In this document: in pieces, positions 1 through 64,000 of the stretch
Position numbering within the stretch: the first letter of the stretch is position 1
Layout: the number at the start of each line of letters is the position of its first letter
Assembly (NCBI GenBank): GCA_020161395.1
Contig: JAIUOE010000009.1
Location: 1-64,000, forward strand
DNA length: 64,000 nt
Source of the DNA: Bacteroidota bacterium
GTDB lineage: Bacteria; Bacteroidota; Ignavibacteria; Ignavibacteriales; Ignavibacteriaceae
Reading direction: 5' to 3'
Notes under the pieces: model-generated
Told to the model about the DNA's origin: nothing
Seen by the model: the letters and a program-made list of their open reading frames with translations, nothing else
The model's database searches: none
Made by a program: the position numbers and the translations under genes

Positions 1-5
1 ATTTT

Positions 6-86
6 GGGCATCCTTTTGACTGTTTGTGTTGGTTGTTTAATGATACACAAATTACTGAATTTTAGTAATATGCAGCGAGGATGCCC
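6..86. repeat. Distant 8-bp inverted repeat near the left edge
   Basis: GGGCATCC at 6-13 is matched by GGATGCCC at 79-86, with about 65 bases between. The stretch 1-142 holds no gene and lies downstream of the serine hydrolase gene. The pairing could form the base of a long stem or be chance; no T-run follows closely enough to call a terminator. Confidence 0.3.
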
Positions 87-142
87 CTTATTATTTTAAA
101 TTAACTTTTTAAACATACCTTCTCATAGATCAAAGTTCATAG

Positions 143-1675
143 CTATTTCAAATACACCATCTTCTTTTGGTATGCAAACATTCTTCCGGCATTATTGAGG
201 ATCGAAAGTTTATAAGTATAAATTCCTGACGGGAGGTTATCGGGTTTGAATCGTGCGTTGAAGGAGCCGGCAGGGTGGTCACCTGAAACGAGTACCGACA
301 CTTCTTCACCGAGCATGTTGAACACGGAAAGCTTCACAAATGCTGATTCTGCGAGGGTATAGACTATTGTGGTTGCCGGATTAAATGGATTGGGATAATT
401 CTGCAAAAGGGCGAAGGTGTTAGCCTGTGGTTCTTCTTCTTCCACTCCCGTGAGGTTGTTCATTTCCGAAAGGCATGCCTGAAAGACATCTTCCTCCACA
501 TCATACCAGCCGCTGTAAACGCCATATCCCCATTGACCGCCGTTGGTGATGAAAACTATTCCAAACCGTTTACCGGTTGGGTAGTATGCATCGCTGATAA
601 GTCCATAAGCTTCACCGGGATGACCGTAGAGTACTTCAGATGGCAGCAATTCGGTGGTTCTGTGCTGTCCGTAGCTGTAGGAATTGAAGATACCGTAGTA
701 GTTGTTGCCGTTGGTGTTGTCGTAGATCCAGTTCATCACTCTTAGTCGGGCACAGGTGGTGTCATTTAAGATACGAGAATTGCCGTACAAACCGTTATTA
801 AGAAGTGCAGTCAAAATTTTCGAAAGATCGTGAGCAGAAGTGCGGAGTCCACCTTGAGGACCAAATATCAGTCCGTTATTTCCGATAACATATTGCGAAA
901 AATCGCGAGGTGGAGGTTTAATACCGTTGAAGTTGTCCGCCTGTGCCACCCATTGTCCGCCGCTTTTTCTGTAGAGTACCGCAATATCGTTGAATGATGA
1001 AATGTCCTGAATGTTATATCCAGCATCCATCCCGAGGGGAATAAAAATATTTTCTCTGCAATAGATATCGAATCTCTTTCCTGAGACCTTTTCAACAACC
1101 GCTCCGATCACCCCAAAATCGACATTGGAGTATTGAAAATAGTTTGAATTTGGTGATTTGGTGTTGCTGAACATGTCGGAGGTGTAATATGATCCGCCTG
1201 AAGTCAGGAGAGCCTGAATATTTGGCGGTGGATTCTGATTGTAGGTAGCCGAAAGGAAACCGTCGTAGCCCGAACCGTCCCTCAGGCTTGCGGTATGGGA
1301 AATCACCTTTCGAACAGTAATTATGTCATTGGGATATGAAGGATTGCGTAGATTAAATCCGAGATAATTGCTGATGTCAGCATCGAGGTTTACAAGTCCT
1401 TTTTCATACAGTTGCATCAGTGCTATGGCAGCCACCATTTTTGAAATGGAGGCGATACGATAAATTGATGAATCGTTAACGGGAAGATTGCGCCCCACAT
1501 CCCTTAGTCCAAATCCTTTTGAATACGAAACTCCCTTATCCTTCACTACCGTTACAGACATCCCGAGGACGCCCCTGTTATTTTTTATTGCTTCAAGTTT
1601 TGTGGTTAGCTGTTGACTCTGTGAATGAATGCCCGTCGTAAGTAAGAGGAGGGCAAACAACAATGTCTTTTTCAT
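143..1675 (-). CDS. Secreted class C beta-lactamase-like serine hydrolase with T9SS sorting domain
   Basis: A 510-residue penicillin-binding/beta-lactamase (class C, esterase-type) fold protein. A signal peptide covers about residues 1-19 (MKKTLLFALLLLTTGIHSQ). The nucleophile motif SISK is at 76-79, a YSN motif at 182-184, and HPGE at 352-355 sits where the third catalytic box (KTG/HxG) is expected. From about 421 to 510 there is a type IX secretion C-terminal domain with the QNYPNPFNP motif, so the protein is predicted to be exported through the outer membrane and either released or surface bound. Family members are D-amino-acid peptidases, esterases or beta-lactam hydrolases; the substrate cannot be told from sequence. 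It appears monocistronic. A 7-bp hairpin lies directly upstream of the start at 1682-1711. Confidence 0.88.
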   Translation of the reverse strand: MKKTLLFALLLLTTGIHSQSQQLTTKLEAIKNNRGVLGMSVTVVKDKGVSYSKGFGLRDVGRNLPVNDSSIYRIASISKMVAAIALMQLYEKGLVNLDADISNYLGFNLRNPSYPNDIITVRKVISHTASLRDGSGYDGFLSATYNQNPPPNIQALLTSGGSYYTSDMFSNTKSPNSNYFQYSNVDFGVIGAVVEKVSGKRFDIYCRENIFIPLGMDAGYNIQDISSFNDIAVLYRKSGGQWVAQADNFNGIKPPPRDFSQYVIGNNGLIFGPQGGLRTSAHDLSKILTALLNNGLYGNSRILNDTTCARLRVMNWIYDNTNGNNYYGIFNSYSYGQHRTTELLPSEVLYGHPGEAYGLISDAYYPTGKRFGIVFITNGGQWGYGVYSGWYDVEEDVFQACLSEMNNLTGVEEEEPQANTFALLQNYPNPFNPATTIVYTLAESAFVKLSVFNMLGEEVSVLVSGDHPAGSFNARFKPDNLPSGIYTYKLSILNNAGRMFAYQKKMVYLK

Positions 1676-1681
1676 AAGATT

Positions 1682-1711
1682 CCCGTGTGAAAAAAGTAAA
1701 AGTTACACGGG
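1682..1711. promoter_or_regulatory. Hairpin in the leader of the serine hydrolase gene
   Basis: CCCGTGT at 1682-1688 pairs perfectly with ACACGGG at 1705-1711 around a 16-base loop. It lies just upstream of the minus-strand start codon at 1673-1675, so in the mRNA it would end close to the ribosome binding region. A translational or mRNA-stability role is inference only. Confidence 0.35.
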
Positions 1712-1744
1712 TAAATTAGTCATAATTTTTAGTGTGACTGCAAA

Positions 1745-1778
1745 AGGGGCGTTACTTATTGAATAACACCTCTTTTTT
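1745..1778. terminator. Bidirectional intrinsic terminator
   Basis: AGGGGCGTTA (1745-1754) pairs with TAACACCTCT (1764-1773) with one mismatch and one G-T pair around a 9-base loop. T-rich bases follow on the plus strand (1773-1778), and a short T-run follows on the minus strand. It sits directly after the stop of the metallophosphoesterase gene. Confidence 0.55.
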
Positions 1779-1779
1779 A

Positions 1780-2922
1780 CTATTCAAGCCTGATCTTCAG
1801 AAGTATCACTTCGGAATCACTTCCGAGTCTTACCGGCGGACCCCAAACACCGGCACCCGATGAAATGTAATATTGTGTGTTTCCTCTTTTATGGTAGCCC
1901 CAGGCTTTTTCATAGATCTTCTGAACGATAAGATTGGCGGGGAACAACTGCCCGTTGTGGGTATGTCCCGAAAGCTGCAGATCCACTCCGTTTTGTTCCG
2001 CCTGTTCAAGGTTGTAGGGCTGGTGATCGAGTAAAATTACGGGGAGATTCAGCTCTTTTACACTTTCCATCAGTTCGGAGAGTTCTTTCCTTTTTTTATT
2101 GGCAAACCTGTTGATGGAGAGGTCTTCTCTTCCGACCACCACCAGTGAACTATCTATTACAATGCTTGAATCAGCAAGGAGGGAGATGCCCGATCTTTTG
2201 ATAAATTCGACACTCTCCCGGTATCCGTTTATAAACTCATGGTTGCCATTGATGGTGTAAACGCCCAGCGGTGCCTTTATTTCCCGCAGTTTTTTGTCGA
2301 TCTGGTGCCTCTCAAGGTGGTGTGCCTTGTCATCAATAATATCACCACCCATAAGAATAAGATCGGGATTGAGACCTTTCAAAATATCGTGAATCTGGAC
2401 AGCCTTTCCGTAACCTGTTATTGGCGAGAAGTGGGAATCGGAAAGAAACGCGATCTTCATTTCGGAAACTTTACTTCCTTTTTTTGGAAGTGTAATCTCC
2501 AGGGTTTTCACCTTGATGTCACCAGCGTTGTAGAGACCGTACCCGACCACTCCGATCAGATAAACCATCACAACACCAAAGACGGCGAGCTTGAAGTACT
2601 GCGGGTTTGAAAAGATATTGTAAGGAACAAAAGGGAAAAAGCGGTCGATCAGTCTGACTATATCGAGAAGGAAAACCGCCATAAATGAATAAAGAAGTAT
2701 CGCAAACCAGAGTGCCCCCCAATAATGCACAATGTCGTACAGTATTCCGTCCCAGTCGAACACCCTGACGAGAATATATCCCAGCGCCCCGAGCAGGAAG
2801 ATGGAAGAGTAAACAATTTTAAGGTAAAGCGGTGCTGCATCTATCGCCTGAAGACCCCTGAGATATACATAAAGGTTCGCAGAACCGTAAACGAGGAAGA
2901 AGATTGTGAAAAATATTGCCAT
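1780..2922 (-). CDS. Membrane-anchored calcineurin-like metallophosphoesterase
   Basis: A 380-residue protein with about four hydrophobic helices in the first 135 residues (around 2-22, 33-52, 68-90, 112-130), followed by a calcineurin-like phosphoesterase domain. The metal-binding motifs are visible in order: DSH at 162-164, GGDIIDD near 192-198, GNHE at 226-229 and GHTH near 313. This is the YkuE/YaeI-like arrangement, where the catalytic domain acts on the outer face of the membrane, often on phospholipids such as UDP-diacylglucosamine or on other phosphodiesters. The substrate here is unknown. The catalytic motifs all look intact. It stands alone between a terminator and a divergently transcribed gmhA. 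Confidence 0.85.
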   Translation of the reverse strand: MAIFFTIFFLVYGSANLYVYLRGLQAIDAAPLYLKIVYSSIFLLGALGYILVRVFDWDGILYDIVHYWGALWFAILLYSFMAVFLLDIVRLIDRFFPFVPYNIFSNPQYFKLAVFGVVMVYLIGVVGYGLYNAGDIKVKTLEITLPKKGSKVSEMKIAFLSDSHFSPITGYGKAVQIHDILKGLNPDLILMGGDIIDDKAHHLERHQIDKKLREIKAPLGVYTINGNHEFINGYRESVEFIKRSGISLLADSSIVIDSSLVVVGREDLSINRFANKKRKELSELMESVKELNLPVILLDHQPYNLEQAEQNGVDLQLSGHTHNGQLFPANLIVQKIYEKAWGYHKRGNTQYYISSGAGVWGPPVRLGSDSEVILLKIRLE

Positions 2923-3125
2923 GTTGTTTGTTTTAAGGTATTAAATGTCGAAATTCACCGGTCACAGGATTAGCCCGCACACAACAGCAGTTTTAGAGAG
3001 GATCAGCGGATGCAAGTTATAACACCGATAAACCCGATTTTGTTCAATTGGCGGTTTTTATTCCTCTTCTATCAAAACTAAAAGAGTTAAGTTTGTAGAT
3101 TGTTAATAATAAAATTACGGAAAAA

Positions 3126-3722
3126 ATGCTTAAAAAAGATTTTCTTGTAGCATCACTGAACGAAAGTGCACAGACAAAACTTGACATGATTGAAGCCTGC
3201 GGAGATGACATTCTTGCGGCGATAACCCTCTTTGTTGAATCATTCAAAAACGGCAAAAAGCTCCTCCTCTGTGGAAACGGTGGAAGTGCTGCCGACTGTC
3301 AGCATCTCGCAACCGAGTTTATGATCAGACTCAATCACGAATTAAACAGACCCGCAATTCCCGCGATAGCACTGACAACAGACACTTCCAATCTAACTGC
3401 CGGTGGAAACGACATCGGTTTCGAGAATGTTTTCGCAAGAAATGTTGAAGGACTCGGAAACACAGGCGATCTCCTGATGGCCGTCTCGACATCGGGAAAC
3501 TCCGGAAATGTCTTGAAAGCAGTCGAAAAAGCGAAAGAGAAGGGGATGAAAGTGGTTGGCTTCCTCGGTGGCACAGGCGGAAAACTTAAATCGATGGTCG
3601 ATGTGGCAATAGTAATCCCTTCGAATAATGTCCAGAGAATTCAGGAAGGACACATCACTGCGGGGCACATCATTTTCGAACTAACCGAACTTGAACTTTA
3701 TTCCGGTAAAATAAAAGGATAG
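3126..3722 (+). CDS. gmhA: Phosphoheptose isomerase
   Basis: A 198-residue SIS-domain protein matching sedoheptulose-7-phosphate isomerase in length and motifs. This enzyme makes D-glycero-D-manno-heptose 7-phosphate, the first step towards ADP-heptose for the lipopolysaccharide inner core. The signature GNGGSAADCQHLATEF is near residues 50-65, followed by the sugar-phosphate loop SxSGNSGN near 120-127 and the C-terminal helix with EGHITAGHIIFELTE. It ends 4 bases before the FAD oxidoreductase gene, so the two are probably co-transcribed, although no metabolic link is evident. The other ADP-heptose genes are not in this window. Confidence 0.9.
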   Translation: MLKKDFLVASLNESAQTKLDMIEACGDDILAAITLFVESFKNGKKLLLCGNGGSAADCQHLATEFMIRLNHELNRPAIPAIALTTDTSNLTAGGNDIGFENVFARNVEGLGNTGDLLMAVSTSGNSGNVLKAVEKAKEKGMKVVGFLGGTGGKLKSMVDVAIVIPSNNVQRIQEGHITAGHIIFELTELELYSGKIKG

Positions 3723-3726
3723 CGAT

Positions 3727-5484
3727 TTGAAAACGGAATTGTTGATTATTGGCGGCGGTGCCTCGGGCATCTGTGCCGGAATTCAGGCTGCCCGCATGGG
3801 TATTAAAACCCTGATTGTTGAAGAATCCTCCATGGTCGGCGGAATGTTCCTAGCTGCCGGTGTAACTGCTTTCGACGGGAACAAATATGCAGTCGGAGGC
3901 GGAATTTTTGGCGAGTTCAGAAAAAAAATTGAAGACCACTACGGCGGTCCTGACAACACCTTCACCGGCTGGATCAGTCTTACCTGTTTCGAACCCCGCG
4001 TTGGACAAAAAGCCCTCGACGAACTCATCGCCTCCGCAGGTGACAACCTCACCATATGGTACAACACCAAACTCGTCTCAATAATCAAGGATGCGAATAA
4101 TGTCAGGGGGGCGGTGGTTCGAGTACCTGAGAACTTGAGTACTCGAGTACCAGAGTACCAAAGAACCGGAGTATCGGAGAATCTGAGTAATGAAGAAACA
4201 GAGCACTCATATACTCAAGTTCTCAATTACTCAAGTACTCAAGTTCAGATCCACGCTGATATTACCGTTGAAGCTACCGAGTACGGGGATGTACTTTATC
4301 TGGCGGGACTGCCTTTCAGGTTTGGGAGGGAGTCAACATTTGAGTCAGGTGAACCCTCTGCTCCGCATGATCCCGATGAGATAATTCAGGACCTCACTTT
4401 TTGTGCGATTCTTAAAAAAGATCCCGACAACATTAAAATTGTACCTCCATCAGAGAATTACGATCCCGAAAGATTTGTAAACTCAACAGCGGAACATTCC
4501 AATTCGACGGATGAAGCATATCTGAACCACAAACTTCACAACTGGGAGAGCTTCATTTCTTATGCCGCACTTCCCAATGATAAATATCTCCTTAACTGGC
4601 CCTTCAGATCGAACGATTATCCGACCACAAGGGAAATCTATGACGATTTCGAAAAAAGGGAATGGCACCTCGAGAAGGCGAAGGAGCTGACCCGCGACTA
4701 CATCCACTACATGCAAACGAAGCTCGGTCATCCCGAGTGGGGAATCGATGAAACAGCTTATGACACTCCAGACCACTTCCCCCCGATTCCTTATGTTCGT
4801 GAAAGCAGAAGAGGCATCGGAAATTATTACATGAGAGAATGGGATGTGGTGCCCGATGAATATACCTTGAGACCTCCCCTCATCAGCGACTCGATTGCCG
4901 TGGGCGACTATTTCCTCGACCACCATCACAGCCACATGTTCAAGGAACCCGAAGAGAGGCTGTTCGAGGAACTTCCTGCAAATGCACCGTTTCAGATTCC
5001 GATGGACTGCCTTATCCCTGCCGGAGTGAACGGACTCCTTCTCGCAGAAAAATCGATTTCCGTATCGCATATTGTGAATGGTTGCACCAGACTTCAACCG
5101 TGTGTAATGCTTATTGGTCAGGCGGTTGGTGCCCTCGCTGCCCTCTCCATTAAAAAGGAGAGAAGACCCGCAGACATTTCCGTGATGGATGTTCAGGATG
5201 TCCTCCTCGAAGCGGGTTGCCAGCTTTTCCCCTACAAAGACCTCTGGAATACAAATCCCCGGTTTACCAAGATACAGGAACTCGCCATTGCCGGATTCTT
5301 TGTGGTGAAAGAGGATTTCTCATTCAGTGGTGAGGAACCCGTTACTGCTCAGGAAATCGAAGCTTATCTCGAAGCTTTCGAAATGGACAGTGACGAGGCA
5401 AACGAAATTGTGTTCGAACACGAGGGGAAACCCCGTTACGAACTTTTTGACACACTATACAATCTACTTAAAGCCGGATACTAA
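3727..5484 (+). CDS. FAD-dependent oxidoreductase (FAD_oxidored family) carrying an in-frame repeat array
   Basis: A 585-residue flavoprotein of the FAD_oxidored (PF12831-like) type. It starts at a TTG codon preceded by AAAGGA; this start is needed because the dinucleotide-binding motif GGGASG begins at residue 9. VEATEYGD near 182-189 is the second FAD-contact motif of the family. Residues about 132-174 are encoded entirely by a period-8 nucleotide array (4121-4248) rich in Ser, Thr, Glu and Gln. It falls in the loop between a beta-strand (AVVRV) and the strand leading to VEATEYGD, where relatives normally have a short turn. The reading frame stays open through all 16 units. The product is cytosolic by the lack of a signal peptide; the substrate is unknown. 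The stop overlaps the start of the M14 peptidase gene (TAATG). Confidence 0.8.
   Translation: MKTELLIIGGGASGICAGIQAARMGIKTLIVEESSMVGGMFLAAGVTAFDGNKYAVGGGIFGEFRKKIEDHYGGPDNTFTGWISLTCFEPRVGQKALDELIASAGDNLTIWYNTKLVSIIKDANNVRGAVVRVPENLSTRVPEYQRTGVSENLSNEETEHSYTQVLNYSSTQVQIHADITVEATEYGDVLYLAGLPFRFGRESTFESGEPSAPHDPDEIIQDLTFCAILKKDPDNIKIVPPSENYDPERFVNSTAEHSNSTDEAYLNHKLHNWESFISYAALPNDKYLLNWPFRSNDYPTTREIYDDFEKREWHLEKAKELTRDYIHYMQTKLGHPEWGIDETAYDTPDHFPPIPYVRESRRGIGNYYMREWDVVPDEYTLRPPLISDSIAVGDYFLDHHHSHMFKEPEERLFEELPANAPFQIPMDCLIPAGVNGLLLAEKSISVSHIVNGCTRLQPCVMLIGQAVGALAALSIKKERRPADISVMDVQDVLLEAGCQLFPYKDLWNTNPRFTKIQELAIAGFFVVKEDFSFSGEEPVTAQEIEAYLEAFEMDSDEANEIVFEHEGKPRYELFDTLYNLLKAGY
4121..4248. repeat. 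Period-8 array A, in frame inside the FAD oxidoreductase gene
   Basis: Sixteen consecutive 8-nt units in unbroken phase. Plus-sense words such as GAGTACCT, GAGAACTT, GAGTACTC and GAGTACCA fill the first half; complementary-sense words such as AAGTTCTC, AATTACTC and AAGTACTC fill the second. The two halves can pair into a long imperfect hairpin. Because the period is not a multiple of three, each unit is read in a different frame, yet no stop codon interrupts. It resembles array C at 15451-15529 in word content. Confidence 0.85.
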
Positions 5485-7451
5485 TGTTTAAGCAAATATT
5501 TGCTCTGTTTATTCTATCCGTCTCGCTGTTCGCACAAGGTGTTGACGACCAATACTTTGAAAAGAACGGCGAAGTCTGTTTCCGGTTCCCCGTCTTCGAC
5601 AAAAGGGAACTGCTTGAAATAACAAAGATCATATCGATCGATAAATTTGACGGTAAATTCGTTACCGCTTATGCAAATAAAGAACAATTCAGAAAATTTG
5701 AAAAGAACGGCTATAAGGTTGAAGTGTTGCCCCATCCGGGTGATGTTCCCGTCGCGATGGGAAATCCGAAAGCTCTCGGTCTGTGGGATACCTACCCGAC
5801 ATACGAGACCTATGTGCAGATGCTGAACGATCTCGCCCTCGATTATCCCAACCTCTGCAGAATTGTGGATGCGGGTACCACCACGCAGGGGAGGAAAATA
5901 CTCTTCGCCGTAATATCCGACAATGTGAACACAACCGAGGCTGAACCCCGCTTTATGCACTCCTCCTCGATGCACGGTGATGAAACCGCTGCCTTCGTCA
6001 ATATGATCAGGCTTGCGGATTACCTCCTGTCGAACTACGGTATCGATCCTCTCGTAACCACTCTCGTGAACAATCTTGAGATATGGATAAATCCGCTTGC
6101 GAATCCGGACGGCACTTACCGCTCGGGTAACTCAACCGTTACGGGCGCAAGAAGAGGAAATGCGAACAATATCGACATCAACAGAAACTTCCCCGATCCC
6201 GTTCAGGGACAACATCCCGACGGATACGCATGGCAGCCCGAAACCCAGATAATGATGAATCTCGCCACCTCCAGAAATTTCAACCTTTCTGCAAATTACC
6301 ACGGTGGTGCCGAAGTTGTTAACTACCCGTGGGATTCAAGAATTGCCCGCCATCCCGATGACAACTGGTGGCAGGTGATCTCGAGAAGATTTGCCGATAC
6401 TGTCCATTTTTACTGCAACAACAACGGCTATCTCACCGATTTGAACAACGGCATTACAAACGGGTGGGACTGGTACTCGGTCTATGGCGGAAGACAGGAT
6501 TATTTTACCTACTTCAGATATGGAAGAGAACTGACAATCGAACTCTCGAGCACAAAACTGATTGCAGGCTCCTACATCCCGACCATCTGGGCGTACAATA
6601 AAAATGCCTGGCTGAACCTGATGAAAGAATTGCTTACAGGCATAGGTGGAGCTGTCAGAAATCCTGACGGAGCACCCGTCAGGGCAAAAATCTTCATTAA
6701 CGGTCACGATAACACAAATTCAGAGGTCTATTCCGATTCCCTTTCGGGTGCCTATGCCCGTCTGATTTTTCCGGGATCGTATAACCTGACAGTTTCTGCA
6801 CCCGGATATCAGACACTCACCATCGACAATGTGGCTGTTCCTGCAGGGGTGAAAACTCCACTCGACATCACTCTTTATCCTGTCGGCTGGACTCCGGTTG
6901 AACTGACTTCATTCTCTTCCGAAACGGTAACGGGGGGAGTGAAACTCTTCTGGACAACGGCAACCGAGACAAACAACTCCCGTTTTGATATCGAAATGTC
7001 GAAAGATGGTTCCAATTTTGAGGTGGTGTCATCTGTCAGAGGTGCCGGCACTTCCACAACACACAACAGTTACGAAGCGACAGTTCCTCTTTCTGAAAAA
7101 GGGACATACCACTTCCGGTTGAAACAGATCGACCTCGACGGCTCGTTCACGAACAGCAACACAATTCAGGCTGAATACGGCGTTATCGGCAGTTTTGTGC
7201 TCGATCAGAACTACCCGAACCCCTTTAATTCTTCCACGGTTCTCAACTTTTCACTACCCTCTGCCTCACATGTCACTCTGATTGTCTGGTCAATCGAGGG
7301 ACAGGAAATTGATAAAAAAGACCTCGGAACAATGGAAGCGGGTAACCACTCTCTCAGATATGAGGCAGCAAACCTGACGAGCGGAAACTACATATTCAGA
7401 TTGAATGCGGGGAGTTTTACCGCTTCAAGAAAATTCACATATCTAAAATAA
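5484..7451 (+). CDS. Secreted M14 zinc carboxypeptidase with T9SS sorting domain
   Basis: A 655-residue protein with a signal peptide (about 1-18), a linker, and an M14 metallocarboxypeptidase domain from about 100 to 385. The zinc ligands are H164 and E167 (HGDE) and H273 (NYHGG). R234/N235 (NRNF) bind the substrate C-terminus, and E353 (TIELSS) is the catalytic glutamate, so it should be active. A carboxypeptidase-regulatory-like beta domain follows near 390-465, then a further beta region and a T9SS C-terminal domain (about 570-655) with QNYPNPFN. The protein should be secreted and trim C-terminal residues from extracellular peptides. It starts on the stop codon of the FAD oxidoreductase gene and is followed 22 bases later by the S46 peptidase, suggesting a peptide-scavenging operon. 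Confidence 0.9.
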   Translation: MFKQIFALFILSVSLFAQGVDDQYFEKNGEVCFRFPVFDKRELLEITKIISIDKFDGKFVTAYANKEQFRKFEKNGYKVEVLPHPGDVPVAMGNPKALGLWDTYPTYETYVQMLNDLALDYPNLCRIVDAGTTTQGRKILFAVISDNVNTTEAEPRFMHSSSMHGDETAAFVNMIRLADYLLSNYGIDPLVTTLVNNLEIWINPLANPDGTYRSGNSTVTGARRGNANNIDINRNFPDPVQGQHPDGYAWQPETQIMMNLATSRNFNLSANYHGGAEVVNYPWDSRIARHPDDNWWQVISRRFADTVHFYCNNNGYLTDLNNGITNGWDWYSVYGGRQDYFTYFRYGRELTIELSSTKLIAGSYIPTIWAYNKNAWLNLMKELLTGIGGAVRNPDGAPVRAKIFINGHDNTNSEVYSDSLSGAYARLIFPGSYNLTVSAPGYQTLTIDNVAVPAGVKTPLDITLYPVGWTPVELTSFSSETVTGGVKLFWTTATETNNSRFDIEMSKDGSNFEVVSSVRGAGTSTTHNSYEATVPLSEKGTYHFRLKQIDLDGSFTNSNTIQAEYGVIGSFVLDQNYPNPFNSSTVLNFSLPSASHVTLIVWSIEGQEIDKKDLGTMEAGNHSLRYEAANLTSGNYIFRLNAGSFTASRKFTYLK

Positions 7452-7473
7452 CAGGACTACGGAGCAACCCAAG

Positions 7474-9576
7474 ATGATGTTAAAGCAGCTTTTCTTTCTC
7501 GTTTTTACCACCATTTCAATTTTCTCGCAGTATGCGGGCATCAACCTCGATACCGTAAAAGCCGGAAAATGGGATATGGGGAGGATGTGGACTTTTGAAA
7601 AACCGCCTGTCGACTACTTTGACAAAACCTACAATTTCCGACCGTCAGAGGAATGGTTAACAAAAGTAAGAAGAGCTGCACTTCGTTTCGGTGGAGGTTG
7701 CACTGCCTCCTTCATCTCCGAAGACGGTCTCATAATGACCAACCACCACTGCGCCAGAAATATCATCTACAAAGGTCAAAAGGAGGGTGAAGACTTCCTG
7801 AGAGACGGATTTTATGCCGGAACTGACGAAAACGAGAGAAGAATCCCCGATCTTTCCATCGAACAGCTCGTTTATATAGAGGATGTTACCGAAAAAATAA
7901 ACGATGCCCTCGTTACCGCCAAAACAGACGAAGAAAGAATCGCCATCAAAAAAGCTAAATCGGAAGAACTCATCGATGAGGCTACTGAAAAGAATCCCGG
8001 ACTCAATTTCATGGTCGTTCCCCTTTACAACGGAGGAAGGAACTCCCTTTACGGCTACAAAAAATATGATGATGTGCGGCTCGTTTTTGCTCCCGACCTC
8101 AGAACCGCAAAACTCGGCGGCGACTACGACAATTTCACCTTCCCGAGATACGGACTCGATTGCATGTTCTTCCGTGCCTACGAAAACGGCAAGCCGATAA
8201 AAACAGATGACTGGTTTGCGTGGAGTGAAAAAGGAGCAGATGAAGGCGAAGCTGTTTTTGTGATCGGAAATCCCGGCAGCACCTCCCGCCTCAACACCAT
8301 TGCACAGATGGAGTTTGAGCGGGACTACCTCAATCTCCCTGTGGTTGAATGGCTGAGTGAACTCTACAAAATCATTGAACAGCAGGTGCTCAACGGAAAC
8401 ACAGAAAACTACAAACTTATCGCCGAACTTTATTCCATCGGCAACGGTCTGAAAGTTTACGACGGTATTTATAAAGGTCTGAACGACCAGTATCTCGTTG
8501 CCCGCAAGAAGGATTTTGAGAAGAATTTCAAAGCGGCAGTCATGGCGAATCCCGCTCTGAAAGAAAAATACGGGCACATCTGGGACGAAGTTGCCGAAGG
8601 ACGCGAACGGCTGAAACCGATTGCAAGAGAGCTTTTTGGATATAACTTCAACCGCAGATATTCACCCGAACTTTTCCGGATAGCTTCCACCCTGGTAACT
8701 GTTGCCGAAGGGAAAAAATCGAATCCTGACAAGTTCACAGTGGAAAAACTTGATTCCATCGCCGCTACATTTTTCCCTGCGTCCATGAATCTCGAAACGC
8801 AGGAACGCTACCTCCAGGTGCAGGTGAATCTCATTCTCCGCAATCTCTCAGGGAACAAGGAATTGATGGAGCTCCTCTTTGCGGGAAAAACGGGAAGTGA
8901 AGCGAAGAAACAACTGCTCGCCGGCACAAAACTTATGGACAAATCGTACAGAGATAAACTCCTTAAAGGTTCATCAGATGATATTTTGAACTCAACCGAT
9001 CCTGTAATTAAATTCATCCTCACGGCTAAGAAAAAACTTGCCGAATACGGAAAGATCAACAAGGAAGTGTTGTCGCGCGATCAGGTAAACAACAGCATGC
9101 TCGGTGAAGCCCTTTTCAAAGTTTACGGAGAGTCGATTCCCCCCGATGCCACCTTTACACTCAGAATCAATGACGGTGTGGTAAAAGGGTACAATTACAA
9201 CGGAACAGTTGCACCCGTAAAAACCACTTTTTATGGTGTTTTGGACAGATATTACTCATTCGGGAAGAAATTTCCATTTAACCTCCCAAAAATCTGGGAG
9301 AACCTGCCAAAAGAGTTTGATCTCTCGACACCACTTAATTTCATTACCACAAACGACATCATTGGCGGCAATTCAGGTTCACCGATGATCAATAAAGAAG
9401 GTAAAATCGTTGGACTCGTCTTCGACGGTAATGTGGAATCCCTCACCGCCGACTTCATCTACACCGACGAAGCCAACAGAGCCATCGCCGTCCACTCACA
9501 GGGCATGGTCGAAGCCATCTCAGACCTCTATGGGGCTAAAAAACTCGCACAGGAGATAGTGAAAGGGAAGAGGTAA
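7474..9576 (+). CDS. S46 family dipeptidyl-peptidase, DPP7-like
   Basis: A 700-residue serine exopeptidase of MEROPS family S46 (DPP7/DPP11), which removes dipeptides from N-termini, usually in the periplasm. A signal peptide is present (about 1-19). The catalytic His lies in TNHHC (89-93) and the catalytic Ser in GGNSGSP (Ser634). The specificity position 18 residues after the Ser is Gly652; DPP7 (hydrophobic P1) has Gly there and DPP11 (acidic P1) has Arg, so DPP7-like specificity is inferred. Two ATG codons are adjacent at the start; either could be used. No T9SS domain is seen, consistent with a periplasmic enzyme acting after the secreted M14 enzyme. A repeat array begins directly after the stop codon. 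Confidence 0.9.
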   Translation: MMLKQLFFLVFTTISIFSQYAGINLDTVKAGKWDMGRMWTFEKPPVDYFDKTYNFRPSEEWLTKVRRAALRFGGGCTASFISEDGLIMTNHHCARNIIYKGQKEGEDFLRDGFYAGTDENERRIPDLSIEQLVYIEDVTEKINDALVTAKTDEERIAIKKAKSEELIDEATEKNPGLNFMVVPLYNGGRNSLYGYKKYDDVRLVFAPDLRTAKLGGDYDNFTFPRYGLDCMFFRAYENGKPIKTDDWFAWSEKGADEGEAVFVIGNPGSTSRLNTIAQMEFERDYLNLPVVEWLSELYKIIEQQVLNGNTENYKLIAELYSIGNGLKVYDGIYKGLNDQYLVARKKDFEKNFKAAVMANPALKEKYGHIWDEVAEGRERLKPIARELFGYNFNRRYSPELFRIASTLVTVAEGKKSNPDKFTVEKLDSIAATFFPASMNLETQERYLQVQVNLILRNLSGNKELMELLFAGKTGSEAKKQLLAGTKLMDKSYRDKLLKGSSDDILNSTDPVIKFILTAKKKLAEYGKINKEVLSRDQVNNSMLGEALFKVYGESIPPDATFTLRINDGVVKGYNYNGTVAPVKTTFYGVLDRYYSFGKKFPFNLPKIWENLPKEFDLSTPLNFITTNDIIGGNSGSPMINKEGKIVGLVFDGNVESLTADFIYTDEANRAIAVHSQGMVEAISDLYGAKKLAQEIVKGKR

Positions 9577-9608
9577 GTAGCGAAGTAGCGGAGAATCGGA
9601 GTAGCGGA
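9577..9608. repeat. Period-8 array B1 (GTAGCGGA words)
   Basis: Four 8-nt units (GTAGCGAA, GTAGCGGA, GAATCGGA, GTAGCGGA) begin at the base after the S46 peptidase stop codon and end on the first base of the next start codon. The GGAG inside the array is correctly spaced to act as the ribosome binding site for that gene. Reverse-complement words occur in arrays H and I. Confidence 0.8.
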
Positions 9609-9808
9609 TGATCAAAAAATTCAAAACCTTTGAAGAAGCTCAGCAGGATCTTTGGTGTTTTAACCCCGACGAAGCTTATTACAAAAGAGTAAAAGAATTT
9701 TATGAACTCACCTCTCACCTGAGGAAATTCAAAGTACACAAAGGTGTCCTGAAATTTAAAACCTTCGAGGAAGCCCAGGCACACCGGGAGAGTATGAGAA
9801 TCAAGTAG
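9608..9808 (+). CDS. Small conserved-type hypothetical protein with two FKTFEEAQ segments
   Basis: A 66-residue cytosolic protein with no signal or membrane segment. The motif FKTFEEAQ occurs at both ends (about 5-12 and 49-56), separated by DLWCFNPDEAYYKRV. I recognise this as resembling a widespread family of small proteins of unknown function with the same two-box plan; that is memory, not a search result. It lies between arrays B1 and B2, with its ribosome binding site apparently inside B1 and its stop codon on the first bases of B2. Its A+T and codon use do not stand out. A toxin-antitoxin role is possible but no partner gene is adjacent. Confidence 0.6.
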   Translation: MIKKFKTFEEAQQDLWCFNPDEAYYKRVKEFYELTSHLRKFKVHKGVLKFKTFEEAQAHRESMRIK

Positions 9809-9834
9809 CAGAGGTGGAGAATCAGAGTAGCACA
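9805..9834. repeat. Short degenerate array B2 (GTAGCAGA words)
   Basis: Units GTAGCAGA, GGTGGAGA, a 6-nt slipped unit and GTAGCACA follow in direct orientation to B1. The stop codon of the 66-residue gene is contained in the first unit (TAG at 9806-9808). Confidence 0.55.
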
Positions 9835-9839
9835 GAAAA

Positions 9840-9867
9840 TAATACCTAATACCTAAACCCTAATACC
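9840..9867. repeat. Period-7 array B3 (TAATACC)
   Basis: Four 7-nt units (TAATACC twice, TAAACCC, TAATACC) in tandem. Same word and orientation as arrays B4 and D2; reverse complement of array D1. Confidence 0.8.
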
Positions 9868-10013
9868 TTCAAAAAGCCCTTGTGGCGACATGTGGGTAGA
9901 AACAGGTATAAACTGTAATCTATGAACTATTAGCTGTCCTGAAGGTTGAATTTCGGAAAAGGAGCGACAATCGTCCCGATTGTCCAACCGGGAAGCTTCC
10001 ATTTAACAAAAAA
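9868..10013. repeat. Non-coding stretch with REP-like palindrome
   Basis: About 145 bases between two TAATACC arrays, with no credible gene. GACAATCG (9966-9973) and CGATTGTC (9977-9984) form a perfect 8-bp stem with a 3-base loop. The compact G+C-rich palindrome in an intergenic region resembles bacterial REP elements; only one copy is visible in this window, so the call is tentative. Confidence 0.35.
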
Positions 10014-10034
10014 TAATACCTTATACCTAATACA
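10014..10034. repeat. Period-7 array B4 (TAATACC)
   Basis: Three 7-nt units (TAATACC, TTATACC, TAATACA), 20 bases upstream of the start of the next gene. Direct orientation relative to B3. Confidence 0.65.
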
Positions 10035-10053
10035 TTAAATTGGTTACCATAAA

Positions 10054-10641
10054 ATGAAAAAAACTCTCTTCCTTTTAATATTTCTCTCGGTAATCGCTTT
10101 GGCACAGGATGCCATTCCCTCCATCAAGGAATTTGAGAAAACAAAAAGCGATATCAACCGGACGGGGATGCTCGTTCTCGGAGGATGGGCGTTGGCAAAC
10201 ATTGTTTCGGGTACCACCCTCAATTTCACCTTGCAGGGAGAAGCCAAATATTTCAATCAGTTTAATGCCCTCTGGAACACCGTAAACCTCGGTCTTGCGA
10301 TAAACGGACTTCTGAACACAGGTACTGACTCCCTCTCCCTTTACAATTCCGTAACCGGGCATCAGACACTTCAAAACATATTCGTTCTTAATGCCGGGCT
10401 CGACCTCGCATACATCGCCACCGGCTTCTTCCTCAAAGAAAAAGCTAAATCCTCCGAAAAGAAAGAACTCCTCACAGGATACGGCAACAGCCTTCTCGTT
10501 CAGGGTGCCTTCCTCCTCGTCTTTGATGCCGCAATGTATTTTGTCCACCAGAACAATGCGAATGTAACCCTTTACCCGCTACTTGGTACCATCACCGATC
10601 CCGGAGTGGGGATTGGGATGAGGGTGGGGGTGGGGTTTTAG
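10054..10641 (+). CDS. Hypothetical membrane protein
   Basis: A 195-residue protein of unknown function. An N-terminal signal or anchor segment (about 1-17, ending in ALA before QD) is followed by three to four hydrophobic stretches (around 38-55, 75-90, 111-130 and 150-168), then a Gly/Val-rich C-terminus (GVGIGMRVGVGF). The pattern fits a small inner membrane protein with a periplasmic start. I recognise this kind of protein as common in Bacteroidota genomes but can assign no role. It is followed 19 bases later by the HicB-like gene; co-transcription is plausible. Confidence 0.65.
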   Translation: MKKTLFLLIFLSVIALAQDAIPSIKEFEKTKSDINRTGMLVLGGWALANIVSGTTLNFTLQGEAKYFNQFNALWNTVNLGLAINGLLNTGTDSLSLYNSVTGHQTLQNIFVLNAGLDLAYIATGFFLKEKAKSSEKKELLTGYGNSLLVQGAFLLVFDAAMYFVHQNNANVTLYPLLGTITDPGVGIGMRVGVGF

Positions 10642-10660
10642 GGGGAGACCATATCTAACC

Positions 10661-10864
10661 ATGCCTTACAAAAACTACACAGCCACCATATCGCTCGATG
10701 AAGAATCCAAAACATTCTCCGGCGAAGTGATCAACATTAAAGATGTGATAACTTTTCAAGCCGAATCCTTGACCGAACTGGAAAAAGCATTTCACGATTC
10801 AGTGGATGACTATATTGAATTCTGCCACTCCCTGAACGAAGAACCCGAAAACCCGACCTTATAA
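10661..10864 (+). CDS. HicB-like antitoxin domain protein, short and without HicA
   Basis: A 67-residue protein with the partial RNase-H-like fold typical of HicB antitoxins. YTATISLDEESKTFSGEV, the strand ITFQAESLTELEKAFHDSVDDY and FCHSLNEEPENP are family hallmarks. Typical HicB proteins run to about 100-115 residues and end with an arginine-rich ribbon-helix-helix or HTH domain for operator binding. Here a stop follows right after the EEPENP segment, so the DNA-binding part is missing. No HicA toxin (about 60-80 residues with a GSH motif) is seen on either side. It is either a solitary, domain-minimal HicB or a relic of a lost module. Confidence 0.7.
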   Translation: MPYKNYTATISLDEESKTFSGEVINIKDVITFQAESLTELEKAFHDSVDDYIEFCHSLNEEPENPTL

Positions 10865-11001
10865 ACCTGTCTCACGGGTTGCTACAAAGAATTTAATCTT
10901 CTGATCACAAATCGTTCCGGAATTTATTAAATTCGTCATTGGAATTTTTCGTTTCCTGAAATTTTCGAGCTAAAAAACCAAAAACGATCTTAAGTGAGAT
11001 T

Positions 11002-12204
11002 ATGCTGACAATTGAAGAAGTCAAGAAATTAATTGAAGTAATGGAGTCCGACAGGATTGAGTGGACAACTTCAACCGAGGAGAAGAAACTCGGGCAGGCA
11101 ATTTGTGCTTTCTCGAATGATTTTTCCTGCCGCAGATTACCCGGTTATATTCTGATTGGAGTTAATGACCATGGCAAAATAGCAAATCAGACGATAGACG
11201 ATCGAATCCTGCAAAACCTTGGTGCTATCCGCTCTGATGGTAACATCCTTCCACAGCCCGTAATAGTTGTTAGTGATGTATATAAATTCCCCGAAGGAGA
11301 TGTTGTATATATTGAGGTGCAACCTTCAGAATTCCCTCCGGTCAGATACAAAGGGCAATGTTGGATAAGAGTTGGTCCTCGCAAAGCGGTAGCTAACGAA
11401 ACCGAAGAAAAATTACTCATAGAGAAACGAATATCCGGTGCCAAAAACTTTGACATGCAACCAAATCTGGAAAGCAGTATAGATGATCTGGATATAAATG
11501 CATTTAAATTGGTTTATCAGCCAATTGCTGTGGATCAGGAAACTATTGCATCAAATAACAGAAGTATCGAACAACAACTCGCATCGTTAAGATTCTATGA
11601 CCAAAAGTCTGGATTGCCAACCAATGCAGGTCTTTTAACTCTCGGTTATAATACAATATTTTTCTTCCCCGGAGCCTATATACAATTTCTTAAGTACGAT
11701 GGTGTGGAAGTATCTCCATCCCCGAGGGATCAAAAGTTCTCTGGGCCATTAATTTCCTTATTAAAAAATCTTGATGACTTTATAAAAACGAATATAGTCA
11801 TGAAAAAGCCGGTTGATGACGGAACAATGAGGGATGAATATTATGAAAACTACCCCTACCGCGCATTGAGAGAACTGGTTCTTAATGCAATAATGCACAG
11901 AAATTATGAATCAAATTCCCCGATTTATATAAATGAATTTGATGACCGGATCGAAATTACGAATCCGGGCGGATTGTTTGGTGAAGTGTCACCCGAAAAT
12001 TTCCCTGATGCAAGTTCATACAGAAATCCGGTAATTTCGGAAGTGATGCGTGTATTGGGATATGTGAATAAATATAATTTCGGCATTCGTTTCTCGAATC
12101 AACTACTTGAGAAAAACGGGAACGGGCTTGCTGAGTTTGTTATAAATGATCCCCGAAGGTTTTCAGTAACGATTAAGAAAAGTAAAATATGGCTCGAATC
12201 GTAA
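11002..12204 (+). CDS. AlbA_2 domain and HATPase-type ATP-binding protein
   Basis: A 400-residue protein with an N-terminal AlbA_2/Schlafen-like domain (about 10-135; ESDRIEWTTS, AICAFSND, GYILIGVNDHG) and a C-terminal GHKL-type ATPase domain (about 285-400; RELVLNAIMHRNY is the N-box and DRIEITNPGGLFG the G1-like box). Such proteins are annotated as transcriptional regulators or ATP-binding proteins and turn up in defence and mobile contexts, where AlbA_2 may bind nucleic acid. The gene overlaps the following ParA-like gene by 16 bases, so they are translationally coupled and probably act together. Codon choice looks more A+T-rich than the flanking genes, hinting at horizontal gain. Confidence 0.8.
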   Translation: MLTIEEVKKLIEVMESDRIEWTTSTEEKKLGQAICAFSNDFSCRRLPGYILIGVNDHGKIANQTIDDRILQNLGAIRSDGNILPQPVIVVSDVYKFPEGDVVYIEVQPSEFPPVRYKGQCWIRVGPRKAVANETEEKLLIEKRISGAKNFDMQPNLESSIDDLDINAFKLVYQPIAVDQETIASNNRSIEQQLASLRFYDQKSGLPTNAGLLTLGYNTIFFFPGAYIQFLKYDGVEVSPSPRDQKFSGPLISLLKNLDDFIKTNIVMKKPVDDGTMRDEYYENYPYRALRELVLNAIMHRNYESNSPIYINEFDDRIEITNPGGLFGEVSPENFPDASSYRNPVISEVMRVLGYVNKYNFGIRFSNQLLEKNGNGLAEFVINDPRRFSVTIKKSKIWLES

Positions 12205-13187
12205 CTTTCTTTAATAATAAAGGAGGAGTTGGTAAGACAACCCTGGTATATCATACTGCTTGGATGATGTCAGAACTTGGTTACAGGGTACTTGTTGTCG
12301 ATTTAGACCCTCAGTCTAATCTTACGGCAGCTTTTTTATCCTCTGAAAGGATGGAAGAAATTTATATCGGTGAAACAAGTGAATTGACAATTCTGCACTC
12401 ATTAAAGCCAGTAATCGAAGGTGAACCTTTCATATCCCCGCATATAGAGGAAATAAGTGAAAAAATATCTTTGATACCGGGAGATCTTGCACTTTCAGCA
12501 GTGGAGGATAATCTCAGTGATGCATGGACAAAGTGCTTAAACGGGGATGCTTATGCTTTTAAAGTTACATCAATTTTTAATTCGATAATTGAAGATTCTG
12601 TTGCAAGGATTAATCCGGATTTAGTATTGGTCGATATTGGCCCCAATCTTGGAGCATTGAACCGGAGTGTCCTTATTGCCACTGACTATATTATTATTCC
12701 GGTAGCCCCTGACCTCTTTTCACTTCAAGGTCTAAAAAATATTGGTGAAACTCTAACAAAATGGCGTTTGGAATGGGGTGAAAGAGCGACAAAAAATCCC
12801 AAACCTACTCAAATCAAGTCTCCTGCCAGAGGGATGAAAGCATCCGGTTATGTAATCCTTCAACATTCCGCAAGAGAGAACCGTCCTGTTAAAGCTTATC
12901 TGAAATGGTCTCAAAGAATACCCGATATTTATCATTCCAGAGTATTGAAGGACAGCACACAGCCCGCATCAATCGAAGTTGATGAAAGTTGTCTGGGACT
13001 CCTTAAGCATTATCACAGCCTGGCACCAATGGCTATGGAAGCGCGTAAACCCATGTTCCTGCTAAAGCCGGCAGATGGTGCCATTGGGGCGCATATGACA
13101 GCAGTACTGAAATGTTATGAGGACTTCAAATCACTAACAGAGAGTGTTTTAAGTGCGTGTGGGGAAGTCGAACCTAAACGAGAATAA
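12189..13187 (+). CDS. ParA-like (MinD/ParA superfamily) ATPase
   Basis: A 332-residue deviant-Walker ATPase. FNNKGGVGKTT (about 8-18) is the Walker A motif with the signature lysine, VLVVDLDPQSNLTA (about 34-47) the switch I region, and VLVDIGPNLGALNRS (about 148-162) Walker B/switch II. The C-terminal half, with HSARENRPVKAYLKW, ARKPMFLLKPADGAIGAH and a terminal helix, marks an uncharacterised ParA subfamily rather than a plasmid ParA. No ParB or centromere-like repeat follows, so classical partition is unlikely. It overlaps the AlbA_2/HATPase gene, suggesting a two-component, ATP-driven module. The next 170 bases are A+T-rich and empty. Confidence 0.8.
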   Translation: MARIVTFFNNKGGVGKTTLVYHTAWMMSELGYRVLVVDLDPQSNLTAAFLSSERMEEIYIGETSELTILHSLKPVIEGEPFISPHIEEISEKISLIPGDLALSAVEDNLSDAWTKCLNGDAYAFKVTSIFNSIIEDSVARINPDLVLVDIGPNLGALNRSVLIATDYIIIPVAPDLFSLQGLKNIGETLTKWRLEWGERATKNPKPTQIKSPARGMKASGYVILQHSARENRPVKAYLKWSQRIPDIYHSRVLKDSTQPASIEVDESCLGLLKHYHSLAPMAMEARKPMFLLKPADGAIGAHMTAVLKCYEDFKSLTESVLSACGEVEPKRE

Positions 13188-13359
13188 AAAAGTGTTGTTC
13201 CCACTCCCCCCTCAAATAATTTCATTTTTTTCTTTTTAATTCACGGGCTATTCTAATATTTCGATTTTTTTTCGTAAATTGGAGATTAATCAATCCGCTT
13301 TCATCAAAACCCCAAAATTGTATTTAATAAGTGTGTAAACAATAAAATATGGAACTGCT

Positions 13360-14316
13360 ATGAAAAAAATTGGAATTTTATTCGGTATGGAAGAAACCTT
13401 TCCACCGGCGTTTGTGGAGAGAGTAAACTCGAAGAAGGAAAAGGATATTGTTGCCGAGTTTGTACAGATAGACAAGGTAATGCAGGGACAGCCGGGCGGC
13501 TACTCGGTGATTATCGACAGGATTTCACAGGATGTCCCCTTCTACCGCGCTTATCTGAAAAATGAAGCGATTACCGGAACTTCCGTTATCAATAATCCAT
13601 TCTGGTGGAGTGCAGACGACAAATTTTTCAACAATGCGCTCGCCCTTGCTGTCGGTGTTGCAGTTCCAAAAACGGTAATACTCCCCTCAAATGTTCATCC
13701 TACTGACACAACAACAAAATCGTTCAGAAATCTGAAATACCCTCTCGACTGGGACGGCATCTTTAATTATATCGGATTTCCTGCGTTTTTCAAGCCTTTT
13801 GCAGGTGGCGGTTGGAAAAATGTTTACAGAATTGAAGACAAGGAACAGTTTTTCAAAGCGTACAACGAGACGGGTCAACTGGTTATGATGCTTCAGGAGG
13901 AGATACAGTTCACCGATTATTTCCGTTGCTACTGCATCGACAGGAAAGATGTGCGGATAATGGCTTACGATCCAAAACAGCCGCACCACCTCCGCTATGT
14001 AAGGGAAAAACAGCATCACGGTAAAGCACTTCTTGCCAAAATAAAGGAAGGTGTGATGAAACTGAACAATGCTCTCGGCTACGATTTCAATACAGTTGAA
14101 TTCGCGGTTCGGGACGGCGTTCCATATGCGATCGATTTCTGCAATCCCGCTCCCGATGCGGATGTCTATTCAGTAGGCGAAGAAAATTTTGAATGGGTGG
14201 TGGAAGCCGCCGCAAACATGGCAATAAGAAGAGCAAAAAAAGCAAAAGCTAACAAATTTAATACCGTCTGGGGCGACTTCGTTAAAAGTGCTGCCCAGGG
14301 AAACATAATCGAGTGA
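13360..14316 (+). CDS. ATP-grasp domain protein
   Basis: A 318-residue cytosolic protein with an ATP-grasp-type core. The region GFPAFFKPFAGGGWKNVYRI (about 139-158) matches the nucleotide-binding strand and flexible loop. LVMMLQEEIQFTDYFRCYC holds the hinge, and NTVEFAVRDGVPYAIDFCNPAPDAD (about 247-271) supplies the metal-binding E/D/N residues. ATP-grasp ligases join a carboxylate to an amine via an acyl phosphate. It lies 6 bases upstream of a GCS2-type ligase gene, so an operon making a peptide-like or glutamyl metabolite is inferred. The substrate is unknown. Confidence 0.8.
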   Translation: MKKIGILFGMEETFPPAFVERVNSKKEKDIVAEFVQIDKVMQGQPGGYSVIIDRISQDVPFYRAYLKNEAITGTSVINNPFWWSADDKFFNNALALAVGVAVPKTVILPSNVHPTDTTTKSFRNLKYPLDWDGIFNYIGFPAFFKPFAGGGWKNVYRIEDKEQFFKAYNETGQLVMMLQEEIQFTDYFRCYCIDRKDVRIMAYDPKQPHHLRYVREKQHHGKALLAKIKEGVMKLNNALGYDFNTVEFAVRDGVPYAIDFCNPAPDADVYSVGEENFEWVVEAAANMAIRRAKKAKANKFNTVWGDFVKSAAQGNIIE

Positions 14317-14322
14317 GGCACC

Positions 14323-15441
14323 ATGTCCAACAGTCCAACATTTACCCTTGGAGTTGAAGAGGAATTTCAGATTATTGATCCTCATTCCAGGGAATTGAAA
14401 TCGCACATACAGGAGATATTTGAAGACGGCGAACTGATACTCAAAGAGTTTCTGAAGCCCGAAATGCACCAGTCGGTTGTGGAAACGGGTACGGGTGTCT
14501 GTAAAAATGTTAAAGAGGCAAAATCGGAAGTGTTCCGCCTTCGCAGCGAACTTGCCAAGCTTGCTTTCAAAAACAATTTAAGAATTGCAGCCGCAGGAAC
14601 TCATCCATTCTCACACTGGAAGGACCAGAGAATAACCGAACATCCCCGCTATAAACAGGTGGTGGATGACATGCAGCTTGTTGCCCGTGCCAATCTGATA
14701 TTCGGACTCCATGTCCATGTCGGAGTTGAAGACCGCGAAACGGCAATTCACATCATGAATGCCGCCCGCTATTTTCTGCCGCACATCTTTGCCCTTTCCA
14801 CCAATTCCCCCTTTTGGGTGGGAAGAAACACAGGCTTCAGGTCGTATCGTGTGAAGGTATTCGACAGATTCCCGAGAACGGGCATTCCCGACTATTTCAT
14901 GTCGATTGGCGAATATGACAACTATGTTAACCTTTTGGTCAAGACCAACTGTATCGACAATGCGAAAAAAATCTGGTGGGATATCAGGCTTCACCCCTTC
15001 TTCCCGACGATTGAGTTCCGCATCTGCGACATCCCGATGAGGGCTGATGAGACCATCGCACTTACTGCACTTATGCAGGCGGTGGTTGTGAAACTCTACA
15101 GACTGATCCGCCAGAACCTCGGTTTCCGTCTCTACAGAAGAGCGTTGATTGCCGAAAACAAGTTCCGTGCTTCAAGATACGGAATTACCGGTAAGCTGAT
15201 CGATTTTGGCAAGAGAGAGGAAGTGCCGACCGTTGACCTGATCCATGAACTCCTCGAGTTTGTTGATGATGTTATTGACGATCTCGACAGCCGCGAAGAG
15301 ATTGAGTATGTACACCGCATCCTCGAAATGGGTACGGGTGCCGACAGACAACTCGCCGTCTGGGAACAGAGCTACGACCTGAAAAATGTAACCGACTATA
15401 TAATTGATGAGACCCATAAGGGGTTGAATCTGAGTAGCTGA
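14323..15441 (+). CDS. Carboxylate-amine ligase, GCS2 (YbdK-like) family
   Basis: A 372-residue member of the glutamate-cysteine ligase 2 family. The start GVEEEFQIID (about 10-19) carries the metal-binding glutamates; ETGTGVC, GLHVHVG and EFRICDIPMRADE are the conserved blocks of the glutamine-synthetase-like catalytic fold. YbdK-type enzymes show weak glutamate-cysteine ligase activity, but most family members act on unknown substrates and are often found beside ATP-grasp proteins. Here an ATP-grasp gene precedes it by 6 bases and an ATP-grasp-like gene follows after array C, suggesting successive amide-bond formation on one small molecule. Confidence 0.88.
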   Translation: MSNSPTFTLGVEEEFQIIDPHSRELKSHIQEIFEDGELILKEFLKPEMHQSVVETGTGVCKNVKEAKSEVFRLRSELAKLAFKNNLRIAAAGTHPFSHWKDQRITEHPRYKQVVDDMQLVARANLIFGLHVHVGVEDRETAIHIMNAARYFLPHIFALSTNSPFWVGRNTGFRSYRVKVFDRFPRTGIPDYFMSIGEYDNYVNLLVKTNCIDNAKKIWWDIRLHPFFPTIEFRICDIPMRADETIALTALMQAVVVKLYRLIRQNLGFRLYRRALIAENKFRASRYGITGKLIDFGKREEVPTVDLIHELLEFVDDVIDDLDSREEIEYVHRILEMGTGADRQLAVWEQSYDLKNVTDYIIDETHKGLNLSS

Positions 15442-15450
15442 GAGACCAGA

Positions 15451-15529
15451 GAGACTTGAGAAACTCGAGAGACTTGAGAAACTTGAGAAACTCAAGTCAC
15501 TCAAGTACTCAGGTCACTCAGGTACTCTC
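15451..15529. repeat. Period-9 array C with self-complementary halves
   Basis: Nine units, mostly 9 nt (GAGACTTGA, GAAACTCGA, GAGACTTGA, GAAACTTGA, GAAACTCAA, GTCACTCAA, then 8- and 9-nt forms ending GTACTC). The first four units are complementary to the last four, so the array can fold into a hairpin of about 35 bp per arm. A looser lead-in (15431-15450) reaches the stop codon of the GCS2 gene. Word content is close to array A. Confidence 0.8.
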
Positions 15530-15565
15530 TATGGTTCATACTTTCCACCAACTAAAACTGAGACT

Positions 15566-16765
15566 ATGGTAAAAGAGATAAGATCCCTGTATAATGCAGG
15601 ATTTACGGAAGAGAGATACAATTCGTTTATTGGAGATTTGAACACTGCTGCCGGGGTGAAACTCGATTTCAGGGTGTGTGAAACTCCCTTGTTCCTCTCG
15701 GATGAACTGACAAAGACTTTGGAGAAGGCGTGTGCCGAACTTATCGGACAGCTTGATACCGATGAGTACAGAAAGTATGCCGAGGCTTCAATTCCGGAAG
15801 GGCTGGCGGTTCCGAACCGTGCTGATCACCCTGTCTTTTTGCAGATAGATTTCGCAATTTGCGATGATGGCAAAGGTGGATTTATTCCCAAACTGATCGA
15901 GCTTCAGGGTTTCCCCTCGCTTTACGGCTTTCAGGTCTATTATGATGATGTTTTCCTGCGGCATTTCGAGGTTCCCGAAAATTATACTGCCTACTACAGC
16001 GGTCTCAGTCGAGATTCGTATGTGGAACTGTTGCGAAAAACCATTCTCGGTGACTCAAATCCTGAAAATGTGATTCTTCTTGAAATTGAACCGGACAAAC
16101 AGAAAACCCTGATCGATTTTGTTGTTACCGAACAATTAACGGGCGTAAAACCTGTGTGCATTACCGATGTCATCAAAAAAGGGAGACAACTCTTCTATAA
16201 ATCTGGTGACAGGGAAGTGCTGATCGAACGGATTTACAACAGGGTGATATATGACGAATTGTTCAGAAAAGATGTGAAAGCTGCTTTTTCATTTCAGGAT
16301 GACCTGGATGTGCGCTGGGTTGGGCATCCCGACTGGTTTTTCCTCATCAGCAAATATTCCCTTCCATATCTCAAAGGGGAATATGTGCCCGAGTGCCACT
16401 TCCTTTCCGACTTGAAGGAGTATCCCGCTGATCTAGAGAATTTTGTGCTCAAACCCCTCTTTTCATTTGCGGGTCTGGGTGTTGAAGTGGAAGTAACAAA
16501 AGAACTTCTTGATTCGAAAACGGAGAGGGAAAACTACATTCTGCAAAGAAAAATAGAGTATGCCCCGCTGATTCTCACCCCCGAAGGCTACTCAAAATGT
16601 GAAATAAGAATGATGTTTCTGTGGAATGAAAAACCCGTCCTTGTGAACAATCTCACCCGCTTCTCAAAAGGAAAAATGATGGGTGTCGATTTCAACAAAA
16701 ACAAAACATGGGTGGGATCGGCAACGGCGTATCATCCAAAGCAGGTATTAGGTATTAGGTATTAA
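15566..16765 (+). CDS. ATP-grasp-like protein of unknown substrate
   Basis: A 399-residue cytosolic protein. The C-terminal third has ATP-grasp-like features: FVLKPLFSFAGLGVEVEV (about 291-308), followed by YILQRKIEYAPL and KCEIRMMFLW. The N-terminal part (LQIDFAICDDGKGGFIPKLIELQGFPSLYGFQ) resembles the substrate half of circularly permuted ATP-grasp enzymes, so this may be a permuted ligase. It belongs with the ATP-grasp and GCS2 genes upstream. The last six residues (VLGIRY) and the stop codon are encoded by the GGTATTA array D1, so the natural C-terminus has been replaced or extended by repeat sequence. Confidence 0.72.
   Translation: MVKEIRSLYNAGFTEERYNSFIGDLNTAAGVKLDFRVCETPLFLSDELTKTLEKACAELIGQLDTDEYRKYAEASIPEGLAVPNRADHPVFLQIDFAICDDGKGGFIPKLIELQGFPSLYGFQVYYDDVFLRHFEVPENYTAYYSGLSRDSYVELLRKTILGDSNPENVILLEIEPDKQKTLIDFVVTEQLTGVKPVCITDVIKKGRQLFYKSGDREVLIERIYNRVIYDELFRKDVKAAFSFQDDLDVRWVGHPDWFFLISKYSLPYLKGEYVPECHFLSDLKEYPADLENFVLKPLFSFAGLGVEVEVTKELLDSKTERENYILQRKIEYAPLILTPEGYSKCEIRMMFLWNEKPVLVNNLTRFSKGKMMGVDFNKNKTWVGSATAYHPKQVLGIRY
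16744..16764. repeat. Period-7 array D1 (GGTATTA), left inverted arm of the S23 cassette
   Basis: Three perfect GGTATTA units in tandem, exact reverse complement of the TAATACC units in D2. The third unit supplies the stop codon of the ATP-grasp-like gene. It is followed by a degenerate stretch at 16771-16787 (GTAGCCGG, GAATTGGC) that resembles the GTAGCGGA/GAATCGGA words of array B1. Confidence 0.85.
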
Positions 16766-16781
16766 TTGAGGTAGCCGGGAA

Positions 16782-17141
16782 TTGGCGATGAATGCTTTAT
16801 CGGAAAAAAGTTTAAAGTTTGCAGTCCGGATATTTAAATTAGCAAAGCATCTGGATAGTAAAAAAGAATTTATTATCTCAAATCAGATTCTTAGATCAGG
16901 CACAAGCATTGGAGCTAATATAAGCGAAGCTCTTTATGCAGAATCAAAATTGGATTACATTCATAAGTATTCGATCGCCCAAAAAGAGTGTTCAGAAACC
17001 CTTTACTGGTTGATGATCCTTAATGAAACAAAAATTTTATCGACCGAAGAGTTTACAAGCATCAATGATGACTGTATAGAACTAATGAAACTTTTAGTAA
17101 AAACCTTGAAAACTCTTAAATCGAAAAAAAATAATACCTAA
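16782..17141 (+). CDS. S23/IVS-type four-helix-bundle protein (TIGR02436-like)
   Basis: A protein of 119 residues from TTG at 16782, or 117 from the likelier ATG at 16788. It matches the four-helix-bundle family first found in 23S rRNA intervening sequences and related to the Avd accessory protein of diversity-generating retroelements. FAVRIFKLAKHL, ILRSGTSIGANISEAL and AQKECSETLYWLMILNET are the family hallmarks. Family members form pentameric, positively charged barrels that bind nucleic acid; their cellular role is poorly known. No reverse transcriptase or variable repeat lies nearby. The last residues (NNT) and the stop codon come from array D2. Base composition is A+T-richer than the neighbours. 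Confidence 0.88.
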   Translation: MAMNALSEKSLKFAVRIFKLAKHLDSKKEFIISNQILRSGTSIGANISEALYAESKLDYIHKYSIAQKECSETLYWLMILNETKILSTEEFTSINDDCIELMKLLVKTLKTLKSKKNNT

Positions 17142-17159
17142 TACCTAATACCTAATACC
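17132..17159. repeat. Period-7 array D2 (TAATACC), right inverted arm of the S23 cassette
   Basis: Four perfect TAATACC units. The first two encode the end and stop codon (TAA at 17139-17141) of the S23-type gene. The stop of rseP, on the opposite strand, is 6 bases beyond the array. Confidence 0.88.
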
Positions 17160-17164
17160 TTCTC

Positions 17165-18538
17165 TCATTTTCCAAAAATATCATTATAGATAACAAACGC
17201 CATCAAGCCGATAAGGAGCGCCATGCCGGTATTCATTATGCGGAGCTTGATTTTGAGGGGGATTTCCCGTTTGATTATCGATTCGATGATAATGAAAACG
17301 AGATGACCACCGTCAAGTACGGGAATCGGGAAAAGGTTGAATATTGCAAGGCTGAGCGAAAGCATCGCGATGAAATAGAGGAATCCCGACATTCCTTTGT
17401 CTGCGGAATCGGCAGCTATCTGGGCGATTTTTACGGGACCGCCGAAAGCTTTTCCGAACGCCACATCTCCTGAAATAACCTTGCCAAGCATCGAGAAGGT
17501 AAGAACAGTAACTGAACCGATCTGTTCGATGCTTTTGCCGCCTGCCTCAAAGAAACCATAGTTGTAGCTTGTAAACATGGTGGTATCGGATTTTCCACCG
17601 AGTGCGATTCCGGCTTTCCATGCTCCAGCTTCATCCTGTTTCGGGGTCACAGCAATTGCGAGTGTGTCTTTACCTCTTAGGATTGTAAAATCAACAGGTT
17701 TCCCTTTGGAATGGGAGATAATGTCGATAACCTGAGTAACCGAATTTACGGGTTCGCTGTTCAGAGCGAGGATTTTGTCTTTTGGTTTTATGCCCGCTTT
17801 GCCCGCAGGGGTTGAGGCATCTGTATTGTCAACGAAAGGTTCGGTTTTATCGAGGATCGGGAAAAGGGGACCCTTCGACTCATCCTTCGGCACATTTTGT
17901 TTGGGAATTGTAACTGTCTTCTTTTCGCCATTGCGTTCAAATTCCACTGTTATATCCCTGCCTGCGTTGTGAATCAGAACCTGTTCGCTAATTTCGTGGA
18001 GATATTTAATTTTGTTGTTGTTGATGGCGGTAATCAAATCACCTTTCTGGAATCCGTGCTTTTCAGCGAGTGATTCCTTTGGGATGTAGTTGAGACCTCT
18101 TACCTCAACCAGTTGTTTTCCCATCGAGATGTTCATTCCCCAGAAGATGACCACTGCGAGGAGGATATTCATAAGAATTCCACCGAGGATAACAAATATC
18201 TTTGCAGGTGCAGATTTCGACCTGAATTCGTAGGATTTTGGTTCGGTCTGAGCATATTCTGCATCAAGACTTTCATCCACCATGCCCGAGATTTTCACAT
18301 AACCTCCGAGCGGAAGCCAGCAGAGTCTGTAGTCGGTGTAGCCTTCGAGGTCAAGATCTTCGGGAAGTGCGCCAAAAGAGAGTCCGCGGTTTTTGCTCCA
18401 TCCGACAACTCTTCTTCCAAATCCTATGGCAAACGCCTCGGTTCTCATTCCCGTCATTTTGGCGGCAAGGAAGTGACCGAGTTCATGCACAAAAACAAGA
18501 ACTGCTATAGTGATTATAAAATAAATTACTTCTTGCAT
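17165..18538 (-). CDS. rseP: RIP/site-2 zinc metalloprotease
   Basis: A 457-residue intramembrane protease of family M50B. The catalytic HELGH is in the first membrane helix (18-22), and the third zinc ligand lies in the C-terminal PVLDGGH motif near 407. Two PDZ-like domains lie between (about 135-215 and 225-310; KAGIKPKDKILALN is the second carboxylate-binding loop). Such proteases cleave anti-sigma factors and leftover signal peptides in the inner membrane. The gene is 16 bases downstream of dxr, the usual dxr-rseP pairing of many bacteria, and is probably the last gene of a three-gene minus-strand operon. Confidence 0.92.
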   Translation of the reverse strand: MQEVIYFIITIAVLVFVHELGHFLAAKMTGMRTEAFAIGFGRRVVGWSKNRGLSFGALPEDLDLEGYTDYRLCWLPLGGYVKISGMVDESLDAEYAQTEPKSYEFRSKSAPAKIFVILGGILMNILLAVVIFWGMNISMGKQLVEVRGLNYIPKESLAEKHGFQKGDLITAINNNKIKYLHEISEQVLIHNAGRDITVEFERNGEKKTVTIPKQNVPKDESKGPLFPILDKTEPFVDNTDASTPAGKAGIKPKDKILALNSEPVNSVTQVIDIISHSKGKPVDFTILRGKDTLAIAVTPKQDEAGAWKAGIALGGKSDTTMFTSYNYGFFEAGGKSIEQIGSVTVLTFSMLGKVISGDVAFGKAFGGPVKIAQIAADSADKGMSGFLYFIAMLSLSLAIFNLFPIPVLDGGHLVFIIIESIIKREIPLKIKLRIMNTGMALLIGLMAFVIYNDIFGK

Positions 18539-18554
18539 TAAATTATTCGCTCCT

Positions 18555-19697
18555 TCAATGTAAACTCAGTGCGAGTTTTCTTGTTTTTTGGTCTGTTTCA
18601 TAAACTGTCGGAAGGTCGGGCGATTTTTCAACCGCAATTTTGTCGAGACACTTCCTTATTAAAGCAGGAATACCGGTAAAACCGATTTCCTTGTCTAAAA
18701 ACTTCTGAACTGCAATCTCGTTTGCAGCATTAACGATACACGGGGCAGTTCCGCCTGCTTCGAGGGCATCGTAGGCGATGGCGAGACAGTCGAATTTCTC
18801 TTTGTCGGGTGGAAAGAAGTTCAGTGTGCCTATGAGAGGGAAGTTGTTTTTTACAAAATCCGCACCAATTCTCTTTGGATATGTCATCGCATATTGAATC
18901 GGCAGCTTCATATCGGGTACACTCAACTGTGCTTTTACCGATCCGTCAACAAACTCAATCATTGAATGAATAATCGACTGGGGATGTACCACCACATCAA
19001 GTTTGTCTGCCTTCAGGTCAAAGAGCCAGCGGGCTTCGATCAGTTCGAGTCCCTTGTTCATAAGAGTAGCTGAATCAATCGTTATTTTTGCGCCCATTTT
19101 CCATGTCGGATGTTTTAGAGCCTGCTCGACTGTAACCTTTTCAATTTCCTCTTTGGTAAACCGGAGAAAGGGACCACCCGAGGCGGTAAGAATTATCCTG
19201 CTGATCTCGTTTACATGCTCACCTATGAGACACTGAAAGATGGCAGAATGTTCCGAATCGACGGGTATCATTTCAGAATCGTACTCGCTGCAGAGTCCTT
19301 TTATATGCTCACCGGCAACCACAAGGGTTTCCTTGTTGGCGAGGGCGATTCTCTTCCCTTTTTTTATCGCTTCAACTGTGGGTCTGAGACCGGAAAATCC
19401 GACAACCGCACCGACGAAGACATCGTAGTCTATTTCAGTTGCAAGGTCGGAGAGACCCTCCTCGCCTGCGAAAACCTTCACTTCCGGACTGATCCGGGAC
19501 CTCAAAACCGCCGCAGCCTCTTTATCCACAACGCAGACAGCTTCAGGCTTGAACTCGGCTATCTGAGCTTCGAGAAGATCAATTTTGTTGTTTACACTTA
19601 AGGCTGTTACTTTAAATTGATCTTTCAGGTGGCGCACCACTTCGAGAGTGTTTACGCCGATGGACCCCGAGGAGCCCAGAATTGCAATTTTTTGCAT
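18555..19697 (-). CDS. dxr: 1-deoxy-D-xylulose 5-phosphate reductoisomerase
   Basis: A 380-residue enzyme of the non-mevalonate isoprenoid pathway. It converts DXP to 2-C-methyl-D-erythritol 4-phosphate using NADPH and a divalent metal. The NADPH-binding motif GSSGSIG is at residues 8-14. PVDSEHSAIFQCL (about 146-158) carries metal and substrate residues; ASGGPF and NKGLELIEA are further family blocks. The length is normal. The gene is 7 bases downstream of the predicted membrane protein gene and 16 bases upstream of rseP. Confidence 0.95.
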   Translation of the reverse strand: MQKIAILGSSGSIGVNTLEVVRHLKDQFKVTALSVNNKIDLLEAQIAEFKPEAVCVVDKEAAAVLRSRISPEVKVFAGEEGLSDLATEIDYDVFVGAVVGFSGLRPTVEAIKKGKRIALANKETLVVAGEHIKGLCSEYDSEMIPVDSEHSAIFQCLIGEHVNEISRIILTASGGPFLRFTKEEIEKVTVEQALKHPTWKMGAKITIDSATLMNKGLELIEARWLFDLKADKLDVVVHPQSIIHSMIEFVDGSVKAQLSVPDMKLPIQYAMTYPKRIGADFVKNNFPLIGTLNFFPPDKEKFDCLAIAYDALEAGGTAPCIVNAANEIAVQKFLDKEIGFTGIPALIRKCLDKIAVEKSPDLPTVYETDQKTRKLALSLH

Positions 19698-19704
19698 TAA
19701 ACCG

Positions 19705-20196
19705 TTATAAAAAATATCGTGAAAAAGCCATTAATATGTTGAGAATCACCAGAGTGTTAATGCTGATATCAACTCTTTTTAGTTTGCCCAAAAGCGTGTA
19801 GGCTTCTTCATTGAGGGGCTGGTCTGACTTTAAGCCGGGCAGAAGAAGACCTTTAATCTTCTTTGCTGAAGGAATCATCACCGCACCGATAAGAATGAGG
19901 ATGATGACCATTACAAACTGTTTTGTGTAGAGCCAGTGATTCGCACCGCTCGCAAACTTGAAAAATCCGTAATCCATCGAAAGAGAGAGGTATAAACCGG
20001 TAAGAAGTACTCCCATTGAACCGATTATTCCGATAAGATTCAGCGAGCTGATCCATGTCAGAATAAGCCCTTTTTCCTCGGGCATCCCCTTTGCATTATT
20101 GATTCTTGATCTAAGAATTATCCCGTAAACAAGAAGTGAAAGCCACAGACCTGCACTAACTATATGTACGATTTTTAATATTGGTATTAACGGCAT
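19705..20196 (-). CDS. Small four-helix integral membrane protein
   Basis: A 163-residue membrane protein of unknown function, taking the start at 20196 (MPLIPILKIVHIVSAG), which is preceded by AGGAAAA on the minus strand. An upstream in-frame ATG at 20244 would add 16 non-conserved-looking residues. Four membrane helices are apparent (about 1-25, 40-65, 85-105 and 140-160). The KIVHIVSAGLWLS start and the distribution of His residues recall CopD/DUF2269-type membrane proteins. It heads the dxr-rseP operon. Confidence 0.7.
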   Translation of the reverse strand: MPLIPILKIVHIVSAGLWLSLLVYGIILRSRINNAKGMPEEKGLILTWISSLNLIGIIGSMGVLLTGLYLSLSMDYGFFKFASGANHWLYTKQFVMVIILILIGAVMIPSAKKIKGLLLPGLKSDQPLNEEAYTLLGKLKRVDISINTLVILNILMAFSRYFL

Positions 20197-20318
20197 CCGT
20201 TTTTCCTGTTTGTTAAGAAACTGACTTGTAAGAATAAACAACAAATATACGAAAAAGTTTCATTATGGAACTTAAGGGTATAAAAAAAGGGGGAGAAAGG
20301 GAGACGGGAAAGCCCCTT

Positions 20319-20352
20319 AAAAAAAAGTGGCACCCGAAAAATCAGATGCCAC
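20319..20352 (-). terminator. Intrinsic terminator of the S8 protease gene
   Basis: On the minus strand the stem GTGGCA/TGCCAC (20327-20332 with 20347-20352, 14-base loop) is followed by eight T residues (A-run 20319-20326 on the plus strand). Array E lies between it and the protease stop codon. Confidence 0.75.
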
Positions 20353-20356
20353 AAAT

Positions 20357-20396
20357 ATTATTGCATTATTGGATTACTGCATTATTGCATTACTTC
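20357..20396. repeat. Period-8 array E (ATTATTGC words)
   Basis: Five units in phase (ATTATTGC, ATTATTGG, ATTACTGC, ATTATTGC, ATTACTTC). The last unit contains the stop codon of the minus-strand S8 protease gene (TAA, complement of 20390-20392). Same word set as arrays F, G1 and G2. Confidence 0.85.
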
Positions 20397-23245
20397 AAAA
20401 GCAGCATTTTCATTTTTTGTGAGAAGGCTCCTGCTTTCATTTCGTAGAAGTAGATTCCCGAGCTGAGAGCTTTTGCATCGAATGAAGCCTCGTAGACTCC
20501 TTTGTCCATTTCGCGGTTGATGATTTCGGTGACCATGTTGCCGAGAATGTCATATACTTTTATGCTTACCAGACCGGGAGCTGCAACCGAGAATTTGATT
20601 TTGGTCTCGGGATTGAACGGGTTTGGATAGTTCTGGAAGAGTGCGAATGAAGCGGGCACCACATCCTGAACTTCCTTTACGGAAGTGATCACACCCCATT
20701 TTAGTCTGGCGTTTGCTATTGCATTGTCGAGGGTGGCATCGGAGTTTCCGGCTGCGAGTGCGAATGCCAGTTCGATGCTGTCACCGGGTGCTATGTTGAA
20801 AGGTCCGCCACCGACTACATGGGAAATGTCGCCGGGACCAATCTGCGATGTTGTTACGCCCGTTGAAAGGGAGTTAAATTTCTCGAGGTCGGTGTAGCCG
20901 TCATAAACATTTATTCCACCGACGGAACCGTCATTCATGATCGGTCTGAAGAGATAGTTGGTACCGCTTATGAACGCAGCGGCAACTTTCGTGGTGAAAG
21001 AGGCACTGTTGTTCCAGACTTTTCCGTAGTTACCTGCGGCATTCCATTCTGTTCTGTCACCTGATCCGTCGATAAGATCCCAGTCGAAATAGAGACCCGC
21101 ATAGAGTCCGTTAACTGCCAGTTGTGAAGTGTTTTTTACTGTGTAGCGAACGATTACGAAGTCCTCATCGCTGGTGGCGGAATAGTTGTATGACCGCTGC
21201 TTAACCTGAAGTCCGAGTTTCGAACCACCTGCAAGATTGTCGTTGAAGGCACCGTATCCCTCGACATCAGCTTTTACACCCGGTATTTTAAGTGAGAAGG
21301 GGATTTCAGACTGAAAGTCTTTGTCCTGCACATTCTGGGTCTGTCCTCTTGCGGCATTAATTACCTGATTTGCTGCTGTTGAAAGCATGAGTGCACCTTC
21401 AAAAAGCATGTTGCTTTCGCCGTCGTAAACGAAGCCTTTCCCTTTTGAGTTGGTCGGGTAGTCGGCATATCCAAGATTACCGGTGCTGGTGACTGTTACG
21501 GCAACTTTGTTTCCGACTGTTGTGGCATAAGTGGGGTTACCAATTGTTGTAATCCACTGAAAATCTGTGTAGGGGCTGTCGTTCATATCAAGAATGAATG
21601 AAAGTTCCGAGTTTTCAGGGGCAGTGGTTGATATTGTAAACTGAAACAGACTTCCGGTATTGTCGAAAATATCACCCGACTGCTTTGCACCGAAAGAAAC
21701 TGTCGGATTCGCAGTTACCGTTGCATTTGCTGTTTTGCTTACGAGGGTAACATTCAGATTGCTGACGGGATTAAGGATGTTTTTAAATTTTACAAATACA
21801 GTAATAGTTTCACCACGCTGGAAAATGCCGTCGTTGTTGCCTGTAACTGCATCGGAAAATACTGTTTCGATCGCTCTTACCGACTTAAAATCGTTTGACT
21901 GGAGAGAGCGCTGGGCGTTAATTCTTCCTTTTCCGAGGAGGAGGGCATACGAAGGATTAAGATTGTCGATGTTATCGGTGGAAACCCTTACTTTTTCGGC
22001 TGCCTGAAGGGGAGTGAGATTCGGGAACTGTGCCATCGTGAGGGCTACAAGTCCTGCAGTAATTGGTGAAGCCATTGAGGTGCCGCTGAGGCTTGCGTAG
22101 GTGTTATCCTGCCATGTGTTGTAGATGCTGCTTCCGGGGGAGGCAACATCGACATAGGTGCCGTAGTTTGAGAATGACGACCTTAGATCGGAGGATGTGG
22201 TGCTCGCAACGCCCATTACATTGTTGTATGCAGCGGGATAGAACGGATCCCTGAGGGAAGAGTTTCCTGCCGCCGAGACGACTACTGATCCGAGAGCCGT
22301 AACATCATTTATGATATTTTGTCCGAGAAGTGAATAACCGCCACCTCCCCAACTGCAGTTTATTACTTTTGCACCGTTTTGGGCTGCATAGAGGAGTCCT
22401 TCATAACCGTAAACGATGTAGGGGGAGCCTGAAGAGGGGTCTCTCTGGTCGTTTCTGGAGGTTTTAACAGCCATCACCTTTGAGTTGAAACCGATACCGG
22501 AAACGCCAACATTATTGTTGGTTACGGCACTTGCACATCCTGCGACATGTGTTCCGTGGTCGGGCTGGTCTTCCATCGGGTTGTTGTCTGGCGTGCCGTT
22601 CAAGCCGCCGAAATCCCATCCGCGATAATCGTCGATATAGCCGTTGTTGTCGTCGTCAATTCCGTTGCTTTCGATCTCGCCCGGGTTAATCCAGATGTTA
22701 CCGGCGAGGTCGGGGTGGTTCCAGTCAACGCCTGTATCATCAATTCCAATGACGATTGAAGGGGAGCCCTGGTTGATGTCCCATGCTTCAGCAGCTTTGA
22801 TTTTCGGGAGATACCACTGGGTGTTGTACGAAGGGTCGTTAGGTACAAATCCCGTTTTATAGACGATTCTGGGCTCGATCCACTCGATTTCAGCAACTTT
22901 TGAAAGTTTTGATGCTGCAAATTCGGGATCGATATCGGCGGAGTATTTGACCGAAATTATTCTTTCGATTCCGTTGACAGAGGAAGCCATCGCTTTTGGC
23001 GGGAAGAGTGTCTTAGTCGATTTCACATTAAGGAAATCCATTTTTTCTGCGAGTGAAGAGGAAAGTGTCGCCACTCCCTGTGCATCAGTTGCCGGGGCAA
23101 AACGGAATTTGACTATCAGTTCGTTCGAAAGATAATCAACATTTCCTTTAGAGATTACTCTCTGTGGAACCTGTTGTGCGGTGATCGCAAAAACGATAAA
23201 AAGGGACAAAAAGACGGCTTTTTTAACCGCGGAAAAGAAAAACAT
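20390..23245 (-). CDS. Secreted S8 subtilisin-like serine protease with T9SS sorting domain
   Basis: A 951-residue protein with a signal peptide (about 1-23), a short inhibitor-like propeptide (about 30-130), and a subtilase domain with intact triad: D170 (DDTG), H230 (HGTHVAG) and S390 (GTSMASP). The oxyanion Asn is N328 (AAGNSS). An acidic insert NGIDDDNNGYIDD near 194-206 looks calcium binding. Beta-sandwich regions follow from about 450 to 860, and the last 85 residues are a T9SS C-terminal domain with QNYPNPFNPETKI. It should be a cell-surface or extracellular endoprotease. The gene is monocistronic, with array E at its stop codon and a terminator after that. Confidence 0.93.
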   Translation of the reverse strand: MFFFSAVKKAVFLSLFIVFAITAQQVPQRVISKGNVDYLSNELIVKFRFAPATDAQGVATLSSSLAEKMDFLNVKSTKTLFPPKAMASSVNGIERIISVKYSADIDPEFAASKLSKVAEIEWIEPRIVYKTGFVPNDPSYNTQWYLPKIKAAEAWDINQGSPSIVIGIDDTGVDWNHPDLAGNIWINPGEIESNGIDDDNNGYIDDYRGWDFGGLNGTPDNNPMEDQPDHGTHVAGCASAVTNNNVGVSGIGFNSKVMAVKTSRNDQRDPSSGSPYIVYGYEGLLYAAQNGAKVINCSWGGGGYSLLGQNIINDVTALGSVVVSAAGNSSLRDPFYPAAYNNVMGVASTTSSDLRSSFSNYGTYVDVASPGSSIYNTWQDNTYASLSGTSMASPITAGLVALTMAQFPNLTPLQAAEKVRVSTDNIDNLNPSYALLLGKGRINAQRSLQSNDFKSVRAIETVFSDAVTGNNDGIFQRGETITVFVKFKNILNPVSNLNVTLVSKTANATVTANPTVSFGAKQSGDIFDNTGSLFQFTISTTAPENSELSFILDMNDSPYTDFQWITTIGNPTYATTVGNKVAVTVTSTGNLGYADYPTNSKGKGFVYDGESNMLFEGALMLSTAANQVINAARGQTQNVQDKDFQSEIPFSLKIPGVKADVEGYGAFNDNLAGGSKLGLQVKQRSYNYSATSDEDFVIVRYTVKNTSQLAVNGLYAGLYFDWDLIDGSGDRTEWNAAGNYGKVWNNSASFTTKVAAAFISGTNYLFRPIMNDGSVGGINVYDGYTDLEKFNSLSTGVTTSQIGPGDISHVVGGGPFNIAPGDSIELAFALAAGNSDATLDNAIANARLKWGVITSVKEVQDVVPASFALFQNYPNPFNPETKIKFSVAAPGLVSIKVYDILGNMVTEIINREMDKGVYEASFDAKALSSGIYFYEMKAGAFSQKMKMLLLK

Positions 23246-23344
23246 TTGTTACTCGATTATAGTTGAAGGGAAATGTAAATTTCTGCATTTATTCTGTAAA
23301 ATACAAGGGGATATTTAATTGGTAAAAACAACAGATATACTCGA

Positions 23345-24544
23345 TTATTCCATCCATTTCCAGGCAGGCACGACGAGAATGGATTTACCTCCCTTTGTGA
23401 AGTAATCGGAGGTATTGTGTGTGATGATTTGACCCGAATCAAGATTCAGTTTTGCAAGTGCTTCGACAAGACCGTTCAACTCCCTGTCAAGATTGCCTTC
23501 ATTCAGGTCATAACAAACCTGAATTGCCCTGAACTCTCCGTTTTTTGACCGGGTGATAAAATCACATTCTTTGTTTTCCCTGAAATAGAAAATCTCATCA
23601 CCACCCCTTTTAAGGTGAAGAAAAACTGAATTTTCGAGGATTCTCCCTCTGTCTGACGAGAAGGTGGAGCTGTTTACTGCCAACATCCCTGTATCGATGG
23701 AATATATTTTTTTCGGAGAGACAATTCTCTTTTTATAAGAGAAATTGAATTGCTGCAGAGTAAAAAAGAGATAACTGTCTTCGAAATGGTTTAGAATCGA
23801 GATTACCGTGTTTACCGATCCCGTTCCGAACAGTTTTTTTAGTGAAGTATATGAAAACTCCTTAGCGGAATTGGTGATCAGATAAAGTGCAAGTTCCTTC
23901 ACAAATTTCTCCTCCCTGAGTCCGTTTCTTACGATTATATCCCGCATCAGGATATCAATCAGAAGTGTCTGAAGAAGATTCTGATCGCCGATTCTTAAAT
24001 ACTCGGGGAATCCTCCCTTGTTCAGATATTCGGTAAACGCCTCCGCTGAAGGCAGGATGGAGTAAAAATCACAAAACTCTCTGAATGAAAACGGGAAAAG
24101 CTCGGTTGCGAGGTGCCTGCCCGTAAGCTTTGTACCAAGTTCCTTGCTCAACATCGATGCATTTGAACCTGTGATTACCACCCTCTTACCCTTGTCGAGA
24201 AGTGTTCTTACAAATCTTTCCCATCCTTCAATATTTTGAATCTCATCAAAAAAACAGACTCCACTGAAGTCCCCGAAAATTTCATCCAGCTTAACGAAAT
24301 CACCCGGTTCAAACTGAAACAGCCTCACATCTTCAAAGTTTAGATATTTGAAGTCCGGAGTTTGCTCGATCATTTGTCTCAGCAGGGTGCTCTTACCGCA
24401 CCTTCTTATTCCGGTGATGATTGATGCAACTCCCGGTTGAGGGAGCATTTGAGGGAGCTTTTCCCGTGCTATTCCGGTTGGGGTCGAGAGAAGATACTCT
24501 CTTTGTTGGGACACTACATCGGTAAGTGTTTGATATGTAATCAT
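23345..24544 (-). CDS. AAA_14/DUF4143 ATP-binding protein
   Basis: A 399-residue protein with an N-terminal P-loop ATPase domain. GIRRCGKSTLLRQ (about 45-57) is Walker A, VCFFDEIQNIEGWE (about 94-107) Walker B, and VITGSNASMLSKEL the sensor region. The C-terminal DUF4143 part (about 200-390) includes EFSYTSLKKLFGTGSVNTV, a winged-helix-like segment, and the nuclease-like DUF4143 end with FYFRENKECDFI. This large family is widespread in multiple copies per genome; its function is unknown, with defence or stress suggested. Two palindromic boxes lie just upstream of the start and probably control it. Confidence 0.85.
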   Translation of the reverse strand: MITYQTLTDVVSQQREYLLSTPTGIAREKLPQMLPQPGVASIITGIRRCGKSTLLRQMIEQTPDFKYLNFEDVRLFQFEPGDFVKLDEIFGDFSGVCFFDEIQNIEGWERFVRTLLDKGKRVVITGSNASMLSKELGTKLTGRHLATELFPFSFREFCDFYSILPSAEAFTEYLNKGGFPEYLRIGDQNLLQTLLIDILMRDIIVRNGLREEKFVKELALYLITNSAKEFSYTSLKKLFGTGSVNTVISILNHFEDSYLFFTLQQFNFSYKKRIVSPKKIYSIDTGMLAVNSSTFSSDRGRILENSVFLHLKRGGDEIFYFRENKECDFITRSKNGEFRAIQVCYDLNEGNLDRELNGLVEALAKLNLDSGQIITHNTSDYFTKGGKSILVVPAWKWME

Positions 24545-24556
24545 TTAACTATGCTT

Positions 24557-24594
24557 TTCATTACTAATGAACAAAAGTTTTCATTACTAATGAA
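24557..24594. promoter_or_regulatory. Two tandem palindromic operator-like boxes
   Basis: TTCATTACTAATGAA occurs at 24557-24571 and again, identically, at 24580-24594, with 23 bp between centres (about two helical turns). Each is a perfect 6+6 palindrome with a 3-base centre. They sit 13-50 bases upstream of the minus-strand start of the AAA_14/DUF4143 gene, which fits cooperative binding of a dimeric regulator. The regulator is not identified. Confidence 0.6.
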
Positions 24595-24682
24595 CAATAT
24601 AAGCATTTAATTTGTAATTTTAAACCGTTGCAGAAAAAATGAGACCTGCAGCTTTTCATCTCGCAGATAACCCCCCTAAAAT

Positions 24683-24742
24683 ATTACTGCATTATTGGAT
24701 TATTGCATTATTGCATTACTGCATTATTGGATTACTGCATTA
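24683..24742. repeat. Period-8 array F (ATTACTGC words)
   Basis: Seven units in exact phase (ATTACTGC, ATTATTGG, ATTATTGC twice, ATTACTGC, ATTATTGG, ATTACTGC), then ATTA, which gives the stop codon of the minus-strand NUDIX gene. Same word set and same stop-codon phase as arrays E and G2. Confidence 0.88.
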
Positions 24743-25204
24743 ATAAAAGATTACATCGTGGCTGGTGAATTCCCCTTTGTCGTACTCGAATTTGGCGGAG
24801 AATACCTTACCCGAGCCGAACCACTTCATAAAAATTGTGTCACCTTCCCAGAGATTGAGGTTGAAGAGTTCCGAGTCGGGTATCCACTCGAGAACACCTT
24901 CGGGGGAGTCGATCAGGTCACCGGAGAACTCCTCTGCGGTAAAAACAAAAACATACCAGTCATCAATGTCATCAAATGCCGGGAAGGTGATGAACCCCTC
25001 CATTTTGGGATTTTTTATCTCGAGTCCCGACTCTTCCCTTACCTCTCTGATGACACATTCCTCGGGTGTCTCCCCCGGTTCAAACTTGCCTCCGAGCCCG
25101 TTCCACTTCCCTTCATGCATGTCATTTTCCTTTTTTATTCTGTGGAGCATGAGAGTTGTGCCGTTTTTCACATCCTTGACATAACAAAGTGTGGCAAGTT
25201 TCAT
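24740..25204 (-). CDS. NUDIX hydrolase, 8-oxo-dGTP diphosphatase type
   Basis: A 154-residue NUDIX protein with a complete NUDIX box from G39 to L61 (G-x5-E-x7-REVREESGL), so pyrophosphohydrolase activity is expected. The KWNGLGGKFEPGE context and the short length fit the MutT/MTH1-like group that cleans oxidised nucleotides such as 8-oxo-dGTP; the exact substrate cannot be fixed from sequence. The start ATG at 25204 has a purine-rich AAGGAAAG stretch upstream on the minus strand. The stop codon lies in array F. Confidence 0.85.
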   Translation of the reverse strand: MKLATLCYVKDVKNGTTLMLHRIKKENDMHEGKWNGLGGKFEPGETPEECVIREVREESGLEIKNPKMEGFITFPAFDDIDDWYVFVFTAEEFSGDLIDSPEGVLEWIPDSELFNLNLWEGDTIFMKWFGSGKVFSAKFEYDKGEFTSHDVIFY

Positions 25205-25312
25205 TTTTACTTTCCTTTCATCGAAAAGTTTTGTAGGTTTAACAGTGAGATTTAGGGGTTTATTAATTTAATTGATTAACTGCCCAAATTTAAGAAACAA
25301 CGGGTACTTAAC

Positions 25313-26815
25313 ATGCTAAACAATCCAAAACTTTACGAAATAAATACCCGCGTATGGATCAAAAAATTCGGTCCTGATGCAAAAATAAAAGATATTCCTG
25401 TTACTGTTTGGAGCGATCTGAGGGAAAAGGGGATAAACTTCATCTGGCTGCTCGGGCTGTGGAAGACCTGTGGCGACAATATCGACGAAACCTGTTTCAC
25501 CCCTGAACTTGTGAGACAATATAATGCCGCATTGAAAGACTGGACACGGGACGATGTAATCGGGTCACCTTTTGCGATCGATGATTATGTAATCAATCCC
25601 GATCTTGGCTCGGAAGCAGATGTTCTCCAACTTAAGAAGACACTTAACGACCTTGGAATGGCACTTATCCTCGACTTTGTGCCCAACCATTTCGGTTCAA
25701 CAAGCAGAGTGCTGCGGGACAATCCTGAAATTTTCCTTTCTGTCGACAAAAAATCATTTGAAGAAGAGCCACATACCTACTTCTCATCACCATTCCATAA
25801 AAATCAGTTTTTTGCCCATGGAAGAGATCCGTTTTTCCCTGCGTGGCGCGATACCGTACAATTGAATTATTTTAATCCCTTCACCCGCGACTACATGTCG
25901 GGGGTTTTGCAGAATATCAGTCAGTTGTGCGACGGGGTAAGGTGTTCGATGTCGATGCTGATTCTTAATAATGTTTTTGGAAACACCTGGAGCGGAGCGG
26001 CAGATCAGCATAAATATCCCGAGACAAATGACGAGTTTTGGCAGTCTGCAATAAAGGAGATAAAGTCGTTTAATCCCGGGTTCATTTTCATAGCCGAGAC
26101 TTACTGGAATCTTGAAAGATCACTTCAAAATCTCGGGTTCGATTACACCACCGACAAAGTGCTTTATGACAAATTAAAAAACAACGGTGCAAATGAAATA
26201 AGGGGTCATCTGACCGCGGACATGAATATGCAGCAAAAATCGGTTCGATTTGTCGAGAAATATGAGGAGGAGAGGGCACTTCACGCATTCGGACACGATA
26301 AATCGATGGCAGCGGCAGTAATCGCGACTACAATTCCGGGTTTGACACTCTATCAGGACGGACAATGGGAAGGGAGGAAACAGAAACAGCCACTTCAACT
26401 CGGGAGGGAGGCGCAGGCGCAGATTCATCCAAAAGTTGAGAAATTCTACAAAAAACTGCTGCAAATCACCAACGACAGGGCTTTTAAGGATGGTATTTGG
26501 GAGCTGCTCTTTTGTCACCGTGCGTGGGATGACAATGGATCCAGTGCAAACTTGCTTGCCTGGAAGTGGAAACTCGCAGTGAGGAATGTTCTTGTTGTGG
26601 TAAACTACTCGCCCGTCCAATCCCAGTGTCTGTTGAAATTCCCGGTTTCAATTGCTGATGACAGAGTGCTTTTGAACGATGTGCTTAATGACAAAATTTA
26701 CATAAGATCACTCGCGGAAGTGCTGGAGAAAGGTTTGTATATCGACCTTCCTCCTTATAAAAGTCACATTTTCGTTTTTGATGAGGAATACACAGATTCA
26801 GGCAACTACTATTGA
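25313..26815 (+). CDS. GH13 alpha-amylase-family protein with altered catalytic residues
   Basis: A 500-residue protein with the GH13 TIM-barrel plan: region I DFVPNHFG (121-128), region II DGVRCSMSML (207-216), region III FIAETYW (259-265) and a region IV-like stretch EKYEEER (315-321). In active relatives region II reads VRCDMA and region IV reads ENHDE. Here the nucleophile Asp is Ser212, and the His-Asp pair is Tyr317-Glu318. Only the general acid E262 is kept. There is no signal peptide. It may be a non-catalytic sugar-binding protein or have a changed activity. It converges on the marR gene with a 3-base gap. Confidence 0.82.
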   Translation: MLNNPKLYEINTRVWIKKFGPDAKIKDIPVTVWSDLREKGINFIWLLGLWKTCGDNIDETCFTPELVRQYNAALKDWTRDDVIGSPFAIDDYVINPDLGSEADVLQLKKTLNDLGMALILDFVPNHFGSTSRVLRDNPEIFLSVDKKSFEEEPHTYFSSPFHKNQFFAHGRDPFFPAWRDTVQLNYFNPFTRDYMSGVLQNISQLCDGVRCSMSMLILNNVFGNTWSGAADQHKYPETNDEFWQSAIKEIKSFNPGFIFIAETYWNLERSLQNLGFDYTTDKVLYDKLKNNGANEIRGHLTADMNMQQKSVRFVEKYEEERALHAFGHDKSMAAAVIATTIPGLTLYQDGQWEGRKQKQPLQLGREAQAQIHPKVEKFYKKLLQITNDRAFKDGIWELLFCHRAWDDNGSSANLLAWKWKLAVRNVLVVVNYSPVQSQCLLKFPVSIADDRVLLNDVLNDKIYIRSLAEVLEKGLYIDLPPYKSHIFVFDEEYTDSGNYY

Positions 26816-26818
26816 ACG

Positions 26819-27283
26819 CTATGCAGTTACTTCTCTGCCGGTTTCATTGACCACCCAGTTCTTCATGGCTGTTATCAGCGACTCCATCACGATGATCACA
26901 TTTTCCCGTGTGGTCTCGTCAAGGGTGTCAAAAATTTCTTTATGTACTAAAATATGCCCCATGTTTATCTTATTGATGTAGGGTCTGCTTTGCCCGGTAA
27001 GGTAAACATTAAAACTTCTTTTATCGATCTCGTCCTGCTTCCTTGAAACGAGTTTCTTCTCCTCAAGCGAAGTGAGGATGTGAGTTATCCTGCCGGGTGT
27101 TAGAGCCAAATGTGTGGATAACTCCTTAATTGAAATAAAATGCCTTTCACCAAATAGCATCAGAAGTCTTAACTCTGCAGGGGTGAGATTATAACACCTC
27201 GCAAAGAACTCTTCCTTTCTGCCACACTCTCTGGAAAGCGAACAGGTTAATTCCGCAAACTTTTTTGCTGTTTCGTCTATCAT
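26819..27283 (-). CDS. MarR-family transcriptional regulator
   Basis: A 154-residue winged-helix regulator. LRLLMLFGERHFISIKELSTHLALTPGRITHILTSLEEKKLVSRKQDEIDKRSFNVYLT (about 39-97, quoted only as its ends LRLLML and FNVYLT here for reference to position) covers the recognition helix and wing, with DKRSF as the conserved wing Asp-Arg. It is divergent from the hdr operon, with 262 bases between the starts, so control of the hdr-flox operon or of itself is plausible. The ligand is unknown. A Cys (C19) near the N-terminus could be a redox sensor, but this is speculation. Confidence 0.85.
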   Translation of the reverse strand: MIDETAKKFAELTCSLSRECGRKEEFFARCYNLTPAELRLLMLFGERHFISIKELSTHLALTPGRITHILTSLEEKKLVSRKQDEIDKRSFNVYLTGQSRPYINKINMGHILVHKEIFDTLDETTRENVIIVMESLITAMKNWVVNETGREVTA

Positions 27284-27545
27284 GTCACTATTTAAATTAT
27301 TTTACCCCGTAAATTATACGATTGTAAAACAACTAACTAATAAGACTTTACTCAAATAATAATGTTGAAGTATGATGTCAGAGGTTTGAAGTATGAAAGA
27401 AAAAACAGGGGATTTCACAATTATGAAAAAATGTTTATATAAGTTTCGATATCATTTATCCTAAAATATGCGATAAAAACTGATCTTATGATCGCTTTAT
27501 TTTCACTTCTGATAAACACCCCTCTTTCTCTGTACGGAGTCAACC
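27284..27545. promoter_or_regulatory. Divergent promoter region between marR and the hdr-flox operon
   Basis: 262 bases, strongly A+T-rich, between divergent starts. The 9-mer GAAGTATGA occurs twice (about 27366-27374 and 27390-27398) in direct orientation. I see no clear MarR-type palindrome, so no operator is called. Confidence 0.4.
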
Positions 27546-28091
27546 ATGAAAAATACAGACCCGAACAATTTCCGAGAGAAATTAGATACAATAATGTCCC
27601 AGGATATTGCACTTTGTTATCAATGTGGCAAATGTTCTGCGGGCTGTCCCGTGAGGGACTTTACCGAAACTCCACCCAACAGGGTTGGAAGATTCGTACA
27701 ACTGGGCTTTTACGAAAAAGCAATTTCTTCACCATCAATCTGGCTGTGTGCCGGGTGTCAGACTTGTAGCACGAGGTGCCCGCAAGGTTTCGATATGGCG
27801 CGGTTCATGGATGCCCTCCGTGAACTGGCAATAGAGTATGGAATAAAACCGCCTGACCCCGATGGCATGGCTTTCCACAGATCATTCCTTAACCAGATAA
27901 AAAACTTCGGCAGATCTTATGAGATCGGCTTCCTCCTCGAATATAAACTTAAAACACGACATTTTTTCCAGGACCTCGACCTGGCTCCCGTTACCTTGAT
28001 TAAAGGGAAACTGGGTTTGCTTCCTCCAAAAGTAAAAGGGAAGAAGAGCATCAGGAAGATTTTCGCTGAAGCGGAAGGAGGCAAGGCATGA
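27546..28091 (+). CDS. hdrC: Heterodisulfide reductase subunit C-like iron-sulfur protein
   Basis: A 181-residue ferredoxin-type protein with two CxxCxxCxxxCP clusters: C24, C27, C30, C34 and C68, C71, C74, C78. Each binds a [4Fe-4S] cluster. In HdrABC complexes subunit C wires electrons from HdrA to the HdrB active site. The start ATG has GGAG upstream. It is the first gene of a seven-gene operon and overlaps hdrB by 4 bases (ATGA). In bacteria without methanogenesis such complexes reduce unknown thiol-disulfide partners. Confidence 0.9.
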   Translation: MKNTDPNNFREKLDTIMSQDIALCYQCGKCSAGCPVRDFTETPPNRVGRFVQLGFYEKAISSPSIWLCAGCQTCSTRCPQGFDMARFMDALRELAIEYGIKPPDPDGMAFHRSFLNQIKNFGRSYEIGFLLEYKLKTRHFFQDLDLAPVTLIKGKLGLLPPKVKGKKSIRKIFAEAEGGKA

Positions 28092-28972
28092 ATCTCGGTT
28101 ATTATCCCGGATGTTCCGCTGAAGGAACCGGAAAAGAAGCCGACCTCTCCCTCAAGGAGGTTTTTAAAGTTCTTGACATTGGACTCGATGAACTTGAAGA
28201 CTGGTCTTGCTGCGGCGCCACCTCGGCACATGTCACTTCCCATCTTCTCTCGGTTGCATTACCGGCACGGAATCTGTTGCTTGCGCAAAAGCAGGGATTA
28301 AACGAACTTCTCGCTCCCTGTGCAGCCTGTTACAGCAGACTGGTCTCATCACAAAAAGAGATGAGACTCGATGAAAAAACCCGTATGCGGGTCGAGGAAC
28401 TGCTCGAAGACAAAATGAACACAGGAATGAAAATCTGCAATCTTCTTCAGGTGTTTGAAGAGATCGGTCCCGAAAAGTTGAAGGATCACATAACAGCAGA
28501 TCTTAAAAACCTGAAGGTTGCCTGTTACTACGGTTGTCTGCTTGTAAGACCTGCAGATATCGCCCTTGCCGATGATGTCGAAGATCCTCATTCGATGGAA
28601 GCGATTGTGGAGGCAACGGGTGCAAAAACGGTGAACTGGAACTTCAAAACCGAGTGCTGCGGAGCCGCTCACTCGATAGCCCACACAGATATTGTGGTAA
28701 AACTGAGCAAAAAGATACTTGATGATGCCATAAAGCGGGGTGCGGATGTAATTGCTGTTGCCTGCCCGATGTGCCACTCAAACCTTGACATGAGGCAAAT
28801 TGCCATTATCGATCAGGACAAGGGAAGAAATCCGATACCCGTCCTCTACCTTACCGAACTTATCGGACTCGCGATGGGAATCGACCCTGCTGCACTCGGT
28901 ATCAATTCGCATTATATTGATGTAAAACCAATCCTTTCGAAAATAACAAAGCGGGAGGTTGTATGCGCATAG
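28088..28972 (+). CDS. hdrB: Heterodisulfide reductase subunit B-like protein
   Basis: A 294-residue protein with two CCG domains. The first is PGCSAEG (about 7-13), SCCGA (about 38-42) and PCAACYSR (about 78-85); the second is YYGC (about 148), ECCGAAHS (about 194-201) and ACPMCHSNL (about 227-235). In methanogen HdrB these cysteines hold two non-cubane [4Fe-4S] clusters where the disulfide is reduced. All motif cysteines are present, so catalysis is expected; the natural disulfide in this bacterium is not known. The gene overlaps hdrC and hdrA. Confidence 0.92.
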   Translation: MNLGYYPGCSAEGTGKEADLSLKEVFKVLDIGLDELEDWSCCGATSAHVTSHLLSVALPARNLLLAQKQGLNELLAPCAACYSRLVSSQKEMRLDEKTRMRVEELLEDKMNTGMKICNLLQVFEEIGPEKLKDHITADLKNLKVACYYGCLLVRPADIALADDVEDPHSMEAIVEATGAKTVNWNFKTECCGAAHSIAHTDIVVKLSKKILDDAIKRGADVIAVACPMCHSNLDMRQIAIIDQDKGRNPIPVLYLTELIGLAMGIDPAALGINSHYIDVKPILSKITKREVVCA

Positions 28973-30969
28973 GAGTTTTTGTCTGCCATTGCGGTGAAAA
29001 TATCGGCAGAACAGTTGATTGCCATGCAGTAGCGGAGGCATGCGCCCATTTTCCGGGGGTTGCCCATTCTGAAGACTACAAATATATGTGCTCGGACCCC
29101 GGACAAAACCTGATAAAACAGGCGATCAGGGAGAAGGGTCTCGATGCTGTTGTGGTGGGTTCATGCTCGCCCCACATGCACGAAAAGACATTCAGAAAAG
29201 CGTGTGCCGATGCAGGTGTAAATCCTTACATGGTCGAGATAGCCAATTTGAGGGAACACTGCAGTTGGATACACGATGACATTAAGGCAGGCACGAGGAA
29301 ATCGATCGACCTGATGCGGTTCGCGGTTGAAAAAGTAAAGTTTAATGTTCCGCTTTCCCCGATTCGTGTTCCTGTTACCAAACGAACCCTCGTAATCGGC
29401 GGTGGAATCTCAGGAATCCAGGCAGCACTTGATGTAGCCAATGCGGGTTATGAAGTGGTGCTGGTTGAGAAGGAACCCTCAATCGGCGGGCACATGAGTC
29501 AGCTTTCGGAGACATTTCCTACTTTGGACTGCTCGCAGTGTATCCTCACCCCAAGGATGGTCGAAGTCTATCAACACCCCAAAATTAAACTGATGTCCTA
29601 TTCTGAAGTGGAAAAAGTCGATGGATTTATCGGCAATTTTACCGTAACAATCAGAAAAAAAGCAAAATCGATAAAAGAAGAGTTCTGCACGGGATGCGGA
29701 CTTTGTGCTCAAAAATGCCCGATCAAGAAAAAGGCTCTCAGCGAATTCGACGAAGGGCTTTCCTTCCGGTCTGCGATGTATGTCCCTTTCCCTCAGGCGG
29801 TTCCGAATATCCCGGTTATTGACAGAGAGGTGTGTACCTATTTCAAAAACGGGAAGTGTGCCCTGTGCAAGAGCGTCTGCGGACGCGATGCAATCGACTT
29901 CGATCAGCAGGATAGATTCGTGAAAGAGGAGGTCGGTGCCATTATAGTTGCCACGGGATATAAACTCTACACAATCGATAAAAAACCCGAGGGGAGCATC
30001 TATAAAGGCTACGGAGAGTACGGATACGGCAAATACAAAGATGTGATTGACGGACTTCAGTTCGAGAGAATCGCAAGTGCGTCGGGTCCCACTTCGGGAG
30101 AAATCCTTCGTCCTTCCGATAACAAGGAACCACAAAAGATAGTGTTTATCCAGTGTGTCGGCTCCCGCGACGAATCGAAAGGCATCTCATACTGCAGTAA
30201 AATCTGTTGCATGTACACAGCCAAACACGCGATGCTCTACAAACACAAGGTTCATCACGGTGAAGCTTATGTCTTCTATATGGATATCAGATCGGGCGGA
30301 AAGAACTATGAGGAATTTGTTCGCCGCGCAATCGAGGAAGACCATGTGAAGTATATCCGCGGAAGGGTTTCGAAGATATATGAGGAAGACGGAAAGCTGA
30401 TCGTCAGAGGTGAGGATACAATCGCCGGAATGCCCGTCACGATTGATGCCGACCTCGTCGTTCTGGCGACTGCGATGGTGCCTCAGCCCGAAGCTTCAGT
30501 GCTAGCCCAGACCCTGGGTGTCTCTTACGATAAATATGGTTACTTCCAGGAAGTGCATCCGAAGTTGAGACCGGTGGAAACCGCCACGGGTGGAATCTTC
30601 CTTGCGGGTGCCTGCCACTCACCGCGCGATATCCCCGAGTGTGTTTCGATGGCTTCCGCTGCGGCTGCAAAAACGATGGTTCTTTTTGGTTCAGACATGC
30701 TCGAAAGGGAGCCCGTTGTCGCAGAAGTGGATCCCTCCACCTGTGCTGGGTGCTTCTATTGCAAGAAGGTTTGTGCCTATAATGCCATTGACATCAACGA
30801 GATAAGAGACAGAAAAGGACAGCTTCAAAAAGTGGTTGCTCATGTAAATTCGGGACTCTGTCAGGGGTGCGGAACATGTAATGCGACCTGCCCTTCAAAG
30901 TCGATTGAACTGATCGGCTTTAGAGATGACCAGATATTCGCCCAGATAAATGCTTTTGCAGAGGTATAA
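28963..30969 (+). CDS. hdrA: Heterodisulfide reductase subunit A-like flavoprotein (electron bifurcating)
   Basis: A 668-residue HdrA with the usual order: N-terminal HdrA domain (CHCGEN near 9-14), thioredoxin-reductase-like FAD domain (GGGISGIQAA near 146-155; CSQCILTPRM), inserted ferredoxin-like cluster motifs (CTGCGLCAQKCP near 244-255 and CALCKSVCGRDA near 301-312), and two C-terminal [4Fe-4S] motifs (CAGCFYCKKVCA and CQGCGTCNATCP). The FAD of HdrA bifurcates electrons between ferredoxin and the disulfide. Length and motifs are complete. The start overlaps the end of hdrB by 10 bases, and mvhD follows within 2 bases. Confidence 0.93.
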   Translation: MRIGVFVCHCGENIGRTVDCHAVAEACAHFPGVAHSEDYKYMCSDPGQNLIKQAIREKGLDAVVVGSCSPHMHEKTFRKACADAGVNPYMVEIANLREHCSWIHDDIKAGTRKSIDLMRFAVEKVKFNVPLSPIRVPVTKRTLVIGGGISGIQAALDVANAGYEVVLVEKEPSIGGHMSQLSETFPTLDCSQCILTPRMVEVYQHPKIKLMSYSEVEKVDGFIGNFTVTIRKKAKSIKEEFCTGCGLCAQKCPIKKKALSEFDEGLSFRSAMYVPFPQAVPNIPVIDREVCTYFKNGKCALCKSVCGRDAIDFDQQDRFVKEEVGAIIVATGYKLYTIDKKPEGSIYKGYGEYGYGKYKDVIDGLQFERIASASGPTSGEILRPSDNKEPQKIVFIQCVGSRDESKGISYCSKICCMYTAKHAMLYKHKVHHGEAYVFYMDIRSGGKNYEEFVRRAIEEDHVKYIRGRVSKIYEEDGKLIVRGEDTIAGMPVTIDADLVVLATAMVPQPEASVLAQTLGVSYDKYGYFQEVHPKLRPVETATGGIFLAGACHSPRDIPECVSMASAAAAKTMVLFGSDMLEREPVVAEVDPSTCAGCFYCKKVCAYNAIDINEIRDRKGQLQKVVAHVNSGLCQGCGTCNATCPSKSIELIGFRDDQIFAQINAFAEV

Positions 30970-30970
30970 C

Positions 30971-31438
30971 ATGGAAGAGAAATTTGAACCCAAAATAGCA
31001 GCGTTTGTCTGTAACTGGTGTACCTATACCGGAGCTGATCTGGCGGGTACCTCACGATTGAAACAACAGCCAAATGCAAGATTGATTCGTGTACCGTGTA
31101 CGGGAAGAATCGATCCCGTTTTTATAATAAAAGCGTTCGAAAGTGGTGCCGATGGTGTACTCGTTTCGGGTTGCCACCCCGGTGACTGCCACTACAATGC
31201 CGGAAACTTCCACGCCCGAAGAAGGTGGATAATGTTCAGGGAGTTGCTTGAGTTTGCCGGTATCGACTCGTCCCGGCTCCACTTCTCATGGGTCTCAGCT
31301 TCCGAAGGGAAAAAGTGGGTTGATGTGATCGACGGCGTAACCGAAACCGTAAGGAAAAAGGGACCTTTCGATCAGTACAGGAAAATGTCCAGAAAGATCG
31401 AACTTCCCGAATTGGAAGAGGAAGGAGTTGAAATCTGA
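30971..31438 (+). CDS. MvhD/FloxD-like iron-sulfur subunit
   Basis: A 155-residue protein starting at ATG 30971 (MEEKFEPKIAAF), preceded by AGAGGT. An in-frame ATG at 30950 would overlap the hdrA end and is unlikely. FVCNWCTYTGADLAG, PCTGRID and SGCHPGDCHY are the conserved cysteine motifs of the MvhD family, which hold a [2Fe-2S] cluster and pass electrons from the input module to HdrA. No hydrogenase genes (mvhA, mvhG) follow; Flox-type genes do, so the donor is probably NADH rather than hydrogen. Confidence 0.9.
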   Translation: MEEKFEPKIAAFVCNWCTYTGADLAGTSRLKQQPNARLIRVPCTGRIDPVFIIKAFESGADGVLVSGCHPGDCHYNAGNFHARRRWIMFRELLEFAGIDSSRLHFSWVSASEGKKWVDVIDGVTETVRKKGPFDQYRKMSRKIELPELEEEGVEI

Positions 31439-32301
31439 TGAACGGACTGAATGAAGTTTGTCGTGAAGCCATTTCCGGGAATAAAGCTGCCCTCATCATC
31501 GGCTACACAGAGGACAAACACCATCACCTGAAACCCTTTATCGCTCACACAGAGGCGGATACTGATAAACTCACTTACAACCACAATGCAGTTAATAATC
31601 TGGCTGTCTATCTCCACCGGTTTCGTAACCGGACTGAAGGGAGGATCGGAATCGTTGTTAAGCCGTGCGATCTGAAAGCCATCACTGCCCTGATTCAGGA
31701 AAACCGCGTAAAGCGGGATGACCTCTATGTAATCGGAGTGAACTGCAGCGGAGTGGTCAAGGATCAGAACAAGGAATTCTCGAAGGAGAACACACAGATA
31801 AAATGCAAAACCTGTGCAGGAAAAACACCAGCCTGGTACGATGTCGTTGTTGAAGAGTCTGTTGAGTTCGAACTCCCCGAAGATAACAACGCCCTTCTGA
31901 TGAAACAGATCGAGGAAATGTCTGCCGAAGAGCGACTGGAATTCTGGAACTCGGAGTTCGAAAAATGTATCAAGTGCTACGCCTGCCGGGAAGTTTGTCC
32001 CATGTGCTACTGTGATCAGTGCATCGTTGATAAAACAGAACCCCGCTGGATAGAAAGCAGTGCCACAAACAGGGCAAATTTCGCCTGGAACATGATCCGT
32101 GCCTTCCATCAGGCAGGCAGATGTATCGGCTGTGGCGAGTGCGATCGCGTTTGTCCCGCTGACATCCCCCTCTCACTCCTCAACAGAAAGATGGGAATGG
32201 TGGCATTTAAGGAATTCGGCTACAGACACGGAACGGATATGAACGCACCGACCCTGATTGGTACCTTCAGCACTTCCGACCATGAAGAATTTATCAGGTA
32301 G
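31438..32301 (+). CDS. FrhB/FdhB-like [4Fe-4S] dicluster protein (Flox complex)
   Basis: A 287-residue protein whose N-terminal half (GIVVKPCDLKAI near 69-80) has the F420-hydrogenase beta-subunit (FrhB) type fold. The C-terminal half carries two ferredoxin motifs, CIKCYACREVCP (about 178-189) and CIGCGECDRVCP (about 226-237), plus MCYCDQC between them. It lies in the position of FloxC/FloxB in HdrABC-FloxABCD loci of sulfate reducers. It starts on the stop codon of the mvhD-like gene (TGATG). Confidence 0.82.
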   Translation: MNGLNEVCREAISGNKAALIIGYTEDKHHHLKPFIAHTEADTDKLTYNHNAVNNLAVYLHRFRNRTEGRIGIVVKPCDLKAITALIQENRVKRDDLYVIGVNCSGVVKDQNKEFSKENTQIKCKTCAGKTPAWYDVVVEESVEFELPEDNNALLMKQIEEMSAEERLEFWNSEFEKCIKCYACREVCPMCYCDQCIVDKTEPRWIESSATNRANFAWNMIRAFHQAGRCIGCGECDRVCPADIPLSLLNRKMGMVAFKEFGYRHGTDMNAPTLIGTFSTSDHEEFIR

Positions 32302-32309
32302 GAGGCAAT

Positions 32310-33338
32310 ATGAAACTGATGAAAATAGAAAAAGCAAATCTCTCCCGGCTGATCGATCAACTTAAAAAGGATAACCACCGGGTTATCGGGGTGACGCCCG
32401 ACGGAAAGAGGTTCTCTGAAAATTTCGATGAATCCCTCAAATTCATGGAAACGGATACACCTCCGACAGCCATCTCGTTTAAGGAACATTTTTTCCCTAA
32501 AACGGAAGCCCTGTTCCACTATAAAAACAATAACGGAGCCATCGACCTGAAGGAACCCGTTATTGACGAGAGAAAGACCGTTGTATTCGGTGCAAGGCCA
32601 TGCGACTCTGCATCACTTCCCATACTCTCGAAGGTCTTCAACTGGGATTATGCCGATGATTTCTTCAATCGAAGAGTCGAAAACTCGATAATCATCGGAA
32701 CGGAATGTAATCACCGGGATGACTGGTGCTTCTGCAACGAGGTTGGCTTGTCGCAGGAATCGGAGAAGGGTTCCGATATCTTTATGATTCCGGTTGAAGA
32801 TGCATTCCTCGTGAAAACAATTTCTGAGAAAGGTGCGAAATTCATCGAAGAATACTCAGGTTTTTTCGAATCTTATACGGGAATTCCTCCTGCTGAAAAC
32901 AAAAACGGACACGAAGAAAAGAAATTCGACTATGACAATGTGAAAAAGTGGCTCGACAGCCATTTCGATCATGGATTCTGGGACGAGGCGGGGGAAACCT
33001 GCCTGAGTTGCGGGCAGTGTGCTTTTGTTTGTCCGACCTGCCACTGTTTCGACATTGTGGATGAGCAGTGCGGAACATGCTCGGGTGTAAGAGCGAAAAA
33101 CTGGGATGCGTGCCAGTTCTCCCTTTTCACAAAGCATGCCTCGGGACACAACCCCAGGGACAGCCGCGAAAAGAGATACAGGCAGAGAATCTCCCACAAA
33201 TTCAAATACTACAACGACAAATTCTCTGAAATCTTGTGCACGGGCTGCGGAAGATGTTCGCGCGGATGCCCCGTTTCCATCGACATACTTGAGCTGGTGG
33301 AAGAGATTGATCATTTAGCACATTCAAATGCAGGTTGA
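32310..33338 (+). CDS. AsrA/FloxB-like [4Fe-4S] dicluster protein
   Basis: A 342-residue protein similar in layout to anaerobic sulfite reductase subunit A. The N-terminal domain has FGARPCDSASL (about 90-100). The C-terminal dicluster ferredoxin has CLSCGQCAFVCPTCHCFD (about 231-248) and CTGCGRCSRGCP (about 311-322). No sulfite-reducing AsrC is adjacent, so it more likely serves as the electron-transfer subunit of a Flox complex, taking electrons from the following NAD(P)-binding subunit towards HdrA. Spacing to both neighbours is 8-12 bases. Confidence 0.82.
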   Translation: MKLMKIEKANLSRLIDQLKKDNHRVIGVTPDGKRFSENFDESLKFMETDTPPTAISFKEHFFPKTEALFHYKNNNGAIDLKEPVIDERKTVVFGARPCDSASLPILSKVFNWDYADDFFNRRVENSIIIGTECNHRDDWCFCNEVGLSQESEKGSDIFMIPVEDAFLVKTISEKGAKFIEEYSGFFESYTGIPPAENKNGHEEKKFDYDNVKKWLDSHFDHGFWDEAGETCLSCGQCAFVCPTCHCFDIVDEQCGTCSGVRAKNWDACQFSLFTKHASGHNPRDSREKRYRQRISHKFKYYNDKFSEILCTGCGRCSRGCPVSIDILELVEEIDHLAHSNAG

Positions 33339-33350
33339 AAGGAGGATCAA

Positions 33351-34181
33351 ATGAATATTTACAAACCCGAACTCGTTGAAATCATAGATATAATTCAGGA
33401 GACTCCTGACATAAAAACCTTCAAACTTCAGTTTATAAGCAAAAAGATGCGTGAGGAGTTTTCGTTCCTTGCGGGTCAGTTTGCCGAATATTCCGTTTTC
33501 GGCGAGGGAGAGTGCACATTCTGTATCGCCTCCCCTCCGACACGAACCGAATATCTCGAATGTTCGTTTAAGATCGCCGGAAAAGTAACGGGAGCTTTGA
33601 ACAAAATGAACAAAGGCGATATCATCGGACTGAGAGGTCCCTACGGGAACCACTTCCCCCTTGAGAAGATGGAAGGCAAAAATGTTGTCCTCATCGCAGG
33701 CGGAATAGGGCTTGCCCCTGTCAGGTGCATCATTTGGAATGTGCTCGATCTACGAGAACGCTTCAAAGATGTTACCATTATCTATGGTGCCCGCTCGGTT
33801 ACCGATCTGGTTTACAAGAGGGAACTGGAAGAGTGGAAAGGGATGGATGGAGTAAAGACCGTTGTTACCGTAGATCCGGGGGGTGAAACTCCTGACTGGA
33901 ACGGTGAAGTGGGATTTGTCCCCTCCATAGTCGAGAAGGTTGCTCCCGCTTCGGAAAACAGTGTAGCTGTCATTTGCGGACCACCGGTTATGATAAAATA
34001 TACATTCCCTGTCCTCGAGAAACTCGGCTTCACCGAAGACAATATGATTACCACCCTCGAAAACAGGATGAAGTGCGGACTCGGGAAGTGCGGCAGGTGC
34101 AACATCGGAAGCGTCTATGTTTGTAAGGACGGTCCCGTCTTCTCATACAAAGAACTGCAGGAACTTCCGCAGGAGTACTGA
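33351..34181 (+). CDS. AsrB/PyrK/FloxA-like FAD and NAD(P)H-binding oxidoreductase
   Basis: A 276-residue ferredoxin-NADP reductase-fold protein. FLAGQFAEYSVFGEGE (about 39-54) is the flavin-binding strand, GPYGNHFP the flavin phosphate loop, and LIAGGIGLAPVR (about 115-126) the NAD(P) loop. C-terminal cysteines in KCGLGKCGRCNIG and YVCKDGP form the PyrK-type [2Fe-2S] site. It should oxidise NADH and feed the Hdr complex, giving NADH-dependent flavin-based electron bifurcation. It is the last gene of the operon, followed by a clear hairpin at 34193-34222. Confidence 0.87.
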   Translation: MNIYKPELVEIIDIIQETPDIKTFKLQFISKKMREEFSFLAGQFAEYSVFGEGECTFCIASPPTRTEYLECSFKIAGKVTGALNKMNKGDIIGLRGPYGNHFPLEKMEGKNVVLIAGGIGLAPVRCIIWNVLDLRERFKDVTIIYGARSVTDLVYKRELEEWKGMDGVKTVVTVDPGGETPDWNGEVGFVPSIVEKVAPASENSVAVICGPPVMIKYTFPVLEKLGFTEDNMITTLENRMKCGLGKCGRCNIGSVYVCKDGPVFSYKELQELPQEY

Positions 34182-34192
34182 TTGTTATTTCA

Positions 34193-34222
34193 GAGGTTGT
34201 CACTTTACAAGGTGACAACCTC
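34193..34222 (+). terminator. Hairpin terminator of the hdr-flox operon
   Basis: GAGGTTGTCAC (34193-34203) pairs perfectly with GTGACAACCTC (34212-34222) around an 8-base loop. The tract after it (CCCTCATTTTCC) is only moderately T-rich. Confidence 0.7.
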
Positions 34223-34305
34223 CCCTCATTTTCCAACCTTTGTGGTTATCATTCCAATCTTTATTATTTTAGTGTAATGGATTATTAAAATTTTAGAGAG
34301 AAAAA

Positions 34306-34572
34306 ATGTCAACACTTCCCGGACCAAAAACCATTGAATTCCCTGAGGATAATCTCGAGAAAAAAGTTTATTCTATTGCTGAAGAATTGAAGGAATATAT
34401 GCCTGTGCCCAGTGACCGGAACAGACTCGGTTACATGCTCTATAAATATGCAACCAAAGAGGGCGATGCACCTGAAATTATTGTTAAATCGGGCAAGTTT
34501 AAATTGGAAGGCATCTCGAAGGAAAATCTCGCTTCCCTTCTTACCGAAAAACTGAAGAAATTCGATTTATAA
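34306..34572 (+). CDS. Small hypothetical protein
   Basis: An 88-residue soluble protein with no signal or membrane segment, preceded by GAGAGAAAAA and an ATG. It is charged and helical in appearance (EDNLEKKVYSIAEELKEYM and SKENLASLLTEKLKKF). I do not recognise the family. It lies between the hdr-flox terminator and a bidirectional terminator shared with fbp, so it is a single-gene transcript. Confidence 0.6.
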   Translation: MSTLPGPKTIEFPEDNLEKKVYSIAEELKEYMPVPSDRNRLGYMLYKYATKEGDAPEIIVKSGKFKLEGISKENLASLLTEKLKKFDL

Positions 34573-34575
34573 AAA

Positions 34576-34610
34576 CCGGGCTGCAGAAGGGTGATCCTGC
34601 CTGCAGCCGG
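34576..34610. terminator. Bidirectional hairpin between convergent genes
   Basis: CCGGGCTGCAG and CTGCAGCCGG pair with one bulged G around a 14-base loop, between the 88-residue gene (plus) and fbp (minus). The A-run before it gives a T-run on the minus strand. Confidence 0.55.
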
Positions 34611-34639
34611 TAATTCCTTATCCCGGTGTGGGGAATCCG

Positions 34640-35671
34640 TTACAGAGGTTTCTCCAGTTCTGCATCTGTATCGGCAATAAATTTGGCAACCTTGTCTATA
34701 TCGTAAGGACTTCCGATAAAGATCGGACATCTCTCGTGAAGTGAATTTGGTATCTCTTCAAGCACTCTGGTATATCCCGTTATTGCCTTCCCTCCGCATG
34801 CTTCCACAATAAACGAAACAGGATTGCACTCATACATCAGTCTTAATTTCCCTTTGGGGTTCCGGCTGTCTGCTGGGTACATAAAGATGCCGCCGTATAA
34901 AATGGTTCTGTGCACATCTGCCACCATCGACCCGATATAGCGGGTTGAGTAGGGTCTCCCCGTTGATTTGTCCTCTTCCTGAAGCCATTTGATATATTTT
35001 TTCAAACCGGGGTGCCAGTATTTGTAGTTCCCTTCATTGATACTGTAGATTTTTCCCTTTTCGGGTATTCTGATATCGTGGTGGGAAAGGATAAATTCAC
35101 CGATAGAGGGGTCAAGCGTAAAACCGTGAACTCCTTCACCTGTGGTATAAACAAGCATAGTTGAGGAGCCATAAATTACATATCCTGCTGCTACTTGCTG
35201 AGTCCCCGGTTGCAAACAGTCTTCAAGTGTACCGGGGCCGTCTCCCTCCGAAACCCTTTTATAGATCGAGAATATCGTACCGATGTTTACATTGGCATCA
35301 ATATTTGAAGACCCGTCGAGGGGATCGAACAGAAGAACATATTTTCCGATAGTGAAGTGGTGGGGGATGTGGATGATATCCTCTTCTTCTTCAGATGCCA
35401 TGATACAAAGCTGACCGCCATGATCCATTGCCTTGAAGATCATGTCATGTGCATACATGTCAAGTTTTTTTACCGATTCTCCGTGAACATTTGTATCGCC
35501 CGTGAAGCCAAGTATCTCGACAAGTCCGGCTTTGTTCACTTCCCTCGAAATGATTTTTGCAGCAATTGAAAGATCCGACAATATCCTTGAGAGTGCCCCC
35601 GTCGCTTCGGGATGCTTCCGTTCCTCCTCGATGATATATCGCTCGAGTGTCATAAAGGGTGTTTGTGACAT
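34640..35671 (-). CDS. fbp: Class I fructose-1,6-bisphosphatase
   Basis: A 343-residue class I FBPase that hydrolyses fructose 1,6-bisphosphate to fructose 6-phosphate in gluconeogenesis. The metal-site motif LFDPLDGSSNIDANV (about 113-127) is present, with EEEEDII upstream as further metal ligands. SFIVEACGGKAITG near the C-terminus is the family signature. The length is normal. It is transcribed alone. Its upstream region (35672-36064) contains a degenerate 80-bp element also found at 39184-39264. Confidence 0.95.
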   Translation of the reverse strand: MSQTPFMTLERYIIEEERKHPEATGALSRILSDLSIAAKIISREVNKAGLVEILGFTGDTNVHGESVKKLDMYAHDMIFKAMDHGGQLCIMASEEEEDIIHIPHHFTIGKYVLLFDPLDGSSNIDANVNIGTIFSIYKRVSEGDGPGTLEDCLQPGTQQVAAGYVIYGSSTMLVYTTGEGVHGFTLDPSIGEFILSHHDIRIPEKGKIYSINEGNYKYWHPGLKKYIKWLQEEDKSTGRPYSTRYIGSMVADVHRTILYGGIFMYPADSRNPKGKLRLMYECNPVSFIVEACGGKAITGYTRVLEEIPNSLHERCPIFIGSPYDIDKVAKFIADTDAELEKPL

Positions 35672-36040
35672 ATTAATTTCTTCTCCGTATGTATTTTTTT
35701 TTGATCTACTGAAATATAATACAAAAAGGAGAGTTTATGAAGCGATTAGCAAATTAGTTGCATGCCAGAAGTTCGGGAAGTGATATCCATAGATTTCACA
35801 ACCTTATATCGTCCTGCAGGAATAAATATTGGCAAAGTATTAAAAGGTTTAGTATCGGAATCGAAAAAAAATGAAGTATCGAGAAGCAATATCGAACTTT
35901 TTGTCTGACCGGCTTGCCACCACTTTTTCAGATAAAACGATACATTAAATGTCTGCCCCCTCTAGAGACAGCCCTATAAATTAGTTGTAGTTTTTGGTTT
36001 TCGACCCCCGAATGAATTCGAGGGCTATTGGTAATGTATG
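35672..36040. other. Non-coding region upstream of fbp
   Basis: No credible gene. It holds the fbp promoter region, one copy of an 80-bp element (35828-35910) and an imperfect palindrome at 36004-36024 (CCCCCGAAT facing ATTCGAGGG). Array H follows at its right end. Confidence 0.6.
35828..35910. repeat. Degenerate intergenic 80-bp element, copy 1
   Basis: Matches 39184-39264 in direct orientation through blocks GCAAAG, AAAAATGA, GAAG-AA-ATC and AACTTTTTG-CTGACC. Identity by eye is roughly three in four. Both copies are intergenic and non-coding. Confidence 0.5.
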
Positions 36041-36072
36041 CTACTCTGTTACTTCGCTACTCCGCTACTTCA
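36041..36072. repeat. Period-8 array H (CTACTCCG words)
   Basis: Four units (CTACTCTG, TTACTTCG, CTACTCCG, CTACTTCA), the reverse complement of the B1 word set. The last unit holds the stop codon (TAG, complement of 36065-36067) of the decayed T9SS gene. Confidence 0.8.
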
Positions 36073-37092
36073 AGAGCAAAGCTTTCATCGTTTTTGAATA
36101 TGTTGTCTTACTCACAAGCGATTGCGCTTCAATGCGGAAAATGTAAACTCCTGATGAGAGTTTTGTTCCATCAAATCTCTTCTCGTAAAACCCTTTCTCC
36201 ATTTCACCTGATACAAGTTCTGCAACCTTCTGACCCGTGATGTTGTAAACTGTTAGCATTACGCTGCTCTTCTCCTTGAGGGAGAATTTAATAACCGTTT
36301 CAGGATTGAATGGATTAGGATAATTATTTAGAAGATTGTATTCAAAAACTTCCGAATTTGTCGTCTGAGATTGTTGTTTAGGAAGTCCAAGTGGAATAAC
36401 TGATTTGTTGGAAAACACCATAGTGTCTGCGAGCCTTACAACAAGGTCTTTGATGAACAGGGAGTTGGGAAAATCAGTCCTCAATTTATTGAATGTGATT
36501 TTTGCTCCTTTTTTATCCATTTGAGAACCGGTCTGATACAATGCTTTTTTGTACAGGGAATATTCAGCAGGGTATTTCCCCGGATATCTCGTAATGATAT
36601 CGTCATATACTGTGTTTACATCCTCTGTTCACTATGTAGATGTACTTAGATTTTGGATTATAACCCGCAAGATGGCTATACTCTTCAAAATATCCTGTTT
36701 GTACCATCGGGGGGTCTGTAGGATTTACAGGGAAACTTCCCGTAGGTGAGGTTTCTATTTCACTTATCCAGCTTTTTGGAATTGCAGAAGTTTCATCCCA
36801 ATATTTGGCAGCCAGCCATCTGAGTTTGAGTAAAGTAGATTCCATCGGTTTAACAGAACTTATAAATTCCCGGACAGCAGTATATCATTTATTAGTATCT
36901 TGTTCAAACGCAGGATTTTGCCAGGTTCCCGCTTTTGTTACATAGTTATATTTTTGAGTTTGGCGGGTAAAGATATTGAACGGAAAAATCAAAAAAGCTG
37001 GTGTGGGGAAAGTAATCTATCCCCGGTCTGTTCTGTGAGAATGCACAAAACGAAATGAACACAAACATAATGTATAATCTTGCATGTTTCAT
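36065..37092 (-). pseudogene. Decayed T9SS-exported protein gene
   Basis: The minus strand from ATG 37092 encodes a good signal peptide (MKHARLYIMFVFISFCAFSQ) and about 30 more residues, then stops. The sense continues in a second frame (YVTKAGTWQNPAFEQ), is broken by a TGA near 36890, runs on through MESTLLKLRWLAAKYW, and shifts again near 36625 into the frame VNTVYDDIITRYPGKYPAEYS. That frame leads to an intact T9SS domain (NNYPNPFNPETVI) ending at 36065. At least two frameshifts and one stop make it a pseudogene unless the assembly is wrong. The original product was a secreted protein of about 340 residues. Confidence 0.75.
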
Positions 37093-37112
37093 CTTTTTAA
37101 TTTTCTTTTATT

Positions 37113-38741
37113 TTATTTAATGTATATTACTTTGACGGTTTTGGTCGTCGCCCCCTTCTGCAGGTCAGAAGAAACCCTTATCATATAGGTGCCGCTTGAA
37201 ATATTGAGGGCACCAAAGTTTATATCCTCATTGTGTTCACCTCTTGTTTTGTAGTTTGATTTCGAATAAATTTCTCTTCCCATTATGTCAAATACCTGAA
37301 TTTGTATAATTCCATCTTTGGGGATTATGTATTTAAGATCTGTGCTTCCGTCTATGGGATTTGGGGAGGTAAATATCTCAATTTCTGAAGGAAGGGATAA
37401 ATCCTTCTCATCTCCAATGTCAGTGGGTTTTCTTGTGCCTTTTATTATAAAAGTGTTGCCTTGTTTTGCTCTTACATCGTAAAACGCATTCTCCAGGATG
37501 CAAATATCATCTGCTCCGTCACCCGTAACATTGCCTATTCTGCCGCCAAAATTAAAAGAATAAAAACCCGGGTCTGCGGGAGAATAGACTCTCGCTTTTT
37601 CATCCGGAATTGGGTTGCCTCCAAGGTAAAGCCTCGCGCTGGTGTAGAATGTATGAATTATTATATCGTTAAATCCATCAGCATTTACATCACCGGGGGA
37701 AAACAGATATGACCAACTATTGTTTTGTGTGTTAAAACCTTCAACGGCATTCGTGTTAACAGGTCTTGAACCGTTAAAAAGCACTGCTCCGAACCAATAT
37801 GGAAATATATTTTCGATTGCGTCTACTGTGATAATATCGCTTTTCCCGTCACCATTCATATCAGGCACTGGATGAATGCGGGAGGCGTATTCTGCGTAAG
37901 CGTCCTTAATATCAGAAGTGTACTCGAAAGTAAAAGTCGAATCTCCAAATAAAAATCTCTTGGCAGTTTTTGGATTTCCGTTAGGGTTTCTGATAACAAA
38001 TGATGGATCACCTTTTTTGTCTCCGTCTATGTCCATAAATGAGAAAGCGCTTTGCACAGTACTCATCCCATATCCATCTGTTTGGATTGGTGGCGTATAT
38101 GTATAAACCTCTTGAAGTGGATTTGTGTAAGAAGACTTAAAAAAATACATTGTACCTGTGTAATTTCCACTTGAAGGTGGGATTGTGTAATATTGATGAC
38201 ACAGTATTAATTCTTCCCATCCATCTCCGTCAATATCCGCCGGCCATTCCCGTCCCATCATAAGTATGTAAGATGCAGAAGTATCAGGGAACTGGAATTC
38301 AAAATCCGGTATTGTGTCAAAATCCGGTCCGCCATAATACACTTTGTACCAATGATCAGTTTCTCGATGTGATTTTTGACCAATTATAAGGTCTCTGTAG
38401 CTGTCCCTGTTTACATCACAGGCAGTAACAGCATAAGCACCCGCAGGATGAAAGATCGAATATGCAGGAATAGAACTCAGTGGATCGCCTCCAAAGAAGA
38501 AATGGGCAAATCCCCATTTTTTGTATTCTCCATTTGCACTGTCTTGCTCCACAAGTACAAAATCGTCATATCCATCATTGTTCTGGTCTCCCAGATATAC
38601 AACTGATTGATCCCAGTGCCATGCCCGGCGGACAAGCACAACAGAATCGAACTGGGCACTAACTTCATTTGTGCAAACAACTAAAAGCAGCAGAAATGAA
38701 AACGAGACAAATTGAAAAGGGTTATTTGTTAGTTTAGACAT
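37113..38741 (-). CDS. Secreted FG-GAP/VCBS-repeat protein with T9SS sorting domain
   Basis: A 542-residue protein with a signal peptide (about 1-29, ending SAQ) and several FG-GAP/integrin-alpha-like repeats. These are marked by calcium-binding DxNxDGxxD loops (DQNNDGYDD, DVNRDSYRD, DIDGDGWEE, DMNGDGKSD, DVNADGFND and GNVTGDGADD), probably forming a beta-propeller. The last 80 residues are a T9SS domain of a divergent kind (FTSPNPIDGSTDLKY). It is probably surface exposed, with adhesion or carbohydrate binding as the usual family roles. It ends 21 bases from the start of the decayed T9SS gene, perhaps formerly in one operon. Confidence 0.85.
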   Translation of the reverse strand: MSKLTNNPFQFVSFSFLLLLVVCTNEVSAQFDSVVLVRRAWHWDQSVVYLGDQNNDGYDDFVLVEQDSANGEYKKWGFAHFFFGGDPLSSIPAYSIFHPAGAYAVTACDVNRDSYRDLIIGQKSHRETDHWYKVYYGGPDFDTIPDFEFQFPDTSASYILMMGREWPADIDGDGWEELILCHQYYTIPPSSGNYTGTMYFFKSSYTNPLQEVYTYTPPIQTDGYGMSTVQSAFSFMDIDGDKKGDPSFVIRNPNGNPKTAKRFLFGDSTFTFEYTSDIKDAYAEYASRIHPVPDMNGDGKSDIITVDAIENIFPYWFGAVLFNGSRPVNTNAVEGFNTQNNSWSYLFSPGDVNADGFNDIIIHTFYTSARLYLGGNPIPDEKARVYSPADPGFYSFNFGGRIGNVTGDGADDICILENAFYDVRAKQGNTFIIKGTRKPTDIGDEKDLSLPSEIEIFTSPNPIDGSTDLKYIIPKDGIIQIQVFDIMGREIYSKSNYKTRGEHNEDINFGALNISSGTYMIRVSSDLQKGATTKTVKVIYIK

Positions 38742-39183
38742 AGAATTTCCTCACACAAAGTTTGTGTTGATGGATCAAAAAATAGATATTTAGAATGAAA
38801 AGTTTCAGGAAGGTACAGAAAAATTGGGGGACCCGTAAAACCGGGATAGGAGATAAAAAGAGAAGACAGAAAGTTAACAAACCAAAACGGAGGTATGGCA
38901 AGTTTCCCGGCAGAAGACAAAAAAATTTCCCAAGTGTTGATAATAAGCCCGGCTTTAAGAACTATAAACAATGAACCCATGATACATTTTACTCACAATG
39001 AATTGTGCAACACTGAATCAAATTAAAATCCAACGCTCACTTTAACATCATAACAACATCCGAATAAAAAAAGGTAAAAGGTAATACCTTTTCCTGATTG
39101 CATTATAGAAAAATTATTTTTAATTCAGTGAGTTCCAGAATGATTTTTCGAGGGCAGAATAATTGTTTAATTTACAGGGAAAA

Positions 39184-39264
39184 ATAGTAGCAAAGGTGAA
39201 AAAGGCTAATTTTAGGATCGATAAAAAATGATCCGGGAAGTAACATCAAACTTTTTGGCTGACC
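39184..39264. repeat. Degenerate intergenic 80-bp element, copy 2
   Basis: Direct-orientation partner of 35828-35910; the most similar part is the final block AACTTTTTGGCTGACC. Confidence 0.5.
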
Positions 39265-39412
39265 TGAGTATCAGTAATTTTTAAGGTGACCCCTTATATC
39301 AGGATTGATTCCAAATTTAAGAGAGTGGAATATAAATTATCTATATTTCGGCAGTATTATTACTTTACTGCCAATTTATAGTCCCTAAAGAGAAATTATA
39401 ATGCCATAATAC

Positions 39413-39449
39413 AAAAAAAGGCTGACCGATAATTACAGCGGACAGCCTT
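39413..39449 (-). terminator. Intrinsic terminator of the ABC exporter operon
   Basis: On the minus strand an 11-bp stem with one mismatch (AAGGCTGTCCG with CGGTCAGCCTT, 39418-39428 and 39439-39449) and a 10-base loop is followed by seven T residues. Array I lies between it and the exporter stop codon. Confidence 0.8.
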
Positions 39450-39462
39450 AATTGGAAATTTG

Positions 39463-39486
39463 TGACTTCGTGACTCTGTGACTTTT
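39463..39486. repeat. Period-8 array I (TGACTTCG words)
   Basis: Three units (TGACTTCG, TGACTCTG, TGACTTTT). Reverse complement gives GAGTCA/GAAGTCA words close to arrays B1 and H. Confidence 0.65.
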
Positions 39487-39518
39487 ATTTGAGCAGTTGA
39501 GGTTGCCACATTTCCCTT

Positions 39519-41312
39519 TTATTTTGAAAGCAACAACTCCTGATCTTTATACTGAAGCTGATACAATTTATAGTAGAGACCTTTGTTTTCGAGAAGTTTA
39601 TCATGATTCCCCATCTCCTTGATTTCCCCTTTGTGCATAACGATAATTTTGTCGGCATTTCTTATCGTGGAGAGGCGATGGGCGATAACGATGGCGGTTC
39701 TTCCTTCGAGAAGTGTCTCGATGGCGGTCTGAATCATCTTTTCGGTTTCGGTATCCACACTTGAAGTGGCTTCGTCGAGGATCAGGATACTCGGATCGTG
39801 AGCGAGAGCTCTGGCGAAAGAGATCAACTGCTTCTGTCCTACAGAGAGGGTTGCTCCCCGTTCCTTAACGGGCTCATCATATTTGTTCGGCAGCAATTCG
39901 ATAAAACGGTGGGCACCTACATGCTTCGCTGCCTCGATAATCTTTTCATCGGAAATTGCAGGGTCGTTCATGCCGATATTCGATTTTATTGTGCCAAAGA
40001 AGAGGAAAACATCCTGCAGAACTATTGAAATCTTCCTTCTCAACTCCCTTTTATCAACCTGAGTGATATCAACACCGTCAATTTTTATTTTACCTTTGTT
40101 GATGTCGTAAAAACGGGTGAGAATATTGATGATACTCGTTTTGCCGGCACCCGTTGCTCCTACAATTGCAATGGTTTCACCGGGATTTATCGAAAATGAG
40201 ATATCCTTAAGTATGTAGTTATCGTCGTTGTAAGCGAAGTGGACCCGTTCAAACTCAATTTTTCCCTTCACCTCATCCAACGGTTTTGGATTTTCAGGAT
40301 TCTTAATAAATGACTCGTCATCGAGCAATCCGAAAATTCTTTCGGAGGAAGCCATCGCGGTCTGCATGATGTTATACTTCTCGGAGAGGTCTCTGATCGG
40401 TCTGAAAAACATTTCTGTATATTGAATGAAAGCGAAAAGAACACCAAGAGAGATGTTGTTCTGAATTACATCACCACCACCGTACCAGATTATCAATGCA
40501 ACTGCGGCAGAGGAAATTAACTCGACACCCGGGAAAAAAACCGCATAATAGAAGACCGATTTAATGTTTTCATCCCTGTGATCACCGTTTATCCCGGCAA
40601 ACTTTATAGCTTCCTCTTTTTCCTTGTTGAAGAGGCGAACAATACCCATACCGGTAATATGCTCCTGCAGATACGAGTTCAGTCGTGCTAGATACATCCT
40701 GATATCCCTGTATGACTCCCTCACCTTCTTTCTGAAAAGGAAGGTTCCGTATATCAGCAGGGGAAGGACTGAAAGGGTTATCAGCGCCAGTTCCCAGTTG
40801 ATGAAGAACATAAAACCGAGAATCCATAAAATGATAAAGACATCACTGAAGACCATTACGATACCCGAGGAGAAGAGTTCGTTTAGCGATTCCACATCAT
40901 TCGTTACTCTGGTTACAAGTCTGCCGATAGGTGTCCTGTCGAAAAAACTGACGGAGAGTTTTTGAGTATGGCGAAAAAGTTTCTTCCTTAGGTCAAGAAT
41001 TGTCTTCTGACCGAGCAGTTGTGTGTAGTAAGTGAGGAAATACTGTATGACAGACTGCGTAGCCAGAGCTCCGAACAAAGCCAGGGCAATGAGGAGCAAG
41101 CCGTTAAAATCACTGTTGAAAATCTTGTCATCAATGGCTATTTTTGTCAGGTAGGGCCTCAAAGGTCCCAAACCGGCAACCAGCACATTCAGAAGTATCG
41201 CAATTACCACATATTTTTTGTAGGGCTTCACAAAACCGAGAAGCCGTTTCATCAGCTTCGAGTCGTACGCTTTACCTAATACTTCATCTTCGGAATTTAT
41301 CTTCTTCGCCAT
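39519..41312 (-). CDS. ABC exporter half-transporter with canonical ATPase site
   Basis: A 597-residue type IV ABC exporter half: six membrane helices in about 1-330, then a nucleotide-binding domain. Walker A is VGATGAGKTS (about 375-384), the signature LSVGQ, and Walker B ILILDEATSS with the catalytic Glu present. Together with the gene at 42342 it probably forms a heterodimeric multidrug or lipid exporter (BmrCD/TM287-288/MdlAB type). A 2-hydroxyacid dehydrogenase gene lies between the two halves with only 7 and 11 bases of spacing. Substrate unknown. Confidence 0.88.
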   Translation of the reverse strand: MAKKINSEDEVLGKAYDSKLMKRLLGFVKPYKKYVVIAILLNVLVAGLGPLRPYLTKIAIDDKIFNSDFNGLLLIALALFGALATQSVIQYFLTYYTQLLGQKTILDLRKKLFRHTQKLSVSFFDRTPIGRLVTRVTNDVESLNELFSSGIVMVFSDVFIILWILGFMFFINWELALITLSVLPLLIYGTFLFRKKVRESYRDIRMYLARLNSYLQEHITGMGIVRLFNKEKEEAIKFAGINGDHRDENIKSVFYYAVFFPGVELISSAAVALIIWYGGGDVIQNNISLGVLFAFIQYTEMFFRPIRDLSEKYNIMQTAMASSERIFGLLDDESFIKNPENPKPLDEVKGKIEFERVHFAYNDDNYILKDISFSINPGETIAIVGATGAGKTSIINILTRFYDINKGKIKIDGVDITQVDKRELRRKISIVLQDVFLFFGTIKSNIGMNDPAISDEKIIEAAKHVGAHRFIELLPNKYDEPVKERGATLSVGQKQLISFARALAHDPSILILDEATSSVDTETEKMIQTAIETLLEGRTAIVIAHRLSTIRNADKIIVMHKGEIKEMGNHDKLLENKGLYYKLYQLQYKDQELLLSK

Positions 41313-41319
41313 TTTATCT

Positions 41320-42330
41320 CTATATAATCTTGTAGTATTTATCGCCGTTAAAGAAACTTTTAATATTGGAAACTGTTGTCTCCAGAATTCTTTCTACAGC
41401 TTCAATTGAGTCAAATGCAATATGTGGTGTAATAATCACATTTTCCCTTCTAAGAAGGATGTTCCTTTTTAGAATTGCTTCCATCTGTTCGGGAGAAACA
41501 TTTTTTGAGAGCATCTGATTTTCTTCACCTGCGAGGTCCTCACCCTCGAACACATCGAGTCCTGCACCACTGAATATGCCGTTGTCGATTGCATAATAAA
41601 GGGCTGAGGGTTCTATCAATCCGGCTCTTGCGGTGTTTATAAACAGAGCACCTTTTTTTACCAGACCGATGTTTTCCATATTTAAAAGGTAGTGGGTGTT
41701 TTCATTGTATGGACAGTGAAGGGAAATTATATCGGATTTCGAGAGCAACTCTTCGAGAGTGGCATATTTAAATTCGAGTATCTCTTCAAAAATGTGATTC
41801 TGCACAGGATCGAAAACGAGGATGTTCATTCCGAATCCCTTTGCCATTTTAATAACATGAGTTCCGATGCTTCCTGCGCCGATTATGCCGATCGTCTTAT
41901 CTTTCAGATCGAAACCTCTCAGACCCTGAAGGGAAAAATTCCCCTGAATAGAGCGGACATAAGCCTTGTGCAGATTCCTTGAAAGAGCCAGAATGAGGGC
42001 AAAAGTATGTTCCGCTACCGTGTTTTCGCCATAGTAGGGGACATTACAAACCGAGATGTTCCGCTTTTGTGCCGCATCCAGATTGACATGATTGAATCCC
42101 GTGCTGCGGGTGGAAATAAGTTTCAGGGAGGGGAGGTTGTGCAGTACCTGTTCAGTCAGTTTTGAATAGATAAAAACCGAGACAACATCCGCATCGTTCG
42201 CCTTTTCCCAGTTGTTGACTGTAAGAGGCTCTTTGTAAAATTCGAGAATGAAGTTTTTGTCAAATTTTCTCTTGATATATTTTTTCTCATCACCGTCGAT
42301 CTCAAAAAACGCAATTTTTATCTGTGACAT
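41320..42330 (-). CDS. D-isomer-specific 2-hydroxyacid dehydrogenase
   Basis: A 336-residue NAD-dependent dehydrogenase of the D-lactate dehydrogenase/phosphoglycerate dehydrogenase superfamily. IGIIGAGSIGTHVI (about 147-160) is the Rossmann nucleotide loop. The catalytic Arg (NTARAG), Glu (GLDVFEGE) and His (TPHIAFDS near 299-306) are all present. The STRSTGFNHVNLDAA motif and the overall layout are closest to fermentative D-lactate dehydrogenases. It sits in an operon between two ABC half-transporter genes, an odd partner; export of a hydroxyacid or simple chance are both possible. Confidence 0.87.
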   Translation of the reverse strand: MSQIKIAFFEIDGDEKKYIKRKFDKNFILEFYKEPLTVNNWEKANDADVVSVFIYSKLTEQVLHNLPSLKLISTRSTGFNHVNLDAAQKRNISVCNVPYYGENTVAEHTFALILALSRNLHKAYVRSIQGNFSLQGLRGFDLKDKTIGIIGAGSIGTHVIKMAKGFGMNILVFDPVQNHIFEEILEFKYATLEELLSKSDIISLHCPYNENTHYLLNMENIGLVKKGALFINTARAGLIEPSALYYAIDNGIFSGAGLDVFEGEDLAGEENQMLSKNVSPEQMEAILKRNILLRRENVIITPHIAFDSIEAVERILETTVSNIKSFFNGDKYYKII

Positions 42331-42341
42331 GGCAATATTCC

Positions 42342-44087
42342 TTATATTTCTTCGATTTCCTGTTCAAGTAATTGTCTCGAGTAGATACCGGCATAGAGTC
42401 CGTTCAACTGCAGCAACTCTTCATGCGTACCTTCTTCAATAATTCTTCCCTTGTCGAGAACCACGATTTTGTCGGCGTCTTTCACAGTTGAAACCCTGTG
42501 ACTTACCATTATGGTGGTTCTCTCTTTCATGAATCCGCGGAGTCCCTGAAGAATTTCCTCCTCGGTGTGGGTATCAACGGCAGAGAAGGAATCATCGAGT
42601 ATTAAAATTTTTGGTTCAATCATAAGGGCTCTGGTGAGGGATGCTCTTTGTTTTTGACCACCGGAAAGGGTTATTCCCCTCTCGCCAACCATGGTATCGA
42701 AACCTTCGGGGAACTGCAGCACATCCTTGGAGAACTGGGCAATTTCAGCTTTTTGCATCAATTCCTGCTCCGAGGCATCATCCTTCCCGTAACAGATGTT
42801 GTTCCTTATGGTATCAGAGAAGAGGAAAGCCTCCTGCGGCACAAATCCGATGGAACGGCGAAGTGTCTTCAGTGATATGTCTTTGATGTTTACACCATCA
42901 ATAAAAATATCTCCAGATGAGGCATCGAACAGGCGGGGAATGAGATTGATAAGAGTACTCTTTCCGCTTCCTGTACTCCCCATCAACGCGATCGAGTGGC
43001 CAGCCGGCATTTTCAGGTTAAGATCATGCAAAACCCAGGGGAGATCATCCCCGTACTTAAAGGAAACATTCCGGAATTCTATTTCCCCTTTGATGTCCTT
43101 CAAAGCACTTTCGGCTTCAGAGACATCCTTGATCTCGATCTTCTCAGCCATCATTTTGTTTAATCTCGCCATGCTTGCTTCCGCCTGCTGAATAATATTG
43201 ATTACCCATCCGAGAGCGATCATGGGCCAGATCAGTATTCCAAGATACATAACCAGAGCAGTTACATCACCGATCATCAGGGTTTTATTGATTACAGCAG
43301 AACCGCCTGTCCAGATGGTCACGATGACCGAAAGACCTGTGACCAGAAAAAGAGTAGGCTGAAACAAAGCCTGAATCTTGATCAGGTGCATGTTTCGTGT
43401 CAGATATTCTTTGCTTAAACGGTCAAAATCTTCTATTTCCCTCTCTTCCGCCACATAAGACTTTATAACCCTGATACCCGAAAAATTTTCCTGGGCTTTT
43501 GTGGTAAGATCAGAGAATTTCTCCTGTATGAGGGTAAATCTTTTATGAACTTTCTGTCCGACGGTATATACAAGAAATGAAAGGATCGGGAGCGGAATAA
43601 GGCTCCAAAGAGTCACTTCAAGACTTATCATCGACATGATGGAGACAACTATGATCATCCTTATGCCTGTATCGATGGAATACATCACTGCGGGACCGAT
43701 GAACATTCTTACGGCACTGATGTCATTGGTGGCGTGTGCCATAATGTTGCCGGTGGAATGATTCTGGAAAAAGCGGAGAGAGAGGTTTTGGATGTGTTCC
43801 CAAAAATCCTGACGAAGATCGTATTCAATCTTTCGGGATATCACGATGATGGTCTGCCGGATCATAAACCGGAAAATACCCGCAATGAGAGTGGAACCCA
43901 CTATAAGCAGGGCATACTTCAATAATTTTTCGTGTGCAAGTCCGTTTTGAAGGTCATTCAACGAGTCCTTTATTATAATCGGGACATACACCGTGAAGAG
44001 GTTTGATACGATGATAAAGAAAATCCCCGCAAACAGAGCTGTTTTATAGCGGGCAAAATATTTCTTCAGCGACCTGAGGTTTTTCAT
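42342..44087 (-). CDS. ABC exporter half-transporter with degenerate ATPase site
   Basis: A 581-residue ABC half-exporter: membrane domain in about 1-310 with six helices, then a nucleotide-binding domain. Walker A is GSTGSGKSTL, the signature LSGGQKQR, and Walker B ILILDDSFSAVD. The catalytic Glu after Walker B is Asp (DD instead of DE), as in the non-catalytic half of heterodimeric exporters such as TM287. The other half at 39519 keeps the Glu, which supports pairing. It is the first gene of the three-gene minus-strand operon. Confidence 0.88.
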   Translation of the reverse strand: MKNLRSLKKYFARYKTALFAGIFFIIVSNLFTVYVPIIIKDSLNDLQNGLAHEKLLKYALLIVGSTLIAGIFRFMIRQTIIVISRKIEYDLRQDFWEHIQNLSLRFFQNHSTGNIMAHATNDISAVRMFIGPAVMYSIDTGIRMIIVVSIMSMISLEVTLWSLIPLPILSFLVYTVGQKVHKRFTLIQEKFSDLTTKAQENFSGIRVIKSYVAEEREIEDFDRLSKEYLTRNMHLIKIQALFQPTLFLVTGLSVIVTIWTGGSAVINKTLMIGDVTALVMYLGILIWPMIALGWVINIIQQAEASMARLNKMMAEKIEIKDVSEAESALKDIKGEIEFRNVSFKYGDDLPWVLHDLNLKMPAGHSIALMGSTGSGKSTLINLIPRLFDASSGDIFIDGVNIKDISLKTLRRSIGFVPQEAFLFSDTIRNNICYGKDDASEQELMQKAEIAQFSKDVLQFPEGFDTMVGERGITLSGGQKQRASLTRALMIEPKILILDDSFSAVDTHTEEEILQGLRGFMKERTTIMVSHRVSTVKDADKIVVLDKGRIIEEGTHEELLQLNGLYAGIYSRQLLEQEIEEI

Positions 44088-44232
44088 TTTTTTCCGGAAA
44101 TTCTAAAAATTGAAGTCTGAAAAATCGCACATTTTACAACAGGATTAAAAAACTATTATTCAAACGGTTGTATTTTGTGTTAATATATGTTGTAACAACA
44201 TTTCTTGAGAGATGGTTCAGATTCCCATTTTA

Positions 44233-44296
44233 GAACCTCGGAACTCCGGAACCTCAGAATCTCCGAAGTTCTGACACTCTGAAGTTCTGAGGTTCT
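44233..44296. repeat. Period-8 array J with self-complementary halves
   Basis: Eight units in exact phase (GAACCTCG, GAACTCCG, GAACCTCA, GAATCTCC, GAAGTTCT, GACACTCT, GAAGTTCT, GAGGTTCT). The first four pair with the last four as an imperfect hairpin. The array ends on the stop codon (TAG, complement of 44295-44297) of the beta-helix gene. Same words as array K. Confidence 0.88.
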
Positions 44297-47024
44297 ACTT
44301 CACAAAAAGCATCTTATCCGAGCGGATGAACACGGGTTTCAGATTTGCATCCCTCACGGTGAGGTTGTAGAAATATACTCCCGATGCCATGTCATTCATC
44401 GTTCCTGTCTTTCCCGGGGTGAAGTCCCTCTCATGCTCTCCTGCAGGTAGCCAGCCGTTGTTCAATACTGCCACTATCGCTCCGCTTACATCATAAACCC
44501 TCAGTATCACCTCTCCCGGTTCTTCAAGCCTGAATCTTATCGTTGTCGATGGATTAAAAGGGTTGGGATAGTTTTGGTAGAGTACCACTCCCTTGGGTGA
44601 AAGTTCCCCTCCTTCTGCAATATCGGTCAGTACCACCGTTACACTGTCCCATTTGCTTACGAGTCCCTGGTTATCCTTCGCTGTGATTTTGTATGTATAG
44701 TTTCCTGTCGGGTCTGAGAGTGAATCGGTAAACATTGTGTCTCTGCCTGTATATATTCTGTTTAATTCTCCCGGGATGAAATACGGGTCTCTACCCCTGT
44801 GAAGTGAGAATGAATTGAAATCCGCCTCTGTACCTCCCCGCCAGTGAATCTCCATCCTCCCCTCGCCTTTCAGGAGAGTGCCGGAGGCATCCCCACGGGA
44901 GGGTAAAGGGGGTGAGGTAACAAGAGTAAACCTCGGTTTTTTGGGTGCAAGATCAAGATATTCGTATCTCTGACCGTAGGGACCGCCATACCTTCCGATG
45001 TCACTTCTGGTTCCGTCAACATCAAGGATGGTCGGGTCACCGGCATCAATGAGGGGGGAGTACATCTGAAGACGGTAGTTGCTACTGTCGGTGCCTTCAT
45101 ACATCGGGTCACACGAAGTGTAGATCAGAGTATCGGGATCAAGTTTTGAAATGTCATTGGAAATTGTGCCGTTGCCGTAGAAGTTGTTGTAACTGATGTT
45201 GCCCGAGACTACTCCTGAATTTGAAAGATCGAAGATAGTGCCCCAGGAATCGATAATATTATTTACAAAATTGAACTGATCATTACCACCGTACGAGGCA
45301 GCACAATTCACCATATTAGAAATAATATTGTTTATGATTCTGCTTTTCACCGCAAAGATTCCATTTTTTCCATTATCTAAAAGATTATTGTTTAACTGAG
45401 CAACTGAACCACCAATCACATTAAACTCAAATGCATCAATTTTACTTTTTAGAATCATATTGTCAACAATTCTCCCGTAGCTTGACACAATCCCTTTGAG
45501 CTGTGAGTTTAATACGATATTTTTTCTAATAAATAATTCTCTGGAACCAGGACGGAACTTATTTTCAATTCCGACCTGTGGGCGTTGGATATAATTATTG
45601 CAGACTTCACCATCACCACTCCAAATAGAGAATGCAAATTGAAAGCCACCAATAAATTTATTATTTTTTATAATTGTTCTTATTTCGGATGAAACTGATC
45701 CCTTTAACCAAACTCCAATATGCCAAGTATTAAAATTGTATGTTTTTATTGACATGTTTTCTAGTATTAAGTTATCTTGAATCTCAAACCCTGTACATGA
45801 TAAAAAAAGGTCAAACCCGCTCAGATCCACAACACAACTGTCAACATCGATACCGATTATCGCAAGGTCTCTTCCCGGATGTTCTGATACAACCTGCTCC
45901 CTGTAAATACCCGTTCCAATCAGTATCGTATCTCCACTCTCACACATGTCAACAACTTTCTGTATGCTGTCAGATGCCGTTGCCCAGCTTGTGTATGGAT
46001 ACACAGGCGTGGGGTTACCCGCCTTCACATAGCGGATGGTTGGAACAACAGCCCGACCGCTCCCTGAATGTGGAGTCCGTCCGGAGTGACCCTTCTCAGC
46101 AATCTCATCTTTTTTGTTGAGGTATCCTGTCTTTATATGGCTGTTCGTCTTACTGAGCATTTGGCTGTTCTTCATCGAGAAGCGTTCCAGTATTCTTTCC
46201 TTGTCTCTGCCATAAACATACCAGATTAACTCATCCATCACTTCAATATTATCGATGTATAGTTCTCCGTGGTTTTCTGTGCTGATACATTCAGGAAGTA
46301 CAACTGCATACGATATATTCATCGATTTTATGCTCTGCGGATCGATTTTAGAGGATGAACTGTTATTGAAACTGCTTATTATTCGCAAATCGTATGGAAG
46401 AATGATCAGCGTAAAATACTCATCGGACAAATCATCCCGTTTTACTTCCTTTCCCGCCAACATGACGGTTGTTTTATTCCCTGATATATCTGTCAGGTTC
46501 AGATTCACCCGTAATGAACAAACCGTGGTGTTCGAATCAGGCCTTCCCCCACTCTTTAACTTAAAATATGCCAGATATTGTATCAGCATTGAATTTGGAA
46601 GTCCAGGCAGGTTTGTAAATCTGTAATCCCTTTCCTGATAAATAAATGGACCTTCAACGAGTGTGATCTCCTGACGGGTTTTGTTGCAGCTTGTGTCGGT
46701 CAGAAATCTTTCCGCTAATTTGGTTTTGACATAACTCCCCGATTGATCGCTTATGACAGTTGTGTAATTGGAGTCACGGTTCATTCTGACAGTGCCGGAA
46801 TAAATACTCCCGCTTCCTCCTTCTGCCTCCCAGATATTATGGATACCATGTGAGAGTAGTTTCTCCCAGTCAATATTTCTTTCATCGGGTTCAGATATAT
46901 TCCAAAAGCTGTTTTGTGCAAAATTTTTCCCGAAAAGTATCCCGTCTGGTACCTGTGATTTTATGGTTTGTACCAAAACGATCGTAAAAATAGCACAACT
47001 TAATAAACTGTATCTACAGGTCAT
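44295..47024 (-). CDS. Secreted parallel beta-helix protein with T9SS sorting domain
   Basis: A 909-residue protein with a signal peptide (about 1-23, ending KSQ), an N-terminal galactose-binding-like region (about 60-270) and a DUF1565/pectate-lyase-like right-handed beta-helix (about 330-660). The helix starts with SIQKVVDMCESGDTILIGTGIYRE and has many short NN-rich coils. A fibronectin type III-like domain (about 710-805) and a T9SS domain with QNYPNPFNPSTTI complete it. It is likely surface bound or secreted and may bind or cut polysaccharide; no catalytic residues can be assigned. Array J marks its stop codon and array K its upstream side. Confidence 0.85.
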   Translation of the reverse strand: MTCRYSLLSCAIFTIVLVQTIKSQVPDGILFGKNFAQNSFWNISEPDERNIDWEKLLSHGIHNIWEAEGGSGSIYSGTVRMNRDSNYTTVISDQSGSYVKTKLAERFLTDTSCNKTRQEITLVEGPFIYQERDYRFTNLPGLPNSMLIQYLAYFKLKSGGRPDSNTTVCSLRVNLNLTDISGNKTTVMLAGKEVKRDDLSDEYFTLIILPYDLRIISSFNNSSSSKIDPQSIKSMNISYAVVLPECISTENHGELYIDNIEVMDELIWYVYGRDKERILERFSMKNSQMLSKTNSHIKTGYLNKKDEIAEKGHSGRTPHSGSGRAVVPTIRYVKAGNPTPVYPYTSWATASDSIQKVVDMCESGDTILIGTGIYREQVVSEHPGRDLAIIGIDVDSCVVDLSGFDLFLSCTGFEIQDNLILENMSIKTYNFNTWHIGVWLKGSVSSEIRTIIKNNKFIGGFQFAFSIWSGDGEVCNNYIQRPQVGIENKFRPGSRELFIRKNIVLNSQLKGIVSSYGRIVDNMILKSKIDAFEFNVIGGSVAQLNNNLLDNGKNGIFAVKSRIINNIISNMVNCAASYGGNDQFNFVNNIIDSWGTIFDLSNSGVVSGNISYNNFYGNGTISNDISKLDPDTLIYTSCDPMYEGTDSSNYRLQMYSPLIDAGDPTILDVDGTRSDIGRYGGPYGQRYEYLDLAPKKPRFTLVTSPPLPSRGDASGTLLKGEGRMEIHWRGGTEADFNSFSLHRGRDPYFIPGELNRIYTGRDTMFTDSLSDPTGNYTYKITAKDNQGLVSKWDSVTVVLTDIAEGGELSPKGVVLYQNYPNPFNPSTTIRFRLEEPGEVILRVYDVSGAIVAVLNNGWLPAGEHERDFTPGKTGTMNDMASGVYFYNLTVRDANLKPVFIRSDKMLFVK

Positions 47025-47056
47025 TGATCTGTCTTCTTTTAGTTTTCAATATTGTC

Positions 47057-47104
47057 GAACACCGGAATCTCAGTTTCTCCGAAATTCTGAGGTTCTGGAG
47101 TTCT
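47057..47104. repeat. Period-8 array K (GAATCTCA words)
   Basis: Six units (GAACACCG, GAATCTCA, GTTTCTCC, GAAATTCT, GAGGTTCT, GGAGTTCT), a shorter relative of array J with the same two-arm complementarity. It lies between the PEGA gene stop (47134) and the start of the beta-helix gene. Confidence 0.8.
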
Positions 47105-47133
47105 ACCTCAGTCCGTATCCGGACACCATATTT

Positions 47134-47718
47134 CTACTCGAGTGTGACGGTAAATGTTTTGTGCTCCTTGTCCACAAAAATTTCCTGTTTCAAGGGCGTC
47201 TTTCCCTCTTTAGTGATTTTAATTTTGTGATTTCCCGGACTCAATTTAACAGGAAGATGATGATCCGTTTTCTTGAAATCCACAAACAGTTCGGCATCAG
47301 GTGGTGAAATGGTAAATGTCACTTCAATTATTCCGGGATCATTTTCAGCAAGTTTTGGCTCAATTGAATACGGCAAAACATCCGAGGGTTGAAGTGATGG
47401 TATATTTATCAGAACGGGTTTGAATCCCGGAGCAGAAACCTCGATTACCTGATCGTGAGTATCGAATATTACGATGTACCTTTTTTCGGCTGCTTCAAAA
47501 ACGGGACCAATTATGGTATCAGTCGTGCATTTGAATTTCAGATTATCGAGAGAAGAGTAAACTATCAGGGCAGCCCTTCCGGGGAAGATGTAGAAGTCGG
47601 GGTTGCCGCCTTTATATTGAGTAGGACCGGCTTTTAGCTCGTTTTCCTGCGAAGCCAGGGGATATGCAAACAGGATAAAGATTACAAAAAAAAGTATCTG
47701 TCTCATGGTAAATCTCAA
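47134..47718 (-). CDS. Exported PEGA-domain protein
   Basis: A 194-residue protein with a signal peptide (about 1-24, ending LASQ), a beta-rich middle part and a C-terminal PEGA domain (about 128-194; ISPPDAELFVDFKKTDHHLPVKLSPGNHKI in outline, with the GxHxI turn). PEGA domains are surface-layer or cell-envelope beta modules. No lipobox or T9SS domain is seen, so a periplasmic location is likely. It lies upstream of the beta-helix gene on the same strand, separated by array K. Confidence 0.75.
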   Translation of the reverse strand: MRFTMRQILFFVIFILFAYPLASQENELKAGPTQYKGGNPDFYIFPGRAALIVYSSLDNLKFKCTTDTIIGPVFEAAEKRYIVIFDTHDQVIEVSAPGFKPVLINIPSLQPSDVLPYSIEPKLAENDPGIIEVTFTISPPDAELFVDFKKTDHHLPVKLSPGNHKIKITKEGKTPLKQEIFVDKEHKTFTVTLE

Positions 47719-47900
47719 TTAGTTAATTGTAAAATACAAAACCCGGTCAAACTAAAGAAATATCGGTAAAATATTCACAAGACAACAAAAGACAGAGCAA
47801 TAACAGGAATTTGTGCCACCATTTTTGTGTACAGTCTGATCTCCTCAACTTCATTATGTTTGTATTGAAGATTTTAATCACATTTAAGCCGGATAATATT

Positions 47901-48956
47901 ATGACTACAAAAAATGTAAAAGCCTACGGTACAGAGACGCATGAAACCCCTCTTCATGAGATGGTAATTAAGCGGCGGGAATTGCTGCCGCACGATGTTG
48001 AACTGGATATTCTTTATTGTGGCATCTGCCACTCTGATCTGCATCAAATCAGGAATGAATGGGGATTCACCACATTTCCTGTCGTTCCGGGTCATGAGAT
48101 AATCGGAAAGGTAACCCGGGTTGGGGCGGAAGTGACAAAATTCAGAGCAGGTGAACTTGCTGCCATTGGATGCATAGCTGACTCCTGCGGAAAATGTGAA
48201 TATTGTGAGGAAGACCTGGAGCAGTTCTGTGCTGAGGGTGTGATTTATTCCTATAACAGCCCTGACAGGCATACGGGATTGATGACATACGGCGGATTTT
48301 CCGAGAGTTATGTCTGTGACGAAAACTATGTACTTCGTGTACCTGAAAATCTCGATCCGGCATCAGCAGCACCACTTCTCTGCGCCGGAATTACGGTTTA
48401 TTCACCGCTGAAACACTGGCATACCGGACCGGGAAAGAAGGTCGGTATTCTTGGAATGGGCGGTTTGGGACATCTTGCCATTAAGATTGCAAAGGCGATG
48501 GGCGCCGAAGTAACTGTGTTTACGACTTCTTCATCGAAGATTGAGGATGCAAAAAGACTTGGTGCAGACAACGCAGTTTTGTCCACTGATGCGGCTGAGA
48601 TGAGAAAATATGCCGGAAAACTCAATCTCATTCTCGATACGGTATCGGCAAAACATGATGTGAACACCTACCTCAACCTGTTGAAACTGGACGGAAGTGT
48701 TGTCATGGTCGGACTTCCTGCTGAACCCCTGGAGATACATGCTTTCAGTGTGGTGATGGGACGACGCAGCTTTTCGGGATCGAGCATAGGAGGAATCACT
48801 GAAACCCAGGAAGTGCTCGATTTCTGTGCAAAACACAACATCACAGCGGATATCGAAATGATTCAAATTCAGGATGTTGCCGGGGCATTTGAACGGCTCG
48901 AACGGGGTGATGTAAAGTACCGGTTTGTCATTGATATGGCTTCTCTGAAAAAATAA
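47901..48956 (+). CDS. Zinc-dependent alcohol dehydrogenase (YahK/CAD-like, NADP type)
   Basis: A 351-residue medium-chain dehydrogenase, taking the ATG at 47901 (MTTKNVKAYG). An in-frame ATG at 47811 would add 30 residues that are not family-like. CGICHSDLH (catalytic zinc), GHEIIGKV, the four-Cys structural zinc loop (CGKCEYCEEDLEQFC) and GMGGLGHLAIKIAKAMG (nucleotide loop) are intact. The family reduces aldehydes with NADPH. It is a single gene, divergent from the PEGA gene. Confidence 0.92.
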   Translation: MTTKNVKAYGTETHETPLHEMVIKRRELLPHDVELDILYCGICHSDLHQIRNEWGFTTFPVVPGHEIIGKVTRVGAEVTKFRAGELAAIGCIADSCGKCEYCEEDLEQFCAEGVIYSYNSPDRHTGLMTYGGFSESYVCDENYVLRVPENLDPASAAPLLCAGITVYSPLKHWHTGPGKKVGILGMGGLGHLAIKIAKAMGAEVTVFTTSSSKIEDAKRLGADNAVLSTDAAEMRKYAGKLNLILDTVSAKHDVNTYLNLLKLDGSVVMVGLPAEPLEIHAFSVVMGRRSFSGSSIGGITETQEVLDFCAKHNITADIEMIQIQDVAGAFERLERGDVKYRFVIDMASLKK

Positions 48957-49131
48957 GCCCGATTCAGGGTCCCTGCTTCAGGGTTGACCTGATGGTCGTA
49001 TTCAACGGTACCCTGTATTACATTCAGTCAGTTTTGTGATGCGTCAAGTGTGAAACGGAGAAAAGGAAACTTTTTTGAAATCGCAGAGTATATCGATTTA
49101 AACCATTAATTCCATTTAATGAGATAACGAT

Positions 49132-49866
49132 ATGCTCAAATTTTACAGACTTTTATGCTTCCTTTTGTTCGTTTCACCTGCTTATTCGCAGTATTACGGG
49201 AGCATTGACGCTCCCTTTGCTGCCTGGTTGACGGGAGGACCTGATTTTTATTCAGTAAATTCCTCCGGGCTCGAGAATTTCGCATATCGTTTCAATTCTG
49301 ACAGGACTTCGATTCATTCAACCCTGATGAAACCACCCCAAATGCTTTCCGGATATTTTCTGGGAGGTGGTTTCGGCGTTGATGGTGTTGTTGTGGAGTT
49401 TTTTTACGCACACCATACCGGATCAATGAACTCTGAGATTGATCCGCTTTTCGCCACTGATGGAGATTACGGCAGATCGATTGACCTGACCGGCAACACC
49501 TTTAATATCTCGAGTGGCTATCTCTTTTCGATATTGGAAGGGAGTTTTGCTGTGATCGTTCCCACCTTCGAAGCCAATATTACTTCTCTCTCCTTTACGA
49601 CAAAGACCACAAAATCACCAAACGAGGTAAAGGGGGATATTGGCACTTCAACAAATTTTTCGATTGGAATGAGTTTCCTTCTCAATCTGACGGGGTCAGT
49701 CTATCTCTATGTAAAACCATCCTACAATATTGACGCCTTTGGTCTTGACTTCAGGCCTCTCTACGAAGGCACTTCCACATATTACCGTCACTTGAGAGAG
49801 ACCACCGGCTCCTTCGGTGGCTTCGAAATAAAAGCGGGTATTGCAATTGTTACCGAGTGTTTTTAA
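49132..49866 (+). CDS. Predicted outer membrane beta-barrel-like protein
   Basis: A 244-residue exported protein with a signal peptide (about 1-19, ending AYS before QYYG). The rest alternates hydrophobic and polar residues with aromatic girdle residues (GYFLGGGFGVDGVVVEFFYAHH, FSIGMSFLLNL and SVYLYVKPSYNI, each a likely strand). It ends in an aromatic residue (ECF), which fits recognition by the Bam complex. I cannot assign a family. Its TAA stop codon overlaps the first base of array G1. Confidence 0.65.
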   Translation: MLKFYRLLCFLLFVSPAYSQYYGSIDAPFAAWLTGGPDFYSVNSSGLENFAYRFNSDRTSIHSTLMKPPQMLSGYFLGGGFGVDGVVVEFFYAHHTGSMNSEIDPLFATDGDYGRSIDLTGNTFNISSGYLFSILEGSFAVIVPTFEANITSLSFTTKTTKSPNEVKGDIGTSTNFSIGMSFLLNLTGSVYLYVKPSYNIDAFGLDFRPLYEGTSTYYRHLRETTGSFGGFEIKAGIAIVTECF

Positions 49867-49900
49867 TTACTGCATTATTGGATTCTCTTCATTACTGCAT
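49866..49900. repeat. Period-8 array G1 (ATTACTGC words)
   Basis: Units ATTACTGC, ATTATTGG, a 9-nt unit ATTCTCTTC, and ATTACTGC. The array begins on the last base of the preceding stop codon. It and array G2 lie on either side of the gyrA terminator in direct orientation. Confidence 0.8.
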
Positions 49901-49901
49901 T

Positions 49902-49931
49902 AAAAAAGCCCCTCCATTTCTGAAGAGGCTT
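49902..49931 (-). terminator. Intrinsic terminator of gyrA
   Basis: AAGCCCCTC and GAGGCTT pair with one bulged base (49906-49914 with 49925-49931). On the minus strand the stem is followed by six T residues. Array G2 lies between it and the gyrA stop codon. Confidence 0.78.
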
Positions 49932-49936
49932 AAAAC

Positions 49937-49973
49937 ATTACTGCATTATTGGATTACCTGCATTACTGCATTA
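49937..49973. repeat. Period-8 array G2 (ATTACTGC words)
   Basis: Units ATTACTGC, ATTATTGG, a 9-nt unit ATTACCTGC, ATTACTGC, then ATTA, which is the gyrA stop codon (complement of 49971-49973). Same phase relative to the stop as arrays E and F. Confidence 0.85.
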
Positions 49974-52442
49974 AAGGAGTGTTTCTTCCGTTTCTGCGGT
50001 ATCGGTTGCAGTATCATCGTCGTCCGGTACGACTTTTGCGATGTCGGTAATCGAATCATTATCCTTCAGGTTGATGATTCTTACGCCCTGGGTGTTTCTT
50101 CCCATGGTGCGGATATCTTTCGCAGCCATTTTAATGACCATGCCGCCTGAAGTGATGCAAATAAGTTCATCGTTGTCGTTGAGTTCCATGATCGACATCA
50201 GTTTACCCGTTTTTTCGGTGGTTTTCACGGTAATGATACCCTTTCCGCCACGGTTGGTAACGCGATAATCGTTCACATCCGACCGTTTTCCATAACCTTT
50301 GTCAGTAACCACCATTACGGTACTTGTTCTTTTGATAACGAGAGAACCGATCACGAAGTCGCCTTTCTCGAGTCTGATACCGATAACACCTGTTGCAGCT
50401 CTACCCATGTCACGAACAGCACTCTCGTCGAAACGGATTGCTATACCATCGTGTGTACCGATAATGATATTGTCACCGGCTTCACAAAGTTTGGCACTGA
50501 TGAGGGAATCACCTTCGTTCAGATTCAGGGCGATAATTCCACCCCGTCTTACATTTCCGTAGGCAGAGAGGACAGTTTTCTTGATGATGCCGTTTTTGGT
50601 TGCCATTATCAGGTACTGATCATCCTTGAACTCTTTTACGGTAACAAAAGCTGTGATCTGCTCGTCGGGTGTTTTCTCAATCAGATTGAGGATCGACCTT
50701 CCGAGTGCGGATCTTCCGACATCGGGAACTTCGTGTACTTTAAGCCAGTAACAGCGACCCTTGTCGGTGAAGAACATAATGTAATGGTGTGTCGAGGCAA
50801 CAAACATTGTCTCCACGAAATCACCTTCTTTTGTTCCTGCACCTGTTACACCTCTTCCGCCGCGTTTCTGTTTTCTGTAGCCGCTGGCAGGGAATCTCTT
50901 GATGAAGCCTCTGTGGGATATGGTAACCACCACATCCTCTTCAGCAATCATATCTTCGAGTGAGAAGTTTTCGTAGTCGTAGATGATCTCGGTTCTTCTT
51001 TCGTCACCGAATTTGTCGCGAAGAGCTATGAGTTCCTCTTTAATGATCAGATTTCTCTTCTCTTCACTTTCGAGGATCCCTCTGAGTTTTTCAATCAGTT
51101 TGATAAGCTCTTTATATTCCTGCTCAATTTTCTTTCTTTCGAGACCGGTCAGTCTTTGCAATCTCATATCGAGTATCGCTTTTGCCTGAATTTCTGAAAG
51201 TTTGAAGCGTTCCATCAGGTTTTTCTTTGCAGTTTCGGTATCTTTCGAAGCCTTAATAACCGCAATTACCTCATCGATATTATCGAGGGCAATGATGTAG
51301 CCTTCAAGAATATGTGCCCTTCGCTCTGCCGCATCGAGTTCGAAACGGGTTCTGCGAATGAGAACATCCATTCTGTGGAGCAGGAAATGGTGCATCATCT
51401 CTTTAAGGTTGAGTACCTTTGGAGCTCCGTTCACAAGTGCGAGCATGATTACACCAAAGGTTACCTGCATCTGGGTATGTTTGTAGAGCTGGTTGAGCAC
51501 TACAGCAGGCTGAGCATCTTTTTTCAATTCGATAACCACACGCATACCGTCCCTGTCGGATTCATCCCTTAGATTCGAGATGTGCTGCAGTTTCCCCTCC
51601 TTAACCTGTTGAGCAATTCTTTCGATAAGAGCTGCTTTATTAACCTGGTAGGGAAGTTCGGTAACAATAATGTGAATTCTGCCGTTTTTCTGCGTTTCAG
51701 TATTCACTTTTGCGCGAACGATAAGCTTTCCTCTGCCCGTGTGGTAGGCACTTTTCACTTCTGAATACCCGTAGATAATTCCGCCAGTCGGGAAATCGGG
51801 GGCTGAGACATGCTGCATCAGTCCATCGATATCAATTGCGGGATTGTCGATCATGGCAACAAGCCCGTTAATCGTTTCTGTCAGGTTGTGCGGCGGGATG
51901 TTTGTAGCCATACCCACAGCAATACCACTCGAACCGTTGATCAAAAGGTTGGGCAGATACGAGGGGAGAACCGATGGCTCCTGAAGTGAATCATCGAAGT
52001 TGGGGACGAAGTTTACCGTGTTTTTGTCGAGATCGCGAAGCATTTCATCTGAGATTTTCGCAAGTCTTGCCTCGGTATACCTCATCGCTGCTGCGGAGTC
52101 ACCATCTACTGATCCGAAGTTACCCTGACCCATCACAAGCGGGTAGCGGAGAGAGAATTCCTGGACCATACGCACCATCGCATCGTAAACGGAGGAATCA
52201 CCGTGCGGGTGATACTTTCCAAGCACTTCACCCACGATTCTGGCAGATTTCTTGAAGGGTCTGTTGTAGTAGTAGCCCAGATCGTGCATACCAAACAACA
52301 CTCTTCTATGAACAGGTTTCAGACCATCGCGGACATCGGGTAACGCTCTTGAAACAATTACCGACATCGAATAATCGATGTAAGAAGATTTTAACTCTTC
52401 TTCAAGTGAAACAGGAATGATTTTATCAAACATATTTGACAT
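49971..52442 (-). CDS. gyrA: DNA gyrase subunit A
   Basis: An 823-residue type IIA topoisomerase subunit that cuts and rejoins DNA to introduce negative supercoils. The active-site Tyr is Y122 (RYTEAR). The quinolone region reads [10 protein letters not shown] with Ser83 and Asp87, as in sensitive enzymes. The GyrA box QKRGGRG near 520 is present, so it is gyrase rather than topoisomerase IV. A six-bladed C-terminal domain and an acidic tail ([14 protein letters not shown]) follow. It is the last gene of the dnaN-recF-DUF721-gyrB-gyrA block, 18 bases downstream of gyrB. Confidence 0.97.
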
Positions 52443-52460
52443 ATTGATTTAAACTCTTCT

Positions 52461-54470
<2,010 letters not shown>

Positions 54471-54481
54471 CTAATCCGTTT

Positions 54482-54772
54482 TTATCTTGAAAACTTTATT
54501 TGTTTAATCTTTTCACTTTTAAAGTAAGTGTTCATTTTATTAATAAGCAATTCCTCGTTGAACTTCAGTTCGTTCTTTAACGAAGGATTGTCAACCTTGA
54601 TTCTTAATATTCCGTTGTCATATTTGTCAGGGAGAACATGACCTGCAAGCTCGGGGAAGATGAGGAAAAAGTGTTCGTAAATTTCCTCTTTCTCGAGAAT
54701 CTCTCTCACTTTGTGAAATGCGGGGTCGTTTGCCATAACCTCACCGACCGAAGTGACGATTTTTTTTGCCAT
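54482..54772 (-). CDS. DUF721/DciA-like protein
   Basis: A 96-residue protein of the DUF721 family, small positively charged proteins regularly found between recF and gyrB. The pattern HVLPDKYDNGILRIKVDNPSLKNELKFNEELLINKMN matches the KH-like core (positions about 43-82, given here in outline). Some relatives, named DciA, load the replicative helicase in bacteria lacking DnaC/DnaI. The genomic position supports the assignment; the function here is inferred. Confidence 0.82.
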   Translation of the reverse strand: MAKKIVTSVGEVMANDPAFHKVREILEKEEIYEHFFLIFPELAGHVLPDKYDNGILRIKVDNPSLKNELKFNEELLINKMNTYFKSEKIKQIKFSR

Positions 54773-54823
54773 TCCTTAGCCTGAAATTTTACAAGGTTGA
54801 AAACCAATCATCAATTGTACCTG

Positions 54824-55915
54824 TCAGGGATTAACAAAAATTGTTGAATCGTTCTCATCCTTTTTTAAAAACCCGTAGTTTGAGAAGTCGGTCAATGTTA
54901 TAAATGCCTGCCCCACTTCCTTTAAGTAGTCGCTGATTGCGATCGATCTTGCCTTGTCAAGCTCACCAAAAACATCATCCAACAGGAAAAAAGGGGTGTT
55001 CTTCAAAATCTTCTTCAGGAAAAAGAACTGTGCGAACTTCAAAGCCACCTGAAATGTCTTGTGCTGCCCCTGTGATCCGAAAGTCCTTACGGAATTTCCG
55101 TTTATACTGAAAACAAAATCATCCTTGTGAGGACCCGTAAGGTTTGTCCCCCGCCTTATTTCATTCTCTCTGTTCGCAAGGATCGCCTTGTGAAACACAC
55201 TCTGAATGCCGGCATCATCCGCGGCAAAAGAATCGTATTCGATTGCCGGAATCTCTTGGTTGTTCATGATGTGAGAGTATGATTCGGAGAGGTAGTCCTT
55301 GAATTCGCTGATGAACTTTCGTCTCATCACGATGAGTTGGACGCCTGAATTAACCAGTTTTTCATCCCAGGCTTCCAGTTGATCAAAGAGGGTTTTCGAC
55401 CTGAACTCTTTCAATTTATTTAAGAGAGATGACCTTTGTTTTAATGTTCTGTTGTAGTCGAGTAGTGTATCAAGATACACTTCACTTGACTGCGAAATAA
55501 CCGAATCGACAAATTTTCTTCTGTCAGCGGGATACCCGTGGGTAAGGTCGAGATCTGCCGGAGTCAGTACCACGACCGGAAATTTGCCAATCACATCTGC
55601 GGCACGGTTTAACTGCTTCCCGTCCTTAAAATATACTCTTTTATTCTCTTCTCTTCCATACCTTATCCTCACTTTATGAGAAGTGAAGCTCTCGATGGAT
55701 GAGACGATTTCGTAAACATCCGAGTCAAAATTTATCATCTCAGTATCGGGACTCGATCTGAAACTTTTTGTGGTACATATGAGGTACACAGCCTCAAGAA
55801 TGGTTGTTTTACCTTTACCGTTACCACCAACCAGGAAGTTTAGCCCCGGAGAAAAATCAAAATGCGAATCTTTATGCAACCGGAAATTCTTAAGTTCCAG
55901 TGACTTTAATATCAT
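54824..55915 (-). CDS. recF: DNA replication/repair protein RecF
   Basis: A 363-residue SMC-like ATPase that acts with RecO and RecR at single-strand gaps. The Walker A motif GGNGKGKTT is at 30-38. LVSGVQL and SGAP-like signature residues (GSQGQHKTFQVALKFAQ) lie near 290-306, and Walker B (FFLLDDVFGELD) follows. The start overlaps the dnaN stop by 4 bases, giving translational coupling. Confidence 0.95.
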   Translation of the reverse strand: MILKSLELKNFRLHKDSHFDFSPGLNFLVGGNGKGKTTILEAVYLICTTKSFRSSPDTEMINFDSDVYEIVSSIESFTSHKVRIRYGREENKRVYFKDGKQLNRAADVIGKFPVVVLTPADLDLTHGYPADRRKFVDSVISQSSEVYLDTLLDYNRTLKQRSSLLNKLKEFRSKTLFDQLEAWDEKLVNSGVQLIVMRRKFISEFKDYLSESYSHIMNNQEIPAIEYDSFAADDAGIQSVFHKAILANRENEIRRGTNLTGPHKDDFVFSINGNSVRTFGSQGQHKTFQVALKFAQFFFLKKILKNTPFFLLDDVFGELDKARSIAISDYLKEVGQAFITLTDFSNYGFLKKDENDSTIFVNP

Positions 55916-57021
55916 ATTGTGTTCAGACGCGTCGGCATGAGGAGCATCAGCAGATCCTCATTTTCATCCTGTTTAAGCGGCTTGAATATTGCTGCTTTTG
56001 ACGGGGATACCAACTCGACCACGAGATCATCACAGTTTAGATTATTCAAAATTTCAAGCAGGGATTCGGTTTTGAAGCCAATGGTAAAATTTTCACCAAT
56101 ATAATTTGCCGGAATCGACTCGTCAGCCCTCGAACCGCTCTCCTGATCCTCTGTATTCATTTGTATGCTCTCTTTGTCGAGAGTAACTTTTACAAGCTGG
56201 AAGTTTTTGTTGCTGAGAAGCACCATCCTTCTTGTGGCGGAGATAAAGGGCGCTTTGCTGATTGAAAGTTTATTCGGACTGTCAGCAGGAATTACGGCGC
56301 TGTATTCCGGAAATTTATGTTCGATCAGTCTGGAAACAAGCCTTGTGGTTCCGGATTCAAAATACATGCCGCCTGTTGTATATTTCAGGGAAACAACCCC
56401 GTCTTCGAGAAGTTTTACAAGGATATTAACAGTTTTACCCGGTACAACTATAGCCACGGGATCATCATGCTTCAAATTGAGTGCCGAAAATCTGACAAGT
56501 TTGTGGGCATCGGTGGCAACAAAATGAGTACCATCCTCTTTCATGTCGATTAGCACACCCGTCATGGAAACCCTTGCTGAATCCTTGGATACAGCGAAGG
56601 AGGCAGCCTGAAGTGCTTTTTTGAGGAGCTTTGCGTCTATTTCAAGGCTGTTTTCGGTTTCAATGTCCTTAAATCCGGGGAAATTGTCGGGGGAGGAGTA
56701 ATTGAAGTTGTAATGGCCCAAATCTGTTTGCATCACAATTTTTTGTTCCTCAATCACCACTCTGATCAGCGTGTCACCGAGTGATTTCACAAAATCGCTC
56801 AGGAGTTTTCCTTTCACGATGAATCTTGCCGAACCGTCGCATGTAACCAGATCTTTTACACTGATCGCAACTTCATGATCATTGGCAGTAAGGGTGAGTT
56901 CGCCATCCCCAAATTCCACAAGGATGTTCTCGAGAATAGGCATCGGGGTACGCAGTGGCACAGCCGGGAGGACTTTTGTTATCAGCTTGTCAAAAGCTAT
57001 ACTGTTAATGGTAAATTGCAT
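55912..57021 (-). CDS. dnaN: DNA polymerase III sliding clamp (beta subunit)
   Basis: A 369-residue beta clamp made of three similar domains. The N-terminal segment LLPAVPLR-like (KVLPAVPLRTPMPILENI), YSSPDNFPGF in domain 1, and the C-terminal LLMLLMPTRL ending are family hallmarks; the last forms part of the hydrophobic partner-binding cleft. It heads the replication gene block. dnaA, usually next to dnaN, is not in this window; instead a 500-base non-coding region and bamD lie upstream. Confidence 0.95.
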   Translation of the reverse strand: MQFTINSIAFDKLITKVLPAVPLRTPMPILENILVEFGDGELTLTANDHEVAISVKDLVTCDGSARFIVKGKLLSDFVKSLGDTLIRVVIEEQKIVMQTDLGHYNFNYSSPDNFPGFKDIETENSLEIDAKLLKKALQAASFAVSKDSARVSMTGVLIDMKEDGTHFVATDAHKLVRFSALNLKHDDPVAIVVPGKTVNILVKLLEDGVVSLKYTTGGMYFESGTTRLVSRLIEHKFPEYSAVIPADSPNKLSISKAPFISATRRMVLLSNKNFQLVKVTLDKESIQMNTEDQESGSRADESIPANYIGENFTIGFKTESLLEILNNLNCDDLVVELVSPSKAAIFKPLKQDENEDLLMLLMPTRLNTI

Positions 57022-57521
57022 TATGATTTCCTGTTTTTCCGAATGTCAAAAATACAAAATTTCCCGCAATTTTTGGCAGTTTTATCTTACTTCAAACAGT
57101 GCTTTTTTTTAATCTTGCAGGTGGCATGGTAACAAAAATCATTCGGGTTTGAGGTTTTTTCCTCTTTTGCCCAAACATGTCGCTTATAATGGATATAAAG
57201 GCGTCCGGAAAACCACCCCCGCTGCTTCGTCCCGCTATGGTCTGCAGAACTTTTTTCGGCTCGCCCGGGCACCACGCATTCACATTTGACGGCTTCACGC
57301 GGTCTGTCATGGTGAAAAAAGAGGATATTTACAGTTTATATTTTACTTTAAAGCCAAAATGGAAAATATAAATATTTATATTTTACTTTAAAGCCAAAAT
57401 GGAAAATATGGAATTGGAGTTTCTTCCTTCTGTCGGGGGGAGAATTCATAGCTAAATTAATCCCTTTCCCACCTTGGCTTTATTTGTTAAATTTGCAAAT
57501 TGCTCAAAAAAATAATTAGAG
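57022..57521. other. Non-coding region between dnaN and bamD
   Basis: About 500 bases between divergent genes. It contains an exact 35-bp direct repeat (57335-57369 and 57375-57409) next to bamD. A G+C-richer stretch (57190-57310) is open in more than one minus-strand frame (a 72-codon frame at 57092-57310), but I do not call it a gene. No good match to the DnaA box (TTATNCACA) is seen. Confidence 0.6.
57335..57409. repeat. Exact 35-bp tandem direct repeat upstream of bamD
   Basis: Two identical 35-bp copies, 40 bp centre to centre (57335-57369 and 57375-57409). Each contains outer arms ATATTTT and AAAATAT around ACTTTAAAGCC, so each copy is itself an imperfect palindrome. Placement 112-187 bases upstream of bamD suits a regulatory site or iteron-like element. 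Confidence 0.8.
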
Positions 57522-58286
57522 ATGAAAAAAGTATTATTTCCGGCACTTTTGGCTGTGATCTTCCTGGCAGGCTGCTCACTTGATGTCGACCGTTCTGCCA
57601 TGTCACCCGAAGAGAGATTCAAGTATGCACTGTCTTTGTACGAAGATGAGTCATATCTTGAGGCAATAACCGAATTTGAAGGTATACTGATACAATATCC
57701 CGGCAGTACAGTTGCAGCAGATGCACAGTATTTCCTTGCGATGTCCCGTTTTAAGAGAAGTGAATACCTGATGGGCGCCTACGAGTTCAGCAAACTGATC
57801 AACACTATGCGCGCCAGCAAGTATATCAAAGATGCACAATTTATGCTTGCCGACTGTTATTATGAATTGTCGCCCAATTATGCCCTCGACCAAAAGTACT
57901 CTGAGAAGGCAATCGAAGAATTTCAGGCTTTTATCAACTTTTTCCCGACTGACCCAAAGGTAGAGGAAGCTGAAAGAAAAATTGCCGAAATGAACGATAA
58001 ACTCGCACAGAAGGTCTTTTCGAACGCAGTTACCTATGAAAAAATGGGAATGTATGGAGCTGCGATAGAATACTACGGATTCCTTACCGAGAAATATCAC
58101 GATTCAAAATACTGCGGTGAAGCTTCATACAACAAGATTACACTCCTTGTCGACAGAAAAAGATATAAAGAAGCGCTAAAGGAAACAGAACTCTTCCTCG
58201 CCAGATACAAAGGTGATCCGAACACGCGGAATGTTGAATCGATAAGGGCAGATCTCCTCAAGATGCCACAACTCTCGGCTCAATAG
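57522..58286 (+). CDS. bamD: Outer membrane assembly lipoprotein BamD-like
   Basis: A 254-residue lipoprotein with signal peptide and lipobox LAGC (lipidated Cys at 18). The mature part is made of tetratricopeptide-type helix pairs: ERFKYALSLYEDESYLEAITEFEGIL, AQYFLAMSRFKRSEYLMGAYEF and AIEYYGFLTEKYHDSKY each mark a repeat. BamD docks with BamA at the inner face of the outer membrane to fold beta-barrel proteins, including porins and T9SS components. It starts a six-gene plus-strand series and lies 1 base from the thioesterase gene. Confidence 0.88.
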   Translation: MKKVLFPALLAVIFLAGCSLDVDRSAMSPEERFKYALSLYEDESYLEAITEFEGILIQYPGSTVAADAQYFLAMSRFKRSEYLMGAYEFSKLINTMRASKYIKDAQFMLADCYYELSPNYALDQKYSEKAIEEFQAFINFFPTDPKVEEAERKIAEMNDKLAQKVFSNAVTYEKMGMYGAAIEYYGFLTEKYHDSKYCGEASYNKITLLVDRKRYKEALKETELFLARYKGDPNTRNVESIRADLLKMPQLSAQ

Positions 58287-58287
58287 A

Positions 58288-58752
58288 ATGGATAAACCGG
58301 TAAAAATCTCCCAGGTCGTAATGACCGAGCTGGTGCTCCCAAACCACACCAACCCCCACTCACATCTTTTGGGCGGGCAGTTGATGCTTTGGATCGACAT
58401 TTGTGCCGCCCTTTGCGCCGCGAAACATGCCCAGGCAGTCTGCGTAACGGCATCTGTTGATAAAATTGATTTTCACCACCCAATCAAACTCGGGGAAGTG
58501 GTTACACTTCAGGCATCGGTAAACAGAGTATTTAATACTTCGCTTGAGGTGGGTGTAAAAATCCACTCCGAATCGTTTTATTCGGGTAACAGGGCACATA
58601 CAAACAGTGCATATCTTACCTTTGTAAGTATCGACAAGGATGGCAACCCCGTACCCGCACCAAAAGTAATCCCTGAAACTGAAGAGGAAATTCGCCGGTT
58701 TGAGCAGGCAGGAAACAGACGGGAACAGCGCCTCCGTAACCGGATAAAATGA
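58288..58752 (+). CDS. Acyl-CoA thioesterase, hotdog fold (YciA-like)
   Basis: A 154-residue single-hotdog acyl-CoA hydrolase. VLPNHTNPHSHLLGGQLMLWID (positions about 16-37, in outline) has the catalytic Asn-Asp-type surroundings of the acyl-CoA hydrolase family. VDKIDFHHPIKLGEVV is the second conserved strand block. It is cytosolic. These enzymes release free fatty acids from acyl-CoA; chain-length preference cannot be told. It is tightly linked to bamD, a pairing seen in related genomes as far as I recall. Confidence 0.87.
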   Translation: MDKPVKISQVVMTELVLPNHTNPHSHLLGGQLMLWIDICAALCAAKHAQAVCVTASVDKIDFHHPIKLGEVVTLQASVNRVFNTSLEVGVKIHSESFYSGNRAHTNSAYLTFVSIDKDGNPVPAPKVIPETEEEIRRFEQAGNRREQRLRNRIK

Positions 58753-58786
58753 CCGGGTCTTCACAGGCAGGATCAAAACAACATTC

Positions 58787-60418
58787 ATGCGGAATACTTT
58801 TTTAATAATTATTTTATCTCCCTTCCTGATTTTCTCTCAGGATAAACCCGATCTTGATTCTGTTTTTAATGTATTCACAGATCTTCGAACCACTCAACAG
58901 GTATCACTACCCCTGTCGGCGAAGAACCACAAATGTGGGCTTCCATCACTTTCTCCTCTGGTTTTCTACCAAAATGAGTTAAACCCTGAACAAAAATCTT
59001 TATTTAAAGATATTACAGCCCGACCTGTGTTGGATACAAGTATCGTGTCTCCCAAAAAACTTTTTCGGATTCATTACGATAAATCGGGGTTTCAAAAGCC
59101 TGCATATTCTGTTGACAGTCTTGCTCTCGCTCTCGATTCCGCATATCAGTTCGAAGTTACATTTCTGAAGTATCCTGCACCTCCCTCTGACGATACAGCC
59201 GGAGGTGACAGCCTCTATGATGTTTACATTGTTGCATTTCAATACTACTACGGTGAGACGATCCCAGAAACAAAGGTCTCACCCTTTCTCGAGCAATATT
59301 CGTCATATATAAAAATAGACAATGATTTTGCAGGATTCTATACAACCGGACTTCCTGCCGCAAAGGTGACGGCAGCACACGAATTTCATCACGCAATTCA
59401 AATGGGAAATTACATTCTTCGTTATTCCGATATTTTCTTTCACGAACTCGTATCCACTTCAATGGAAGAATTTGTATTTCCTGAAGTAAACGACTATCTC
59501 GCATATTTGCCTGATTATTTCGAAAACCCGGGACTCTCCGTATCAAAGTATTCGGGTTACGACCTTGCTCCTTTTTCTCTCATGATGAAGGAAAGACTCG
59601 GCTATGATATTATTAAAAGACAGTGGGAATTGATGATCAGAGACAGGGCAGTAAAAGCGATTGCGAATTCTCTTATTGAAGCGGGTTCCTCCGCAACCGA
59701 AGAATTTAACTGTTTTGGCAGATGGAATTACTTCACGGGTTACAGAGCTATTCCCGGGAAATATTACACTGATGCCGCCCGTTTCCCGGTTATAGTGAAT
59801 TACATGAAATCTGAAATTGCCGGGAACAGAGTGAATATCTCGTTGAAAGCACACCCTGTTTCCAATAATTCTCTGATGGTTGTGAATTCCCAAAATGGCT
59901 CCCGTGACACCATTGTTACCATTGTCACCGATTATTCAACCGAGAAATGGTTCGACTCACCCGATTCGTATCTCGACTATTCGTACAGCTTATACACTTA
60001 TCAGGCGGAAGGATCTGCTCTTCTTTTTGGCAGTTTTTATGACAAATTCGGGAAAAATCCGGCATTTCAGGCGAAAACGGCAACCATTATAAATAATGTG
60101 GTGATCGAGAGGGGTGATCAACCCCAAAATGCGGAAAATGATCCTTATCCCTCCCCCTTCACATACGGGAAAAACAGAGAAGATGTGATATATTTCCCTT
60201 TTAAATTTTTACAAAACACCACAACGCTCCTTAATGTATACAATGTGGCGGGAGACCTGATCTACTCGGGAGAAGAACCTTCCTGGGGTGTCCTGAGGAA
60301 TCTGGTGAAGTGGCAGGTTCGCAACAATTTTGGGCAGAAGCTCTCTTCGGGTGTCTATATTTACATACTCAAAGCAAACGATCAGAATAAATCAGGCAAG
60401 CTTGTAATTCTCAACTGA
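58787..60418 (+). CDS. Exported MXAN_6640-like metalloprotease
   Basis: A 543-residue exported protein with a signal peptide (about 1-17). The zinc motif HEFHH is at 198-202, within TAAHEFHHAIQMG, followed by FFHELVSTSMEEFVFPEVNDY, where the next Glu residues may supply the third ligand. This arrangement fits the MXAN_6640 family of putative metalloproteases. The C-terminal 85 residues (NVYNVAGDLIYSGE... GQKLSSGVYIYIL) resemble a T9SS sorting domain, so surface export is possible. It has ordinary length and no visible defect. Confidence 0.8.
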   Translation: MRNTFLIIILSPFLIFSQDKPDLDSVFNVFTDLRTTQQVSLPLSAKNHKCGLPSLSPLVFYQNELNPEQKSLFKDITARPVLDTSIVSPKKLFRIHYDKSGFQKPAYSVDSLALALDSAYQFEVTFLKYPAPPSDDTAGGDSLYDVYIVAFQYYYGETIPETKVSPFLEQYSSYIKIDNDFAGFYTTGLPAAKVTAAHEFHHAIQMGNYILRYSDIFFHELVSTSMEEFVFPEVNDYLAYLPDYFENPGLSVSKYSGYDLAPFSLMMKERLGYDIIKRQWELMIRDRAVKAIANSLIEAGSSATEEFNCFGRWNYFTGYRAIPGKYYTDAARFPVIVNYMKSEIAGNRVNISLKAHPVSNNSLMVVNSQNGSRDTIVTIVTDYSTEKWFDSPDSYLDYSYSLYTYQAEGSALLFGSFYDKFGKNPAFQAKTATIINNVVIERGDQPQNAENDPYPSPFTYGKNREDVIYFPFKFLQNTTTLLNVYNVAGDLIYSGEEPSWGVLRNLVKWQVRNNFGQKLSSGVYIYILKANDQNKSGKLVILN

Positions 60419-60452
60419 TGAACTGAAGCAATAAAGGAAAATTTTACTTTAG

Positions 60453-61091
60453 ATGACTAAATTAGTCTTGAATAAACTTACAAAAACATTCGAAAGAAGA
60501 GTAATCTTTAAGGATGTGAACCTCGAATGGTCTGCTCCCGGGCTTTTTGGCGTGGCGGGTCCCAACGGCTCCGGAAAATCGACACTTGTGAAGGTGGTAA
60601 CCGGGCTTATTTCCGCTACATCAGGGGATGTCTATCTCGAATCAGACGGAAGAAAGTTTACACCCGCTAATTCGACCGGTCATTTTGGTTTCGCTTCCCC
60701 ATACCTCGTACTTTACGATGAGTTTACCGCAAAGGAAAATCTTGAATTTACAATGAACATAAGGGGAAAGCAGCTTGATGAAGCGAAAATGGACTCGCTT
60801 CTCGATCATTTTTCCCTTCTCAAGAGGAAAAACGACCTTGTCAGAGCCTATTCATCGGGCATGAAACAGCGGCTTAAAATAATTTTTGCATTTATCCACA
60901 ACCCCGAACTCATCATTCTTGATGAACCGACCGCCAATCTCGATGCTGAAGGCAAGGGAAAGGTTTACGAACTCGCAAAAAGCGTTGCACAGGAGAAAAT
61001 TGTAATTTTCGCAACAAATGAAGAAGAAGAACTTGCCATGTGCAAAGAGGTCATCAAGATTATGGATCATAAACCGGCAGGGAGGGACTGA
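60453..61091 (+). CDS. ccmA: ABC transporter ATP-binding protein, CcmA-like
   Basis: A 212-residue ABC ATPase. Walker A is GPNGSGKSTL (about 36-45), the signature YSSGMKQR (about 131-138), and Walker B LIILDEPTANLD (about 152-163). The short length and direct coupling to a CcmB-like membrane protein (2-base gap) indicate CcmA, the ATPase of the cytochrome c maturation heme-handling transporter. Other ABC families of similar size cannot be fully excluded. Confidence 0.83.
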   Translation: MTKLVLNKLTKTFERRVIFKDVNLEWSAPGLFGVAGPNGSGKSTLVKVVTGLISATSGDVYLESDGRKFTPANSTGHFGFASPYLVLYDEFTAKENLEFTMNIRGKQLDEAKMDSLLDHFSLLKRKNDLVRAYSSGMKQRLKIIFAFIHNPELIILDEPTANLDAEGKGKVYELAKSVAQEKIVIFATNEEEELAMCKEVIKIMDHKPAGRD

Positions 61092-61093
61092 CG

Positions 61094-61759
61094 ATGTTTA
61101 AACAAGCCCTTTGGCTTTTCAATAAAGACCTTACATCCGAGCTTCGTACAAGATATGCAATTAATGCTCTCGGGATGTTCATTGTTGTCACTATCAGCGT
61201 TATCCTTTTTGCGATAGGGCAGGAGAAAATAAGTTCAGCCCTCGCAGGCGGTCTCCTTTGGGTGGTGATTTTCTTTACCGCCATGTCGGGGCTCTCCAGA
61301 GCTTTTGTTTCGGAGGAGGAGAGAGGGACGGCACTTCTGCTGCAACTGATCGCCAGCCCGACAGTTGTTCTCACGGGAAAACTTTTTTACAACCTGATAC
61401 TTGTCTTCGCCATGAATATGGTGATTCTGGTGCTCTATTCTGCTTTGTTTGATGCTTTTGTTCTGAAGAATGTCTTTATATTCTTCTTCTCATTTGTGTT
61501 GGGGAATACCGGACTGGCATTTGCATCGACCATTATAGCATCAATAATTGCAAAAGCAAACTCGAAGGGGACACTTTACCCCGTACTTTCATTCCCGATT
61601 CTTTTACCGCTCCTTCTGATGCTGGTTGAAATTACAAAACGGTGTTCGGATGGAGTAACATTTGAAGAAATTTCGCCCGAGTTTTTTGCTCTGGTCAGTT
61701 ACAATGTCGTAATCGCAGCAGCGAGTTACATGTTGTTCGATTTTATTTGGAAAGAATGA
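61094..61759 (+). CDS. ccmB: Heme exporter-like membrane protein CcmB
   Basis: A 221-residue protein with six membrane helices (about 20-40, 48-70, 95-120, 125-150, 155-180 and 195-218). The opening [23 protein letters not shown] and the [26 protein letters not shown] loop are typical of CcmB. With CcmA and CcmC it takes part in releasing heme-loaded CcmE for cytochrome c maturation. ccmC is not adjacent here; gmd follows after 28 bases. Confidence 0.88.
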
Positions 61760-61787
61760 TTTTTTTAATTTAATAAGGAAACACCAA

Positions 61788-62912
61788 TTGAAAACAGCTC
61801 TTATTACAGGCATTACAGGACAGGACGGAAGTTATCTTGCCGAACTGCTCCTCGAAAAAGGATATACTGTACATGGAATTATCCGTCGCAGCAGTTCTTT
61901 TAACACAGGAAGAATAGATCATATCTACAACAATGATGAGGTAAGGAACAAAAGATTTTTTCTCCATCATGGAGATGTGGTCGATACAAGCAATCTTAAC
62001 AGACTTCTCGAAAAAATCGCTCCCGATGAAATTTACAATCTCGCTGCCCAAAGTCATGTGAAGGTTTCATTTGATGTCCCAGACTATACCGCACAAGTGG
62101 ATGCGCTCGGAACATTGAGATTTCTCGATGCAATGAGAGAAACAGGCTTGAATGCCAAAACAAAATTCTACCAGGCTTCAACGAGTGAGCTCTACGGTAA
62201 GGTTCAGGCAATTCCGCAGGACGAAAAGACCCCTTTCTATCCGAGATCGCCGTATGCGGTTGCTAAAATCTATGCCTACTGGATAATTGTAAATTATCGC
62301 GAAGCCTATGACCTCTTCGCTTCCAACGGCATTCTCTTTAACCATGAATCTCCGAGAAGAGGCGAGACATTCGTTACAAGAAAAATAACCATGGCAGCGT
62401 CAGCCATTGTGACAGGGAAAGAGAAAACTCTCGTACTCGGCAACCTCTCCTCAAAAAGAGACTGGGGTTTTGCTCCTGAATATTGCGAAGGGATGTGGAG
62501 AATTCTTCAGGCAGAGAAAGCAGACGATTTTGTGCTTGCAACCGGCGTTACAAATACTGTAAGAGATTTTTGCAAAATGACATTTGCCGGACTTGGAATA
62601 GAGATTGAATTTAAGGGTGAGGGTGTTGATGAAAAAGGTGTGATAAAATCAGTTGATGAAGATTACCTGAAGTCCCTCATCGGAAAATATACAACCAAAT
62701 ATACAGGACCGGTAGATCTTTCGCAGTTAAAGCCGGGCAGAGTGGTTATCGAAGTGAGTCCAAAATATTTCAGACCTACCGAAGTTGACCTCCTGATTGG
62801 CAACCCTGCCAAAGCTAAAAATGAACTTGGCTGGGAAGCAAAGACACAACTGGATGAACTGGTGAAGATAATGGTGAATGCTGATTTTGATTCAGCTCTT
62901 AATGCGAGATAA
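61788..62912 (+). CDS. gmd: GDP-mannose 4,6-dehydratase
   Basis: A 374-residue short-chain dehydrogenase-type enzyme that converts GDP-mannose to GDP-4-keto-6-deoxymannose, the first step to GDP-fucose, GDP-rhamnose and related sugars for surface polysaccharide. The start is TTG at 61788, after AAGGAAAC, because [10 protein letters not shown] (the NADP loop) begins at residue 8. The catalytic set SSELYGK, then [12 protein letters not shown] with YxxxK, is intact, and [16 protein letters not shown] is the family block. A clear terminator follows. Confidence 0.95.
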
Positions 62913-62929
62913 CAATTCGATATAGCTAC

Positions 62930-62966
62930 GGGGGTGCTTACCTGTTGCACCCCCCCAAGCTATTTT
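62930..62966 (+). terminator. Intrinsic terminator of gmd
   Basis: GGGGGTGC (62930-62937) pairs with GCACCCCC (62947-62954) around a 9-base loop, followed after a few bases by six T residues. Confidence 0.8.
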
Positions 62967-63024
62967 TTGCAAAGACCCTCTAACAATATAATTTCATTCA
63001 CTAACATTCTTGCCTGTAAAATCC

Positions 63025-63046
63025 GGGATGTCGCCCCCGACATCCC
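63025..63046. repeat. Perfect REP-like palindrome
   Basis: GGGATGTCG and CGACATCCC form a 9-bp perfect stem with a CCCC loop. There is no T-run after it on either strand, so it looks more like a REP palindrome than a terminator. Confidence 0.5.
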
Positions 63047-63067
63047 ACGAAGATGGTTCCTTTTATC

Positions 63068-63204
63068 TTACCCTTGTTACCACTACCTGCAATTTAATGA
63101 TGGCATTTTTGCACACCCCAAAAGACTTCTGTTTGTTTACCCTTGTATCGATTACCTTTAAATTGCTGATGGTGGTTATACTCACCCCAAAAGACTTCTG
63201 ATTT
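63068..63204. repeat. Tandem pair of 68-69-bp imperfect repeats
   Basis: Unit 1 (63068-63135) and unit 2 (63137-63204) share TTACCCTTGT at the start, an ATTAC/CTACC then AATT-TGATGG middle, and the exact 3-prime block CACCCCAAAAGACTTCTG. The shared ends are better kept than the middle. Purpose unknown. Confidence 0.75.
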
Positions 63205-63361
63205 GAATACCCTGGACGGAAATAATCATAATTACCGGGTGAAATATATGCGGGAGGGGTTACTGAAACGATTAATGAAACGGCACATTCTGAAAAAAGT
63301 TAATAAATTATCAAACTTTTTTCATAAAATTATTGATTTTTAAGAGATTTTTGTTCGATTT

Positions 63362-64000
63362 TTAGTTTTTGAGGATCGTTTGAATGGAATGAGGGTATTT
63401 TTTCCCGTAAACAGTCTCATACTCTTTTTGGAAGGTCTGCCATGCCTCTTCCACCAAAGAATGCCTCCCAAGATGGAAAAGAGATCTCAATTTATACTTA
63501 AATGCCTCCTCGTTAGCAGGATCAAAAAGGTCTACGAACCCGGCAGTCTTGTTGCAGGCATGGAAATCTTTTGACTCATAAAGGTATGCACATCTCAAAA
63601 GGAGAATCTCCAATATCCGGTTGGAGAGTGCAAATCTTTCCCTCTCGGCCCAATCTGATTTTATCCCTTCGAGGATGGTTCCGCCCTTAATGATGCCCGT
63701 AAATTTCTCCATGACAACATCAATTGAAATTTTACCTTTTACTTCGAGCAGGCTGAAAAGTGAGGCAAGTTCTGCCATTTCATTGGTGACAGGTGGTGCC
63801 GTTGTCAACAAGACCCTGTCGTCATCTATCTCCAGTTTTACGCTGTCGAGCTTGTTAAGGGTTTTCCGAATTTTGGAAAAGGCAACATTTCTGTTGTTCT
63901 TAAGCTTCTCTTTCGGGATGTCCGACCATATTATCTTCTCGAGTTTTCTGAGCGGCACCGTCGGAGTCTTGCCAAATGTGGAATAGTAGAGGACTGCTGA
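63362..64000 (-). CDS. BTAD/winged-helix transcriptional activator-like protein, 5-prime truncated by window edge
   Basis: The frame is open to the window edge, so the true start lies beyond base 64000; about 212 C-terminal residues are visible. The visible N-terminal part (LYYSTFGKTPTVPLRKLEKIIW then AFSKIRKTLNKLDSV) resembles the winged-helix DNA-binding domain of the OmpR/SARP type. It is followed by a helical BTAD-like TPR domain (about the last 140 residues; LRCAYLYESKDFHACNKTAGFVDLFDPANEEAFKYKLRSLFHLGRH in outline). Such proteins bind promoter DNA and sense an unknown input. The gene converges on gmd. Confidence 0.65.
   Translation of the reverse strand, partial: SAVLYYSTFGKTPTVPLRKLEKIIWSDIPKEKLKNNRNVAFSKIRKTLNKLDSVKLEIDDDRVLLTTAPPVTNEMAELASLFSLLEVKGKISIDVVMEKFTGIIKGGTILEGIKSDWAERERFALSNRILEILLLRCAYLYESKDFHACNKTAGFVDLFDPANEEAFKYKLRSLFHLGRHSLVEEAWQTFQKEYETVYGKKYPHSIQTILKN

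What the first reader, a model, noticed from the sequence alone, without database searches (positions are those of the whole stretch)
16744..17159. S23-type four-helix-bundle gene bracketed by inverted TAATACC arrays
The GGTATTA array on the left is the exact reverse complement of the TAATACC array on the right, and the only gene inside is an S23/IVS-type protein. Intervening sequences in 23S rRNA have this same plan (stem ends with the S23 gene in the loop). The same word occurs without the gene at 9840-9867 and 10014-10034, as if non-autonomous copies exist. The protein may bind the array stem and take part in spreading or maintaining arrays. This is the strongest candidate in the window for an undescribed system.
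Basis: partly seen in the sequence, partly recalled or inferred. Interest (0 to 1): 0.87.

Follow-up and report, generated by a model that had tools for sequence, protein, structure and literature searches.

The report
S23 genes bracketed by inverted heptamer arrays
A small gene of the S23 family, known mainly as a passenger in some bacterial ribosomal-RNA genes, turns out nearly always to sit between two mirror-image runs of a 7-letter DNA word, and bacteria that carry S23 genes have many such 7-letter runs elsewhere while bacteria without them have almost none, so this protein may be behind an unexplained and widespread class of bacterial DNA repeats.

Summary
In detail: an S23 (PF05635/TIGR02436) gene at 16788-17141 lies between GGTATTA x3 and TAATACC x4. 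It exemplifies a general rule. About 80% of 99 S23 loci from Bacteroidota-centred searches, and all 16 plasmid S23 genes read from 7 phyla, sit between inverted, imperfect tandem arrays. The unit is almost always 7 bp, sometimes 8; the word differs from locus to locus, and each arm matches its own partner. Elements sit right after the stop codon of a mostly co-directional gene. The nuoC-nuoD junction shows empty, filled and decayed states, and the two arms change together. S23 is under purifying selection (dN/dS 0.03-0.11) and shares its fold with Avd of diversity-generating retroelements. Away from S23 loci, heptamer arrays are about 15 times commoner in S23-rich than in S23-free genomes; within two genera the contrast is 0 versus hundreds of pattern hits. 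The published Coxiella 23S rRNA IVS has heptameric repeats just upstream of its S23 ORF. Best reading: an IVS-like hairpin element in mRNA operons whose protein acts on heptamer arrays in cis and probably in trans. RNase III excision, binding and direction of causation are untested; a G.U-wobble test gave no sign of RNA-level selection.

The parts
15566..16765 (+). Upstream host gene (399 aa, no Pfam match). Its last codons and TAA stop are supplied by the left array (...KQVLGIRY*)
   Evidence: congener comparison
16744..16764 (-). Left arm: GGTATTA x3 (= TAATACC on the - strand)
16788..17141 (+). S23 / four helix bundle protein (PF05635, TIGR02436), 117 aa; stop codon TAA at 17139-17141 lies inside the right array
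   Evidence: AF2 model pLDDT 95, matches 2rld, 2gsc and Avd 4dwl
17132..17159 (+). Right arm: TAATACC x4, reverse complement of the left arm
17165..18538 (-). Converging downstream host gene: M50 peptidase with PDZ domains (RseP-like)
15420..15527 (.). Gene-less array hairpin (GAGAGACTT/GAGAAACTC units against ACTCAAGT units) at the end of the GCS2 gene, one gene upstream of the S23 element
4090..4246 (.). Gene-less inverted arrays, 8-bp units GAGTACCN / NTACTCAA
44200..44296 (.). Gene-less array hairpin, 8-bp units GAACTCCG / GAAGTTCT, at the end of a - strand gene

Best explanation
This is one copy of a widespread hairpin element made of an inverted array of ~7-bp repeats, an S23 gene, and the complementary array. 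It is the mRNA-borne counterpart of the S23-carrying intervening sequence (IVS) of some 23S rRNA genes. It sits just behind a host stop codon, usually inside an operon, so S23 is probably made by read-through. SHOWN: anatomy, period 7, word-matched arms, gain and loss at orthologous sites, concerted change of the arms, purifying selection on S23, Avd-like fold, and co-occurrence of S23 with heptamer arrays genome-wide. INFERRED: (1) the transcript folds into a stem that RNase III cuts, as published for the Coxiella IVS, so that the flanking cistrons tolerate the insert; (2) the S23 oligomer recognises the heptamer hairpin as DNA or RNA and promotes its growth, its correction between arms, or its spread, in cis and in trans, which would explain why S23-bearing genomes are full of gene-less heptamer arrays. 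Because arm mismatches show no G.U bias, I favour step 2 acting through DNA synthesis or repair on hairpin DNA (slippage and template switching), not selection on the RNA stem.
For: Arms: own-partner score median 33-35 against 19 for mismatched loci and 0.18% background; period 7 (or 14) in 65 of 79 arm pairs and 8 in 13, lag-7 identity 0.53 against 0.26-0.33 at other lags up to 13. Breadth: 16 of 16 plasmid S23 genes in Bacteroidota, Bacillota, Spirochaetota, Cyanobacteriota, Chloroflexota, Gemmatimonadota and Pseudomonadota. Gain/loss: nuoC-nuoD spacer without arrays 2-117 nt, with S23 435-578 nt, relics L125 and L177. Concerted arms: within-element 32 against 20 for the same arm of other nuoCD elements. 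Position: 75 of 82 behind a co-directional gene, left arm mostly within ~20 nt of its stop. Trans link: 30 heptamer arrays in 739 kb of S23-rich genomes against 2 in 741 kb of S23-free genomes, control periods 5, 10, 11 and 13 equal; 148 genomes, medians 34.5 against 1, p 2e-10, congeners 0,0 against 1046,663 and 0 against 486; period-10 control flat. Words shared within genome/genus, hardly at all across genera. dN/dS 0.03-0.11. Coxiella IVS: RNase III excision, heptameric repeats (PMC4990558).
Against: No G.U excess in the arms (83 against 83), so nothing here shows the RNA stem is what is selected. No near-identical S23 copies within a genome, so recent movement of the S23 unit is not seen. 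Two S23-free genomes (G141, G151) still have many arrays, so S23 is not strictly required. The within-genus test is modest (p 0.011). Correlation does not give direction: heptamer-prone genomes might simply tolerate S23 elements. About 20% of Bacteroidota-centred S23 loci fall below the arm threshold (26), some because of contig ends or decay, and one phage S23 has none (L198).
Confidence: 0.6

Rival explanations
1. Ordinary slippage microsatellites: heptamer arrays arise at gene ends in certain genomes through replication habits, and S23 genes land between or next to them without causing them.
For: Heptamers are reported as the most abundant class of longer simple repeats in most genomes (cited in PMC4679880). 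G000 has many one-armed arrays at gene ends. G141 and G151 have arrays but no S23.
Against: Slippage does not give reverse-complement words on both sides of one gene family in 7 phyla, nor arms that change together, nor zero against hundreds between congeners that differ in S23. Control periods do not follow S23.
Confidence: 0.2
2. A conventional transposon whose terminal inverted repeats happen to be heptamer arrays, moved by an unlinked transposase (REPIN/RAYT-like), with S23 as passenger or accessory protein.
For: Inverted ends, gene-less copies with a shared 100-nt core at 3 sites in G000 and one in G003, insertion polymorphism at nuoCD.
Against: Ends have no fixed sequence, no consistent target duplication was seen by eye, no S23 pair within a genome reaches 80% identity, and no second gene lies inside the element.
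Confidence: 0.12
3. The arrays are host RNA-processing or terminator hairpins at gene ends, and S23 is a host regulator that binds them; the arrangement is not selfish.
For: Hairpins sit at gene ends; S23 is under strong purifying selection at stable sites, e.g. upstream of rnpB in two sister species and at one site in Nostoc.
Against: No wobble bias; presence varies among close relatives at the same site, with different words, cargo or nothing; neighbour functions are unrelated (nuo, cas, R-M, rnpB, rseP).
Confidence: 0.15

Closest known systems
S23-encoding intervening sequences (IVS) in 23S rRNA (Leptospira, Coxiella)
   Same: S23 gene inside a loop closed by terminal inverted repeats. The Coxiella IVS has tandem heptameric repeats (GACAGAT) of variable number just upstream of the S23 start, and is cut out by RNase III (PMC4990558).
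   Different: Here the element lies between protein genes, not in rRNA (no rRNA match at the 40 S23 loci scanned). Arms are arrays whose words differ per locus and are shared with gene-less arrays genome-wide. RNase III cutting not tested.
Bacterial heptanucleotide repeats (TAACTGA repeats of Beggiatoaceae; GGGAATC repeats of Xanthomonas and Nostoc)
   Same: 7-bp tandem arrays, intergenic, near stop codons. Xanthomonas has 70-75 inverted pairs per genome (PMC4692102); TAACTGA arrays in Cyanobacteria and Bacteroidetes (PMC4679880). Xanthomonas campestris encodes the S23 of PDB 2gsc.
   Different: A text search of those two papers found no mention of S23; MacGregor 2015 states that no mechanism is evident. 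The S23 gene inside an inverted array pair and the genome-wide S23 correlation are new here.
REPIN/RAYT system (from knowledge; PMC2817692 seen as title and abstract only)
   Same: A gene flanked by inverted short repeats, dispersed gene-less inverted pairs, a presumed trans-acting protein.
   Different: No tyrosine transposase; S23 is a small four-helix bundle. The ends are arrays of variable words, not a fixed palindrome.
Avd of diversity-generating retroelements
   Same: Same fold (Avd 4dwl TM 0.79; DGR RT ribonucleoprotein 8ub7 TM 0.76). Avd is part of an RNA-bound RT complex.
   Different: 11-12% identity; no reverse transcriptase or template repeats beside S23 here.

Membership tests
S23-type 23S rRNA IVS | Encodes an S23 / four helix bundle protein | tested here: met
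   PF05635 E 2e-28, TIGR02436 E 1.5e-31; model matches 2rld and 2gsc
S23-type 23S rRNA IVS | Complementary ends that close the ORF into a stem-loop | tested here: met
   Arms pair in the RNA fold, z -6.8
S23-type 23S rRNA IVS | Located inside a 23S rRNA gene | tested here: not met
   Between two protein genes; no rRNA in L001 or in 39 further S23 loci
S23-type 23S rRNA IVS | Excised from the transcript by RNase III | not testable with these tools
   Needs transcript mapping in wild type and rnc mutant
DNA transposon with terminal inverted repeats / MITE | Conserved terminal sequence and target-site duplication | tested here: not met
   Words differ at each locus; no consistent duplication seen at nuoCD by eye
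DNA transposon with terminal inverted repeats / MITE | Presence/absence at orthologous sites | tested here: met
   nuoC-nuoD empty, filled and relic states; window site differs among congeners
REPIN/RAYT | Flanked gene encodes a Y1 tyrosine transposase | tested here: not met
   Only an S23 gene lies between the arms
Diversity-generating retroelement | Reverse transcriptase with template/variable repeats next to Avd | tested here: inconclusive
   None of the five ORFs scanned around the element matches a reverse transcriptase; the rest of the genome was not searched for RTs
Bacterial heptanucleotide repeat arrays | Tandem 7-bp units, intergenic, near gene ends | tested here: met
   Period 7 in 65 of 79 arm pairs; most arms start within ~20 nt of a stop codon

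The most novel reading that the evidence does not exclude
S23 four-helix-bundle proteins are the trans-acting machinery that creates, homogenises and spreads heptanucleotide arrays in bacteria. The rRNA IVS and the mRNA S23 elements would be the autonomous form of one previously unrecognised class of genetic element, and the long-unexplained heptamer repeats its non-autonomous progeny.
Probability: 0.45. Interest if true: 0.93.

Novelty: new variant of a known kind. Interest (0 to 1): 0.85.

Why it matters
It joins two orphan phenomena: S23 proteins, which have solved structures but no known function, and heptanucleotide repeats, reported as over-represented in many bacteria without a known mechanism. 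Congeneric genomes with and without S23 (0 against hundreds of array hits) give a ready genetic test. If S23 acts on hairpin arrays, bacteria have an element class whose ends are arrays that rewrite themselves while staying complementary, and the odd IVS of 23S rRNA becomes a special case of it.

Tried and rejected
RNA-stem selection: arm mismatches tested for G.U excess in the sense strand, none (83 against 83). Recent duplicative transposition: no within-genome S23 pair of 80% DNA identity or more among 105 loci. rRNA location: Rfam scans of 40 S23 loci gave only RNase P RNA next to two of them. TA target duplication at nuoCD: looked plausible by eye but not in all copies, and confounded with the word TAGTATT, so not claimed. 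Viral contigs: no close S23 relative. Anti-phage library PADLOC: no match. Single-origin test for nuoCD S23 copies: clustered (3 changes against 8.6 shuffled) but one origin neither shown nor excluded. The first nuoCD tree lost copies to deduplication and was replaced. A literature search for TIGR02436 gave nothing.

Full report
OBSERVATION. The left array GGTATTA x3 (16744-16764) and right array TAATACC x4 (17132-17159) are present as described, and the only gene between them is an S23 / four helix bundle gene. The left array supplies the last codons and stop of the upstream gene, and the right array supplies the S23 stop codon. TAATACC is over-represented in the window (17 against 4.7 expected). 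The word copies at 9840-9867 and 10014-10034 are real, but both are in the same orientation, so they are not an inverted pair.

GENERALITY. The window's genome (G000, 4.07 Mb) has three S23 genes, and all three lie between inverted arrays with three different words: GGTATTA; AGTTATG/AGTTTTG; and the 8-mers GCAATAAT/GCAGTAAT/CCAATAAT. I scored the complementarity of the two flanks of each S23 gene. For loci from the order and phylum the median own-partner score is 33-35; pairing one locus's left flank with another's right flank gives 19; and only 0.18% of 4570 sliding windows in the own genome reach 33. Of 99 distinct S23 loci, 80% score 26 or more. The best repeat lag is 7 (or 14) in 65 of 79 arm pairs and 8 in 13; mean identity at lag 7 is 0.53 against 0.26-0.33 at the other lags tested up to 13. 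On plasmids, 16 of 16 S23 genes read, from Bacteroidota, Bacillota, Spirochaetota, Cyanobacteriota, Chloroflexota, Gemmatimonadota and Pseudomonadota, have such arms (median 53.5 against 19 mismatched). The single phage S23 read has none. Four chromosomal Nostoc orthologues share a site and differ in the number of TGAAGTA/TGAAGTG units.

POSITION. In 75 of 82 elements the gene upstream points the same way as S23 (60 of these also have a co-directional downstream gene, 15 a converging one), and the left arm usually begins within about 20 nt of the upstream stop codon. Annotated plasmid cases lie between hsdS and hsdR, cas6 and cas4, cas10 and cmr3, cas2 and cas1 (there S23 is antisense to the operon), and drmD and a type IIL R-M gene. 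In a 400-kb stretch of G004 all S23 loci lie in inverted arrays, and at loop sizes of 300-450 nt S23 is almost the only cargo; gene-less array hairpins there and in G000 mostly have loops of about 10-106 nt.

GAIN, LOSS AND CONCERTED CHANGE. At the nuoC-nuoD junction of 49 order-level genomes with both genes readable, most spacers hold no array (2-117 nt, most under 50). Nine hold a typical S23 between inverted arrays (435-578 nt), with the nuoC stop then TAG from the array. Two hold a distant S23 with arrays. L125 and L177 keep only the S23 C-terminus and the right array, i.e. relics, L177 with a second gene-less array pair beside it. In the filled sites each left arm resembles its own right arm (median 32) more than the same arm of the other elements (median 20), although the S23 copies cluster in the tree: the arms change together. 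Sister species G000 and G003 share the S23 element upstream of rnpB, and the right arm differs by one 7-bp unit. At the window's own site the congeners differ completely: G003, with a 96% identical upstream protein, has no S23 but a gene-less GGCTGAA/TTCAGCC array pair; G002 has a TGTGAAA hairpin; G001, in which no S23 was found, has no array. A gene-less element with a 100-nt core and GGTATTA/TAATACC arms occurs at three sites in G000 and one in G003.

PROTEIN. S23 pairs show dN/dS of 0.03-0.11. The AlphaFold2 model of the window protein (pLDDT 95) matches the S23 structures 2rld and 2gsc and, more distantly, Avd (4dwl, TM 0.79) and Avd in the DGR reverse-transcriptase ribonucleoprotein (8ub7, TM 0.76).

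LINK IN TRANS. Outside S23 loci, period-7 arrays number 2 in 741 kb of S23-free genomes and 30 in 739 kb of S23-rich genomes (p 1e-7), while periods 5, 10, 11 and 13 do not differ. With a whole-genome pattern for heptamer arrays in 148 genomes of the phylum, the 32 S23-free genomes have a median of 1 hit and the 116 with S23 a median of 34.5 (p 2e-10; Spearman with copy number 0.60; genus-level 0.63 over 83 genera). In genus g50 the two S23-free species have 0 and 0 hits and the two with S23 have 1046 and 663; in g58 it is 0 against 486. Hits overlap within long arrays, so they are not independent events. A period-10 control pattern is near zero everywhere. Exceptions with arrays but no S23 are G141 and G151, also under a laxer search. 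Arm words recur elsewhere in the same genome or genus but hardly in other genera.

LITERATURE. Warrier et al. 2016 (PMC4990558) describe the Coxiella 23S rRNA IVS: inverted ends forming a 28-bp stem, excision by RNase III, and two to three tandem heptameric repeats upstream of the S23 start that vary among strains. MacGregor 2015 (PMC4679880) and Rehm et al. 2015 (PMC4692102) describe heptamer repeats, in Xanthomonas with inverted pairs near stop codons; a text search of both found no S23. I found no paper in the open-access library that links heptamer arrays to S23 genes in general. Subscription papers and preprints were not searched, so novelty is provisional.

MECHANISM. Shown: anatomy, period, word matching, insertion polymorphism, concerted arms, selection on S23, genome-wide correlation. 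Inferred: read-through expression and RNase III excision by analogy with Coxiella; action of S23 on hairpin arrays. Mismatches between arms show no G.U bias (83 against 83), so selection on the RNA stem is not supported, and I favour arm-to-arm copying at the DNA level (slippage and template switching), with S23 assisting. The direction of causation is the main open point.

Noticed in passing
L002:839-1352 and L144:2007-2535: S23 elements in G000 and G002 sit directly next to the RNase P RNA gene rnpB, and the G003 orthologue L145 has the same flank.
   Followed up: partly
L194, L312, L314, L189, L195 (plasmids): S23 elements are inserted inside CRISPR-Cas (cas2-cas1, cas6-cas4, cas10-cmr3), type I R-M and DISARM gene clusters on plasmids.
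   Followed up: partly
window 9571-9608, 20357-20392, 24683-24742, 36040-36071, 49936-49973: One-armed 8-bp arrays at the 3' ends of genes, in the same orientation relative to the stop codon; the ATTATTGC/ATTACTGC words match the S23 element L003.
   Followed up: partly
L199, L200, L201, L202: A 100-nt non-coding core bracketed by GGTATTA/TAATACC arrays: three copies in G000 (79-100% identical to the query copy) and one at the orthologous site in G003, with left-arm unit number from 2 to 9. A MITE-like family.
   Followed up: partly
G141 and G151: Genomes with 337 and 135 heptamer-array pattern hits but no detectable S23 gene: recent loss of S23 or another factor.
   Followed up: partly
G167: One S23 gene but 863 heptamer-array pattern hits, an extreme expansion.
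   Followed up: no
L070:16521-17200 (G000 C1 near 116521): A strong non-tandem inverted repeat (score 139), probably ends of an insertion sequence or a long palindrome.
   Followed up: no
G000 C1:98138-98265, 209621-210073, 212915-213090: A separate family of 9-bp inverted arrays (CGCAAAGAA), one with a 380-nt loop that holds no S23.
   Followed up: no
L163-L167 and G004:C1:85590-86879: G004 has 19 S23 matches, including two adjacent elements 1 kb apart and several frame-broken ones, in one 3.9-Mb genome.
   Followed up: no
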